44,245 nt of DNA from an uncultured Alphaproteobacteria bacterium. GTDB lineage: Bacteria; Pseudomonadota; Alphaproteobacteria; Sneathiellales; Sneathiellaceae. Positions 1-44,245 of this stretch are shown one piece after another. The translations under genes and the position numbers were made by a program. Below the pieces are notes generated by a model. The model was not told where the DNA came from. It saw nothing but the letters and a program-made list of their open reading frames with translations, and did not search any database. Position 1 is the first letter of the stretch; the number at the start of each line of letters is the position of its first letter. The stretch covers positions 1 to 44,245 of the forward strand of contig CAJXWA010000009.1 of assembly GCA_913062525.1 (NCBI GenBank), given 5' to 3'.

Positions 1-75
<75 letters not shown>

Positions 76-82
76 AACACAT

Positions 83-117
83 AAAACGCCGTGCTCGGAT
101 AATGAGCGCGGCGTTTT
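83..117 (+). terminator. Rho-independent terminator of the tRNA
   Basis: A 14-bp stem (83-96 with 104-117, one G-T wobble) closes a seven-base loop eight bases after the tRNA CCA end, and the 3' arm ends in TTTT. The tail from 109 to 126 is repeated exactly at 956-973, after the next gene. Confidence 0.85.
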
Positions 118-227
118 GTCGTTAACAAATGTTCTTGGAAACCACCAATGTTTTAGGTTTCTATATGGGCTTTGGTGATTTAGTTTGAGGTCTAAACATT
201 TATACAAGACGCGCTATGTAGGATCCC

Positions 228-848
228 ATGATAAAAATCGACTCCCTTTTTGTTACTCGCCTCTATCGGTCTTCTCTGTCTGAGTTTACTGAGGGGCCGG
301 ATGCTGTTGAACTTGAAAACTCTTGCCTGTCTATTGCTGACGATGATCAAGCTGGACAGGCGTGGTGCGAGGAAAATGATTATCCCGGTTACACCAGCTA
401 TGCCTCATTGGACGATCTGGCTTGGCGTTTTCCGATCTTCAAAGATCTGGTCAGCGTTCTTGATAAGCATGTGGCCGCATTCGTTAAAGACCTCCAATTC
501 GATCTGGATGATAAAAAACTAAAGATGGATAGCATGTGGATCAATATTTTGCCTGAAGGTGGCTCGCATACATCACACATACATACGCATAGCGTGATCA
601 GTGGTACCACTTATATAACCATTCCCAATGGAGCTGGCGCTATCAAGTTCGAAGACCCACGATCTGCGATGTTGATGGCAGCACCTGAGCGCAAAATTGA
701 CGCCCGAAACGAACTGCGTAAGTTCATCAGTATTGCGCCGAAGGCGGGCGAGATTTTACTTTGGGAAAGCTGGTTACGCCATGAGGTCTCTCTAAACAAA
801 GCCGAAGAAGAACGCATCAGTGTCAGTTTCAATTACGGCTGGGAGTGA
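228..848 (+). CDS. Putative 2OG-Fe(II) oxygenase (TIGR02466-like family)
   Basis: A 206-residue protein resembling the small 2-oxoglutarate/Fe(II) oxygenase-like family TIGR02466 (2OG-FeII_Oxy_5). The family signature HxHxxS followed by SG and Y is seen as His117, His119, Ser122, Ser125-Gly126 and Tyr129. A distal His185 (RHEVS) and Arg197 fit the third iron ligand and the 2-oxoglutarate-binding arginine. No signal peptide, so probably cytoplasmic. The substrate is unknown; members of this family are mostly uncharacterised. The start ATG at 228 has a weak AGGA seven bases upstream. The gene stands alone between two near-identical terminators, next to a tRNA. The family call rests on motif recognition. 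Confidence 0.75.
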   Translation: MIKIDSLFVTRLYRSSLSEFTEGPDAVELENSCLSIADDDQAGQAWCEENDYPGYTSYASLDDLAWRFPIFKDLVSVLDKHVAAFVKDLQFDLDDKKLKMDSMWINILPEGGSHTSHIHTHSVISGTTYITIPNGAGAIKFEDPRSAMLMAAPERKIDARNELRKFISIAPKAGEILLWESWLRHEVSLNKAEEERISVSFNYGWE

Positions 849-934
849 TTGACGGTCTGTTTGTATAAACAGTTAGATTGCTGGTCTCGAGGGCTTCCGT
901 TAGTTGAAGTATCCTAGAAACAAATGTTTAACGA

Positions 935-964
935 CGCCGTGCCCACTTCTGGGCTCGGCGTTTT
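935..964 (+). terminator. Terminator after the oxygenase gene (probably bidirectional)
   Basis: CGCCGTGCCC (935-944) pairs with GGGCTCGGCG (951-960) with one mismatch around a six-base loop, followed by TTTT. It separates the plus-strand oxygenase from the convergent oxyR, whose stop codon lies in the tail. It is a near copy of the tRNA terminator at 83-117. Confidence 0.8.
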
Positions 965-968
965 GTCG

Positions 969-1874
969 TTAACCGGTGTGAGTTCGAGCCGTGATAATCG
1001 TCATTGCCAGTTTCTCGAACTCCGCTCGTCGGCTCGACGCTGCGCGCCAAACCAGGCCAATGGTTCTAAACGGTTGATTGTTGAGGGGGATCAGTGAAAT
1101 GTTTTTGGTAGGCATAAGCCCGCTTTCGCTAACTAGCTTTGGGATTAAGGTAACACCGAGGTTAGATGCAACCATTTGAACTAATGTCGCCAAACTTGTT
1201 GCCCCAAATTGGGCGCGGTTTGCCCTATCTCCCAAACTGCATGCATCGAGGGCATGGTCACGGAGACAATGCCCGTCTTCGAGGAGAAGCAAAGATTGGC
1301 CGAGCAGATCTTTGTTGTAGACTATCTGGCGCCTTGAAAGCTCATGTTTCGATGTACAAGCAAATTGGAATTCATCGTCAAATAGAGGATGAACCTCTAG
1401 TCCGTCAATATTATAGGGAAGGGCAATAATTGCGATATCCAATTGTCCCTCATGAAGTTTTGATAAAAGCAGATCAGTTTGTTCTTCGCGGAGTAGGAGC
1501 TGCAGCCCTGGATATTCTTGAGTAATGGCGGGGACGATGTCATGAACGAGGTAAGGCCCAACAGTGGGAATGATCCCCATCTTCATTATACCTGTCATTG
1601 GTAGCTGATGAGTGCGGGCGAGATCAATAATGTCTTCCGCTTCCGTAATAAGGCGTCGAGCCCGCTTGGCAACCTTATGGCCGAAGTCCGTGATAAGCAC
1701 TTGACGTTTCGTGCGTTCCGCTAGGTTAGATCCAAGCAGTTCTTCTAAATCTCGTATTCCGGCGCTCAACGTTGAGGGTGTGACGTTGCAAACTTTGGCC
1801 GCTTTACCAAAATGCTCTTCGTCAACCAGGGCGATGAGATATTCCAGTCGCTTCAGGGAGGGGAGCGTTTTCAT
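969..1874 (-). CDS. oxyR: OxyR, hydrogen-peroxide-sensing LysR-type activator
   Basis: A 301-residue LysR-family regulator. The N-terminal helix-turn-helix covers about residues 5-65 ([18 protein letters not shown]). The C-terminal sensor half contains the OxyR redox motif [11 protein letters not shown] with Cys203 and a second Cys212 nine residues later, the spacing of Cys199/Cys208 in E. coli OxyR. Peroxide forms a disulfide between these cysteines and switches the tetramer to activate defence genes. It is transcribed away from dps-katA, classic OxyR targets, so direct control of the divergent promoter is likely. The ATG at 1874 lacks a strong Shine-Dalgarno, but the N-terminus aligns with the family. 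Confidence 0.95.
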
Positions 1875-1909
1875 GTCTGCTTTTCTATAATTCGGATTTT
1901 ACACACTAT

Positions 1910-1924
1910 ATACCAATTTTGTAT
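1910..1924. promoter_or_regulatory. Candidate OxyR-type operator (ATAC-N7-GTAT)
   Basis: A 15-bp imperfect dyad ATACCAATTTTGTAT in the oxyR-dps intergenic region; six of seven arm positions pair. The 4-7-4 layout matches one half of the OxyR consensus ATAG-N7-CTAT with the G/C pair swapped. I see no good second half at the expected spacing. It is placed between the divergent starts, which suits autoregulation and dps-katA activation. Confidence 0.4.
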
Positions 1925-2000
1925 CGTTTTACAATATTATGTAGTGCTCCTATTTTGTTTTCAAGCAGATCGACTATTTAATTCAGTAAGGGATAGCAAG

Positions 2001-2474
2001 ATGAATGTAGATATGAATATCGGTATCGAAAATAACGATAGGGAAGCCATCGCAAAGGGTCTCTCAAAACTTTTAGCAGACAGTTACACACTCTATCTTA
2101 AAACACATAATTTTCATTGGAATGTGACTGGACCAATGTTTTCCAGTTTGCATTTGATGTTTGAAACTCAATATACGGAATTGGCAGTGGCGGTTGATGA
2201 TATTGCTGAACGTATTAGAGCCCTTGGATTGAAGGCGCCGGGCTCTTACGCACAATTCTCAAAACTTACGACCATCAAAGAAGAGGAGGGAAATCCAAAA
2301 GCAGAACAGATGATTTTACAGCTGATCAGGGATCACGAGTTGGTCATTAGAACTGCAAGGGAGGTCTTTCAGTTAGCGGATGAAGCTGGTGACGAGCCAA
2401 CAGCGGATTTGCTAACCCAGCGCATGCAGCTACATGAGAAAACAAACTGGATGCTGCGAGCCACCATTGAGTGA
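2001..2474 (+). CDS. dps: Dps-family DNA-binding ferritin-like protein
   Basis: A 157-residue Dps miniferritin that oxidises Fe(II) with hydrogen peroxide and stores iron, protecting DNA from Fenton damage. The inter-subunit ferroxidase residues are His39 (HWNV), His51, Glu55, Asp66 and Glu70 with the family spacing 12-4-11-4. The reading frame is open further upstream, but the ATG at 2001 is preferred: it is preceded by AAGGGA, gives the usual Dps length, and the extra upstream residues look like translated promoter. There is no obvious Lys-rich DNA-binding tail, only a short acidic N-terminus. katA starts 51 bases downstream, probably in the same transcript under OxyR. Confidence 0.93.
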
Positions 2475-2525
2475 TTTTCAAACAACATTTATCGACCACC
2501 AAATTTACAAAGAGAGGATCAAGAA

Positions 2526-3962
2526 ATGAGTAAAAAACTGACAACCAATGCAGGTGCGCCCGTTGTTGATAATCAAAATGTCATGACCGCTGGTCCGCGC
2601 GGTCCACAGTTGTTGCAGGATGTTTGGTATTTGGAAAAGCTCGCCCATTTCGACCGCGAAGTCATTCCAGAACGCCGGATGCATGCTAAAGGTTCGGCGG
2701 CATACGGGACCTTCACAGTAACCCATGATATTACGAAATATACGCGCGCTAAGATATTCTCTGAAATCGGCAAGAAAACAGATTTGTTTACTCGTTTTAC
2801 AACGGTTGCAGGGGAACGTGGTGCTGCTGATGCGGAGCGTGATATTCGCGGTTTCGCAGTTAAATTCTATACAGAAGAAGGTAATTGGGATTTGGTCGGT
2901 AATAATACACCCGTATTTTTCCTGCGCGACCCTATGAAATTCCCAGACCTTAACCATGCCGTCAAGCGGGATCCGCGCACGAACATGCGGAGTGCCAAAA
3001 ACAATTGGGACTTCTGGACATCATTACCAGAAGCATTGCATCAGGTGACAATCGTTATGAGTGACCGCGGGTTGCCTGCGACTTATCGCCATATGCACGG
3101 ATTTGGGAGCCATACTTTCAGCTTCATTAATGCTCAAAACGAACGGTACTGGGTCAAGTTTCACTTTAAATCCCAACAAGGGATCGAAAACCTGACCGAC
3201 CAACAAGCAGAGGTATTGATTGGCAAGGATCGGGAAAGTCATCATCGGGATCTTTATGAGAGTGTCGAAAACGGTGATAACCCAAAATGGACTTTGCAGG
3301 TTCAAATTATGCCAGAAGCAGATGCCGGTAAGGTGGCATACAACCCATTTGATCTAACGAAGATCTGGCCGCATAGCGATTATCCCCTGCAAGACGTTGG
3401 CGTCATGGAGTTGAACCGAAACCCTGATAACTACTTTGCTGAAGTTGAACAGTCGGCATTTAATCCTGCAAGCGTTGTTCCTGGAATTAGTTTCTCTCCC
3501 GACAAAATGTTGCAGGGACGCTTGTTCTCATACGGTGATGCTCAGCGGTATCGTCTTGGTGTGAACCATCATCTGATCCCAGTGAATGCGCCGCGGTGTC
3601 CGACTAATAGCTACCATCGGGATGGAGCCATGCGAGTGGACGGAAACTTTGGATCTAAATTAGGGTACGAGCCAAATGATCAAGGGGAATGGGCCGAACA
3701 ACCGGACTTCAGCGAACCACCACTTTTGCTTGATGGTGATGCCGCTCATTGGAACCACAGAGTGGATGAGGATTATTATAGCCAACCTGGAGATTTGTTT
3801 AGATTGATGACGGCTGATCAACAGCAGGTACTATTTGAAAATACCGCACGATCTATGGGCGGTGTACCCAAGGAAATTCAAATGCGGCATATTAATAACT
3901 GCTTGAAGGCCGATGTTGCCTATGGCGAGGGCATTGCTAATGCACTTGGGATAACACTGTAA
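2526..3962 (+). CDS. katA: Catalase, small-subunit monofunctional haem type
   Basis: A 478-residue haem catalase that dismutates hydrogen peroxide to water and oxygen. The distal histidine is His53 (ERRMHAKG), the conserved asparagine lies in VGNNTP (126-127), and the proximal haem-ligand tyrosine is Tyr336 ([12 protein letters not shown]). The length fits small-subunit clade 3 catalases, with no C-terminal flavodoxin-like domain. No signal peptide is present, so it should be cytoplasmic. The start is supported by GAGAGGA upstream. It follows dps and lies beside oxyR, a compact peroxide-response locus. The gene symbol is by convention; katE or katB names would be equally possible. Confidence 0.96.
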
Positions 3963-3980
3963 TTCTCAACACAAAACTAA

Positions 3981-4015
3981 CAGAACCCTCTGAATTCTCT
4001 ACACAGAGGGTTCTG
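3981..4015. terminator. Hairpin between convergent katA and modC
   Basis: A perfect 12-bp inverted repeat CAGAACCCTCTG / CAGAGGGTTCTG (3981-3992 and 4004-4015) with an 11-base loop, 18 bases after the katA stop. There is no clear T-run on the plus strand. It sits between converging genes and may stop transcription from both sides. Confidence 0.65.
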
Positions 4016-4063
4016 CCATATGCGGAGAATTAAAATGAAATTTCGCAGCTTAGGTGAAATCCA

Positions 4064-5149
4064 TCAATCCAATAATGCGATGCTCTTGATTAATGCTGTA
4101 ACTGGACTGCCTTTTGTCAGAGCAAGGGCTTCGAAAGATTTCCGGGTGATCCGCGCTATAATCTTTGCGCCGCCTTCTTTTTGTCCGAGCTCAAGAAAGA
4201 CAGTGGCTTGAAACTCACCCATGGGCTGGATGCTGATCACTCGCGCTTCAATGATATTTTGGATACTGAGTTGGTCAGGGAGGGGACCTTGACAAAGGCC
4301 AACGTCTGAGGCGGTAACGCGTAATCTATGGGCACTTCCCAGCGGGCCAACTGTCCCCGGGACAATCATTTCCGCACCAGCAATAGAAAGTGTGGTTAAA
4401 CCGTATTTTTCATCGTATTTTACAACAACCCCTTCAATCAATGCTGCGGCTTCTGGCGCCCGAGAAAAAGGGAGTTCTGGATTGTTAAGGAGGTCAATGA
4501 GTGCACCAGATGTACTAACACTGCCACCTTCCATAAAAACCATATGATCGGCAAGACGTTCAACCTCAGCCATGTCATGGCTGACGTATAAAATGGGGAT
4601 TTCCATGCGTTCGTGCAGGCGTTCAAGGTAGGGCAATATTTCGTTTCGGCTCGCGTGATCAAGCGCAGCAAGCGGCTCGTCCATAAGAAGGATCTCAGGG
4701 GCTGATAGGAGTGCCCGGCCAATGGCGACGCGTTGGCGTTCCCCTCCTGATAGGTTTTGCGGGGATCGGTTCAAGGGTTTGTTCAAACCAAGAAGGTCTA
4801 TGACATTATCCAGAGACAAATGTGTGTTTGGCGCTTTATAGCGCCTTTGTCCATAAGTGAGATTGCCACTTACGGAAAGATGATTGAAGAGACTGGCTTC
4901 TTGGAAAACATACCCGATTGGGCGTTTATGAGGCGGGAGAAAGATTTTCTGATCCTGCCACACTATGCCGCCCACTGAAAGGGATCCATTAGTTAGTTGG
5001 TCTAATCCTGCAATACATCGAAGCACTGATGTTTTCCCGCAGCCCGACGGGCCAAAAATTGCAGTGACACCGTGCGATGGTATTGAAAATTGTGCGTTTA
5101 GGTTGAAGTCACCGACTTTACCGCTGAAACTTGCGTCAATAGTGCTCAT
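4064..5149 (-). CDS. modC: ModC, molybdate ABC transporter ATPase
   Basis: A 361-residue ATP-binding subunit of the ModABC molybdate importer. Walker A is GPSGCGKT (33-40), followed by the signature LSGGERQR and Walker B LLMDEP with LAALD. The C-terminal third (from about residue 285) resembles the TOBE/mop oxyanion-binding domain usual in ModC. The ATG overlaps the modB stop by four bases (ATGA), indicating translational coupling. It energises uptake of molybdate for molybdenum cofactor enzymes; no such enzyme is encoded in the window. Sulfate/thiosulfate transporter ATPases are related, but the modA-modB neighbours settle the call. Confidence 0.93.
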
Positions 5150-5811
5150 GTCAGTCTATTTCTCATTCTTTTTTCAGCAACGGACATAATCAAGATAACA
5201 AGAAAGGAAAAGAGCAACATTCCTGCCGCAAGAATATGGGCCTTGTCCCACTCTAACGTTTCAACAAAATCATAGATGGCAACCGATAACACTTTGGTTT
5301 CCCCCGGAATATTGCCGCCAATCATCAACACAACGCCAAATTCGCCCATTGTGTGTGCAAAGCCGAGCACTGCACCTGTTAGCAAACCAGGGCGGGCAAG
5401 TGGGAGCGCGATGGTAAAAAAGGCATCAAGTGGAGACGCTCGCAAAGTGGCAGCAACCTCTAAGGGGCGTTCCCCAATGGCTTCAAACGCGTTACGGACA
5501 GGTTGGACGACAAAAGGCAGGGAGTAGATAACTGAGCCGACAACCAGACCGGCAAATGTAAAGGGCAGAGTGTGCCCAAATATGGCCTCAGCAAACTGCC
5601 CCACCGGGCTTGATGGTCCCAATATCAAAAGGAGGTAAAACCCAAGGACAGTTGGTGGCAAGATCAAAGGTAGTGCAACTACAGCACCGACAATTTCTTT
5701 CCATTTCGCGCGTGAGCGGGTAAGCCACCACGCTATGGGCGTCCCAATTAACAGCAGTAGAAAGGTTGTAATCGTTGCCAGTTTTAAGGTCAGTATGACC
5801 GCTTCCCACAT
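5146..5811 (-). CDS. modB: ModB, molybdate ABC transporter permease
   Basis: A 221-residue inner-membrane permease with about five hydrophobic helices and the typical ModB motifs [14 protein letters not shown] and, in the cytoplasmic EAA loop, [14 protein letters not shown]...[12 protein letters not shown]. Two copies form the channel that receives molybdate from ModA and is powered by ModC. Length and N-terminus ([12 protein letters not shown]) match the family. It overlaps modC by four bases and follows modA by 46 bases, so the three form one minus-strand operon. Confidence 0.94.
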
Positions 5812-5857
5812 TGTATCGTGCTCCGAATTTGAGGGCTGAATTTACGTTTTAAAAATG

Positions 5858-6658
5858 CTAGTTGGCACCGTAGCCGTATTTTTCAATTACTCTGCGTGCC
5901 TTTTCGCTTTTGAGGAATTTATAAAACGCCGAGGCTATTGGGTTTGTCTCTCCTCGTCTTAATAAAATGGCGTCTTGCTTGATCTGCGTATAAAAATGTG
6001 ACGGGATGATCCAGCTTGACCCCTCTGAAATATTTTTGATCTGGGAGAGGGCTGCAAAACCCATTTGAGCATTACCAGTGAACACAAATTGAAAGGCTTG
6101 CGCAATATTACTGCCTTTAACAATTTTGTCTTTTACATCGGTATAAATGCCAAGCTTCATTAAGGTTTCGACAGCGGCTCTGCCATATGGGGCTGTTTTT
6201 GGATTGGCGATTGCCAGCCGATTAAATGCTGCAGGATTACTCAAGACCTCTGCATTATTGTCTATCAGATCAGGGTCAGCACTGTAGAGAGCAATTTTGC
6301 CCAAAGCGTAAGTGAAACGAGTTCCGGGGATACTTAGTCCATCAGTCTCTATTTTTTTGACTGTCTGGGTATCGGCCGAGAGGAAAACCTCAAAAGGGGC
6401 ACCGTTGGTGATTTGAATATAAAGTTTTCCAGTTGAGCCAAAACTAAGCAGGGCCCTGTGGCCGGTTTCCTTCTCAAACGCCGAGGCAATTTCTTTACCG
6501 GCAGACGTGAAGTTAGAAGCCATGGCCACATAGGTTACATTGGCTGTATTGCCATGGGCTGTTGGAGATGACGATGCGGCCGCTAAAAACACTGCAATGC
6601 AAATTCCGGCACTAATTGACGCTTTAATCACAGTCTTTAAAAATTCCATTCTTGGCAT
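5858..6658 (-). CDS. modA: ModA, periplasmic molybdate-binding protein
   Basis: Periplasmic solute-binding protein of the molybdate ABC importer. A signal peptide (hydrophobic stretch SAGICIAVFLAAA) precedes the mature domain, which starts about NVTYVAMASNFTS. Family motifs include FSFGSTGKLY-type residues (LLSFGSTGKL) and GAPFEVFLSAD. The open frame extends upstream to a TTG at 6691, but that start would put RFRVW ahead of the signal peptide. ATG at 6658 (MPRMEF) or 6649 (MEF) is more natural, and neither has a strong Shine-Dalgarno. First gene of modABC. I found no molybdenum-cofactor riboswitch; a weak dyad at 6795-6817 might be an operator. Confidence 0.92.
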   Translation of the reverse strand: MPRMEFLKTVIKASISAGICIAVFLAAASSSPTAHGNTANVTYVAMASNFTSAGKEIASAFEKETGHRALLSFGSTGKLYIQITNGAPFEVFLSADTQTVKKIETDGLSIPGTRFTYALGKIALYSADPDLIDNNAEVLSNPAAFNRLAIANPKTAPYGRAAVETLMKLGIYTDVKDKIVKGSNIAQAFQFVFTGNAQMGFAALSQIKNISEGSSWIIPSHFYTQIKQDAILLRRGETNPIASAFYKFLKSEKARRVIEKYGYGAN

Positions 6659-6794
6659 AGTCCACACCCGAAATCGAACCGAAATTTTCAACTTTAATCA
6701 ACAAGCCGAAGCGTTCTTTTCTGGCTCGCGCCTCTTGAGAAACAGTTAATTCATGGTTGCAGTCAGCTCTTATGCTAGGCACTACCACCCCATT

Positions 6795-6817
6795 GTTATG
6801 TCGTTAAAGTATATAAC
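6795..6817. promoter_or_regulatory. Possible operator upstream of modA
   Basis: The dyad GTTATGT (6795-6801) and ATATAAC (6811-6817), with one mismatch, lies about 140 bases upstream of modA. E. coli ModE sites have CGTTAT and ATAACG arms 12 bases apart; here GTTAT and ATAAC are 13 apart, so the resemblance is only partial. It also abuts the cyclase terminator hairpin. Weak candidate. Confidence 0.2.
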
Positions 6818-6855
6818 CATAAGCGTTATGTAAAAGAGTATTCTAACGCTTATGG
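6817..6855 (-). terminator. Terminator hairpin of the cyclase gene
   Basis: A perfect 12-bp inverted repeat CCATAAGCGTTA / TAACGCTTATGG (6817-6828 and 6844-6855) with a 15-base loop, overlapping the stop codon of the minus-strand cyclase. On the minus strand it is followed by an A/T-rich tail without a long T-run. Confidence 0.55.
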
Positions 6856-8139
6856 GGCTTGGCTATCGGGAAAATCGTTTTGGTGTTGGAACTCTTCTTG
6901 AATGCGTTTTAATTCCTGAATGGCTCCCGTGATATTCTCACCGTTCAAAATGCTGACCTTAACAAACTCGCCGGTTCGGGTCATCAACGCGCCGTTTGTT
7001 GATCTGCGGCCCTTAACGTTTATCAGTTTGTAAGTATCAACAGGTCTGGAAAACCCTTTAGGAGTAATGGAGGATGCTTTTTCAAATTCCCCATGATTTT
7101 TGAGTAATGTATAAGAGGTTTCACTGATCAAAATCGTATCAGGCTTTGTGGCGCTTTGAAGGCGCGCAGTTAAATTTACGGGGCTTCCAAGAATTGTATA
7201 TTCTAAACGTTGCTCTGATCCGAAGTTGCCAACGGTGCAATATCCGGTATTTATTCCCATGCGCACCTGAATGGGTTTGGATATACCCTTTTCAACCCAT
7301 AGGTCCTGTAGTTCCGCCACTCGCTCTCGCATTCGAAGCGCCATATTGGCACATTTTAGAGCATCTTCGGCTTCGCCATCAGATTCAGGGTCCCCAAAGA
7401 ATACAAGAATTGCATCCCCAATAAACTTATCGATGGTACCGCCATATTCCAAAGCGATTTTCGACATTTCGCTTAAATAGGTATTGATAACAAAGGCAAG
7501 TTTTTCAGGCTCCATCCCGTCACTGATCTCTGTAAAACCAACGATGTCGGAGAAAAATATTGTTAAATTTTTACGAGTGAGATTATTCGCTCCGTTATTT
7601 TCGTTGGAAAAAATGGATTGGTAAATTTGGGGAGATAGATATTTTGCAAGCCGGGTTGCAAGTTCTTCCAATCGGGTGGATTTTTCGACGATTTTTTCCT
7701 GATCCTTGATCCTCTCGTCTATTAGACGATCCCGCTCAACACTGAGTTCGTATTCTTTTGTTCGGTCAACAAATTGACCTTGGATCCCATTTAGGTAAGA
7801 AAAATTCGGATCTTCTGTATAAGTCGCTAACAGAGAGAAAACTCGTTTTTCACCATTTTGGGTCACAAATATTTCTGGAATTAAAACATGCCTGTCTTGT
7901 TTCAGCTTTGTTTCGAAGTTTTCAATTTCTTCCGGAGTTACCCCTAATTGTCCCAAAATGTCGAGGAAATGCAGGTTCTCGACATTTCCAAGTATTGGGA
8001 AGAATGAGAGAAAGTTCTCGTTGGTTCGAAGGACTTTGAGGTCAGTGTTGGCAAAAAATGCTGCCGTAATAGCGTTTCGAAAATTGAAAAAGCTGAGATC
8101 AATAATATTGGGTTGGCTAAAAAAGCTTTCCAGATTCAT
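6850..8139 (-). CDS. PAS-linked class III adenylate cyclase
   Basis: A 429-residue soluble protein. An N-terminal PAS-like domain (about 15-135) and a short coiled coil lead into a class III nucleotide cyclase domain (about 190-370). Metal-binding aspartates are Asp198 (FSDIVGFT) and Asp242 (KFIGDAI). Purine-specifying residues are Lys238 and Thr315, the Lys/Thr pattern of class IIIb adenylate cyclases, and the transition-state pair is Asn322 and Arg326 (NLTAR). All catalytic positions are present, so it should make cAMP. The ATG at 8139 is chosen because TTGGAG lies seven bases upstream; the longer frame from a TTG at 8151 would start inside that ribosome-binding site. No cAMP receptor gene is nearby. 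Confidence 0.88.
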   Translation of the reverse strand: MNLESFFSQPNIIDLSFFNFRNAITAAFFANTDLKVLRTNENFLSFFPILGNVENLHFLDILGQLGVTPEEIENFETKLKQDRHVLIPEIFVTQNGEKRVFSLLATYTEDPNFSYLNGIQGQFVDRTKEYELSVERDRLIDERIKDQEKIVEKSTRLEELATRLAKYLSPQIYQSIFSNENNGANNLTRKNLTIFFSDIVGFTEISDGMEPEKLAFVINTYLSEMSKIALEYGGTIDKFIGDAILVFFGDPESDGEAEDALKCANMALRMRERVAELQDLWVEKGISKPIQVRMGINTGYCTVGNFGSEQRLEYTILGSPVNLTARLQSATKPDTILISETSYTLLKNHGEFEKASSITPKGFSRPVDTYKLINVKGRRSTNGALMTRTGEFVKVSILNGENITGAIQELKRIQEEFQHQNDFPDSQAP

Positions 8140-8254
8140 AATACGCTCCAAATATTTTAAACAGGACTTATCGTACTGACTTTTGGGGAGCTAGAGCTTA
8201 ATTGACATAACGGTTTTGTGATACACCTAATTTTCTGAAGTGTGAGGCACAAAA

Positions 8255-8295
8255 TCGGGGGCTAGCTTTCGAAAAATTCCGTGCAGTACCCCCGA
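8255..8295 (-). terminator. Terminator of the hydrolase gene
   Basis: On the minus strand, TCGGGGG (8295-8289) pairs with CCCCCGA (8261-8255) and is followed by TTTTGTG, about ten bases after the hydrolase stop. The 27-base loop is long, but the G/C stem and T-tract fit intrinsic termination. Confidence 0.65.
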
Positions 8296-8304
8296 AACAT
8301 TAAC

Positions 8305-9612
8305 TTATTTAGATTGCAAAAACTCTAATTTAAGGCCCTTTGCCGTGCTTTTGGGGAAACCTTTCCAATAGGAATGCTCAGCCTTTAAAGATCCGTCTTT
8401 TTCTTTAGCATAAACACCATCAGCGGCAACTGGAACTACATCCAAATATTCTTGCAAAGAGCCGTTACCCTTAAGATGCTTTCCAAAATAGGCGGTCGTA
8501 AAATGTTGAGCGATGTTATTCATCCGAAGGGTATCCCAAACAGGATCTGCATAGTGATTGAACGGCGCGTATTTGAGAACTTCTGAGAATTTCCACGATT
8601 CAACCGGTGCCGGAATAGGGGCCGCAGCATTATGGTTTGCATTTTCAAATGTGAGCAAATAACGATCTGTATTTGCTGCGTTTTCATAGATCGCACGTGT
8701 CCCTTTTTCATAACCGGAGGTATCATCAACACTACCTGCGATGAAGAACATAGGGACGCGGATGCCAGCGAGGCCGTTCGCATCCCAAAAACCGCGTTCC
8801 ATTCCCCATGGCGCGATTGATACGATCGCTTTGAAACGATCATCCATCAGTGCTTCATGTTCTTCGCTGCCCGCTACCAAACGTTCAAGGGTACCGTCTG
8901 GAGCTGCCCAGGAAATTTTGGTACTAGCTTCAGTTACACCGCCGCCAGCTGTAATGACGGAGCCGTAAGCACCCATAGAATAGCCAATGAGGCCTGTTTT
9001 AGACGTGTCTACGATACCAGACAAAAAACTGTCCGATGATTTTCCGAGGCGTTCAATTTCATTAAGAACAAATTTTTGATCGAGGGCACGATTAACAAGA
9101 GTGCTACCGAAAACTGTTTTGTCACGGTAGATACTGTCGGTGTGATCGATAGCCGCTACGACATAGCCTTTTGATGCGAGATTTTCGCCCAAATGGCTCA
9201 TAAGAAAACGGTTTCCAGGATAACCATGAGACACAATAATCAATGGGTTTGATGTCCCTGATTTTGCAGGAGGTGCATTTCGAACAGCTTGCCCCTGAAG
9301 ATTTACTTTAGTTACGCCATCACGAAGATAAACGCCCTCATAAGTACCACCAGTTTTATCAGAACTGGATGGGTACCAGACTTCTACAGTTAAAGGGCGG
9401 TCGTATAAGGGATGATCTTCGCCGGCCTTTACGTTTACGATATCAATCTGTTGTTTGTTAGTGAGGTTGAGGGTTCTAACACCGACGTGACTGTCGCCGG
9501 GAGCGGCCAGTTCTGGCGCATCTGGTCGAAGTCCATCAACTCGATTTTCAGCTGCAATTGCTGTTGCGCTCATAAGTAGCCCTATTGTCGCAAGAATAGT
9601 TGTTTTTAGCAT
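8305..9612 (-). CDS. Exported alpha/beta hydrolase, dienelactone-hydrolase/PAF-acetylhydrolase-like
   Basis: A 435-residue alpha/beta hydrolase with an N-terminal signal peptide (MLKTTILATIGLLMSATAIAA, cleavage near 21), so probably periplasmic or secreted. The oxyanion-hole region is IIVSHGYPGNR. The nucleophile elbow is GYSMG with Ser212, the acid is probably Asp296 or Asp297 (GSVDDTSG) and the base His327 (ENANHN). This layout resembles COG4188 predicted dienelactone hydrolases, related to PAF acetylhydrolase. The substrate is not evident; esters or lactones are likely. The start is well supported by AAGGTGG seven bases upstream. It stands alone between terminators. Confidence 0.85.
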   Translation of the reverse strand: MLKTTILATIGLLMSATAIAAENRVDGLRPDAPELAAPGDSHVGVRTLNLTNKQQIDIVNVKAGEDHPLYDRPLTVEVWYPSSSDKTGGTYEGVYLRDGVTKVNLQGQAVRNAPPAKSGTSNPLIIVSHGYPGNRFLMSHLGENLASKGYVVAAIDHTDSIYRDKTVFGSTLVNRALDQKFVLNEIERLGKSSDSFLSGIVDTSKTGLIGYSMGAYGSVITAGGGVTEASTKISWAAPDGTLERLVAGSEEHEALMDDRFKAIVSIAPWGMERGFWDANGLAGIRVPMFFIAGSVDDTSGYEKGTRAIYENAANTDRYLLTFENANHNAAAPIPAPVESWKFSEVLKYAPFNHYADPVWDTLRMNNIAQHFTTAYFGKHLKGNGSLQEYLDVVPVAADGVYAKEKDGSLKAEHSYWKGFPKSTAKGLKLEFLQSK

Positions 9613-9711
9613 GATTATACCACCTTGAATTTACGTAGAAGCAGATTAATCATTTCATGGTTGATAAAATTTTACGACAAGAATTTTTCGGTTTGAGAAA
9701 ACAAGAGAGTC

Positions 9712-9751
9712 CGTTATCCGATTTTATCACTTCAGATAATATCGGATAACG
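9712..9751 (-). terminator. Long hairpin downstream of the chemoreceptor gene
   Basis: A perfect 11-bp stem CGTTATCCGAT / ATCGGATAACG (9712-9722 and 9741-9751) encloses, after a T-T mismatch, a further 5-bp stem TTATC / GATAA with a six-base loop. It lies 35 bases beyond the stop of the minus-strand chemoreceptor gene. The minus-strand tail is T-rich but interrupted. Confidence 0.6.
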
Positions 9752-9786
9752 TTAGCTTTTCTAGACTTTTAAAGAAAGCTCTGAGC

Positions 9787-12114
9787 TTATCCTGCGCGGA
9801 CTTGCATGATAAAGCGATTGACTTCTTTATCGAGTTCACTGGCCTCGCTCGCTAGCTTGCCCGCTACAGTTTGAACTTCACTTGCTGAGTTTCCTGTTAA
9901 ATCGGCATTTTGATTAACTGATGTAATATTATTGGAAACTTGCAGGGCACTATCCGCGGCCTGCTGGACGTTTCTACTGATTTCGTTCGTCGCGGTGCCT
10001 TGTTCTTCAACAGAATTAGAAATGGTCGTTGCAATGCTGTTGATCCTGCCAATAGTCTCGCTGATACCACCAATTGCTGTAACGGCTTGACTGGTTTCAT
10101 TTTGAACAGACTTAATTTGGGTAGTGATTTCTTCTGTGGCTTTTGCCGTTTGGGTAGCAAGGTTTTTAACTTCACTTGCGACAACAGCAAACCCTTTACC
10201 CGCATCACCGGCACGGGCTGCTTCAATTGTTGCGTTAAGTGCTAGTAGATTTGTTTGGCCCGCAATGTCACTGATTAAATCAACAACGTCGCCAATTTTC
10301 GCGGCCGCATCGTTCAGGCTTGTGATCATTTTGTTTGACCGTTCTGCCTCTGATACGGCTTCACCCGCGATAGTGGCTGCTTGACCTGCTTGCAAACTGA
10401 TTTCATTGATAGATGCAGAGAGCTCTTCAGTCGCGGCAGCAACAGAATTAATGCTGTTACTAGAAATTTCCGATGCAGAAGCCACTGTTTGCGACAGCGA
10501 TAATGTCTCTCCCGCCGAATTTGTCATTGAGGTTGAAATGCTTGTCATTTCGGTGGTCGCATTTGAAAAACGTTCTACAAGATGTTTTACGCTGCCTTCA
10601 AATTCATCGGCAAGGCGGCCCATTTCTGCGCGTTTAGTATTTTCCGCGTCTTCCGCAAATCGCTCTTTTTCTTCCTGTGCTTTGCGGTCGTTCTCAATGT
10701 TTTCTCGAGTTTGCTGTTCTTTTTCAGTTTCGCGCGTTTTGCGGCGCTCCTCTTCAGTTTCGCTGGCCAACTTTGCAGCCCGCGCTGTATCTCGGAAGCC
10801 TACAATAGCGTGCCCCAGTCTTGCAATTTCGTCTTTTCCTTCTCGATAGATGCTGGAATCTAGATCACCTTCAGAAAGTTTTTGTGCGGATTCGACCATC
10901 ATCATTAATCGTTTCACGATGTTACGGGCTATGTATAACCAACCGATTCCAATTGCAATGAGGACAGCGGCTATAGCTACAATGGCTAAAGCCATTTTCG
11001 ATTGTTCAGCAAGCACCGTGTTTTCTGCATTCACGATTTGCATGGACTCCTCAATGTTGCTGACAAATCCGTTAACCTCGTCTGATAATTGTTCTGCACT
11101 CAGTCGGCTCTCTGAAAGGAACTGATGAGTTGTCGCAATAGTAGTAAGTTCGTTGGTTCGGATCTTGAAAATCAATTCATCACTGGTGCCCTTTGCTCCG
11201 ATGACCAACAGAGTTTCGAAAAGCTCCTCAAGAGGTGCCGATGCTTTTGTATTGCCAATTTTACTAATTTTTGAAACGGGGGTCGCCATGCTGGATATGT
11301 TGGCAAGGAAATCTCCCGAAAGCTTGGCTACCCCTTGAATGTTGTCGGCAAGGGCACCTTCAGCGAGGAGACTAATCAACAAGTATCCTGAACTTTGAAC
11401 ATTGAGAACATTTTCCTGCATGGCGATCAAGTCTCTGTTCGTACCAAAGTACTCATCGATGGAGTATTCCGGCTCTGATCCAGTCAGCGCTGTTTTGACA
11501 GTGTTCTCCATCAACTCCTCTAAGGAGTCATTGTTGTCGAACAATTTTCGCCGAAGGGGAATGAGAAGCGGCCATGCGCCTTTTTTTAAAGTTTCTCTTA
11601 GTGTTGCTAGTTGTTTGAGCCGTTCCCGCCTTAAATCAGTTAAGCGCAAACGTTCTTTAACACTATCATCCAATCCCACGATGAGAGGTTCCAATTCCCG
11701 CAAACTGGCTTCAATATTCACAAGGGCAGGAGCGCCGGGAACAAGTGTATTCAATTCTTTGAGGCGATTTTTGGCCGTTTGTATTGAAGACGTGAGCGTA
11801 TCAATTCTCTCTTGCCGCTCCTCATTTGATTGCGCGGTGCCCAATTGCGGGGCAATGGCAGTAATAAGGGCTGTATCATTTGCCAGCTTTAAGGCTTTGG
11901 TAATCGAAGGTACTTCAGTATCAGTAGTTTTGTTTTGGGCATCAGTCAATGTTCCAAAGGCCATCCAACTAATGACACTGATGACAATCGTTAGTACTGT
12001 AACAATGGAAAACGCTGAAATAAGCCGGGCCCCAATACCAAATTTTGAGTATTGTTTTTCTGTGGTGTCCGATTTTGGCGACTTTTTTATCATGTTTTGT
12101 ATTTTTTTGAACAT
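9787..12114 (-). CDS. Methyl-accepting chemotaxis protein with large helical sensor domain
   Basis: A 775-residue chemoreceptor. It has TM1 (about 28-52), an all-helical periplasmic region of about 320 residues resembling TorS or helical-bimodular sensor domains, and TM2 (about 376-398). A HAMP domain with a charged linker rich in Glu/Arg/Lys (about 398-500) and a C-terminal MCP signalling domain follow. The signalling tip motif is NLLALNATIEAARAGDAGKG (near 622-641), and several Glu/Gln-rich heptads may be methylated. No CheR-docking pentapeptide is seen at the C-terminus (FIMQVRAG). No che genes are in the window, so it is an orphan receptor. The ligand is unknown. Confidence 0.93.
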   Translation of the reverse strand: MFKKIQNMIKKSPKSDTTEKQYSKFGIGARLISAFSIVTVLTIVISVISWMAFGTLTDAQNKTTDTEVPSITKALKLANDTALITAIAPQLGTAQSNEERQERIDTLTSSIQTAKNRLKELNTLVPGAPALVNIEASLRELEPLIVGLDDSVKERLRLTDLRRERLKQLATLRETLKKGAWPLLIPLRRKLFDNNDSLEELMENTVKTALTGSEPEYSIDEYFGTNRDLIAMQENVLNVQSSGYLLISLLAEGALADNIQGVAKLSGDFLANISSMATPVSKISKIGNTKASAPLEELFETLLVIGAKGTSDELIFKIRTNELTTIATTHQFLSESRLSAEQLSDEVNGFVSNIEESMQIVNAENTVLAEQSKMALAIVAIAAVLIAIGIGWLYIARNIVKRLMMMVESAQKLSEGDLDSSIYREGKDEIARLGHAIVGFRDTARAAKLASETEEERRKTRETEKEQQTRENIENDRKAQEEKERFAEDAENTKRAEMGRLADEFEGSVKHLVERFSNATTEMTSISTSMTNSAGETLSLSQTVASASEISSNSINSVAAATEELSASINEISLQAGQAATIAGEAVSEAERSNKMITSLNDAAAKIGDVVDLISDIAGQTNLLALNATIEAARAGDAGKGFAVVASEVKNLATQTAKATEEITTQIKSVQNETSQAVTAIGGISETIGRINSIATTISNSVEEQGTATNEISRNVQQAADSALQVSNNITSVNQNADLTGNSASEVQTVAGKLASEASELDKEVNRFIMQVRAG

Positions 12115-12416
12115 TTGATCTTAGCCGCATGAACGGCTCCCCTAACAACCAGTATTTTGTAAAGACCATATGAGGTCACCGTTAAGAAAACCTTTCATGT
12201 GATCATCATTATGAAAGATTTTAAGGATGGATCGATGGTGGAGCTCCAAGTGACCATCAGTTCAAACGTTTGAACAGGTTTCCGTGCAAGTTGGTGCCGC
12301 TGTCCCGCTTGTAGTTCGTAATCACTTTGGGTATATGTGATCCTTGTTTTATGTGATCACAGTTCGACGGTTGTCGGAAATAACTCAAAAGTGATCTAGA
12401 TAGATGGATACGGCTA
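12115..12416. promoter_or_regulatory. Divergent promoter region with palindromes and ATGTGATC repeats
   Basis: The gap between the divergent chemoreceptor and sulfotransferase genes. It contains a perfect 16-bp palindrome GTTCAAACGTTTGAAC (12260-12275), three copies of ATGTGATC (12197, 12335, 12351), the last within TGTGATCACA (12352-12361), and an inverted pair CTTTCAT / ATGAAAG (12192-12198 and 12211-12217). No ORF with coding character is seen. The palindrome has the size and symmetry of a TetR- or LacI-type operator; its regulator is unknown. Confidence 0.5.
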
Positions 12417-13232
12417 ATGGATTTTTCTTTTCAGTTGCATAGTTTTCGGCGGGACGTCTCAAATTTTTCTATTTTGAAATACAGAAATTTTGAAGGCTAC
12501 CTCGTTACTGGCCAACATTCGGGTACCCATTGGCTTAAATATATGTTGAGTTGCGCTATCGCTCATCAAATTGGTCGGCCGATACCCGCTCATACTGAGA
12601 ATTCAAACAGCAACGATTTTATTGGACATCCAAAACATAAAAGAATGTACCCAGAAGCACCGCGAATTGCGAGCACTCACCAAATTCCACATCGCTTGTA
12701 TGATTCCCGCATTTTTCGAAGTGTGGCATATACACCGCCCACAGCAGTGTTAGTCCGGGATATGCAACACGCGCTGGTTTCTTATTATGAAAAGTGGCGA
12801 TTAAAGCTTGATATGCCTTTTAGCGAGTTCTTGAAAGGCGATAAAACAGGCCATAATCACTGGGCAGATATTTGGTGGCATATTCGCTTTTATAATCGGT
12901 GGGGACGTACTATGGAGCGTTTTCCAGATTCAACATTTTATATGAACTATGAAAACCTAAGAGAACGTTCAGCCGCAGAATTACATCGTATTTTCAAGCA
13001 CTTTAATGTGGAAATAAGTGATGAAAGCATTGAGTTTGCTATTTTTGAAAGTTCACGTGAAAAAATGGCCGCTAAAGCCGGTGTAGAACAAGAAGCTGGA
13101 AATGGTCAGTTCGTTCGATTTGATAAACGAGATCCGCTGGAATGGTATTCTCATGAGGATACCCAATTCTTCAAGGATACAATCAACGAAAATTTGGAAT
13201 ATTTCTACGGGTACGACTATTTGAACCGATAG
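12417..13232 (+). CDS. Sulfotransferase-family protein
   Basis: A 271-residue sulfotransferase-like protein (PF00685 type) that would transfer sulfate from PAPS to an unknown acceptor. The 5'-phosphosulfate-binding loop is GQHSGTHWLKYML (about 33-45), an N-terminal P-loop variant typical of the fold. The 3'-phosphate-binding element is VLVRDMQHALVSYY (about 112-125), with the Arg and Ser residues expected there. No signal peptide is seen. A conventional acceptor cannot be inferred. It converges on the DUF1989 gene with a five-base gap. The ATG at 12417 has only a weak upstream GGAT. A second, unrelated sulfotransferase lies at 26117-26977. Confidence 0.8.
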   Translation: MDFSFQLHSFRRDVSNFSILKYRNFEGYLVTGQHSGTHWLKYMLSCAIAHQIGRPIPAHTENSNSNDFIGHPKHKRMYPEAPRIASTHQIPHRLYDSRIFRSVAYTPPTAVLVRDMQHALVSYYEKWRLKLDMPFSEFLKGDKTGHNHWADIWWHIRFYNRWGRTMERFPDSTFYMNYENLRERSAAELHRIFKHFNVEISDESIEFAIFESSREKMAAKAGVEQEAGNGQFVRFDKRDPLEWYSHEDTQFFKDTINENLEYFYGYDYLNR

Positions 13233-13237
13233 TCGGA

Positions 13238-14101
13238 TTATTTTAGTCCATGTGTTCCTGGGTAGCTGGATTTAGGCGGTGATTGCCAATTGGTTAGGTG
13301 ATCACTCTCACATTTATAAATTTCAACGTTTAAGGCGAAACATGAGGCAGCCTCGCTTGAGTGGCTGCTGCTGCAATCTCCTCCGGGGCAAGTTGATAGG
13401 GCTCCAAGAAGGTCGATTTCTGCAAAAAATTCTAAGTAATCTCCTTTTCGCACCGGGCTGGCTTTCATAAAATATTGATGGGTGTCTTGTGTGAAACCTG
13501 TACACATAAAGACATTTAGAACATCGTGAACAAATGGTTCAGCTTGCACTAGTGAGATATTGCGATCTGCGGCCAGCGCTCGTGTCAGGTTCGAATGGCA
13601 GCAATAATGATAATCTTCGCTGCCAAGAACTGCATTTGTATAGGGATCACATCTTGTGCCGATGACATCATGGACACTGCCCCCAAACTCATCCCATCCA
13701 TACCAATCCAAGGTATCGTGGGTTAGTGTTGCCATGGGGCGCATATGGGGAAGGTTACTCCAAAGTTGGTCACCTGTACTCACGTGTGTGCCGTGGAGCG
13801 CGCGGGTTTTGCCGCTAAAAAATCTCTCGTCAAGATTATCCGCACACCAAAGATTCAGATCGCCAACTTGCGGCCCATCTGGACAGGTAATTCGGAAAAA
13901 ATGTCCAGCAGGTACGGTAAATATTTTAGCATCCCTTGGGGGAATTGTAATTTCCTCTTGTAGGATTAAATTTTCGCGCGCTTGAGCATAAATGTCCATG
14001 GCCGGCCGGGGGAGGGTCGTAATAGGATAGCAGACGACTGGAGGAACAGAGCGGCGGACTTTAGCATCTACCGGAGTTTTGGTTTGAGGTTGGTATTTCA
14101 T
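13238..14101 (-). CDS. DUF1989 (urea carboxylase-associated family) protein
   Basis: A 287-residue DUF1989/PF09347 protein. Motifs include GDLNLWCADN, ERFFSGKTRALHGTH, LWSNLPHMRPM, HDVIGTRCDPY and a late STCPGGDCS, the Cys/Asp element usual in the family. Paralogues in this family (CgdA/CgdB) act as carboxyguanidine deiminase in guanidine use. Those come as two genes beside a guanidine/urea carboxylase, and neither is here, so I do not assign that function. It lies downstream of a ridA-type gene, probably in one operon, with a strong hairpin between them. An amidine- or amide-cleaving role is a guess. Confidence 0.8.
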   Translation of the reverse strand: MKYQPQTKTPVDAKVRRSVPPVVCYPITTLPRPAMDIYAQARENLILQEEITIPPRDAKIFTVPAGHFFRITCPDGPQVGDLNLWCADNLDERFFSGKTRALHGTHVSTGDQLWSNLPHMRPMATLTHDTLDWYGWDEFGGSVHDVIGTRCDPYTNAVLGSEDYHYCCHSNLTRALAADRNISLVQAEPFVHDVLNVFMCTGFTQDTHQYFMKASPVRKGDYLEFFAEIDLLGALSTCPGGDCSSSHSSEAASCFALNVEIYKCESDHLTNWQSPPKSSYPGTHGLK

Positions 14102-14155
14102 AATGGGTCATTTCCAATTATCTGTTCCGCAGGTGTAGAATTACTGAACGGAGCC

Positions 14156-14183
14156 CTCCCTGCCAACGAGGGTTGGCAAGGAG
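14156..14183 (-). other. Intercistronic hairpin between ridA-like and DUF1989 genes
   Basis: A 12-bp stem with one mismatch (14156-14167 with 14172-14183, core TGCCAAC/GTTGGCA) and a four-base GAGG loop, starting seven bases after the upstream gene's stop on the minus strand. No T-tract follows, so it may be an RNA-processing or partial-termination element rather than a full terminator. Confidence 0.55.
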
Positions 14184-14190
14184 CTCATCG

Positions 14191-14538
14191 TCACACTGCT
14201 GCAATAACCATAATCTCTACATTGTAATCGGGTGTTGCGAGACGGGCTTCGCCGCAGGCCCGTGCCGGGGTGTTCTCTTGATCCACCCAGTTATCCCAAA
14301 CCAGATTCATTTCGTCAAAATCATCCATAGAGGATAGCCAAATCGTCGTCTGCAGTATTTTTGATTTGCTGGACCCAGCTTCGCTAAGCAATTTATCGAC
14401 TTGAGATAATATTGTGGCGGTTTGTTCTGTAATTGATTTTCCTGGAGATCCAACTTGGCCAGCCAGCCAAACCGTCCCATTATAAATGACGGCTTGGCTC
14501 ATTCGTGGGCCTGATTTTAACCGTTTGATTTCTGACAT
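14191..14538 (-). CDS. RidA-family (YjgF/YER057c/UK114) protein
   Basis: A 115-residue Rid-family protein. Family features are the N-terminal SQAVIYNGTVWLAGQV strand pair and the C-terminal PARACGEARL stretch, whose Arg is the residue that binds the imine/carboxylate in RidA-type deaminases. RidA hydrolyses reactive enamines and imines, but several Rid subgroups have other or unknown activity. The longer frame (from 14631) is rejected: the ATG at 14538 has AAGGA eight bases upstream and gives the normal family length. It is first in a probable operon with the DUF1989 gene, suggesting a joint role in nitrogen-compound breakdown. Confidence 0.87.
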   Translation of the reverse strand: MSEIKRLKSGPRMSQAVIYNGTVWLAGQVGSPGKSITEQTATILSQVDKLLSEAGSSKSKILQTTIWLSSMDDFDEMNLVWDNWVDQENTPARACGEARLATPDYNVEIMVIAAV

Positions 14539-14774
14539 TGAATTGATCCTTGCTTCAGTTGATTGGGGCATTGAAAAATATTTTCTTTCCCGTGAGCCTA
14601 TCTTACTTAAATCCTGGATTAAAGCATTCAAAGAACGCTCGCAGAATTAAAAAATTCACCGAAATAATTGTATAAATGTTTAAATATTAGAGGATGCTTT
14701 ACCTAATGTTAAGAACGGATACTTAGCATGGTGATCGGGTTTAACAATTTACTGTGAGAGCCTGATTCTTGCAC

Positions 14775-14781
14775 GGAGGAG
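14775..14781 (+). promoter_or_regulatory. Strong Shine-Dalgarno placed before an ATT codon
   Basis: GGAGGAG lies six bases before ATT at 14788, which is in frame with the sensor kinase. The first conventional start codons in frame are TTG at 14800 (18 bases away) and ATG at 14821 (39 bases away). This positions the ribosome on ATT. Confidence 0.6.
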
Positions 14782-14787
14782 TTAGCC

Positions 14788-16857
14788 ATTGAAAGCCACT
14801 TGTCGTTTGAACGGGCTCGTATGCAATCTCTCATTATCGATGAGCAGCTAATGTCATTGTTTCAAAATATAACGCAATTTTGGGGAAGATCACTTAGAAA
14901 TAGGTTGTTACTTTGGGTCGTTGTTTTTCAAGCGCTCATGCTTACTATTGTTGGAAGCCTTCATATTGAAAACCAGCATTCTTTTTTCAAAGATATAAGC
15001 CTTACTCAAGTTCAAGGTCTCGCGATCTCACTGGCCATAAGCAGTGAAAACGGGGTGGGAGCAAATGATACAGAAGCATTGAATATTGCTTTAAAAGCCC
15101 AATCTCACTATCCAAACATGGAAACGGCTATGGTTTTCACTAAAGATGGTGAAATTCTGGCTCATAATGAAAGTAATGTGGTCGGGACTTCCATCGAGAA
15201 GAAATTGAGTGATTATCTGCAGACGTCAGGTGCTGAAGTCCAAGTTTTACAAAATACAGATCAAAGAGTAGAGATTGTCGCCCCCGTTATGTTGCGTAAT
15301 TTGCATATCGGGTGGGCTCGAGTGAGTGTTTCTCGAAAGGCAATGACACGCAACATTGTCACTATGAAAAGATACGGGAGCATTTTTGTTTTAGCGGCCA
15401 TTATTCTCACGGCCCTTTTCTGGTTTTTATTAACTCTGGGTCCCGCAAAAACTTTACGTCAAATGGTGACAACTGCAGAAGGATTTCGGGGAGGTAATAA
15501 ATACCTTCGTATTGGTAAGGTTTCCTCCGACGAATTGGGAACACTTGCAAAATCGATCAATTCTCTCGCAGATACAGTTAATCACAGGGAAGCAGAGCTT
15601 TTCCACCAAAGAGAGCATTTGGAAGAAGTTGTTTTGGAGCGGACGCGGGATCTCGTGAAAGAGGTGCGTGAACGGCAATCGGCGGAAGAGCATGTTAAGC
15701 TGGTGTTGAACAGCGCGCTGGAAGGAATTATTACGGCGGATCCAAAAGGTAATATCCTCAACTATAATCCTGCTGCAGAGCGAATTTTCGGACATAAGGA
15801 ATCTGATATTCGAGGGCAGAATATTAAATTACTAATGCCTCACGATATTGCTGAACGTCACGACAGTATCCTCTCAAATTATGCTAATGGAGCCGCAGCC
15901 AATATTGTAGGGGTTGGCGGCCGAGAAGTAATTGCAAAACGCCAAAATGGTGAGGAATTTTTTATGGAAATTTCCATTAGTGAGCTCAAAACAAATAGCA
16001 CTCATTTTTTCACTGCTATTGTCCGCGATATTACAGAGCGTAAAGAGGCTGACCAAAAACTTCGAGACACACTTGAGACATTGCAGGACACTCAAAAGGA
16101 ATTGGTTCAATCCGAAAAAATGGCATCTCTTGGTGGGCTTGTCGCAGGTGTTGCCCACGAGATTAACACTCCCATCGGTGTGGGGGTTACGGCGGCATCC
16201 CATTTACAAGAGAAAACAGTGGCCCTCAAGCATGACTTTGAAAACGGGCAGTTGAAAAAGGCAGATTTCAAAGCCTTTGTCGATGCTGCGACAATGTCTG
16301 CGGATATGATCTACGCGAACCTGCTGCGAGCATCAGATCTGATAAAAAGTTTTAAGCAAGTTGCCGTTGATCAATCAAGTGAAGAGCCCAGGGTCTTCAA
16401 TTTTCTTAAATATGTTGATGAGATTTTAATCAGTTTGCAGCCAAAGTTAAAGCGGACAAGACTGACTATCATTGCTGAGGGTGATAAGGATCTTACTATT
16501 GAGACAGTGCCGGGGCCTATCGCTCAAATAATCACTAATTTGTTAATGAATTCTCTCATCCACGCATATGAGCCTCAAGATGAGGGATGTATCAAAATTC
16601 ATGTTGCCGCCGAAAATGGGTGCATAAAGATGACTTATTCCGATGATGGTAAAGGAATGAACGAGGAAACGGTCAGTAAAATATTTGACCCGTTCTTTAC
16701 GACAAAACGCGGTACCGGAGGAAGTGGCTTGGGTATGCATATTTTATATAACCAAACAACTCAGACACTAGGAGGTACTGTGAAATGCAGTAGCGTTTTA
16801 GGTGCCGGAACCGAGTTTGAATTTACTTTTCCCTTGAACAAGGAAATCCAGGAATGA
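14788..16857 (+). CDS. Membrane sensor histidine kinase (periplasmic sensor-HAMP-PAS-kinase)
   Basis: A sensor kinase of about 689 residues. Counting from TTG at 14800, it has TM1 at 35-54, a periplasmic domain to about 190, TM2 at 192-212, HAMP at 213-265, a PAS domain (about 297-412) and a kinase core. The phospho-acceptor is His453 (VAGVAHEINTPIG). The ATP-binding motifs are a degenerate N-box (NLLMNSLIHAY), SDDGKGM, DPFFTTKRG and GSGLGMHI. The start is uncertain: the only good ribosome-binding site points to ATT at 14788, with TTG 14800 and ATG 14821 as alternatives. It overlaps the following REC-HD-GYP gene by four bases, so that protein is the obvious partner. Confidence 0.92.
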   Translation: MESHLSFERARMQSLIIDEQLMSLFQNITQFWGRSLRNRLLLWVVVFQALMLTIVGSLHIENQHSFFKDISLTQVQGLAISLAISSENGVGANDTEALNIALKAQSHYPNMETAMVFTKDGEILAHNESNVVGTSIEKKLSDYLQTSGAEVQVLQNTDQRVEIVAPVMLRNLHIGWARVSVSRKAMTRNIVTMKRYGSIFVLAAIILTALFWFLLTLGPAKTLRQMVTTAEGFRGGNKYLRIGKVSSDELGTLAKSINSLADTVNHREAELFHQREHLEEVVLERTRDLVKEVRERQSAEEHVKLVLNSALEGIITADPKGNILNYNPAAERIFGHKESDIRGQNIKLLMPHDIAERHDSILSNYANGAAANIVGVGGREVIAKRQNGEEFFMEISISELKTNSTHFFTAIVRDITERKEADQKLRDTLETLQDTQKELVQSEKMASLGGLVAGVAHEINTPIGVGVTAASHLQEKTVALKHDFENGQLKKADFKAFVDAATMSADMIYANLLRASDLIKSFKQVAVDQSSEEPRVFNFLKYVDEILISLQPKLKRTRLTIIAEGDKDLTIETVPGPIAQIITNLLMNSLIHAYEPQDEGCIKIHVAAENGCIKMTYSDDGKGMNEETVSKIFDPFFTTKRGTGGSGLGMHILYNQTTQTLGGTVKCSSVLGAGTEFEFTFPLNKEIQE

Positions 16858-18410
16858 TCGATAGCGACGACGATTTAATGTTTGCTGATGATGATAGTGA
16901 TCACGAAGAAGTTCCTATCCCAAAAAAACTTGGGGCTTGGAAGGTTATTCTCGTCGACGATGAGGCGGCTGTTCACAAAGTGACGACCTTAGCGCTGGAC
17001 GGATTTACGTTTGATGGAATGGGGTTAGAATTTTTCCATGCCTATACGGCTGTTGAGGGTCGGAAGCTTATTTTGGATAACCCGGACACTGCAATAATTT
17101 TGCTAGATGTTGTCATGGAGAGCGAGCATGCAGGCCTGGAATTTGCCAAGTTTATCCGAGAAGAGGCGGGCAATAAACTTTCCAGAATAATTTTGCGAAC
17201 GGGACAACCTGGCCAAGCTCCTGAACGGGAAGTCATTCAAAAATACGACATCAATGATTATAAAGAAAAAACAGAGTTGACGTCCCAGAAGCTTTTCACG
17301 CTGATGTATGCCTCGCTTCGCTCTTACAGAGACATCATCGCCCTTGAAACCAATAAAAAGGGTCTGGAAAGAGTGATTACCAGTTCGGCTGATATTTTTG
17401 CACTGAAAAACATCCGTCTATTTACCGAAGGTGTCCTCAGCCAATTGACATCGCTTCTCCATTTGGATAGTGCGGCGGCTTACATGAAGGCCGATGGTCT
17501 GGCTTTAAGCAATGACGGTGAAGACCTCAAAGTTATGGCCGGCACAGGGGAATATGCATCGTTCGTAGGGCAGGATGCAAAAACGGTGTTGAAACAGGAT
17601 ATTCTTGAGGATGTTCAACATGCAATTCGGACTGAAAAAGGATGTTACCGTGAAGATCGTTTTACCGGATTTTTCAGCAGCCCTAATGGATCATTTAATG
17701 TTTTATATTTATCTGGCTTGAAGCCCATGAGTGAACTGGATCAGTCGCTCATGGAGGTTTTTTTGAGAAATATTGCAATAGCATATGAAAATATAGATTT
17801 GCATCAAGAAGTTGAGGAGACGCAGCGCGAGATCGTCTACATGCTTGGTGAGGCTGTGGAAACACGTTCAAAAGAAACCGGCAATCATGTGAAACGTGTT
17901 GCTGAAATCAGTAAAGTATTAGCTCTCGGCTACGGCCTAGACGAAGAGACAGCTGAAATAATCAAATTGGCATCCCCGCTTCATGATGTTGGGAAAATTG
18001 GTATCCCAGATGCCATTTTAAATAAACCGGGAAAACACACGCCCGAAGAATGGGAAATTATGAAGACCCATGCAATTCTTGGGTATGATATGTTGAAATC
18101 TTCCAATAAGCGGATTTTGCAAGCCTCGGCAATCATCGCAAGAGATCATCATGAAAGATGGGCCGGAGGTGGATATCCCTTTAATATTTCAGGAGAGAAA
18201 ATCCACCTCTTTGGTCGGATTACTGCCATCGCTGATGTTTTCGATGCTCTTGGAAATGAGCGATGTTATAAGAAGGCTTGGCCGCGGGATCAAATTTTTG
18301 CATTGTTGCAAGAAGAACGCGGCAAACAGTTCGAGCCCAGGTTGGTTGATGTTCTTATGTCGAAATTGGATGAGATAGACGATATTTGCGCAAGATATTC
18401 AGACGTATAA
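16854..18410 (+). CDS. Response regulator with DUF3369 and HD-GYP domains
   Basis: A 518-residue REC-DUF3369-HD-GYP protein, predicted to degrade cyclic di-GMP when phosphorylated. The receiver domain (about 30-150) carries Asp85 (ILLDVVM) as phospho-acceptor, with Asp35-Asp36 and Lys139 as acidic pocket and lysine. DUF3369 covers about 160-315. The HD-GYP domain keeps His377-Asp378 (LHDVGKIG), His406, His432-His433, GYP at 440-442 and Asp461 (IADVFDAL), so the metal site appears complete. The motif after HHE reads RWAGGGYP, with Ala437 where Asp is usual. The ATG overlaps the upstream kinase stop. It may set c-di-GMP around the neighbouring secretion operon. Confidence 0.93.
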   Translation: MIDSDDDLMFADDDSDHEEVPIPKKLGAWKVILVDDEAAVHKVTTLALDGFTFDGMGLEFFHAYTAVEGRKLILDNPDTAIILLDVVMESEHAGLEFAKFIREEAGNKLSRIILRTGQPGQAPEREVIQKYDINDYKEKTELTSQKLFTLMYASLRSYRDIIALETNKKGLERVITSSADIFALKNIRLFTEGVLSQLTSLLHLDSAAAYMKADGLALSNDGEDLKVMAGTGEYASFVGQDAKTVLKQDILEDVQHAIRTEKGCYREDRFTGFFSSPNGSFNVLYLSGLKPMSELDQSLMEVFLRNIAIAYENIDLHQEVEETQREIVYMLGEAVETRSKETGNHVKRVAEISKVLALGYGLDEETAEIIKLASPLHDVGKIGIPDAILNKPGKHTPEEWEIMKTHAILGYDMLKSSNKRILQASAIIARDHHERWAGGGYPFNISGEKIHLFGRITAIADVFDALGNERCYKKAWPRDQIFALLQEERGKQFEPRLVDVLMSKLDEIDDICARYSDV

Positions 18411-18490
18411 ATACAGCAGAAGCGAAAGCGGCATATCCTTTGCTCTTTAGTACAGTTCATCTTCTTAATCAGGGTCTTTAACCGATGGAC

Positions 18491-19870
18491 TTACCGTTCT
18501 CTAAAGGATTGCGTAAGCGTGGTATGGATTGGTTTCAAGAGATACTCAAGCAAGGTTTTCTTTCCAGAATGAATATCTGCAGTTGCAGTCATGCCAGGCA
18601 AGATTAAATTTCTTTCCGGATTACTGCCAACAAATGACTGCGATAATGCAACCTTACCCTTGTAGAAACTCTCCCCTTGCTCATCTTCAAATGTTGTTGC
18701 TGAAATATGGGTTAAGGAGCCTTCTACTGATCCATAGCGGGAGTAGTTATAGGTCGTGAATTTCACTGTTGCATTTTGTCCAAGCTGAAGAAACCCAATG
18801 TCTTCTGGGCGAATTCGGGTCTCGACAATAAGCTCTTGGTCAATGGGGACGATGGATAGAATTGGGTTCCCAGGCTTAATGACTGTTCCCACGGAATTTA
18901 CATCCATCCCTTGAATGATGCCATCAACAGGAGATACTATGTTTAGTCGGCCAAGCGCTGCGTTCAGCCGCATAAGTTCTTCTTCTATTTTCAAGGTCTC
19001 TGCGTTGGCGGAGGCCATCTCATCGAGGGCTTCTCTTTTCAATTTACTGTTAAGCTCATTGAGCCTTCCGACGGCTTCTTGGATTGCTTGTTTTGCTGAT
19101 TTTTGCTTAAGGATTTGTTCGTCCAATTTGCCTTTTTCTTGCAAAAATTGACGTTGGCTATCTAAAAAATCAAACCGGCTTAACGTGTTATTCTTTAGAA
19201 GGTTTTCTCGAATTTTCATTTGCTCCTTCAGCGGCTCAATTTGGGTTTCCAAAATAAGTATTTGATCTTGAAGCAGAGAAAATTCTGACTGTCTTTGATC
19301 AACTTGAGTTTGCAACACAGACTGTTGGTTCTTTAAATCTAGTTGCTGGATCTCAAGCAGATTTCTTTGCTCATTCAGAAAATCTACAAAACGCGGATCT
19401 GCGACAGATCCGGTGATCTCCCTATTTTGAGCAAACGCCTGCAGCCGTTTTCCTTTTAGATCCCAAATGATTTTTTGGGTCTCAAGCTGTTGAAGTTCGG
19501 CACGAATGTTTGTTGGATCCAATTGGACGAGGATTTGACCTTTTTTAACGATCTCACCTTCAGAGATTGCAATATCGCTAATGGTACCACCGTCAATATG
19601 TTGAATGGTTTGTACAGCACCTGAAGGAATGACCTCCCCTGACGCCACAGAAACTTCATCGATTTCCGCTTTTTGTGCCCAGTAGATAAACGCCAAAAGG
19701 ATGACAAAACTGAACAAGATAGCTGTTCGAAGTAATGAGGACGGCCCCGCTTCTTCAAGCATAATGGATTGGCCAAGGCGGAGGCTTTCGGGCTTCCCTT
19801 TTTCTAGGACTTCGTCGTCTTTAGAAAATTTTTCTTGGTCGATTGCTAGAAATTTAAGTGGTTTTCCCAT
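18491..19870 (-). CDS. HlyD-family type I secretion membrane fusion protein
   Basis: A 459-residue periplasmic adaptor. An N-terminal cytoplasmic segment (about 50 residues) precedes one membrane helix (about 48-65). A biotinyl-lipoyl-like half follows (about 80-120, GGTISDIAISEGEIVKKGQ), then a long alpha-helical hairpin (about 125-310), the second lipoyl half (LGRLNIVSPVDGIIQGM), and a C-terminal beta-barrel domain (LTHISATTFEDEQG). This is the HlyD/LapC architecture that bridges the inner-membrane ABC pump to a TolC-like channel. Its ATG overlaps the upstream ABC gene stop by one base. No outer-membrane channel gene is in the window. Confidence 0.93.
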   Translation of the reverse strand: MGKPLKFLAIDQEKFSKDDEVLEKGKPESLRLGQSIMLEEAGPSSLLRTAILFSFVILLAFIYWAQKAEIDEVSVASGEVIPSGAVQTIQHIDGGTISDIAISEGEIVKKGQILVQLDPTNIRAELQQLETQKIIWDLKGKRLQAFAQNREITGSVADPRFVDFLNEQRNLLEIQQLDLKNQQSVLQTQVDQRQSEFSLLQDQILILETQIEPLKEQMKIRENLLKNNTLSRFDFLDSQRQFLQEKGKLDEQILKQKSAKQAIQEAVGRLNELNSKLKREALDEMASANAETLKIEEELMRLNAALGRLNIVSPVDGIIQGMDVNSVGTVIKPGNPILSIVPIDQELIVETRIRPEDIGFLQLGQNATVKFTTYNYSRYGSVEGSLTHISATTFEDEQGESFYKGKVALSQSFVGSNPERNLILPGMTATADIHSGKKTLLEYLLKPIHTTLTQSFRER

Positions 19871-21999
19871 TATGCACCTTCAAAGATAAGCGGGATTATG
19901 GATGACGCGGGACCAATTGTCTGAACAATGCCCCTGTTCATTAGGACAACACGATCAGCGACACGCATATGACTTGGTCTGTGCGTAATGATGATCACAG
20001 TCGCTTTGCCTCGCATTTTTTCAACCGCATCAAGGAAAGCTTGATCACCGGCTTCATCCAAGGTGTTTCCAGGTTCATCAAAGATCATGATCTTGGCGTT
20101 CGATAAAAATGCCCGCGCCATGTTCAACCGTTGTTGGAAGCCCGCGGGTAATTGCAGCAATGTTTGATCGCCAATACGCGTATCAAGTTTTTCAGGAAGT
20201 TTAGCGATATCTTCCATCAAGTTTGCCCACTCACAGGCTTCTACAATTTGCGCTTCACTGGCAACGCTTTTGGCGAGAAGCAAGTTTTGGCGAATGGTTC
20301 CGTGAAATAGCTCGCTGTTTTGGGGCATGTAACCGATTGATTTTCGCAGTTCAAGCGGGTCAATTTGACGAATATCCACGCCATCGACTGAAATTTTACC
20401 TACCTGTGGTTGGTAAAGGCCGGCCAATAACTTAATAACCGTGGATTTTCCCGAACTGTTAGCGCCTGCAAAAGCGACAATCTCACCCGGTGCGATTTGA
20501 ATATCAAGTCCCATTACAGCGGGATCTTGATCTGCAGAATAACGAAAACTGACCCTTGAGAATGTAATATGTCCCTTGAATTCTTTCAATTTGGAAGACG
20601 CATATGGGTTACTCTCACTGGGCAGCGAAAACAATTGGTTAATGCGGTTAATGCTGATGCCGATCTGGTTTAGTTTAGTTAGCGCCAAGAATACAGCTTG
20701 GGTCGGCGATAAAAGCCGCCAAACTAAGGCCATGGTTGCAACCAGTGCGCCGACAGTCATATCTTCGTTAAAGACACGAGAAATCCCGAACGTAAGTGTC
20801 AAAATGCCGGAACAGATCATGACCACATGGGCAAAGGTTTGCGCAACAGCCCCGATCATGTTGTGTTTTATGCCGGCAAGGGCATTGCCCGCAGAAATGT
20901 CTCTAAAACGCTCCAGCCAAATTTCTTCTGCGCCCAAATGTTTGATCGTTCGCATGTTGTTAAAACATTCGGTGACAAACGTGCCTTTGTTTGCCGAGTG
21001 AGTAAGGTCATTAGCGGTGCGCTTTTGAATAATTGGCAAGATGACCAACGCGCTAATGACATATAGAACCAGCATGGTTATGGGGATTAGAACCAAGGGA
21101 CCGCCGATTAGACCAACAGCAATCAAAAAGACAAATACAAATGGCATTTCGAGAAGAGCCATTGCCATGGGCCCAATGAAAAAATCCCGGATCATGTCAA
21201 ACTCGCGGAAGCGGGCGATCTTCGATCCCAGAGAACTTCGTTCTGTTTGGGAAACAGGTAATGATAGGATTTTCTGCAGCGCCGTTGTGCCGATTATATA
21301 GTCTAGCCGAGCACCAATATGAGATAGCATCTTGCCACGAATTAGGCGAAGAACAATGTCACTGGCGAGCGCAATTCCAACACCAATAAGAAGGTACTTT
21401 AGGGTCTCCGTAGAGCCTGAACCAATGACCATGTCATACACGGCCATGATAAACAAAGGGGTTGCGAGTGCCAAAATATTAAGCAGGAACGTTATGATCA
21501 AAATTTGTCTGGTCAGAGGCGAAAAGCGATCAAATACAGCGCGAAACCAGTTCGTGCTGGAATTCCACTGACCGATTTGTTCTTTGGGGGTCGGATGAAA
21601 AAAGAAGGCTTCGCCTTTTTCCTTCAAGACAGATTTTTCATCAATTACGCTGTAATCTTGTGTTCTCGCATCAAAAGCAAAAATGCCACCCTTTTTCTCA
21701 GAAATGAGAATTTTAACAGACCCTTGTTCAGGATCGAACAGGCAGGGAAATAAGCGAGGGTCGATAGACTTCAACGTCGTTGTTTTTGCCTGACTCTCAT
21801 AATGTAAATTAGCCAGAGCACCCCGTAGATCCAGAAGATCCATAGTTTCTTTGAAATGAGGCATGGCTTCGATGACTTGAGAGGAGTCTCCTCTCCAGCC
21901 AAGGGCACTTAATAGGGGTGAAAGACACGCTGCATACTGCGTACGCCGTCCCCAATTGTTTTGCTCCGGGTTATCCGGTTCTGCTGCTAAGAACGCCAT
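19870..21999 (-). CDS. Type I secretion ABC transporter with N-terminal C39-like domain
   Basis: A 709-residue half-transporter. Residues 1-135 resemble the C39-like domain of LapB/LssB-type secretion ATPases; a Cys25 is present but I cannot identify a catalytic triad. The transmembrane domain spans about 160-455 and the nucleotide-binding domain about 475-709. Walker A is GANSSGKST (512-520), the Q-loop Gln is Gln560, Walker B is IFDEP (Asp641, Glu642) and the H-loop is His673 (ITHRPS). The signature is degraded to LPAGF (617-621). It follows the other ABC gene by one base and overlaps the HlyD gene by one base. It is best read as one half of a heterodimer with the 22001-23755 product. Confidence 0.9.
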   Translation of the reverse strand: MAFLAAEPDNPEQNNWGRRTQYAACLSPLLSALGWRGDSSQVIEAMPHFKETMDLLDLRGALANLHYESQAKTTTLKSIDPRLFPCLFDPEQGSVKILISEKKGGIFAFDARTQDYSVIDEKSVLKEKGEAFFFHPTPKEQIGQWNSSTNWFRAVFDRFSPLTRQILIITFLLNILALATPLFIMAVYDMVIGSGSTETLKYLLIGVGIALASDIVLRLIRGKMLSHIGARLDYIIGTTALQKILSLPVSQTERSSLGSKIARFREFDMIRDFFIGPMAMALLEMPFVFVFLIAVGLIGGPLVLIPITMLVLYVISALVILPIIQKRTANDLTHSANKGTFVTECFNNMRTIKHLGAEEIWLERFRDISAGNALAGIKHNMIGAVAQTFAHVVMICSGILTLTFGISRVFNEDMTVGALVATMALVWRLLSPTQAVFLALTKLNQIGISINRINQLFSLPSESNPYASSKLKEFKGHITFSRVSFRYSADQDPAVMGLDIQIAPGEIVAFAGANSSGKSTVIKLLAGLYQPQVGKISVDGVDIRQIDPLELRKSIGYMPQNSELFHGTIRQNLLLAKSVASEAQIVEACEWANLMEDIAKLPEKLDTRIGDQTLLQLPAGFQQRLNMARAFLSNAKIMIFDEPGNTLDEAGDQAFLDAVEKMRGKATVIIITHRPSHMRVADRVVLMNRGIVQTIGPASSIIPLIFEGA

Positions 22000-22000
22000 T

Positions 22001-23755
22001 TTATACCGTTTTCTTTTTAATTGGGAGTTGTGCTACTGGGCGTTTGAACTGCACCAAATCTTCGACAGGGGTTTGGATCAAGTTTTTCGCGTTGATCCTA
22101 AAGCCAATATCAGCGATTTTGAGAAGCGATGGACGGAGGCTAATAAGAATTATCGTGCTCTGGCCTTTTAGACGGAGCAAAGTATTTTTTAAAATTTCAT
22201 CACCGGCGGCATCCAATGACGTATTTGCCTCATCAAACAGGATGACATCCGGTTTGCCTACAAGTGCCCGAGCGATGGCAATTCGTTGGCGAATACCGCC
22301 AGGTAGGCTATCTGCAGCTCCATCGCCGATCATCGTATCGTACCCTAATGGCAGACGTTTAATAAAGTTATCTAACCCGAGTAGTTGCGATTGCTTTATC
22401 GCCTCATCAATAAAACTACCTTTTCTAAAGGTCGTTAGGTTTTCCATCACAGTTCCGTGGAAAATAGCACCGTTTTGAGGGAGGTAAGCGATTTTGCTAT
22501 GCAATTCATCGCGGGAAATAGATCTGATGTCTTTACCGTTCAGAAGAATTCTACCTGAAGTCGCGGGTAAAAGCCCTAAGGCAAGCCACAGAAGTGTTGA
22601 TTTTCCACTACTGTTAGCACCGACAACTGCAGTTGTCGAACCTGTGTTAAATGTCGCTGATACATTTTCAAATAAAGGGCTCTCGTCTTCATTATACGAA
22701 AAAGTTACATTTTCAAAGGTGAGGCTAGTTCCGGTTTTGTCGTTGGCTTGAGTATCCTGGTACGACACGGCAATCGGTGCCTCGGCCTGGGGAAGTTGCA
22801 GCAGTGTATTGACCCGGATTTTGGCTAGTTTGACATTTTGATAGTGCGTCCAGACGCCCATTGCTCTTAGCAGGGGTTGCAAGGCTCGTCCTGATAACAG
22901 CGTGCAGGCTGCTAAGCCACCAATTGTTAGCGCGCCATCAATGACCAAAAGGGACCCAAACGCGGCAACACTGACAAGTGTGATTTGGGAAAATATGGCA
23001 CCTAACCCTTGTGCTATATTATTTTGAAAGGTGATTTTCTGTAAGATGCCAGCGGTGGTTTCTTGAAGCCGTTCATAGCGTCTGATCATTTGAGCCTCTA
23101 GCGCCAGCCCTTTCACAGTGTGTATCCCGGTTAGGACTTCAATTAAGAAATTGTATCGCCGATCCTCCCATGTTGACCTTTCGCTCAATGATTTTCTCAA
23201 ACTTTTTCCCACCACTAAGGTGACTAGGCTGAAAATCACAAGAAGAACCAATGGGGCGATAACAAGAGTTCCGCCGATGTATCCAACCATTCCGATAAAT
23301 ATAACAGCAAAGGGAAGGTCAACAAAAACCAGGAGGTTGCTACCTGACATAAACTCTCTAAGGCTGTCAATTGCGTTAAAACGGTGGAGGTAGACACCAG
23401 CAGCTTCGCTTTCAAAACGGGCGATATTTGTCCCCAGTGTACGACCCAGAGCGCGGCAACCGGTAATGTGTTCAAACTGTGCGCTGGAAAATGCGGTGAT
23501 ATAGGCACGAGCTAATCTAAAGAAAGCCTCCAACAATAAGGCTGCGCCAACACCCAAGATCAACAGAACAAGTGTCTCCGTTGCGTTGTTAGGGATAATT
23601 CTATCGTAGACTTGTAAAATCATGACTGGAAGCGCAAGCGCAAGCAGATTTAACGCCGTAGAGGCGACAATGATATCTACACTGGTGTTCCCAATGGTCG
23701 GCATTTTTGATTGCCGTAGCATGGGTTTGTCATCGTCTAATGTTGTTTTTCTCAA
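22001..23755 (-). CDS. Second ABC half-transporter of the secretion operon, no C39-like domain
   Basis: A 584-residue half-transporter with transmembrane domain (about 25-310) and nucleotide-binding domain (about 345-570), but no N-terminal C39-like extension. Walker A is GANSSGKST (379-387), Gln427 is the Q-loop, the signature is LPGGI (484-488) and Walker B is LFDEA with Asp508 and Glu509. The H-loop histidine is replaced by Leu540 (ISLRPS against ITHRPS in the partner). Its start is a TTG with AGGAAA upstream; no ATG before residue 12 is available. It is the first gene of the ABC-ABC-HlyD operon. PrtD-like exporters share this short form, but normally occur singly. Confidence 0.9.
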   Translation of the reverse strand: MRKTTLDDDKPMLRQSKMPTIGNTSVDIIVASTALNLLALALPVMILQVYDRIIPNNATETLVLLILGVGAALLLEAFFRLARAYITAFSSAQFEHITGCRALGRTLGTNIARFESEAAGVYLHRFNAIDSLREFMSGSNLLVFVDLPFAVIFIGMVGYIGGTLVIAPLVLLVIFSLVTLVVGKSLRKSLSERSTWEDRRYNFLIEVLTGIHTVKGLALEAQMIRRYERLQETTAGILQKITFQNNIAQGLGAIFSQITLVSVAAFGSLLVIDGALTIGGLAACTLLSGRALQPLLRAMGVWTHYQNVKLAKIRVNTLLQLPQAEAPIAVSYQDTQANDKTGTSLTFENVTFSYNEDESPLFENVSATFNTGSTTAVVGANSSGKSTLLWLALGLLPATSGRILLNGKDIRSISRDELHSKIAYLPQNGAIFHGTVMENLTTFRKGSFIDEAIKQSQLLGLDNFIKRLPLGYDTMIGDGAADSLPGGIRQRIAIARALVGKPDVILFDEANTSLDAAGDEILKNTLLRLKGQSTIILISLRPSLLKIADIGFRINAKNLIQTPVEDLVQFKRPVAQLPIKKKTV

Positions 23756-24166
23756 ACTATCGTTTTCCTGGTGAAAAATATCGGCTGTTAGAACAAGTTA
23801 AGAGCCGGAATACACTTGGTTGTTAACTATAATTGGCTGTAAAGATTTAATTTTGGTAAAATTACGTATAAAAAATCGCGGAAATAGAATTAGGCAATTA
23901 GTTCTAGGCCATTGTTATATTTGTTTAATCTCTGGGTCTGATGGTAGTTCTCGAAATGAAAACAGTCATTTGTAAATTATTATTTTCGTAAATTATTTGT
24001 TGAGAAATAAATGATATGTTTTCAACTCTTTGTTTTTGTGCGTAAATTGATCTCGTTAATAACTCTGTGACGGTAAGTAAAAAACGCATTCTTTCGAGTA
24101 TTTTACAAATACTCGGCGTTGTTTGATGTATTCGTGTTCTTTATGAGGTTTTGGCTTCTGACCGGT
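23756..24166. promoter_or_regulatory. A/T-rich divergent intergenic region with repeats
   Basis: About 410 bases between the divergent secretion operon and a sensor kinase. GTAAATTATT occurs at 23972-23981 and 23988-23997 (16-base period), with a variant GTAAATTGAT at 24042-24051. A 21-bp dyad lies at 24095-24115. No convincing gene is seen; the upstream extension of the kinase frame from a TTG at 24119 is probably not translated. Promoters for both directions are expected here. Confidence 0.5.
24095..24115. promoter_or_regulatory. 21-bp perfect dyad before the PAS kinase
   Basis: CGAGTATTT and AAATACTCG are perfect 9-bp arms separated by TAC. The site is 51 bases upstream of the ATG at 24167. 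It could be a dimer operator or an RNA hairpin in the kinase leader; there is no T-tract after it. Confidence 0.4.
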
Positions 24167-26095
24167 ATGAATAAAAACGTAAACTTGGATAGTATTCTAC
24201 AGGAGGCCCTGGAAAAAGGGTCAAAAGCGTTTGTTATTTATGACAAACGGGGTGTTTTGGTGAGCTGTAACCAAAAATTCAGAGACTTATACGGATACAC
24301 CAAAGCGCAAGCCTCGCCAGGTACCCATGTTACGGATTTGATCACAATTGATACAGAAAATGGAAACCTGATACCAGGATTTGATAATGGCCGTGCAGAT
24401 GATTTTTTGAGCGGTCGATTTGAACTCCAGCAAGATCATAAGCGGGAATTTGAATTTTATTTGAATGACGGCCGGTGCATCGCGGTCAGCGAACGCTCAA
24501 CGGCTGCGGGCGGGAGCGTCTGTATCCAAAGAAATGTGAGTGAGCGCCAAAAACTCAAAACTAAATTACAACAAAACGAAGGACTATTCCGGGCTGCGTT
24601 TGACGCGGATTCCAATATATGCTCCCTTTCAGTCCTTAAAACAGGTGCTTTGATTGATGTAAATGCTGTTTGGTGCGAAACACTTGGTTTTTCCAGAAAG
24701 GAAGCCATTGGAAAAACAGCGATGGAGTTACATATTTGGAAAAGCCAACAATACCGGGATTATCTTGTCGAGCAGATCGGTAAGACACCGCGAACAAGAG
24801 AACTTCGTGCAGAGATTGTAACGCGGTCTGGGGATGTGAGAACTCTGTCTCTCAATGCTGAAGTCATCCACGCAAACGGCATTGAATGTATGTATTTCTC
24901 TGCAAAGGATATTACGGAAGAACTTGAAGTAACGAAGGCTCTGGAAGAAAGTGAACGACGGTTGGTCGACTTTGCCAGAGCCAGTAATGATTGGTATTGG
25001 GAAACTGATGAAGACCATCGGTTTACATTTATTTCTCCCGTTGTTGAGCGATCAACGGGTATTCCTGCCGCAGATCACATTGGTTTTTTGCTGGAGGATA
25101 TAACAGGTTCAGGTGCGAGAAATCAGAAAGCGTTCCGGTTTTTTTCAGATATGATGGCGGAGCATAAATCTTTCCGTGATCTTGTTTTATATCGGTTCCG
25201 AAAAGATACAGGCCAGAAGATATGGCTAAGGACAAGCGGGCTGCCAAGTTTCAGAGACGATGGGAAATTTCTTGGTTATCGGGGAAGTTGCACGGATATT
25301 ACAGACCAAGTCGTTTTGGAAGAAAAACTTCTACAATCTCAAAAGATGGAAGCTGTTGGCCAACTAACTGGCGGTGTAGCCCATGACTTCAATAACTTAC
25401 TTGCAGTCATTCAAGGTAATGCGGAAATGGTCAAAGAAGCCGTTGAAACAAAATTGCCAGAATTGGTCCATTACCTGGAAGCAATCATGCGCGCTTCTGA
25501 TCGCGGTGCAGAACTGACGCAAAGTATGCTGGCTTTCTCAAGAAAACAGGATTTAGTACCCAGTATATTCAGACTTGATCAGCATATCGAAAAAATGATC
25601 AAGCTTGTGAAGCGCACCATAGGTGACGGCATCACAGTAAATACCGAATTTGACAAGGATTTATGGCACTGTAGAGCGGATCCAGCAAAACTTGAAAGTG
25701 CATTGCTTAATCTATGTATTAACGCACGGGACTCTATGTCAGATCAAGGCATTCTGACCATCGAAATTCGCAATCTTGAAGTTGATGAAAGTTATGCGGC
25801 CATGGAGCGCGATGTGATCCCCGGCTCATATGTTTCCCTGATTGTTAGCGATACGGGCTGCGGTATTTCTTCTGAAAAATTACCTCACATTGTAGAGCCC
25901 TTTTACACCACGAAAGAAGTGGGTAAGGGGACCGGCCTTGGCCTTAGCATGGTTTACGGGTTTGCTAGGCAATCCAATGGTCATCTTTCAATTTATTCTG
26001 AAGTGGATATTGGCACAACGGTACGCCTTTTGTTACCAGCGGCAAATGTTGATGAGTTATCTTCAATTTCCGAAAAGACAGATCATAAAAATTGA
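24167..26095 (+). CDS. Soluble PAS-domain sensor histidine kinase (orphan)
   Basis: A 642-residue cytoplasmic kinase with three predicted PAS domains (about 8-130, 137-255, 260-385), each ending in a typical strand such as SAKDITEEL or CTDITDQV. The kinase core has phospho-acceptor His406 (TGGVAHDFNNLLAV), N-box NLCINARDSM, DTGCGI, and GTGLGLSMVYGF. There is no receiver domain, membrane helix or cognate regulator next to it. The start at ATG 24167 (MNKNVNLDSI) is chosen over TTG 24119 and ATG 24143 because the first PAS begins just after it; the ribosome-binding site is weak. It is divergent from the secretion operon, so control of that operon is possible but unproven. Confidence 0.9.
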   Translation: MNKNVNLDSILQEALEKGSKAFVIYDKRGVLVSCNQKFRDLYGYTKAQASPGTHVTDLITIDTENGNLIPGFDNGRADDFLSGRFELQQDHKREFEFYLNDGRCIAVSERSTAAGGSVCIQRNVSERQKLKTKLQQNEGLFRAAFDADSNICSLSVLKTGALIDVNAVWCETLGFSRKEAIGKTAMELHIWKSQQYRDYLVEQIGKTPRTRELRAEIVTRSGDVRTLSLNAEVIHANGIECMYFSAKDITEELEVTKALEESERRLVDFARASNDWYWETDEDHRFTFISPVVERSTGIPAADHIGFLLEDITGSGARNQKAFRFFSDMMAEHKSFRDLVLYRFRKDTGQKIWLRTSGLPSFRDDGKFLGYRGSCTDITDQVVLEEKLLQSQKMEAVGQLTGGVAHDFNNLLAVIQGNAEMVKEAVETKLPELVHYLEAIMRASDRGAELTQSMLAFSRKQDLVPSIFRLDQHIEKMIKLVKRTIGDGITVNTEFDKDLWHCRADPAKLESALLNLCINARDSMSDQGILTIEIRNLEVDESYAAMERDVIPGSYVSLIVSDTGCGISSEKLPHIVEPFYTTKEVGKGTGLGLSMVYGFARQSNGHLSIYSEVDIGTTVRLLLPAANVDELSSISEKTDHKN

Positions 26096-26116
26096 GCCCT
26101 TCTTGATTTTTCTTGT

Positions 26117-26977
26117 TTATTTAGGTGCTGCACTCCCGCGGTCGCTGGCAAATGAATATTGAAAAGCACGCATGAAGGGTTCCGCAGTTTTTTCAACAGT
26201 TAAAATTTCCTCGATGCTCAAGGCATCTTTGTACTTACCAATTGAGCTGCTGCTAAGTGCTTTTCCTCGAATATCCGTATCGAACGCTGTGTTACGGGAT
26301 CGAGGTCGGGCATATTTCCAGTCAGCGGTTGGATCGTATTTCGTCAAATCCAAACCAGTGAACTCCATGAGCGCTGGAAATAAGGCCCTAGGATCGGTGG
26401 CGAAGGTTTCATATTTCAAATAAATCATCCGCCGTGGGTTCTTATTGGGGATACGGTTCAGCCCTCTGTAAAAACTCAGGAACAAATTTGTGAGCTTTTC
26501 CATGTCTCTTTCAGCAAGCCTCATGTTGCTTGTCCTGCCCAATTGTTTCTGTCGCTCTGCAACCGCAAGCATGGAGGCAATAGCATCTTTAGGATCCCGC
26601 ACAGTTGTAACAAAGCGGGCTGAAGGGATAAGTTTAGCCAACAAAGGGAAGTACGGTGTCATTTCGGGATGTTTAAGGACGAGATGTTTGGGGGTCCCAT
26701 GTTGTTTGTGCGTGCGCCTTAGAAAATCAATAACCAAAGATTTGGTGTAATCTTCGAAATCGTTCCCATCTTCAAAAAAGTCAGATAAAGATCTTTCTGG
26801 CTGGTTGCTCCAAGTGCGGTATAGGGAGAGCTGGGCCGTCAGGTATTGGCACTCAACCATCATATCATTTGCTGTCGGTGATGTGCTGAGTATGTTTTGT
26901 AGTAAACTGGTTCCCGTCCGCATGGCGCCACCGACGATTATGGGTGTGAAACCCAAGGTGCTTTCTCTGTTTGACAT
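26117..26977 (-). CDS. Sulfotransferase-family protein (second)
   Basis: A 286-residue sulfotransferase of the bacterial Sulfotransfer_1/3 type. The PAPS 5'-phosphosulfate loop is GGAMRTGTSLLQNIL (about 16-30). The 3'-phosphate site is VTTVRDPKDAIASML (about 124-138), with Arg and Ser in the expected positions. It also has LKHPEM and IYLKYETFATDP, which recur in this family. The acceptor is unknown. GGGGGA directly before the ATG at 26977 supports the start. It is convergent with the PAS kinase (21-base gap) and shows no clear similarity to the sulfotransferase at 12417 beyond the fold motifs. No PAPS-synthesis genes are nearby. Confidence 0.85.
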   Translation of the reverse strand: MSNRESTLGFTPIIVGGAMRTGTSLLQNILSTSPTANDMMVECQYLTAQLSLYRTWSNQPERSLSDFFEDGNDFEDYTKSLVIDFLRRTHKQHGTPKHLVLKHPEMTPYFPLLAKLIPSARFVTTVRDPKDAIASMLAVAERQKQLGRTSNMRLAERDMEKLTNLFLSFYRGLNRIPNKNPRRMIYLKYETFATDPRALFPALMEFTGLDLTKYDPTADWKYARPRSRNTAFDTDIRGKALSSSSIGKYKDALSIEEILTVEKTAEPFMRAFQYSFASDRGSAAPK

Positions 26978-27133
26978 AATTCCCCCGTTACATGCCGTTT
27001 TTCTTGTTGCTCAAATGGCATATAAAACGATTCTCACGAAAGAGTAAATCCTCAATCAGGAAACTGTAATTTGGACGCCCAAATAGCTGAAAAATAGGCA
27101 TAAATGTGGTTTTTTCTTTGACTTTGTTTTTCC

Positions 27134-27173
27134 TTTCGTATTTGTTCATTTTAATTTCGGTATTATTCGTTTT
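27134..27173 (+). promoter_or_regulatory. Candidate GlpR operator, two tandem copies before glpD
   Basis: Two copies of the pattern TTTCR-N6-TTCRTTTT, at 27134-27152 and 27155-27173, are offset by 21 bases, about two helical turns. They lie 33-72 bases upstream of the glpD ATG. The same pattern is found before glpK, and imperfectly before ugpB. Confidence 0.55.
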
Positions 27174-27205
27174 GAATTACCATTGTAGATTTGGGTGTGA
27201 CACTG

Positions 27206-28711
27206 ATGTCAGCTAACTTCGATATTTTCATTATTGGCGGCGGCATTAATGGTTGCGGTATTGCACGTGATGCGGCCGGACGAGGATATTCTGTCGCGCT
27301 GTGTGAGATGAATGATTTCGCAAGCGGAACTTCATCGAAAGCGACAAAACTCGTTCATGGTGGACTGCGTTATCTGGAACACTACGAGTTTCGACTAGTT
27401 CGGGAAGCGCTCAGCGAACGTGAGATTTTATGGGCCATGGCTCCTCATATTATTTGGCCGTTGCGCTTTGTCCTACCCCATCACAAAGGACTTCGCCCCG
27501 CTTGGTTCCTTCGTTTAGGGCTATTTTTCTACGACTATATCGGTGGCCGTAAGAAATTGCCGGCAACGAAGACCCTTGATCTTGGTTCCGCGGATGCGGG
27601 GAAGCCCTTAAAACCGTTATTTGAAAAGGGATTTGAATATTCCGATTGTTGGGTCAACGATGCCCGCCTTGTTGTCCTAAATGCGCAAGATGCCGCTCAA
27701 AAAGGGGCCCAAATAGAAACCCGGGTGGCCTGCGTTAAAGCGGAACGGATAAATGGGATCTGGCAAATCACAACGAAAGATAAAAAAAACGGTGTAGAAA
27801 CGGTTCAAACCGCAAAAATTTTAATTAATGCCTCCGGTCCTTGGGTCGATACAGTGCTAAACGGTCCTGTGGGAGAAGTCTCCGCTCATAATGTTCGTCT
27901 TGTGCAAGGTAGCCATATTATTGTGCCGAAGATTTTTGATCATGACCGAAGTTACATTTTCCAAAATGCCGATGAGAGAATTATCTTTGCAATCCCCTAC
28001 GAGCAAGATTTTACGTTAATTGGCACCACAGATCAGGATTTTAAGGGCAAGATTGACGATTTTGAAATATCGCCTGAAGAAGTCTCCTATTTATGTGATG
28101 CTGCCAGTGAGTATTTCACAAACGAAGTCAAAGTAGATGATGTGGTTTGGAGTTATTCCGGCGTTCGGCCCCTATATGATGATGGGGCGAGTAAAGCGCA
28201 GGAAGCAACACGCGACTACGTTCTTCGGCAAGATGGGGCTGCAAAGGAAGCCCCTCTTCTGAATGTGTTCGGTGGGAAAATCACGACCTATCGGCGCCTA
28301 GCCGAAGCAATGATGGAAAAAGTTGAGGCAGCGCTCGGTGCAAAAGGTCCGCGCTGGACAGAAGTCTCGACACTGCCGGGTGGTGATTTCAGCATGGATG
28401 GGTTCGCGGATCTCGTTGCAGAATACCAGAAGGCTTATCCATTTCTAGAGCCCAGAACCACGGAGCGATTTGCCCGCTCTTACGGAACTAAGGTTGTTGA
28501 AATGTTGGGCGGAATTACATCGAATGCTGATATGGGCGAGTGCTTTGGAGCGGATCTTACGAGGCTGGAAGTTCGCTATTTAATGGAGACGGAATGGGCT
28601 TGTACTGCGGAAGATGTGGTTTGGCGGCGGAGCAAGCTTGGCCTTCGTATGAGCTCAGAAGAAATATCCGGCTTGGATAAGTGGATGGCAAGCCAGACAA
28701 ACGACAGTTAA
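27206..28711 (+). CDS. glpD: Aerobic glycerol-3-phosphate dehydrogenase
   Basis: A 501-residue FAD-dependent dehydrogenase that oxidises sn-glycerol 3-phosphate to dihydroxyacetone phosphate and passes electrons to quinone at the inner membrane face. The FAD-binding motif IIGGGINGCGIARDAAGRG is at about 9-27, followed by the GlpD signature TSSKATKLVHGGLRYLE. Further family motifs are NASGPWVD, GTTDQDF and VFGGKITTYRRLAE. The frame is open from a TTG at 27191, but ATG 27206 places the FAD fold at the usual distance from the N-terminus. Tandem candidate GlpR sites lie just upstream. It acts with the Ugp importer and GlpK encoded further along. Confidence 0.96.
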   Translation: MSANFDIFIIGGGINGCGIARDAAGRGYSVALCEMNDFASGTSSKATKLVHGGLRYLEHYEFRLVREALSEREILWAMAPHIIWPLRFVLPHHKGLRPAWFLRLGLFFYDYIGGRKKLPATKTLDLGSADAGKPLKPLFEKGFEYSDCWVNDARLVVLNAQDAAQKGAQIETRVACVKAERINGIWQITTKDKKNGVETVQTAKILINASGPWVDTVLNGPVGEVSAHNVRLVQGSHIIVPKIFDHDRSYIFQNADERIIFAIPYEQDFTLIGTTDQDFKGKIDDFEISPEEVSYLCDAASEYFTNEVKVDDVVWSYSGVRPLYDDGASKAQEATRDYVLRQDGAAKEAPLLNVFGGKITTYRRLAEAMMEKVEAALGAKGPRWTEVSTLPGGDFSMDGFADLVAEYQKAYPFLEPRTTERFARSYGTKVVEMLGGITSNADMGECFGADLTRLEVRYLMETEWACTAEDVVWRRSKLGLRMSSEEISGLDKWMASQTNDS

Positions 28712-28803
28712 ACCGGATTAGGGATTATTTGCGGGTTTGTTTCTTGATTGAAACCTGCTAGAGCAAGCCATGTGCAATGTAAATCCATGCAGGTGAGCTT
28801 AAA

Positions 28804-29238
28804 ATGTCCGAAGTCGTGCAATCAGCTGAAGAAACCATACAAGATTTTAAGGACGCTTTTCTGTTTCTGGAAGAATGGACGGAAAAGTATGGCTATCTCA
28901 TCGATTTAGGCCGAAAATTGCCGGATTTTCCAGAAGAATTGAAAATCGATGACAATTTGATGCAGGGATGCCAGTCACGTGTGTGGCTTCTGTCTTATAT
29001 GGAAAATGACAAATTACGTTTCAAAGCCGCAAGTGATGCAATAATTGTTAGTGGATTAATTGCACTGATTTTGGCGGTTTTTGATAATCGTACACCTAAA
29101 GAAATAATCGCTGTTGATACAGGGTTTCTTGATGACCTGGGACTTAGCAGCCATTTGTCACCTTCAAGAAGCAACGGCCTTCATTCTCTTGTGCAGCATG
29201 TGCTTGTTGCAGCAAAGTATCAAATCTCACAAAACTAA
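28804..29238 (+). CDS. sufE: SufE-family sulfur acceptor protein
   Basis: A 144-residue SufE protein. SufE takes persulfide sulfur from the cysteine desulfurase SufS and passes it to the SufBCD iron-sulfur assembly scaffold. The active cysteine is Cys56 in MQGCQSRVW, the family motif, and the C-terminal region (GLSSHLSPSRSNGL) is also typical. AGGTGAG six bases upstream supports the start. No other suf gene is in the window, so it is a stand-alone sufE. It lies 92 bases after glpD, with a weak hairpin between, so co-transcription is uncertain. Confidence 0.94.
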   Translation: MSEVVQSAEETIQDFKDAFLFLEEWTEKYGYLIDLGRKLPDFPEELKIDDNLMQGCQSRVWLLSYMENDKLRFKAASDAIIVSGLIALILAVFDNRTPKEIIAVDTGFLDDLGLSSHLSPSRSNGLHSLVQHVLVAAKYQISQN

Positions 29239-29332
29239 ACGACCCGATCACGCTTGTGGATCTTTCCTATTGTAAGTGGCCAGTGTAGCATGAGGCAAAA
29301 TAACTAAGAAGCATTGCCGCTCCTGGAGGAAC

Positions 29333-32300
29333 ATGTCTATCCAACGTCTGCTGATTGCCAATCGCGGAGAGATCGCTATTCGCGTCTCTCGTGCCGCTCG
29401 TAACCTTAATATTACCTGTATTTCTATTTTCCCAGAAGATGATGAGGCAGCTTTGCATGCGCGTATTATGGATGCTTCAGAAATACTGCCGGGGACAGGC
29501 CCTGCCGCTTACTTGGATGTAGAAGCTGTTATTGCCGCCGCAAAAAATTGTAATGCGGACGCTATTCACCCTGGGTACGGATTTTTAAGTGAAAACGTTG
29601 AATTCGCAAGACGGTGTTTAGAAGAGGGAATTACTTTTGTTGGGCCTGATTGCAATGCTCTGCAAGTCCTCGCTGATAAAAGTGCTGCGCGGGCGTTAGC
29701 TATGGATATGGGCGTTCCTGTTTTGGCAGGACGAAATGAAGAAACATCGCTTGATGCCGCAAGAGAGTTTTTTGCAGATCTGGAACCTGATAGTCAGATG
29801 TTCATTAAGGCGATCGCTGGCGGCGGCGGGCGCGGAATGAGGTTGGTCACAGGTAAAGACGAGCTGGAGGATGCTTATAAAAGTGCGGCGAATGAAGCTA
29901 TGGCCGCATTTGGTGATGGGCGTGTTTATGTAGAACGGTTTATGCCAGATGCTCGGCACATTGAAGTTCAAATAGTTGGGGATGGGCAGTCGGTCTTGCA
30001 CATGTTTGAGCGTGATTGTTCGTTGCAACGCCGGAACCAAAAGGTATTGGAAATCGCACCGGCTTTTGGTTTAGATCCAAAGCTGCGGGAGGCTTTATTC
30101 AATTCTGCGCTGAAAATGGCCCGCCATGTATCATATCAGGGACTTGGTACTTTCGAGTTTCTGGTATCTGCCATTGATGACAGCTTTGCCTTTATGGAAG
30201 CTAACCCACGCATACAGGTGGAACATACAATCACTGAGGAAATTTTGGGCGTCGATTTAGTGGAAACCCAGCTTCGAATTGCGAGCGGGGAGAGCCTTTC
30301 TGAAATTGGACTGCAGCAATCGGATTTATCACCGCTCGGGTTTGCAGTTCAAGCGCGTGTGAATGCAGAGAATTTTGACGATCAAGGTAATGTTCGCCCA
30401 TCAGGTGGACGTATAACTGGTCATGAAGTGCCCCAAGGTCGAGGTGTCAGAATTGATGGTGCTGCACACCTTGGATGGACAGCTAACCCACGGTACGACT
30501 CGCTTTTATCGAAAGTCATCATTAGCGATCCAAAAGCAACCTATGTTGATATCTTGCGGCGCACGGATCAGGCATTAGCCGATTATGGAATTGAGGGTGT
30601 TGAAACGAGTATTTCCTTTTTGAGATCTCTGCTCTCAAATGAAAACGTTAGAAATGGTAAAGTAACAACCCGCTTTATTGATGATAATCTGACCTCAATA
30701 CTCTCATCAAGGCTTAAAAATAGGGATTGTTTGTTTGGGATGCAGCCCCAAGATCAAGGGCAGAAAAACCCAGAAACGCCAGCCGGAGCAGAGGCCATCT
30801 CATCCACCATAATGGGAACTGTCGTAGAGCTTTTAGTGGGCACTGGAGATCTCGTATCTAAGGGGCAAGTTGTTGCTGTTCTTGAGGCCATGAAAATGGA
30901 GCATCAAATCACAGCAGGGTTTAGCGGAACTGTGAGGGAGGTTCTGCCGAGTGTTGGGGAAACTGTCGCTGAAAACTCGGCTCTGTTTTATCTTCATCCA
31001 GGAGAAGTAGGCTCATCGGAAATGACTGATGACGGGCCTGTTGATCTAGATGAAATTAGACCAGATCTGGAAGCGCTTCTCAAAAAGAAAAATGCAATTT
31101 TGGACGAGGCGAGACCCGAAGCTGTTGCAAAGCGCCGCAAGCTTGGTAAATCCACAATTCGGGAAAATGTTGAGAGATTAGTTGATGTGGGCAGTTTTTC
31201 TGAATACGGCGGATTGAACATTGCCGCCCAGCGATCGCGGCATGATGTTGAAACGCTGGAACGGATAAGTCCAGCGGATGGAATGGTGGCAGGTACGGCA
31301 AGTGTCAATGGTGACTTGTTTGACGATGATGTGGCGGCATGTGTCATCTTAGGCTACGACTATATGGTTTTTGCAGGCACTCAAGGTGTTATGAATCATA
31401 AAAAAACCGATAGGTTATTGCATCTCGCCGAAGCTCGCCAGCTCCCGATTATCTTTTACGGTGAAGGTGGCGGCGGGCGGCCTGGTGATGTGGACATTAA
31501 TGCGGCTTCCACTTTGGATATACCTACGTTTCAAACATATGCGCGCTTATCTGGCCTGGTACCGCGCATCGGTATTGCTTCTGGACGATGCTTTGCTGGG
31601 AACGCGGCACTTATGGGCGTTAGTGATATTATAATTGCCACAAAAGACACGTCCATCGGTATGGGTGGCCCTGCAATGATCGAAGGTGGCGGGCTTGGTG
31701 TTTATACACCAGACGAGGTTGGTCCAGTTTCAATGCAAGCCCCTAACGGGGTGATCGACATTGTTGTTAATGATGAAAATGAAGCAACGGATACAGCTAA
31801 AAATCTGCTTTCCTATTTCCAAGGAGCTCAAAAAGACTGGGCGCAATCGGATCAGCGGGAACTTCGGCGGGTAATTCCTGAAAATCGGTTGCGGGTCTAT
31901 GATATTCGAACTGTGATCGATCTGTTGGCCGATATTGGTAGTGTGCAGGAGATCCGCCCCGAATTTGCTCCGGGAATGATTACTGCATTTTTGCGAATTG
32001 AAGGCAACCCCATGGGGTTGATTGCGAATAACCCCATGCATTTGGGGGGCGCGATTGACGCTGATGCTTCTGAAAAGGCGGCGCGGCACATTCAGTTATG
32101 TGACGCATTTGATATCCCCTTACTAACCCTTTGCGACACACCGGGTTTCATGGTGGGGCCGGAGGCTGAAAAAACAGCATTGGTTCGCAAGACCGCCCGC
32201 CTGTTCGCTGCCTTTGGCAGTATTACTGTTCCTGTGTTTACAGTGATTTTACGAAAAGGATATGGCCTCGGTGCACAGGCAATGGGCGGTGGGTCCATGC

Positions 32301-32611
32301 ATGCACCGTTCCTATGTTTGTCTTGGCCAACGGGTGAAATGGGACCAATGGGATTGGAGGGGGCCGTTCGTCTGGGCTACAAAAAAGAGCTGGCGGCAAT
32401 TGAGGATGAAACAGAACGCGACGCCACGTTTAATCAGCTGGTTGATGAATCCTATGTGCGCGGCAAAGCCGTCAATGCCGCGGCCTACATGGAAATAGAT
32501 GATGTCATTGATCCTGCTGATACACGTACGAGACTTGCTCAAGGCTTGAAAGCCGTTCTTAAGCCTGTTCGCAGAGCCGGTAAAAAACGCACATTTGTTG
32601 ACACTTGGTAA
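29333..32611 (+). CDS. Single-chain acyl-CoA carboxylase (BC-BCCP-CT fusion)
   Basis: A 1092-residue biotin-dependent carboxylase carrying all activities in one chain. The biotin carboxylase is at about 1-455, with RLLIANRGEIA, the ATP loop IAGGGGRGM (161-169) and EANPRIQVEHT. A biotinyl domain (about 488-560) has Lys521 in EAMKME. A full carboxyltransferase is at about 580-1080, with acyl-CoA-binding GYDYMVFAGTQG, GRCFAGNAA and LCDTPGFMVG. This order and size match the single-chain long-chain acyl-CoA carboxylases described from actinobacteria and some proteobacteria. Acetyl-, propionyl- or long-chain acyl-CoA substrates cannot be distinguished from sequence alone. TGGAGGA just before the ATG is a strong ribosome-binding site. 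Confidence 0.93.
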   Translation: MSIQRLLIANRGEIAIRVSRAARNLNITCISIFPEDDEAALHARIMDASEILPGTGPAAYLDVEAVIAAAKNCNADAIHPGYGFLSENVEFARRCLEEGITFVGPDCNALQVLADKSAARALAMDMGVPVLAGRNEETSLDAAREFFADLEPDSQMFIKAIAGGGGRGMRLVTGKDELEDAYKSAANEAMAAFGDGRVYVERFMPDARHIEVQIVGDGQSVLHMFERDCSLQRRNQKVLEIAPAFGLDPKLREALFNSALKMARHVSYQGLGTFEFLVSAIDDSFAFMEANPRIQVEHTITEEILGVDLVETQLRIASGESLSEIGLQQSDLSPLGFAVQARVNAENFDDQGNVRPSGGRITGHEVPQGRGVRIDGAAHLGWTANPRYDSLLSKVIISDPKATYVDILRRTDQALADYGIEGVETSISFLRSLLSNENVRNGKVTTRFIDDNLTSILSSRLKNRDCLFGMQPQDQGQKNPETPAGAEAISSTIMGTVVELLVGTGDLVSKGQVVAVLEAMKMEHQITAGFSGTVREVLPSVGETVAENSALFYLHPGEVGSSEMTDDGPVDLDEIRPDLEALLKKKNAILDEARPEAVAKRRKLGKSTIRENVERLVDVGSFSEYGGLNIAAQRSRHDVETLERISPADGMVAGTASVNGDLFDDDVAACVILGYDYMVFAGTQGVMNHKKTDRLLHLAEARQLPIIFYGEGGGGRPGDVDINAASTLDIPTFQTYARLSGLVPRIGIASGRCFAGNAALMGVSDIIIATKDTSIGMGGPAMIEGGGLGVYTPDEVGPVSMQAPNGVIDIVVNDENEATDTAKNLLSYFQGAQKDWAQSDQRELRRVIPENRLRVYDIRTVIDLLADIGSVQEIRPEFAPGMITAFLRIEGNPMGLIANNPMHLGGAIDADASEKAARHIQLCDAFDIPLLTLCDTPGFMVGPEAEKTALVRKTARLFAAFGSITVPVFTVILRKGYGLGAQAMGGGSMHAPFLCLSWPTGEMGPMGLEGAVRLGYKKELAAIEDETERDATFNQLVDESYVRGKAVNAAAYMEIDDVIDPADTRTRLAQGLKAVLKPVRRAGKKRTFVDTW

Positions 32612-32629
32612 GCGGGCGACAAAACAGGA

Positions 32630-33520
32630 TTATAAAATAAACGGCGACATTCTATTTTTGAAATGCTTCACGAAGTCTTGTAAAAGCAATGATCTTGGAT
32701 TGAATTTTGGAAATAGAATGCTGAGTTTGAAAGGCAGTGACGGCTCGAACGGTCGCGAAATTAAACCGTGACCCGCATATTCTGCAGCATCAATTGAACT
32801 CACCACCGCGGCACCGACATCTTGCCTTGCAAGCAGGCAGGCAGTTGCGAATTGGCTCACCTCAACTTTTGTGTTTAGGCTTGCGCCGGCACGATCAAAT
32901 GTTGCCTTTAGCTGATGATGGAATTTGTTTTCTTTGTCTTGAATGATCATCGGCATTTGATGGAGGTCTTCTACCCTGATCATTTTTTGAGAAGCCAGGG
33001 GATGTTGCGGAGACATGACACAGACAGTGCGAACGTTGATAACCTCATGATTTATGGCCGTGTGGCCTTCAAATTCATCAGCAATACCGATGTCATATTG
33101 CTGGGCCGCAATCCATTCCTTAATTCTGATAGCCGATCTCGTTTGGATGGCGATTGTGACGTCAGTTCGGTCTTTGAGAAATTCAGCAATTGTAACTGGC
33201 ATGAACGATGTAGCGAAGCCTGAAAGGCAGGCAATCCGTATATGACCAGCTTTTTGATTTCGAATATCTTCGGATAGACGCGAAATATGTTCGAGGTTCG
33301 ATACCGCTCTCTCTACTTCATCCAATAAGAAGCGTGCTTCGTATGTTGGGGATAGCCGTCCGCGTTTCCGATCAAACAATGACATACCCATGGATTGCTC
33401 AAAGCTAGCAATTAAGCGACTAACAGCGGGTTGTGATATGCCGAGCATGTTTGCTGCTGCCGTAACGCCACCCGTGGACATTACCGCTCTGAAAGCTTCG
33501 AGTTGTCGTAAACGAATCAT
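32630..33520 (-). CDS. LysR-family transcriptional regulator
   Basis: A 296-residue LysR regulator with N-terminal winged helix-turn-helix (RQLEAFRAVMSTGGVTAAA and ISQPAVSRLIASFE, about residues 4-38) and a C-terminal effector-binding domain. The longer frame from ATG 33550 is rejected because ATG 33520 has AAGGA eight bases upstream and places the HTH at the usual distance. It converges on the carboxylase gene and is divergent from ugpB. A 15-bp palindrome 31 bases before its start is a likely binding site. The ligand and regulon are unknown; the ugp operon is the nearest candidate target. Confidence 0.92.
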   Translation of the reverse strand: MIRLRQLEAFRAVMSTGGVTAAANMLGISQPAVSRLIASFEQSMGMSLFDRKRGRLSPTYEARFLLDEVERAVSNLEHISRLSEDIRNQKAGHIRIACLSGFATSFMPVTIAEFLKDRTDVTIAIQTRSAIRIKEWIAAQQYDIGIADEFEGHTAINHEVINVRTVCVMSPQHPLASQKMIRVEDLHQMPMIIQDKENKFHHQLKATFDRAGASLNTKVEVSQFATACLLARQDVGAAVVSSIDAAEYAGHGLISRPFEPSLPFKLSILFPKFNPRSLLLQDFVKHFKNRMSPFIL

Positions 33521-33550
33521 GACTGATTTCCTTCTGAATATCCTCACCAT

Positions 33551-33565
33551 ATAACATTATGTTAT
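33551..33565. promoter_or_regulatory. LysR-type box, perfect 15-bp palindrome
   Basis: ATAACATTATGTTAT, perfect 7-bp arms around a central T, fits the T-N11-A form of LysR regulator sites. It lies between the start codons of the lysR gene and ugpB, 31 bases from the former. Confidence 0.55.
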
Positions 33566-33588
33566 GAAATCATTCTTCTATATTATCA

Positions 33589-33607
33589 AAACCGAAAAAA
33601 AATGAAG
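33589..33607 (-). promoter_or_regulatory. Imperfect candidate GlpR operator before ugpB
   Basis: On the minus strand this reads CTTCA-N6-TTCGGTTT, two mismatches to the TTTCR-N6-TTCRTTTT pattern found before glpD and glpK. It is about 150 bases upstream of ugpB, in a low-complexity A-run, so chance similarity is possible. Confidence 0.3.
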
Positions 33608-33759
33608 ATGAAACGGCAGGAACAGGTGTTTGTCATCAAAACGTCATTGAAGAGGCTTTAAATCCTATTATTGTAATCACGGGAGAATGATGCCCCCGTT
33701 ATAATAAATGATTTTGGAGCCAGAATTGGCTTAATGGCATCAAACGATAGGGAAGAACA

Positions 33760-35073
33760 ATGTCTATTCTGAAAAGAATTGTTGCGCCTGCAACACTTGC
33801 AGTATTGGTTGGTAGTACATCAATCGTATCTGCGGCAACTGAAATCAATTGGTGGCACGCTATGGGCGGCACCAACGGCGAACGTGTCAATAAAATCGCG
33901 GACGATTTCAATAAATCTCAATCCGACTATAAAGTAGTTCCAACATTTAAGGGCAACTACACTGAAACAATGACGTCTGCAATCGCAGCATTCCGCGCGA
34001 AAAAACAGCCGCATATTGTTCAGGTTTTTGAAGTTGGTACTGCAACGATGATGGCTGCTAAAGGCGCCGTTTATCCTGTTGAGCAATTGATGAAAGATGC
34101 TGGCGAAAGATTTGATACCAATGACTTCTTGCCTGCCGTAATCAGCTATTACCAAACACCTAAGGGTGAATTGCTGTCTATGCCCTTTAACAGCTCAACT
34201 CCTGTTCTATGGTATAACAAAGACGCATTCAAAAAAGCCGGTATCGCGAAAGTACCCGCAACTTGGGGCGAAATGAAAGATGCCTCTGACAAGTTGCGCG
34301 GCGCTGGATACAAGTGTGGTTTCTCTTTTGGTTATCAATCATGGGTCATGGCTGAAAACTTCAGTGCATGGCACAACATTCCAATGGGAACCGAAGAAAA
34401 CGGCTTCGCAGGTTTGAACACAAAGTTCTCATTTGATAACGCGGCTGTGAAAAAACATTGGAACAATCTCGCTAATTGGACAAAAGACGGCACATTCAAA
34501 TACGGCGGCCGGCGCGGTGACAGTCTACCATTGTTCATCAGCCAAGAATGCGGCATGTGGATGAACTCATCCGCTTATTACGGATCAATCAAAAGCCAAG
34601 CCAAGTTTGAATTTGGTCAGTCCATGTTGCCATACTATAAAGATGTTGTTGCTAAGCCACAAAATTCAATCATTGGCGGCGCAACTCTTTGGGTTCTCAA
34701 AGGCCAGAAAAGTGATGATTACAAAGGTGTCGCAAAATTCATGACACATTTGTCTTCTCCTGAAGTCCAAGCTTGGTGGCATCAAGGAACAGGTTATGTT
34801 CCGATCACTAAAGCAGCTTACGAGCTTTCTAAAAGCCAAGGCTTCTATAAAACGAGCCCAGGTACAGATACTGCTATTAAACAGTTGAGCCTAAACACAC
34901 CAACACCATCTTCTCGTGGAATTCGTTTCGGTAACTTTGTGCAAATTCGCGATGTTATTAACGAAGAAATGGAAGCCATTTGGTCAGGTGAAAAAACTGC
35001 AGATGTTGGATTGGCAGATGCGGTGAAACGTGGTGATACGCTTCTTCGTAAGTTTGAAAAAGCCAACAATTAA
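33760..35073 (+). CDS. ugpB: UgpB, sn-glycerol-3-phosphate-binding protein
   Basis: A 437-residue periplasmic binding protein of the Ugp ABC importer for sn-glycerol 3-phosphate and glycerophosphodiesters. A signal peptide (about 1-25, ending SIVSAATE) is followed by the mature start INWWHAMGG. UgpB hallmarks include FNKSQSDYKVVPTFKGNY, PFNSSTPVLWYNKDAF, FMTHLSSPEVQAWWHQGTGYVPIT and TPSSRGIRFGNFVQIRD. AGGGAA precedes the start. First gene of ugpBAEC; a strong hairpin separates it from ugpA, as is common where the binding protein is made in excess. Confidence 0.96.
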   Translation: MSILKRIVAPATLAVLVGSTSIVSAATEINWWHAMGGTNGERVNKIADDFNKSQSDYKVVPTFKGNYTETMTSAIAAFRAKKQPHIVQVFEVGTATMMAAKGAVYPVEQLMKDAGERFDTNDFLPAVISYYQTPKGELLSMPFNSSTPVLWYNKDAFKKAGIAKVPATWGEMKDASDKLRGAGYKCGFSFGYQSWVMAENFSAWHNIPMGTEENGFAGLNTKFSFDNAAVKKHWNNLANWTKDGTFKYGGRRGDSLPLFISQECGMWMNSSAYYGSIKSQAKFEFGQSMLPYYKDVVAKPQNSIIGGATLWVLKGQKSDDYKGVAKFMTHLSSPEVQAWWHQGTGYVPITKAAYELSKSQGFYKTSPGTDTAIKQLSLNTPTPSSRGIRFGNFVQIRDVINEEMEAIWSGEKTADVGLADAVKRGDTLLRKFEKANN

Positions 35074-35088
35074 TCACTTCACATTGTT

Positions 35089-35117
35089 CCCGTCGCACAA
35101 ACTAATTGTGCGGCGGG
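35089..35117 (+). other. Intercistronic hairpin between ugpB and ugpA
   Basis: CCCGTCGCACAA (35089-35100) pairs with TTGTGCGGCGGG (35106-35117), 12 bp with one G-T wobble and a five-base loop, 15 bases after the ugpB stop. It is followed by A/T-rich sequence but no T-run. It probably stabilises the ugpB message or limits read-through into the permease genes. Confidence 0.65.
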
Positions 35118-35144
35118 ATATTTATTAGCAGGTTTCCTAAAATT

Positions 35145-36032
35145 ATGTTGAAACGCGTTCATTTCGGCCCTTCAGCGTTACCCTATTTGCTGGTTTTACC
35201 GCAAATATTGGTAACTGTGATATTTTTTATGTGGCCTGCCAGCCAAGCGCTATATCAATCTTTACTGGTTGAAGACCCTTTTGGATTGTCTTCAAAATTT
35301 GTTTGGTTTGAAAATTTTGAAGACCTGTTTGCCGATCCGCTCTATTGGGGATCTTTTCAGCGAACTTTCTTTTTCTCCTTCCTGGTCGCCTCACTTTCCA
35401 TGGGATCCGCGTTGTTGCTTGCAGTAATGGCCGATCGGGTGGTTAAAGGCTCAGGTTTATACCGAACACTTCTCATTTGGCCCTATGCTGTTGCTCCGGC
35501 TGCGGCTGGCGCCCTTTGGTTCTTTATGTTTAACCCGACACTTGGAATACTGCCGTATATACTACAATTCATGGGGTATGACTGGAACCATAAGGTGAAC
35601 GGGAACGAGGCAATGGCGCTGGTAATTTTTGCAGCAGCCTGGAAACAAATTGCCTATAATTTCTTGTTCTTCCTTGCAGGACTTCATTCAATTCCGAAAT
35701 CTCTTATTGAGGCAGCCGCAATTGATGGCGCTGGACCTGCGCGAAGGTTTGTGTCGATCGTGTTCCCATTGCTCTCGCCAACGACATTTTTCTTACTTGT
35801 GATTAACGTGGTTTACGCCTTCTTCGAGACCTTTGGTATCGTCGATGCGATTACTTCGGGCGGACCGGCTAACTCGACGCAGATCTTGGTTTATAAAGTT
35901 TATAATGATGGTTTTGTGGGGCTCGATCTTGGTGGGTCAGCGGCTCAATCAGTTATCCTTATGGGAATTGTGATTGGCCTGACCGTTATCCAGTTCAAGT
36001 TTGTCGAGAAGAAGGTGTCTTACAATGATTGA
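35145..36032 (+). CDS. ugpA: UgpA, glycerol-3-phosphate ABC transporter permease
   Basis: A 295-residue inner-membrane permease with six predicted helices and the EAA loop motif ([20 protein letters not shown]). The sequence [20 protein letters not shown] at the start is typical of UgpA-type MalF-family permeases. The frame opens at a TTG (35106) within the upstream hairpin; ATG 35145 is the better start, with an AGG 12 bases upstream. It pairs with UgpE to form the channel. Its end overlaps the ugpE start by eight bases. Confidence 0.94.
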
Positions 36033-36873
36033 GAATAGACCTTTTCTGACGGCCATGGCGCATCTGGTGTTGATCATCGGTGTGTTTGTTGTGGCTTTCC
36101 CGCTTTGGCTAACGTTTGTTGCCGCAAGTCATGATGCTGCCCGTATGTCAGAACTACCATTACCAATTTGGCCTGGTACGCATTTCTTTGAAAATTTGGA
36201 TGTAGTACTGAACGATGGCCTTTGGGGCGGTGATGGCTCGGGCGTTTCCTACATGCTGGTCAACAGTATGATCATGGCAATGATGATCGCTATCGGTAAA
36301 ATTGTTATCTCTCTAATGTCCGCCTTCGCCATCGTGTATTTCCGCTTTCCGTTTCGAATGGGTTTCTTTTGGATGATTTTCCTCACCCTGATGTTACCGG
36401 TTGAGGTGAGGATTTTGCCGACGTTTGAAGTTGTGGCAAATTTGGGAATGCTAGACACTTATTGGGGGCTAACAGTTCCGTTGATCGCTTCTGCGACGGC
36501 AACATTTATGTTCCGCCAAGTGTTTCTGACAGTTCCTGATGAATTGCTGGAGGCTGCCAGGATTGACGGCGCGGGTCCAATTCGTTTCTTCATAGATATT
36601 CTAATTCCCATGTCCCGGACCAATATTGCAGCCTTGTTTGTGATTTTGTTCATTTATGGATGGAATCAATATCTTTGGCCGCTGTTGGTAACAACAGATC
36701 AAGATATGTACACAATTGTCATGCAAATCGGTCGGATGCTGGAGGCAGGAGAATCTGTTCCTCAGTGGCATTTGGTTATGATGACAACATTATTGTCGGT
36801 TTTGCCACCAGTGGCAGTCGTCGTATTCATGCAGAGGCTTTTTGTTCAAGGCCTGACTGAGACTGAAAAGTAA
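36025..36873 (+). CDS. ugpE: UgpE, glycerol-3-phosphate ABC transporter permease
   Basis: A 282-residue MalG-type permease with about six membrane helices and the EAA motif [39 protein letters not shown] is characteristic of UgpE. ATG 36025 (MIENRPF) lies within the end of ugpA and has AGAAGAAGG upstream; a longer frame from TTG 36001 is unlikely. Translation is probably coupled to ugpA. Confidence 0.94.
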
Positions 36874-36890
36874 AGATTGAAGGTAACAAA

Positions 36891-37979
36891 ATGGCAAGTG
36901 TTAAGCTTGATAACATCCAGAAAATCTACCCGAACGGTTTTAAGGCCATTCACGGTGTAGATGTTGATGTTAAAGACGGAGAATTCCTGGTTTTGGTCGG
37001 CCCATCTGGGTGCGGTAAATCCACATTACTTCGGATGATCGCAGGTCTTGAAACAGTTTCTGGCGGTGAACTTAAGATCGGCGACAAGATCGTTAATGAT
37101 CTTGAACCATCAAAACGGGACATTGCCATGGTTTTTCAAAACTATGCGCTTTATCCCCACATGACAGTTTACAACAACATGGCATATGGTTTGAAAATCA
37201 TGGGCCTTAGTAAATCCGAAATCGATGAGCGTGTTAAAAACGTTGCGGGAATTTTGGAACTTACTGACGAGCAATTAACGCGCAAACCAAGACAACTCAG
37301 CGGTGGACAGCGCCAGCGAGTTGCCATGGGCCGTGCGATTGTTCGAAAACCAAGTGTGTTTCTCTTCGACGAGCCTTTGTCCAATCTTGACGCAAAGTTG
37401 CGTGTTCAAATGCGGGTAGAGATTAAGCGTCTTCAAGCAAGTCTCGGGATTACCAGTGTCTACGTTACGCACGATCAAGTGGAAGCAATGACCCTTGGAC
37501 ACAGATTGATGGTTCTAAATGAAGGTGTTGTTGAGCAATTGGGAACACCGATTGAGCTTTATGAGCGTCCCGCATCATTATTTGTAGCTGAATTCATTGG
37601 CTCCCCGTCCATGAATATTATGGATGCAAAAATTGGAGCAGAGGGATCAAGTGTCGATATTACAAAGGATATCTCTATCGCAATCACAAGCGATAAACTG
37701 TCAAGTTACGCCGGAAAGGGCGTGAAACTTGGCGTTCGACCAGAGCATCTTGAATTTGCTGAAGGTGATGAAAATGCTCTGCCACTGACAGTAACTTTGG
37801 TTGAGCATTTGGGTGCAGATACGCTTGTTCATGGGCACTTTGGTGATGATAAAACGGATATGACTGTCCGTCGGTCAGGAATATTGAAAGCTGTTCCGGG
37901 CGATCAATTACCCATATCAATCACTCGGAACCATATTCATCTGTTCGATACCAATACAAGCCGCCGAATAGATTTATAA
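36891..37979 (+). CDS. ugpC: UgpC, glycerol-3-phosphate ABC transporter ATPase
   Basis: A 362-residue ATPase subunit of the CUT1/MalK family. Walker A is GPSGCGKS (37-44), the signature [16 protein letters not shown], Walker [17 protein letters not shown] and switch histidine VTHDQ. A C-terminal TOBE-type regulatory domain from about residue 240 includes [13 protein letters not shown] precedes the ATG, 17 bases after ugpE, completing the ugpBAEC operon. Substrate assignment relies on the adjacent UgpB, because UgpC and MalK-type ATPases are very similar. Confidence 0.95.
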
Positions 37980-38014
37980 GCAAAACCTTCTTATTGGGGG
38001 GAGTGGTATTAATT

Positions 38015-38638
38015 CTAACGAATTGGCCATTTCCCCTTATAAGGTTTGTGAAGGGCTCTCTCAACCAGCTCTAACCGGTCTTGTCCGTAGAACATGTCGT
38101 CACCCACAAAATAGGTTGGTGATCCAAAAACACCCCTGCTAATGGCATCTTCTGTATAGCTTTTATATGTATCTAAAACGCTAGATGTTCTTGCGGCATC
38201 CAGCAAAGGTGCGGGATTGATATCAACGGCGGTGCAGATTGTTTCTAGAGCCTTTACGGACGCTAGATCTGCATCATCGGCCCAATGGGCCCTCATCATT
38301 TCACGGTTTAATCTATCCATATCGCAGCCAGCTGCGTCGGCAGCAATCAGCAGGCAGTTTGAAAGTGTAATGTCATTCCCGTGATGGGTTGGAATACCGT
38401 TCATAATAGGAAGACCGCGATGTTCAGCCCAGCGAGTGATCTCGCGGCCAAAGAAATAATCTTTATGAAATTGGCTACGCTCGGCGAAGCTTTGTGATCC
38501 GGCGGCAGGCATTACGGCACGAAGGTCAACTGGCTTATAGATAATCTTGGCACCAGTTCGCGCTGCGATAGCCGCGAGTTCGGATGATCCTAGATAGGCA
38601 AAAGCAGAGTATGAGGCGAAAAAATATTCGATTTCCAT
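38015..38638 (-). CDS. 2-hydroxychromene-2-carboxylate isomerase / kappa-class GST-like protein
   Basis: A 207-residue DsbA-fold protein of the HCCA isomerase/kappa glutathione S-transferase family. The N-terminal MEIEYFFASYSAFAYLG carries the serines (Ser9, Ser11) expected near the glutathione thiol. VFGSPTYFVGDDMFYGQDRLE near the C-terminus is the cis-Pro and product-site region. The longer frame from 38686 overlaps glpK and is rejected; ATG 38638 has AGGA seven bases upstream. It lies eight bases after glpK and probably belongs to a glpR-glpK-gst unit. No aromatic-degradation genes are near, so a general glutathione-dependent role is more likely than naphthalene breakdown. Confidence 0.88.
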   Translation of the reverse strand: MEIEYFFASYSAFAYLGSSELAAIAARTGAKIIYKPVDLRAVMPAAGSQSFAERSQFHKDYFFGREITRWAEHRGLPIMNGIPTHHGNDITLSNCLLIAADAAGCDMDRLNREMMRAHWADDADLASVKALETICTAVDINPAPLLDAARTSSVLDTYKSYTEDAISRGVFGSPTYFVGDDMFYGQDRLELVERALHKPYKGKWPIR

Positions 38639-38646
38639 GGGACGTC

Positions 38647-40137
38647 CTATTGCGTTGTTAATGTGCGTGACACGGCATCTTGCCAACGGGCGTAAGCTGC
38701 ATCTCTAGTCTCTTGAGGCATTGCTGGTGAGTACCGTGTTTCACGGCCCCATGATTTTGCAAATTCTTCCGGTTCTGGATAAAAACCAACAGCAAGGCCT
38801 GCAAGGTATGCGGCTCCCAAGGCTGTTGTCTCCAAAATTGTGGGGCGATCAACAGGGGCGCCCAGTAAATCTGAAAGCCGTTGCATGGTCCAATTGGAGG
38901 CGACCATTCCGCCATCAACTCGCAATACTGTTGACATATCTTCGCCAATGTCCGCTTTCATGGCATTGAGTAAGTCACGGGTTTGATAGCAAACACTTTC
39001 AAGTGCTGCTTTCGAGAGTTCAGCTGGGCCCGTTGCGCGGGTCAGGCCGAATATGGCTCCCCGGCAGTTCGCGTCCCAGTAAGGTGCGCCAAGGCCAACA
39101 AAGGCTGGCACCATGATAACATTTTGCTCATCATCTGCGGCTGCGGCCAACGCGCCTGACTGGCTAGCCTCTTCAATAATCCCAAGACCATCTCGCAGCC
39201 ATTGGACTGCCGAACCCGCGACGAAAATCGATCCTTCCAAGGCGTATGTCGGTTTCCCATCAAGCTGATAGGCGATGGTTGTTAGCAGCTTGTTGTTCGA
39301 CTTCACCGGTTTGGGTCCAGTGTTGAGCAGCGCAAAGCAACCTGTCCCATATGTGGATTTCATCATTCCGGGCTCAAAACAGGCTTGGCCAATGGTGGCC
39401 GCTTGTTGATCGCCTGCGATCCCTGTAATCTTCGTTGTGCCGCCAAGTAGTTTTGGATCAAGATCGCCAAACTCTGCAGAACAGTCTTTGACTTCTGGAA
39501 GTAGTGAGGCCGGAATATTAAGGGCGTCAAGAAGGTCTTGTGACCATGCGCCTTCATGAATGTCATAAATCAGGGTGCGGCTGGCGTTAGTGGCGTCGGT
39601 GGCATGAACTCTACCGCCAGTTAAACGCCATAACAGGAAGCAATCGACAGTGCCAAAGGCAAGTTCCCCGGCTTCCGCTTTTGCGCGCGCGCCTTCTACG
39701 TTATTCAAAAGCCAATTGATCTTTGTACCGGAAAAATATGGATCAAGTAACAAGCCTGTTTTATCGGTGAACAGAGGCTCCAACCCAGAGGCCTTTAGCT
39801 GATCGCAATAATCTGCGGTTCGCCGGTCCTGCCAAACAATAGCGTTATAAATAGGTTTTCCGGTTTTCCGGTCCCAGATTATTGTCGTCTCGCGCTGGTT
39901 AGTGATGCCAATCGCGGCCACATCATCAATTGTCGCATTGGCTTTTTCAAGTGCCCCTTTGCAAGTGGAAAGGGTGCTTTCCCAGATATCCGCAGGGTCA
40001 TGTTCAACCCACCCTGAGGAGGGGAAATGTTGGGTGAATTCCTGCTGATCAGTTGCGACTATATTTGTTGATTGATCAAATAAGATTGCTCGTGACGATG
40101 TGGTGCCTTGATCGATTGCCAGTATAAAGCGTGACAT
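38647..40137 (-). CDS. glpK: Glycerol kinase
   Basis: A 496-residue FGGY-family kinase that phosphorylates glycerol to sn-glycerol 3-phosphate with ATP. Motifs include the phosphate-binding [15 protein letters not shown] near the N-terminus, [48 protein letters not shown] and the C-terminal [11 protein letters not shown]. Length matches bacterial GlpK. AAGGA nine bases upstream supports the ATG. It lies downstream of glpR on the same strand, separated by 99 bases that hold a candidate GlpR site, so it may have its own regulated promoter. No glycerol facilitator (glpF) is in the window. Confidence 0.97.
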
Positions 40138-40199
40138 TTAGTTGAATCCTTCCCTGACACTTATTTTTCATTGTTTCGATTTTAGCAGCTACGGCTGAA

Positions 40200-40218
40200 A
40201 AAATGAAAGTAAATGAAA
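40200..40218 (-). promoter_or_regulatory. Candidate GlpR operator before glpK
   Basis: On the minus strand this reads TTTCATTTACTTTCATTTT, an exact match to the TTTCR-N6-TTCRTTTT pattern that occurs twice before glpD. It is 63 bases upstream of the glpK ATG, between glpR and glpK. Confidence 0.55.
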
Positions 40219-40236
40219 ATAAAAATCTGCGTTTTT

Positions 40237-41028
40237 TTAACTATTCAGACTTGGTAGGGAAATATTCTCTGTGATTTTGACGATGACGTCATTCTCTGTA
40301 CATATGGTCTGTAATTTAGCGGGAAGTGGTTTGTCCGTGACCACATAATCCATCTGCGCCAAATGTCCAATTCGGACAGGAGCGGACCTCTCAAGCTTCA
40401 TGCTATCAACCACAAGGATTGTCTGTCTTGCATTGTCGATGATGGCTTGAGCCACTTTAACTTCACGGTAATCGTAATCAAGTAAAGAGCCATCTTCATC
40501 TATGGCAGAGGCGCCAATAACTGCATAGTCCACTTTAAATTGCTTGATGAAATCAACGGTGGCTTCACCAATAACGCCGCCATCTGTTGGCCGGACAACA
40601 CCGCCGGCAACAATGACTTCAAAACCCGGCGTGCCTGAAAGGATATTGACCACATTAATGTTGTTCGTAATTGCCATCATTCCTTCTTTACCGCGAAGGC
40701 CAATGGCAACTTGTTCCGTTGTGGTTCCAATATTGATTAGTAACGTGCAGTTGTCAGGGATCAGGGACGCTGCTAAAATTCCAATGTGCCGCTTTTCTTC
40801 GACCGCAAGCAACCGGCGCGCTTCATATTCGAAATTTTTGACACCGGAAGATAAAACTGCGCCGCCATGAACCCGTTGCAATAAATCTTGCTCACCAAGT
40901 TCATTGAGGTCTTTTCGAATTGTTTGGGGGGAGACATTGAAAAGTTCCGCAAGGTCTTCAACACCAACGCGGCCGTCTTGACGAAGCATATTCATTATGT
41001 CTGCCTGACGCGGGCTGATCACTTCCAT
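40237..41028 (-). CDS. glpR: GlpR, DeoR-family glycerol-3-phosphate regulon repressor
   Basis: A 263-residue DeoR-family repressor. The N-terminal helix-turn-helix (about 6-56, LAELFNVSPQTIRKDLNEL and LLQRVHGGAV) is the family signature. The C-terminal sugar-phosphate-sensing domain contains INIGTTTEQVA and DYAVIGASAIDEDGSLLDYD, matching GlpR. Glycerol 3-phosphate should relieve repression. TGAGG precedes the ATG. It is adjacent to glpK and near ugpBAEC and glpD. The shared motif upstream of glpD, glpK and possibly ugpB is the probable operator. Confidence 0.93.
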   Translation of the reverse strand: MEVISPRQADIMNMLRQDGRVGVEDLAELFNVSPQTIRKDLNELGEQDLLQRVHGGAVLSSGVKNFEYEARRLLAVEEKRHIGILAASLIPDNCTLLINIGTTTEQVAIGLRGKEGMMAITNNINVVNILSGTPGFEVIVAGGVVRPTDGGVIGEATVDFIKQFKVDYAVIGASAIDEDGSLLDYDYREVKVAQAIIDNARQTILVVDSMKLERSAPVRIGHLAQMDYVVTDKPLPAKLQTICTENDVIVKITENISLPSLNS

Positions 41029-41207
41029 CGTAGCCTCATTATTAGTTGATTATTTCGACTCCTTTTTTTAACCGAAAGCCCCTCCTTGTTCAATATAATT
41101 CGAGGCTTAATTGCCTTTGCATTTATTAGCGGTAGGTGTGTTTTCTGCCCAATTGTGAATGATGTTATTATGTAGTTGATCTTTAGCAGTCAGAACTTTT
41201 AAATGTC

Positions 41208-41220
41208 TGACTTAAAGTCA
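41208..41220. promoter_or_regulatory. 13-bp palindrome in the aldo/keto reductase leader
   Basis: TGACTTAAAGTCA is a perfect palindrome (6-bp arms, central A) just before the AAGGA ribosome-binding site of the next gene. It could be an operator or a small RNA hairpin near the ribosome-binding site. Confidence 0.3.
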
Positions 41221-41238
41221 AAAAAAGGAATGCTAATA

Positions 41239-42231
41239 ATGCAAAACCGCAAAATCGCAAATTTTGAAGTCTCGAACATTGGCCTTGGATGTATGAACCT
41301 GTCTTATGGTTATGGACCGGGACCTGAAGAGGAATATTGTGTTCGCCTACTTAATGATGCGTTGGATGCAGGTTATACGTTGATTGATACTGCTGCCCTT
41401 TATGGATTTGGTGAAAATGAAAAGTTGGTCGGCAAGGCTATCCGGTCCAGACGTGATGAATTTGTCCTTTCTAGCAAATGCGGTTTGCGCGGAAACGCTG
41501 ATGGTCTTCGTGAAATAAATGGGCGACCGGACGTTATTAAGGAGACTTGTGAGCAATCCCTGTCTCGTTTAGGTGTCGATGTTATCGATTTATATTATCT
41601 CCATCGCCTTGATCATAAAGTTCCGGTTGAGGATAGCGTCGGTGCGTTATCTGATCTTGTCGCTGAAGGGAAAATTCGAGAAGTGGGTTTGTCGGAAGTC
41701 TCTGCTGATACAATCCGGCGCGCTCATAAAGTTCATCCAATTGCCGCTGTGCAAACCGAGTATTCTTTGTGGACACGCAACCCTGAAATTGGCTCACTTG
41801 CAGCTTGCAAGGAAATTGGCGCTGCGTTTGTGGCCTTCAGTCCTGTGGGCCGAAAGTTTTTAACCGGCACATTGCAAGATGTGTCAAATTTCTCAAAAAC
41901 TGACATTCGTTATTCCATGCCGCGTTTCCAAGCAGAGGCGTACGAGAAAAATCTGGAATTGCTCGAAGAATATGCAAACCTTGCAGCCGAAACAGGTTGT
42001 TCCATGGCACAATTAGCTTTGGCATGGTTGCTGGCAAAAGAGCCGCATATTATTCCTATTCCGGGAACAACATCAATTGAACATATGATTGAAAATGCGG
42101 GCGCTTCCGCCGTGGAAGTGAGCGGCGAAGTTATGGCATGTTTGGACAAATTGATTAATCAGGAAACGGTGACCGGTGCGCGCTATGACGTGGGTGCGCA
42201 ACGGTCAATTGATACTGAAGAATTTGCGTAA
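41239..42231 (+). CDS. Aldo/keto reductase
   Basis: A 330-residue NADPH-dependent aldo/keto reductase of the YghZ/IolS-like group. The catalytic tetrad is seen in LIDTAALYG (Asp and Tyr), LSSKCG (Lys) and YYLHRLD (His). The C-terminal cofactor motif is IPIPGTTSIEHMIEN. ATG 41239 is preferred to 41203 because AAGGA lies nine bases upstream and the protein then begins MQNRKIANFEVSNIGLG, the normal strand. The substrate is unknown. It is divergent from glpR, so a link to glyceraldehyde or dihydroxyacetone reduction is possible but only by position. Confidence 0.91.
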   Translation: MQNRKIANFEVSNIGLGCMNLSYGYGPGPEEEYCVRLLNDALDAGYTLIDTAALYGFGENEKLVGKAIRSRRDEFVLSSKCGLRGNADGLREINGRPDVIKETCEQSLSRLGVDVIDLYYLHRLDHKVPVEDSVGALSDLVAEGKIREVGLSEVSADTIRRAHKVHPIAAVQTEYSLWTRNPEIGSLAACKEIGAAFVAFSPVGRKFLTGTLQDVSNFSKTDIRYSMPRFQAEAYEKNLELLEEYANLAAETGCSMAQLALAWLLAKEPHIIPIPGTTSIEHMIENAGASAVEVSGEVMACLDKLINQETVTGARYDVGAQRSIDTEEFA

Positions 42232-42232
42232 A

Positions 42233-43246
42233 TCAGGCGTTAAGGTCGAACACATCTGCTAAAAGTTCATAGGACTTACAACGGGCTTCGAAGCTGTGGG
42301 TGATGGTAACAACCACGGCTTCGTTCACTTCATACCGCGAAAGCGTATCGAGTAATTTTTTTCGAACAGTTGCAGGGCTTCCAATTATGTTACGGCGTTG
42401 ATGGAACTTGCGCCGGGCCTCTTCTTGTGGTGTGTAGGTGTGTGCCAAGGCCTCATCCACAGTTGGAACTGGACCAATATGGCCGGTATCTAAACGTGTC
42501 CGCCATAGATCACGGCTGGCCGCAAGACGCATAGCTTCTTCATCTGTATCGGCGCAGATCAGAAAAATACCAATATTGCCCTCAGGAGACTGGGATACAG
42601 TGGATGGCTCGAAACCATCCCGGTACATCTTCATAATTTGCGGGCCTTGCTCGTCTGTAATGAAGTGAGCGAATGAAAATGGCGTTCCAAAATGCGCTGC
42701 CATCTGAGCGGATTGATCGCTACTACCGAGCATCCAAATGTCAGGTGTTTTTTCAGGAACTGGTGTTGCATGAACTTGTGCAAGGGGGTGGCCGTCGGGT
42801 AAGTCATCGGCTAGAAAAGACATTAGGTCCTGAACCTGTGACGGGTATTCACGAGGTCCCCTCGGCTGGTTTCCATAAGCAAGCGCGTGGGCCGTGATTT
42901 GATCGCTGCCTGGCGCACGACCGATGCCAAGATCAATGCGGCCTGGATACAGGGTTTCTAGAAAATTGAATATTTCAGCGATTTTGTAAGGAGAATAGTG
43001 GGATAGCATCACCCCACCAGATCCTAATCTGATGTTTTTGGTTTCTGCGCCAAGGCGCGCCAAAAGTATTTCCGGCGCGGACCCCGTGAGGCCTGTTGAA
43101 TTGTGATGTTCGGCAACCCAGTATCTGTAATACCCAAGTTTGTCAGTTAGTTTTGCAAGCTCAATGGTTTCTTCAATAGCTGTTTTTGCAGAATAACCTG
43201 AACGAACAGGAGATTGATCGAGAACCGATAGGCGAATGTTTTTCAT
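42233..43246 (-). CDS. Luciferase-like (LLM-class) flavin oxidoreductase
   Basis: A 337-residue FMN-dependent monooxygenase-like protein of the bacterial luciferase superfamily. Typical motifs are RLSVLDQSPVRSGYSA at the N-terminus, YYRYWVAEHHN, LGSGGVMLSHYSPYKIAE and YPGRIDLGIGRAPGSD, as in the YhbW/alkanal-monooxygenase-like group. Substrate and reductase partner are not evident. It converges with the aldo/keto reductase, separated by one base. The ribosome-binding site before the ATG is weak. Confidence 0.92.
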   Translation of the reverse strand: MKNIRLSVLDQSPVRSGYSAKTAIEETIELAKLTDKLGYYRYWVAEHHNSTGLTGSAPEILLARLGAETKNIRLGSGGVMLSHYSPYKIAEIFNFLETLYPGRIDLGIGRAPGSDQITAHALAYGNQPRGPREYPSQVQDLMSFLADDLPDGHPLAQVHATPVPEKTPDIWMLGSSDQSAQMAAHFGTPFSFAHFITDEQGPQIMKMYRDGFEPSTVSQSPEGNIGIFLICADTDEEAMRLAASRDLWRTRLDTGHIGPVPTVDEALAHTYTPQEEARRKFHQRRNIIGSPATVRKKLLDTLSRYEVNEAVVVTITHSFEARCKSYELLADVFDLNA

Positions 43247-43403
43247 GAGCTCATTTCTTTTCTTTTGCGCGCCAGAACGAACATCCTACGCAGTGGTCAG
43301 CTTGTCAACGCGCTTCTTTTTCAAGTGTCTAATTACATAAAAAACTGGTCGCAGTATCAAATTAATTTTATGATGTGGCTCAAATCTATTGGGGGAAAAA
43401 TCT

Positions 43404-43946
43404 ATGCGAAAGATATTGGGATTGTTAGGTGTCGCTGTCTGTATGGTAGCACATATTTCTGCTGTTAGTGCGGATGTAAGCATTAAGGCGTTTGAAGGTT
43501 TTTGGGAAGGCAGCGCGATTTCAAAAAGCGAAACAAGTGTGACCTTCCCCATCAGTAGCCGGGACCTAGATGTGGTTATTCGTCCTAATACAAAAGGGGG
43601 CTTTTTAATTACATGGCGAACATTGCAACGGCAAAAAGGTGTGCCTGGACAGCCTGAAGCTGTCTTGAAAGAGACGACACGGACATATGCTCCCACGGGT
43701 GATGGAAAAATTTGGAAGGCCGTATCTTCCAAAGGCCTTCATGAAGGAGGTGCGGTTTCTTGGGCATCTTTGCAAGGGCAAGCTTTGAAAATCTATTCAA
43801 TGGCGCTGCTTAAAAATGGTAGTTACGACATGCTTATTTATTCTCGAACCCTAACTGGTTTGAACATGAAACTTAAATTTACATCGCTTCGGGACGGAGA
43901 GGTTCGCCGGACAGCCAGCGGAACATTAATCAAAAGCGGCAAATGA
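43404..43946 (+). CDS. Hypothetical exported protein
   Basis: A 180-residue protein I do not recognise. The N-terminus is a clear signal peptide (MRKILGLLGVAVCMVAHISAVSADV, cleavage near residue 24). The mature part begins IKAFEGFWEGSAIS and is rich in alternating beta-like segments (FLITWRTLQ, MKLKFTSLRD). The FWEG start recalls small secreted beta-barrel proteins, but I cannot name a family. The start is ATG 43404 with GGGGGA upstream; TTG 43389 is in frame but overlaps that site. It is monocistronic, with its own terminator. Confidence 0.75.
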   Translation: MRKILGLLGVAVCMVAHISAVSADVSIKAFEGFWEGSAISKSETSVTFPISSRDLDVVIRPNTKGGFLITWRTLQRQKGVPGQPEAVLKETTRTYAPTGDGKIWKAVSSKGLHEGGAVSWASLQGQALKIYSMALLKNGSYDMLIYSRTLTGLNMKLKFTSLRDGEVRRTASGTLIKSGK

Positions 43947-43973
43947 CCCGTAATCTTAAGTCAAGATTGTGGG
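43947..43973 (+). terminator. Terminator of the exported-protein gene
   Basis: An 11-bp stem (43947-43957 with 43963-43973, two wobble pairs) and a five-base loop immediately after the stop codon, followed by TTT. A short T-tract makes it moderately convincing. Confidence 0.65.
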
Positions 43974-44023
43974 TTTACAGATGATTCTGTCTAAGTATAA
44001 GTCCACATTTTAACAGAGATAGT

Positions 44024-44210
44024 AAAACACCTGATTTTGAAGAAAAAAACCAAAATTACTTGAGGTTTTGGTCATATAATATGACTAAATCTGGGTTGAA
44101 TTCGGTTAATTCAACCAACTCTTTGGCAGCGTTTGACAAAAGCTGGTGAATTGTTACGAATAGGCAATTCAAATTATTCTGGCATGTGCGTCCTACAGGA
44201 AAACACCTGA
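44024..44210. promoter_or_regulatory. Leader of a truncated downstream gene with several repeats
   Basis: Contains AAAACACCTGA twice (44024-44034 and 44200-44210). A 15-bp near-perfect palindrome GTCATATAATATGAC lies at 44071-44085 (7-bp arms), and a perfect 9-bp inverted repeat GGTTGAATT / AATTCAACC at 44094-44102 and 44108-44116. An ACCAAAA / TTTTGGT pair flanks 44049-44072. This looks like a regulated promoter region for the gene starting at 44232. Confidence 0.45.
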
Positions 44211-44231
44211 ACGGGACCAAGGGGAAAAGTT

Positions 44232-44245
44232 ATGTCTTTGAATGA
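44232..44245 (+). CDS. Start of a gene cut by the window end
   Basis: ATG at 44232 is preceded by AAGGGGAAAAGTT, a good ribosome-binding site with normal spacing. Only the first four residues (MSLN) are visible, so no function can be given. The dense inverted repeats upstream suggest it is regulated. Confidence 0.4.

What the first reader, a model, noticed from the sequence alone, without database searches (positions are those of the whole stretch)
19870..23755. Two unequal ABC half-transporters whose motif defects complement as a heterodimeric type I secretion pump
In the 584-residue subunit the H-loop histidine is Leu540 while its signature LPGGI stays close to LSGGQ. In the 709-residue subunit the H-loop His673 is intact but the signature is LPAGF, missing the first Gly. 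ABC dimers pair one subunit's Walker A/H-loop with the other's signature, so a heterodimer would have one degenerate site (Leu540 plus LPAGF) and one near-canonical site (His673 plus LPGGI). That is the usual layout of heterodimeric ABC exporters, but type I secretion ABC proteins are normally homodimers. The unusual GANSSGKST Walker A in both suggests duplication and divergence, and the genes are one base apart in an operon with a single HlyD adaptor.
Basis: partly seen in the sequence, partly recalled or inferred. Interest (0 to 1): 0.68.

Follow-up and report, generated by a model that had tools for sequence, protein, structure and literature searches.

The report
Two-part protein pump with one weak engine
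A marine bacterium encodes a protein-export pump built from two different ATP-driven halves that only together make one good engine site; the same paired arrangement recurs across many alphaproteobacteria, next to or alongside giant adhesin-like proteins that it probably exports.

Summary
In detail: residues, coordinates and one-base spacing all check. The operon is A (584 aa, no CLD), B (709 aa, HlyB-like with a C39-like domain) and one HlyD adaptor, in a Sneathiella-like genome. B follows A in 85 of 86 related loci with room, and HlyD follows B in 78 of 79. The His-to-Leu change does not track LPAGF: LPAGF/LPTGF is constant in the genus, Leu is limited to four species, and other lineages carry Tyr, Pro, Ala, Ser, Gln or Phe. 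Yet all the decay falls in one composite site. A loses its H-loop His (at least 10 changes), sometimes its catalytic Glu or Walker A Lys, but keeps Gly4 of its signature. B keeps Lys, Glu and His (one Gln) but loses its signature. Control type I ABC proteins from the same class keep LSGGQ and His. This strongly supports an obligate heterodimer with one degenerate site. Probable cargo: cadherin/RTX proteins with a shared C-terminus, encoded beside the operon in nine congeners, elsewhere in the window's genome, present in 11 of 12 operon-positive and 0 of 12 operon-negative congeners (about two independent changes). Precedent: MARTX RtxB/RtxE. New variant of a known kind. Assembly is inferred, not shown.

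The parts
22001..23755 (-). Subunit A: ABC half-transporter, 584 aa, six-helix TMD plus NBD, no C39-like domain
   Evidence: (PF00664, PF00005)
19870..21999 (-). Subunit B: ABC half-transporter, 709 aa, N-terminal C39-like domain plus TMD plus NBD; best fold match HlyB over residues 20-709
18491..19870 (-). HlyD-family type I secretion periplasmic adaptor, 459 aa
   Evidence: TIGR01843 380 bits, cut-off 208.65
22595..22621 (-). A Walker A GANSSGKST (379-387)
22292..22306 (-). A signature LPGGI (484-488), keeps Gly4; half of the presumed catalytic site
22136..22138 (-). A H-loop position Leu540 (His lost)
20440..20466 (-). B Walker A GANSSGKST (512-520)
20137..20151 (-). B signature LPAGF (617-621), degenerate
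19981..19983 (-). B H-loop His673, intact
21580..21942 (-). B N-terminal C39-like domain (about residues 20-140); invariant Cys25 and Cys86, no His at the aligned stretch

Best explanation
The operon encodes an asymmetric type I secretion system whose inner-membrane motor is an obligate A-B heterodimer. Site 2 (B's Walker A, Glu642 and His673 facing A's LPGGI) does the ATP hydrolysis. Site 1 (A's Walker A, Glu509 and Leu540 facing B's LPAGF) is degenerate and probably holds ATP to keep the NBDs engaged. Only B carries the C39-like domain, so each dimer would have one cargo-docking domain. With HlyD and a TolC-type channel encoded elsewhere, it exports large calcium-binding cadherin/RTX proteins that share a conserved C-terminal segment, likely the secretion signal. 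Shown here: the genes, the motif asymmetry, the conserved A-B-HlyD linkage, and the cargo's adjacency and co-occurrence. Inferred: heterodimer assembly, which site hydrolyses, the cargo assignment and the export itself.
For: B directly follows A in 85/86 loci with room and HlyD follows B in 78/79; the commonest overlap is 4 bases at both junctions. Site 1 decays on both sides: A's H-loop is non-His in 41/89, A's catalytic Glu is Ala or Asn in 3, A's Walker A Lys is Arg in 2, and B's signature is degenerate nearly everywhere (LPTSF, FSASF, LPAGF). Site 2 is kept: B Lys 81/81, Glu 79/79, His 78/79, and A's signature Gly4 in 78/79 of the reduced set. On a tree of 79 loci A's H-loop changes at least 10 times and B's once (two-sided binomial p 0.012). 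In the single B His-to-Gln locus (L095) A keeps His. Control T1SS ABC proteins keep LSGGQ and His. The literature gives the same logic: every human degenerate site has signature changes, H-loop deviations often accompany loss of the Walker B Glu, and losing the NBS1 H-loop His in ABCC1 is tolerated while losing it in NBS2 is not (PMC7756269). Cargo: adjacent in nine congeners and many other genera; 11/12 operon-positive against 0/12 operon-negative congeners; two copies in the window's own genome on another contig. HlyD passes TIGR01843; a TolC-family protein is encoded elsewhere.
Against: No physical or biochemical evidence of assembly. The presumed good site uses an off-consensus signature (LPGGI here, LPRGI or LPRGV elsewhere), so no LSGGQ exists anywhere in the transporter. 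A keeps the Walker A Lys and catalytic Glu in most lineages, and about half of A proteins keep His, so site 1 need not be inactive everywhere. The cargo is not adjacent in the window, and the co-occurrence rests on only about two independent changes on an rpoB tree, so the Fisher p of 1e-5 overstates it. No complex could be modelled with the tools (single chains only).
Confidence: 0.84

Rival explanations
1. Two separate homodimeric exporters, A2 and B2, share one HlyD adaptor and handle different cargoes.
For: Each protein has a complete TMD and NBD fold and keeps Walker A and the catalytic Glu in the window.
Against: In the window A2 would have no H-loop His at either site and B2 would have a degenerate signature at both; the decay is complementary across lineages; one adaptor and near-fixed A-B adjacency.
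Confidence: 0.07
2. B alone is the exporter (homodimer) and A is an accessory or regulatory half-transporter that binds ATP but does not form the pore.
For: B carries the C39-like domain and the intact Lys/Glu/His; A is the faster-evolving and more decayed partner.
Against: A B homodimer would have two degenerate signatures; A retains the full TMD and its signature Gly4 almost everywhere.
Confidence: 0.06
3. A is on the way to becoming a pseudogene and its H-loop change is neutral decay without a heterodimer.
For: H-loop residue varies widely (Y, P, A, L, Q, S, F).
Against: A is 61-84% identical across the genus, intact and linked to B wherever found; its signature Gly4 and most Walker residues are conserved.
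Confidence: 0.02

Closest known systems
MARTX four-component type I secretion system RtxB/RtxD/RtxE of Vibrio (Boardman and Satchell 2004, as described in PMC3034196 and PMC4316617)
   Same: Two related ABC proteins plus one HlyD-type adaptor, TolC supplied from elsewhere, both ABC proteins needed, heterodimer suggested, very large RTX-type cargo.
   Different: Gene order ABC-HlyD-ABC (rtxBDE) rather than ABC-ABC-HlyD; toxin cargo rather than cadherin/RTX adhesin-like proteins. Kinship to RtxB/RtxE was not tested here; both window proteins score higher with the LssB model than with the HlyB model.
Heterodimeric type I ABC exporters with a degenerate site (TM287/288, TmrAB, BmrCD, TAP)
   Same: Decay concentrated in one composite site, one partner supplying the intact catalytic half; same fold.
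   Different: Those are drug or peptide exporters without HlyD/TolC partners; their consensus site has LSGGQ (own knowledge) whereas here even the better signature is LPxG(I/V).
HlyB/HlyD haemolysin system (PDB 8dck)
   Same: B matches HlyB over its whole length including the C39-like domain (Z 31.2, 680 aligned, rmsd 6.2), A matches the HlyB core (Z 27.1, 550 aligned, rmsd 4.7).
   Different: HlyB is a single gene product; HlyB-family proteins here keep LSGGQ and His. In the window two gene products share the roles.
LssB/LapB-type T1SS ABC proteins (TIGR03375)
   Same: Best-scoring NCBIfam model for both A and B (410 and 505 bits).
   Different: Both fall below its cut-off of 693; A lacks the C39-like domain; signatures are not LSGGQ.

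Membership tests
Type I secretion system | ABC protein of the T1SS class | tested here: inconclusive
   Best NCBIfam models for A and B are LssB, HlyB and PrtD, but both score below every cut-off.
Type I secretion system | HlyD-family adaptor in the operon | tested here: met
   TIGR01843 380 bits against cut-off 208.65.
Type I secretion system | TolC-type outer-membrane channel | tested here: met
   TIGR01844 above cut-off at G000:C188, not in this operon; that it serves this operon is assumed.
Type I secretion system | RTX-type cargo with C-terminal signal | tested here: met
   RTX/cadherin proteins with a shared C-terminus, adjacent in congeners, co-occurring, two in own genome; secretion itself not tested.
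Heterodimeric ABC exporter with degenerate site | Deviations of both subunits fall in one composite site | tested here: met
Heterodimeric ABC exporter with degenerate site | The other site is consensus, with LSGGQ | tested here: not met
   A signature is LPxG(I/V); no LSGGQ in either subunit. Described as working like this class, not as a textbook member.
Heterodimeric ABC exporter with degenerate site | Physical A-B assembly | not testable with these tools
   Only single chains can be modelled.
MARTX RtxB/RtxE system | Orthology of the two ABC proteins to RtxB and RtxE | not tested
   MARTX loci of pathogens were not fetched.
MARTX RtxB/RtxE system | Gene order rtxB-rtxD-rtxE | tested here: not met
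   A-B-HlyD order in 78/79 loci.
LssB (TIGR03375) | Score above curated cut-off | tested here: not met
   410 and 505 bits against 693.1.

The most novel reading that the evidence does not exclude
A distinct, widespread class of type I secretion system in which asymmetry is written into the genes: an obligate ABC heterodimer with one C39-like domain per dimer, one degenerate ATP site, and a catalytic site that works without any LSGGQ signature, dedicated to giant cadherin/RTX proteins.
Probability: 0.6. Interest if true: 0.68.

Novelty: new variant of a known kind. Interest (0 to 1): 0.56.

Why it matters
Type I exporters are usually treated as homodimers, which makes it hard to ask which half does what during transport of a giant unfolded protein. 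Here the two halves are separate genes, so the role of each ATP site and of the single C39-like domain can be tested by mutating one gene at a time, in marine bacteria. About ten H-loop changes in one subunit are a natural mutational record of what a degenerate site can lose.

Tried and rejected
Recent duplication from the shared Walker A: rejected, since the 9-mer is not shared in most relatives and A and B are old separate clades; sisterhood is weak and model-dependent. Fisher p of 1e-5 for operon-cargo co-occurrence: kept only as description because of shared ancestry. Modelling of the complex was not possible. The outgroup row in the rpoB tree was a wrong reading frame and was ignored. Paper searches found no report of this motif asymmetry in a type I secretion system, but the library holds open-access papers only.

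Full report
Observation. A is 22001-23755 on the minus strand, B is 19870-21999, and an HlyD-type adaptor follows at 18491-19870. A has Walker A GANSSGKST, signature LPGGI, Glu509 and Leu540; B has GANSSGKST, LPAGF, Glu642 and His673.

Setting. The window is contig C9 of a 3.5-Mb, 247-contig, 85% complete genome; its nearest relatives are Sneathiella. Of the 24 genomes of that genus compared (the window's own and 23 congeners), 12 have the operon, the window's included. A scan of species genomes found 308 relatives of A and kept 80, in Sneathiella, Thalassospira, Magnetospirillum, Terasakiella, Emcibacter, Kordiimonas, Kiloniellales and Magnetococcales records. In 89 distinct A loci, B comes next in 85 of 86 with room and HlyD after B in 78 of 79; the exceptions are L106, which has only 1 kb downstream of A, and L053.

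Motif survey. A: H-loop H 48, Y 11, P 10, A 5, L 4, Q 4, S 4, F 3; catalytic E 86, A 2, N 1; Walker A Lys 87, Arg 2; signature LPRGI/V, LPGGI, MPRGI, IPTGI and similar. B: H-loop H 78, Q 1; E 79/79; Lys 81/81; signature LPTSF, FSASF, LPAGF, LPSSF, MPTSL and similar. An ATP site is made of one subunit's Walker A/B and H-loop plus the other's signature (PMC7756269), so the A losses and the B losses meet in the same site. On a tree of 79 loci A's H-loop state changes at least 10 times and B's once; B's signature Gly4 changes at least 5 times and A's once. L132 is the extreme case: A has lost Lys and His, and B's signature is ISDSL, while B's own Lys, Glu and His are intact. L054 and L056 have A Glu-to-Ala with His-to-Gln. 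L095 is the one locus where B has Gln, and there A has His.

Control. Thirty-nine LssB, HlyB and PrtD family proteins from the same class keep LSGGQ or close to it, and 36 keep the His (anchors).

Within the genus, LPAGF/LPTGF is constant while Leu540 appears in the window, L042, L043 and L044 only. The changes therefore vary independently. That does not count against a heterodimer, because a site already weakened by the partner's signature can lose its His at little extra cost; ABCC1 tolerates exactly this in its degenerate site and not in the other (PMC7756269).

Structure. The B model (mean pLDDT 79.8) matches HlyB 8dck chain A over residues 20-709 (Z 31.2, rmsd 6.2, 680 aligned), so its N-terminus is a C39-like domain; the A model (79.8) starts directly at the TMD and best matches 8dck chain B and other exporters (Z about 27). 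In that HlyB structure chain A is resolved from residue 8 and chain B only from 137, which suggests, as inference, that one C39-like domain per dimer is the ordered one; the AB pair would fix this in its genes. B keeps an invariant Cys25 aligned with a Cys found in many LssB/HlyB relatives but no aligned His, so proteolysis is unlikely.

Cargo. A family of large proteins with an acidic N-terminus, cadherin-like repeats, DUF4114 and RTX repeats and a conserved C-terminus (GGDGGGWSDTI...LTFDGVEKIEG) lies divergent to the operon in nine congeners and in Emcibacter and Kordiimonas records, and directly downstream of HlyD in Thalassospira. In the window its place is taken by a PAS histidine kinase (24119-26095). 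Searching with the last 93 residues found it in 11 of 12 operon-positive congeners, the window's genome included (two tandem copies on C25, L158), and in none of 12 operon-negative ones apart from one weak partial match. The twelfth positive genome is 56% complete. On an rpoB tree the operon's presence changes at least twice; G022, placed among operon-negative species, has both operon and cargo. A TolC-family channel is encoded elsewhere.

Ancestry. A and B are each single clades with full support in the mixture-model tree, which joins them with 88% support (not starred); FastTree did not join them. If they are duplicates, the duplication predates these lineages.

Judgement. Known parts in a known kind of arrangement, with a clear new variant: a T1SS with a gene-encoded asymmetric motor. 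The assembly, the division of labour between sites, and the export of the named cargo are inferences that simple experiments in marine laboratory strains could settle.

Noticed in passing
L158:8864-11950 and 12095-13149 (G000:C25): Two tandem cadherin/RTX proteins in the window's own genome with the same C-terminus as the operon-linked cargo of relatives; the second is cut by the contig end.
   Followed up: yes
L132, L138: A subunits in which the Walker A Lys is replaced by Arg, the strongest decay of A's own site seen.
   Followed up: partly
L095: The only locus where B's H-loop is Gln; A keeps His there and both signatures are off-consensus (LPTGL, LPRGL), a possible reversal of roles.
   Followed up: no
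L070-L072, L076, L080-L082, L085, L086: B open frames of 840-1216 aa in several Rhodospirillales MAGs; may be N-terminal extensions or only upstream open frame.
   Followed up: no
L075, L077, L079, L087: A frames of 660-750 aa in Terasakiella and Methylocystaceae-labelled records, longer than the usual 570-600 aa; may be a C-terminal extension.
   Followed up: no
window 24119-26095: PAS-containing histidine kinase occupies the place where most congeners carry the divergent cargo gene.
   Followed up: partly
L223/L226 (G008:C4:3748-7799): rpoB of this genome is found as two adjacent pieces, probably a sequencing or assembly error.
   Followed up: no
G000:C188 (L058): A separate, canonical LssB-type T1SS ABC protein with a TolC-family gene close by on the same contig in the same genome.
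   Followed up: partly
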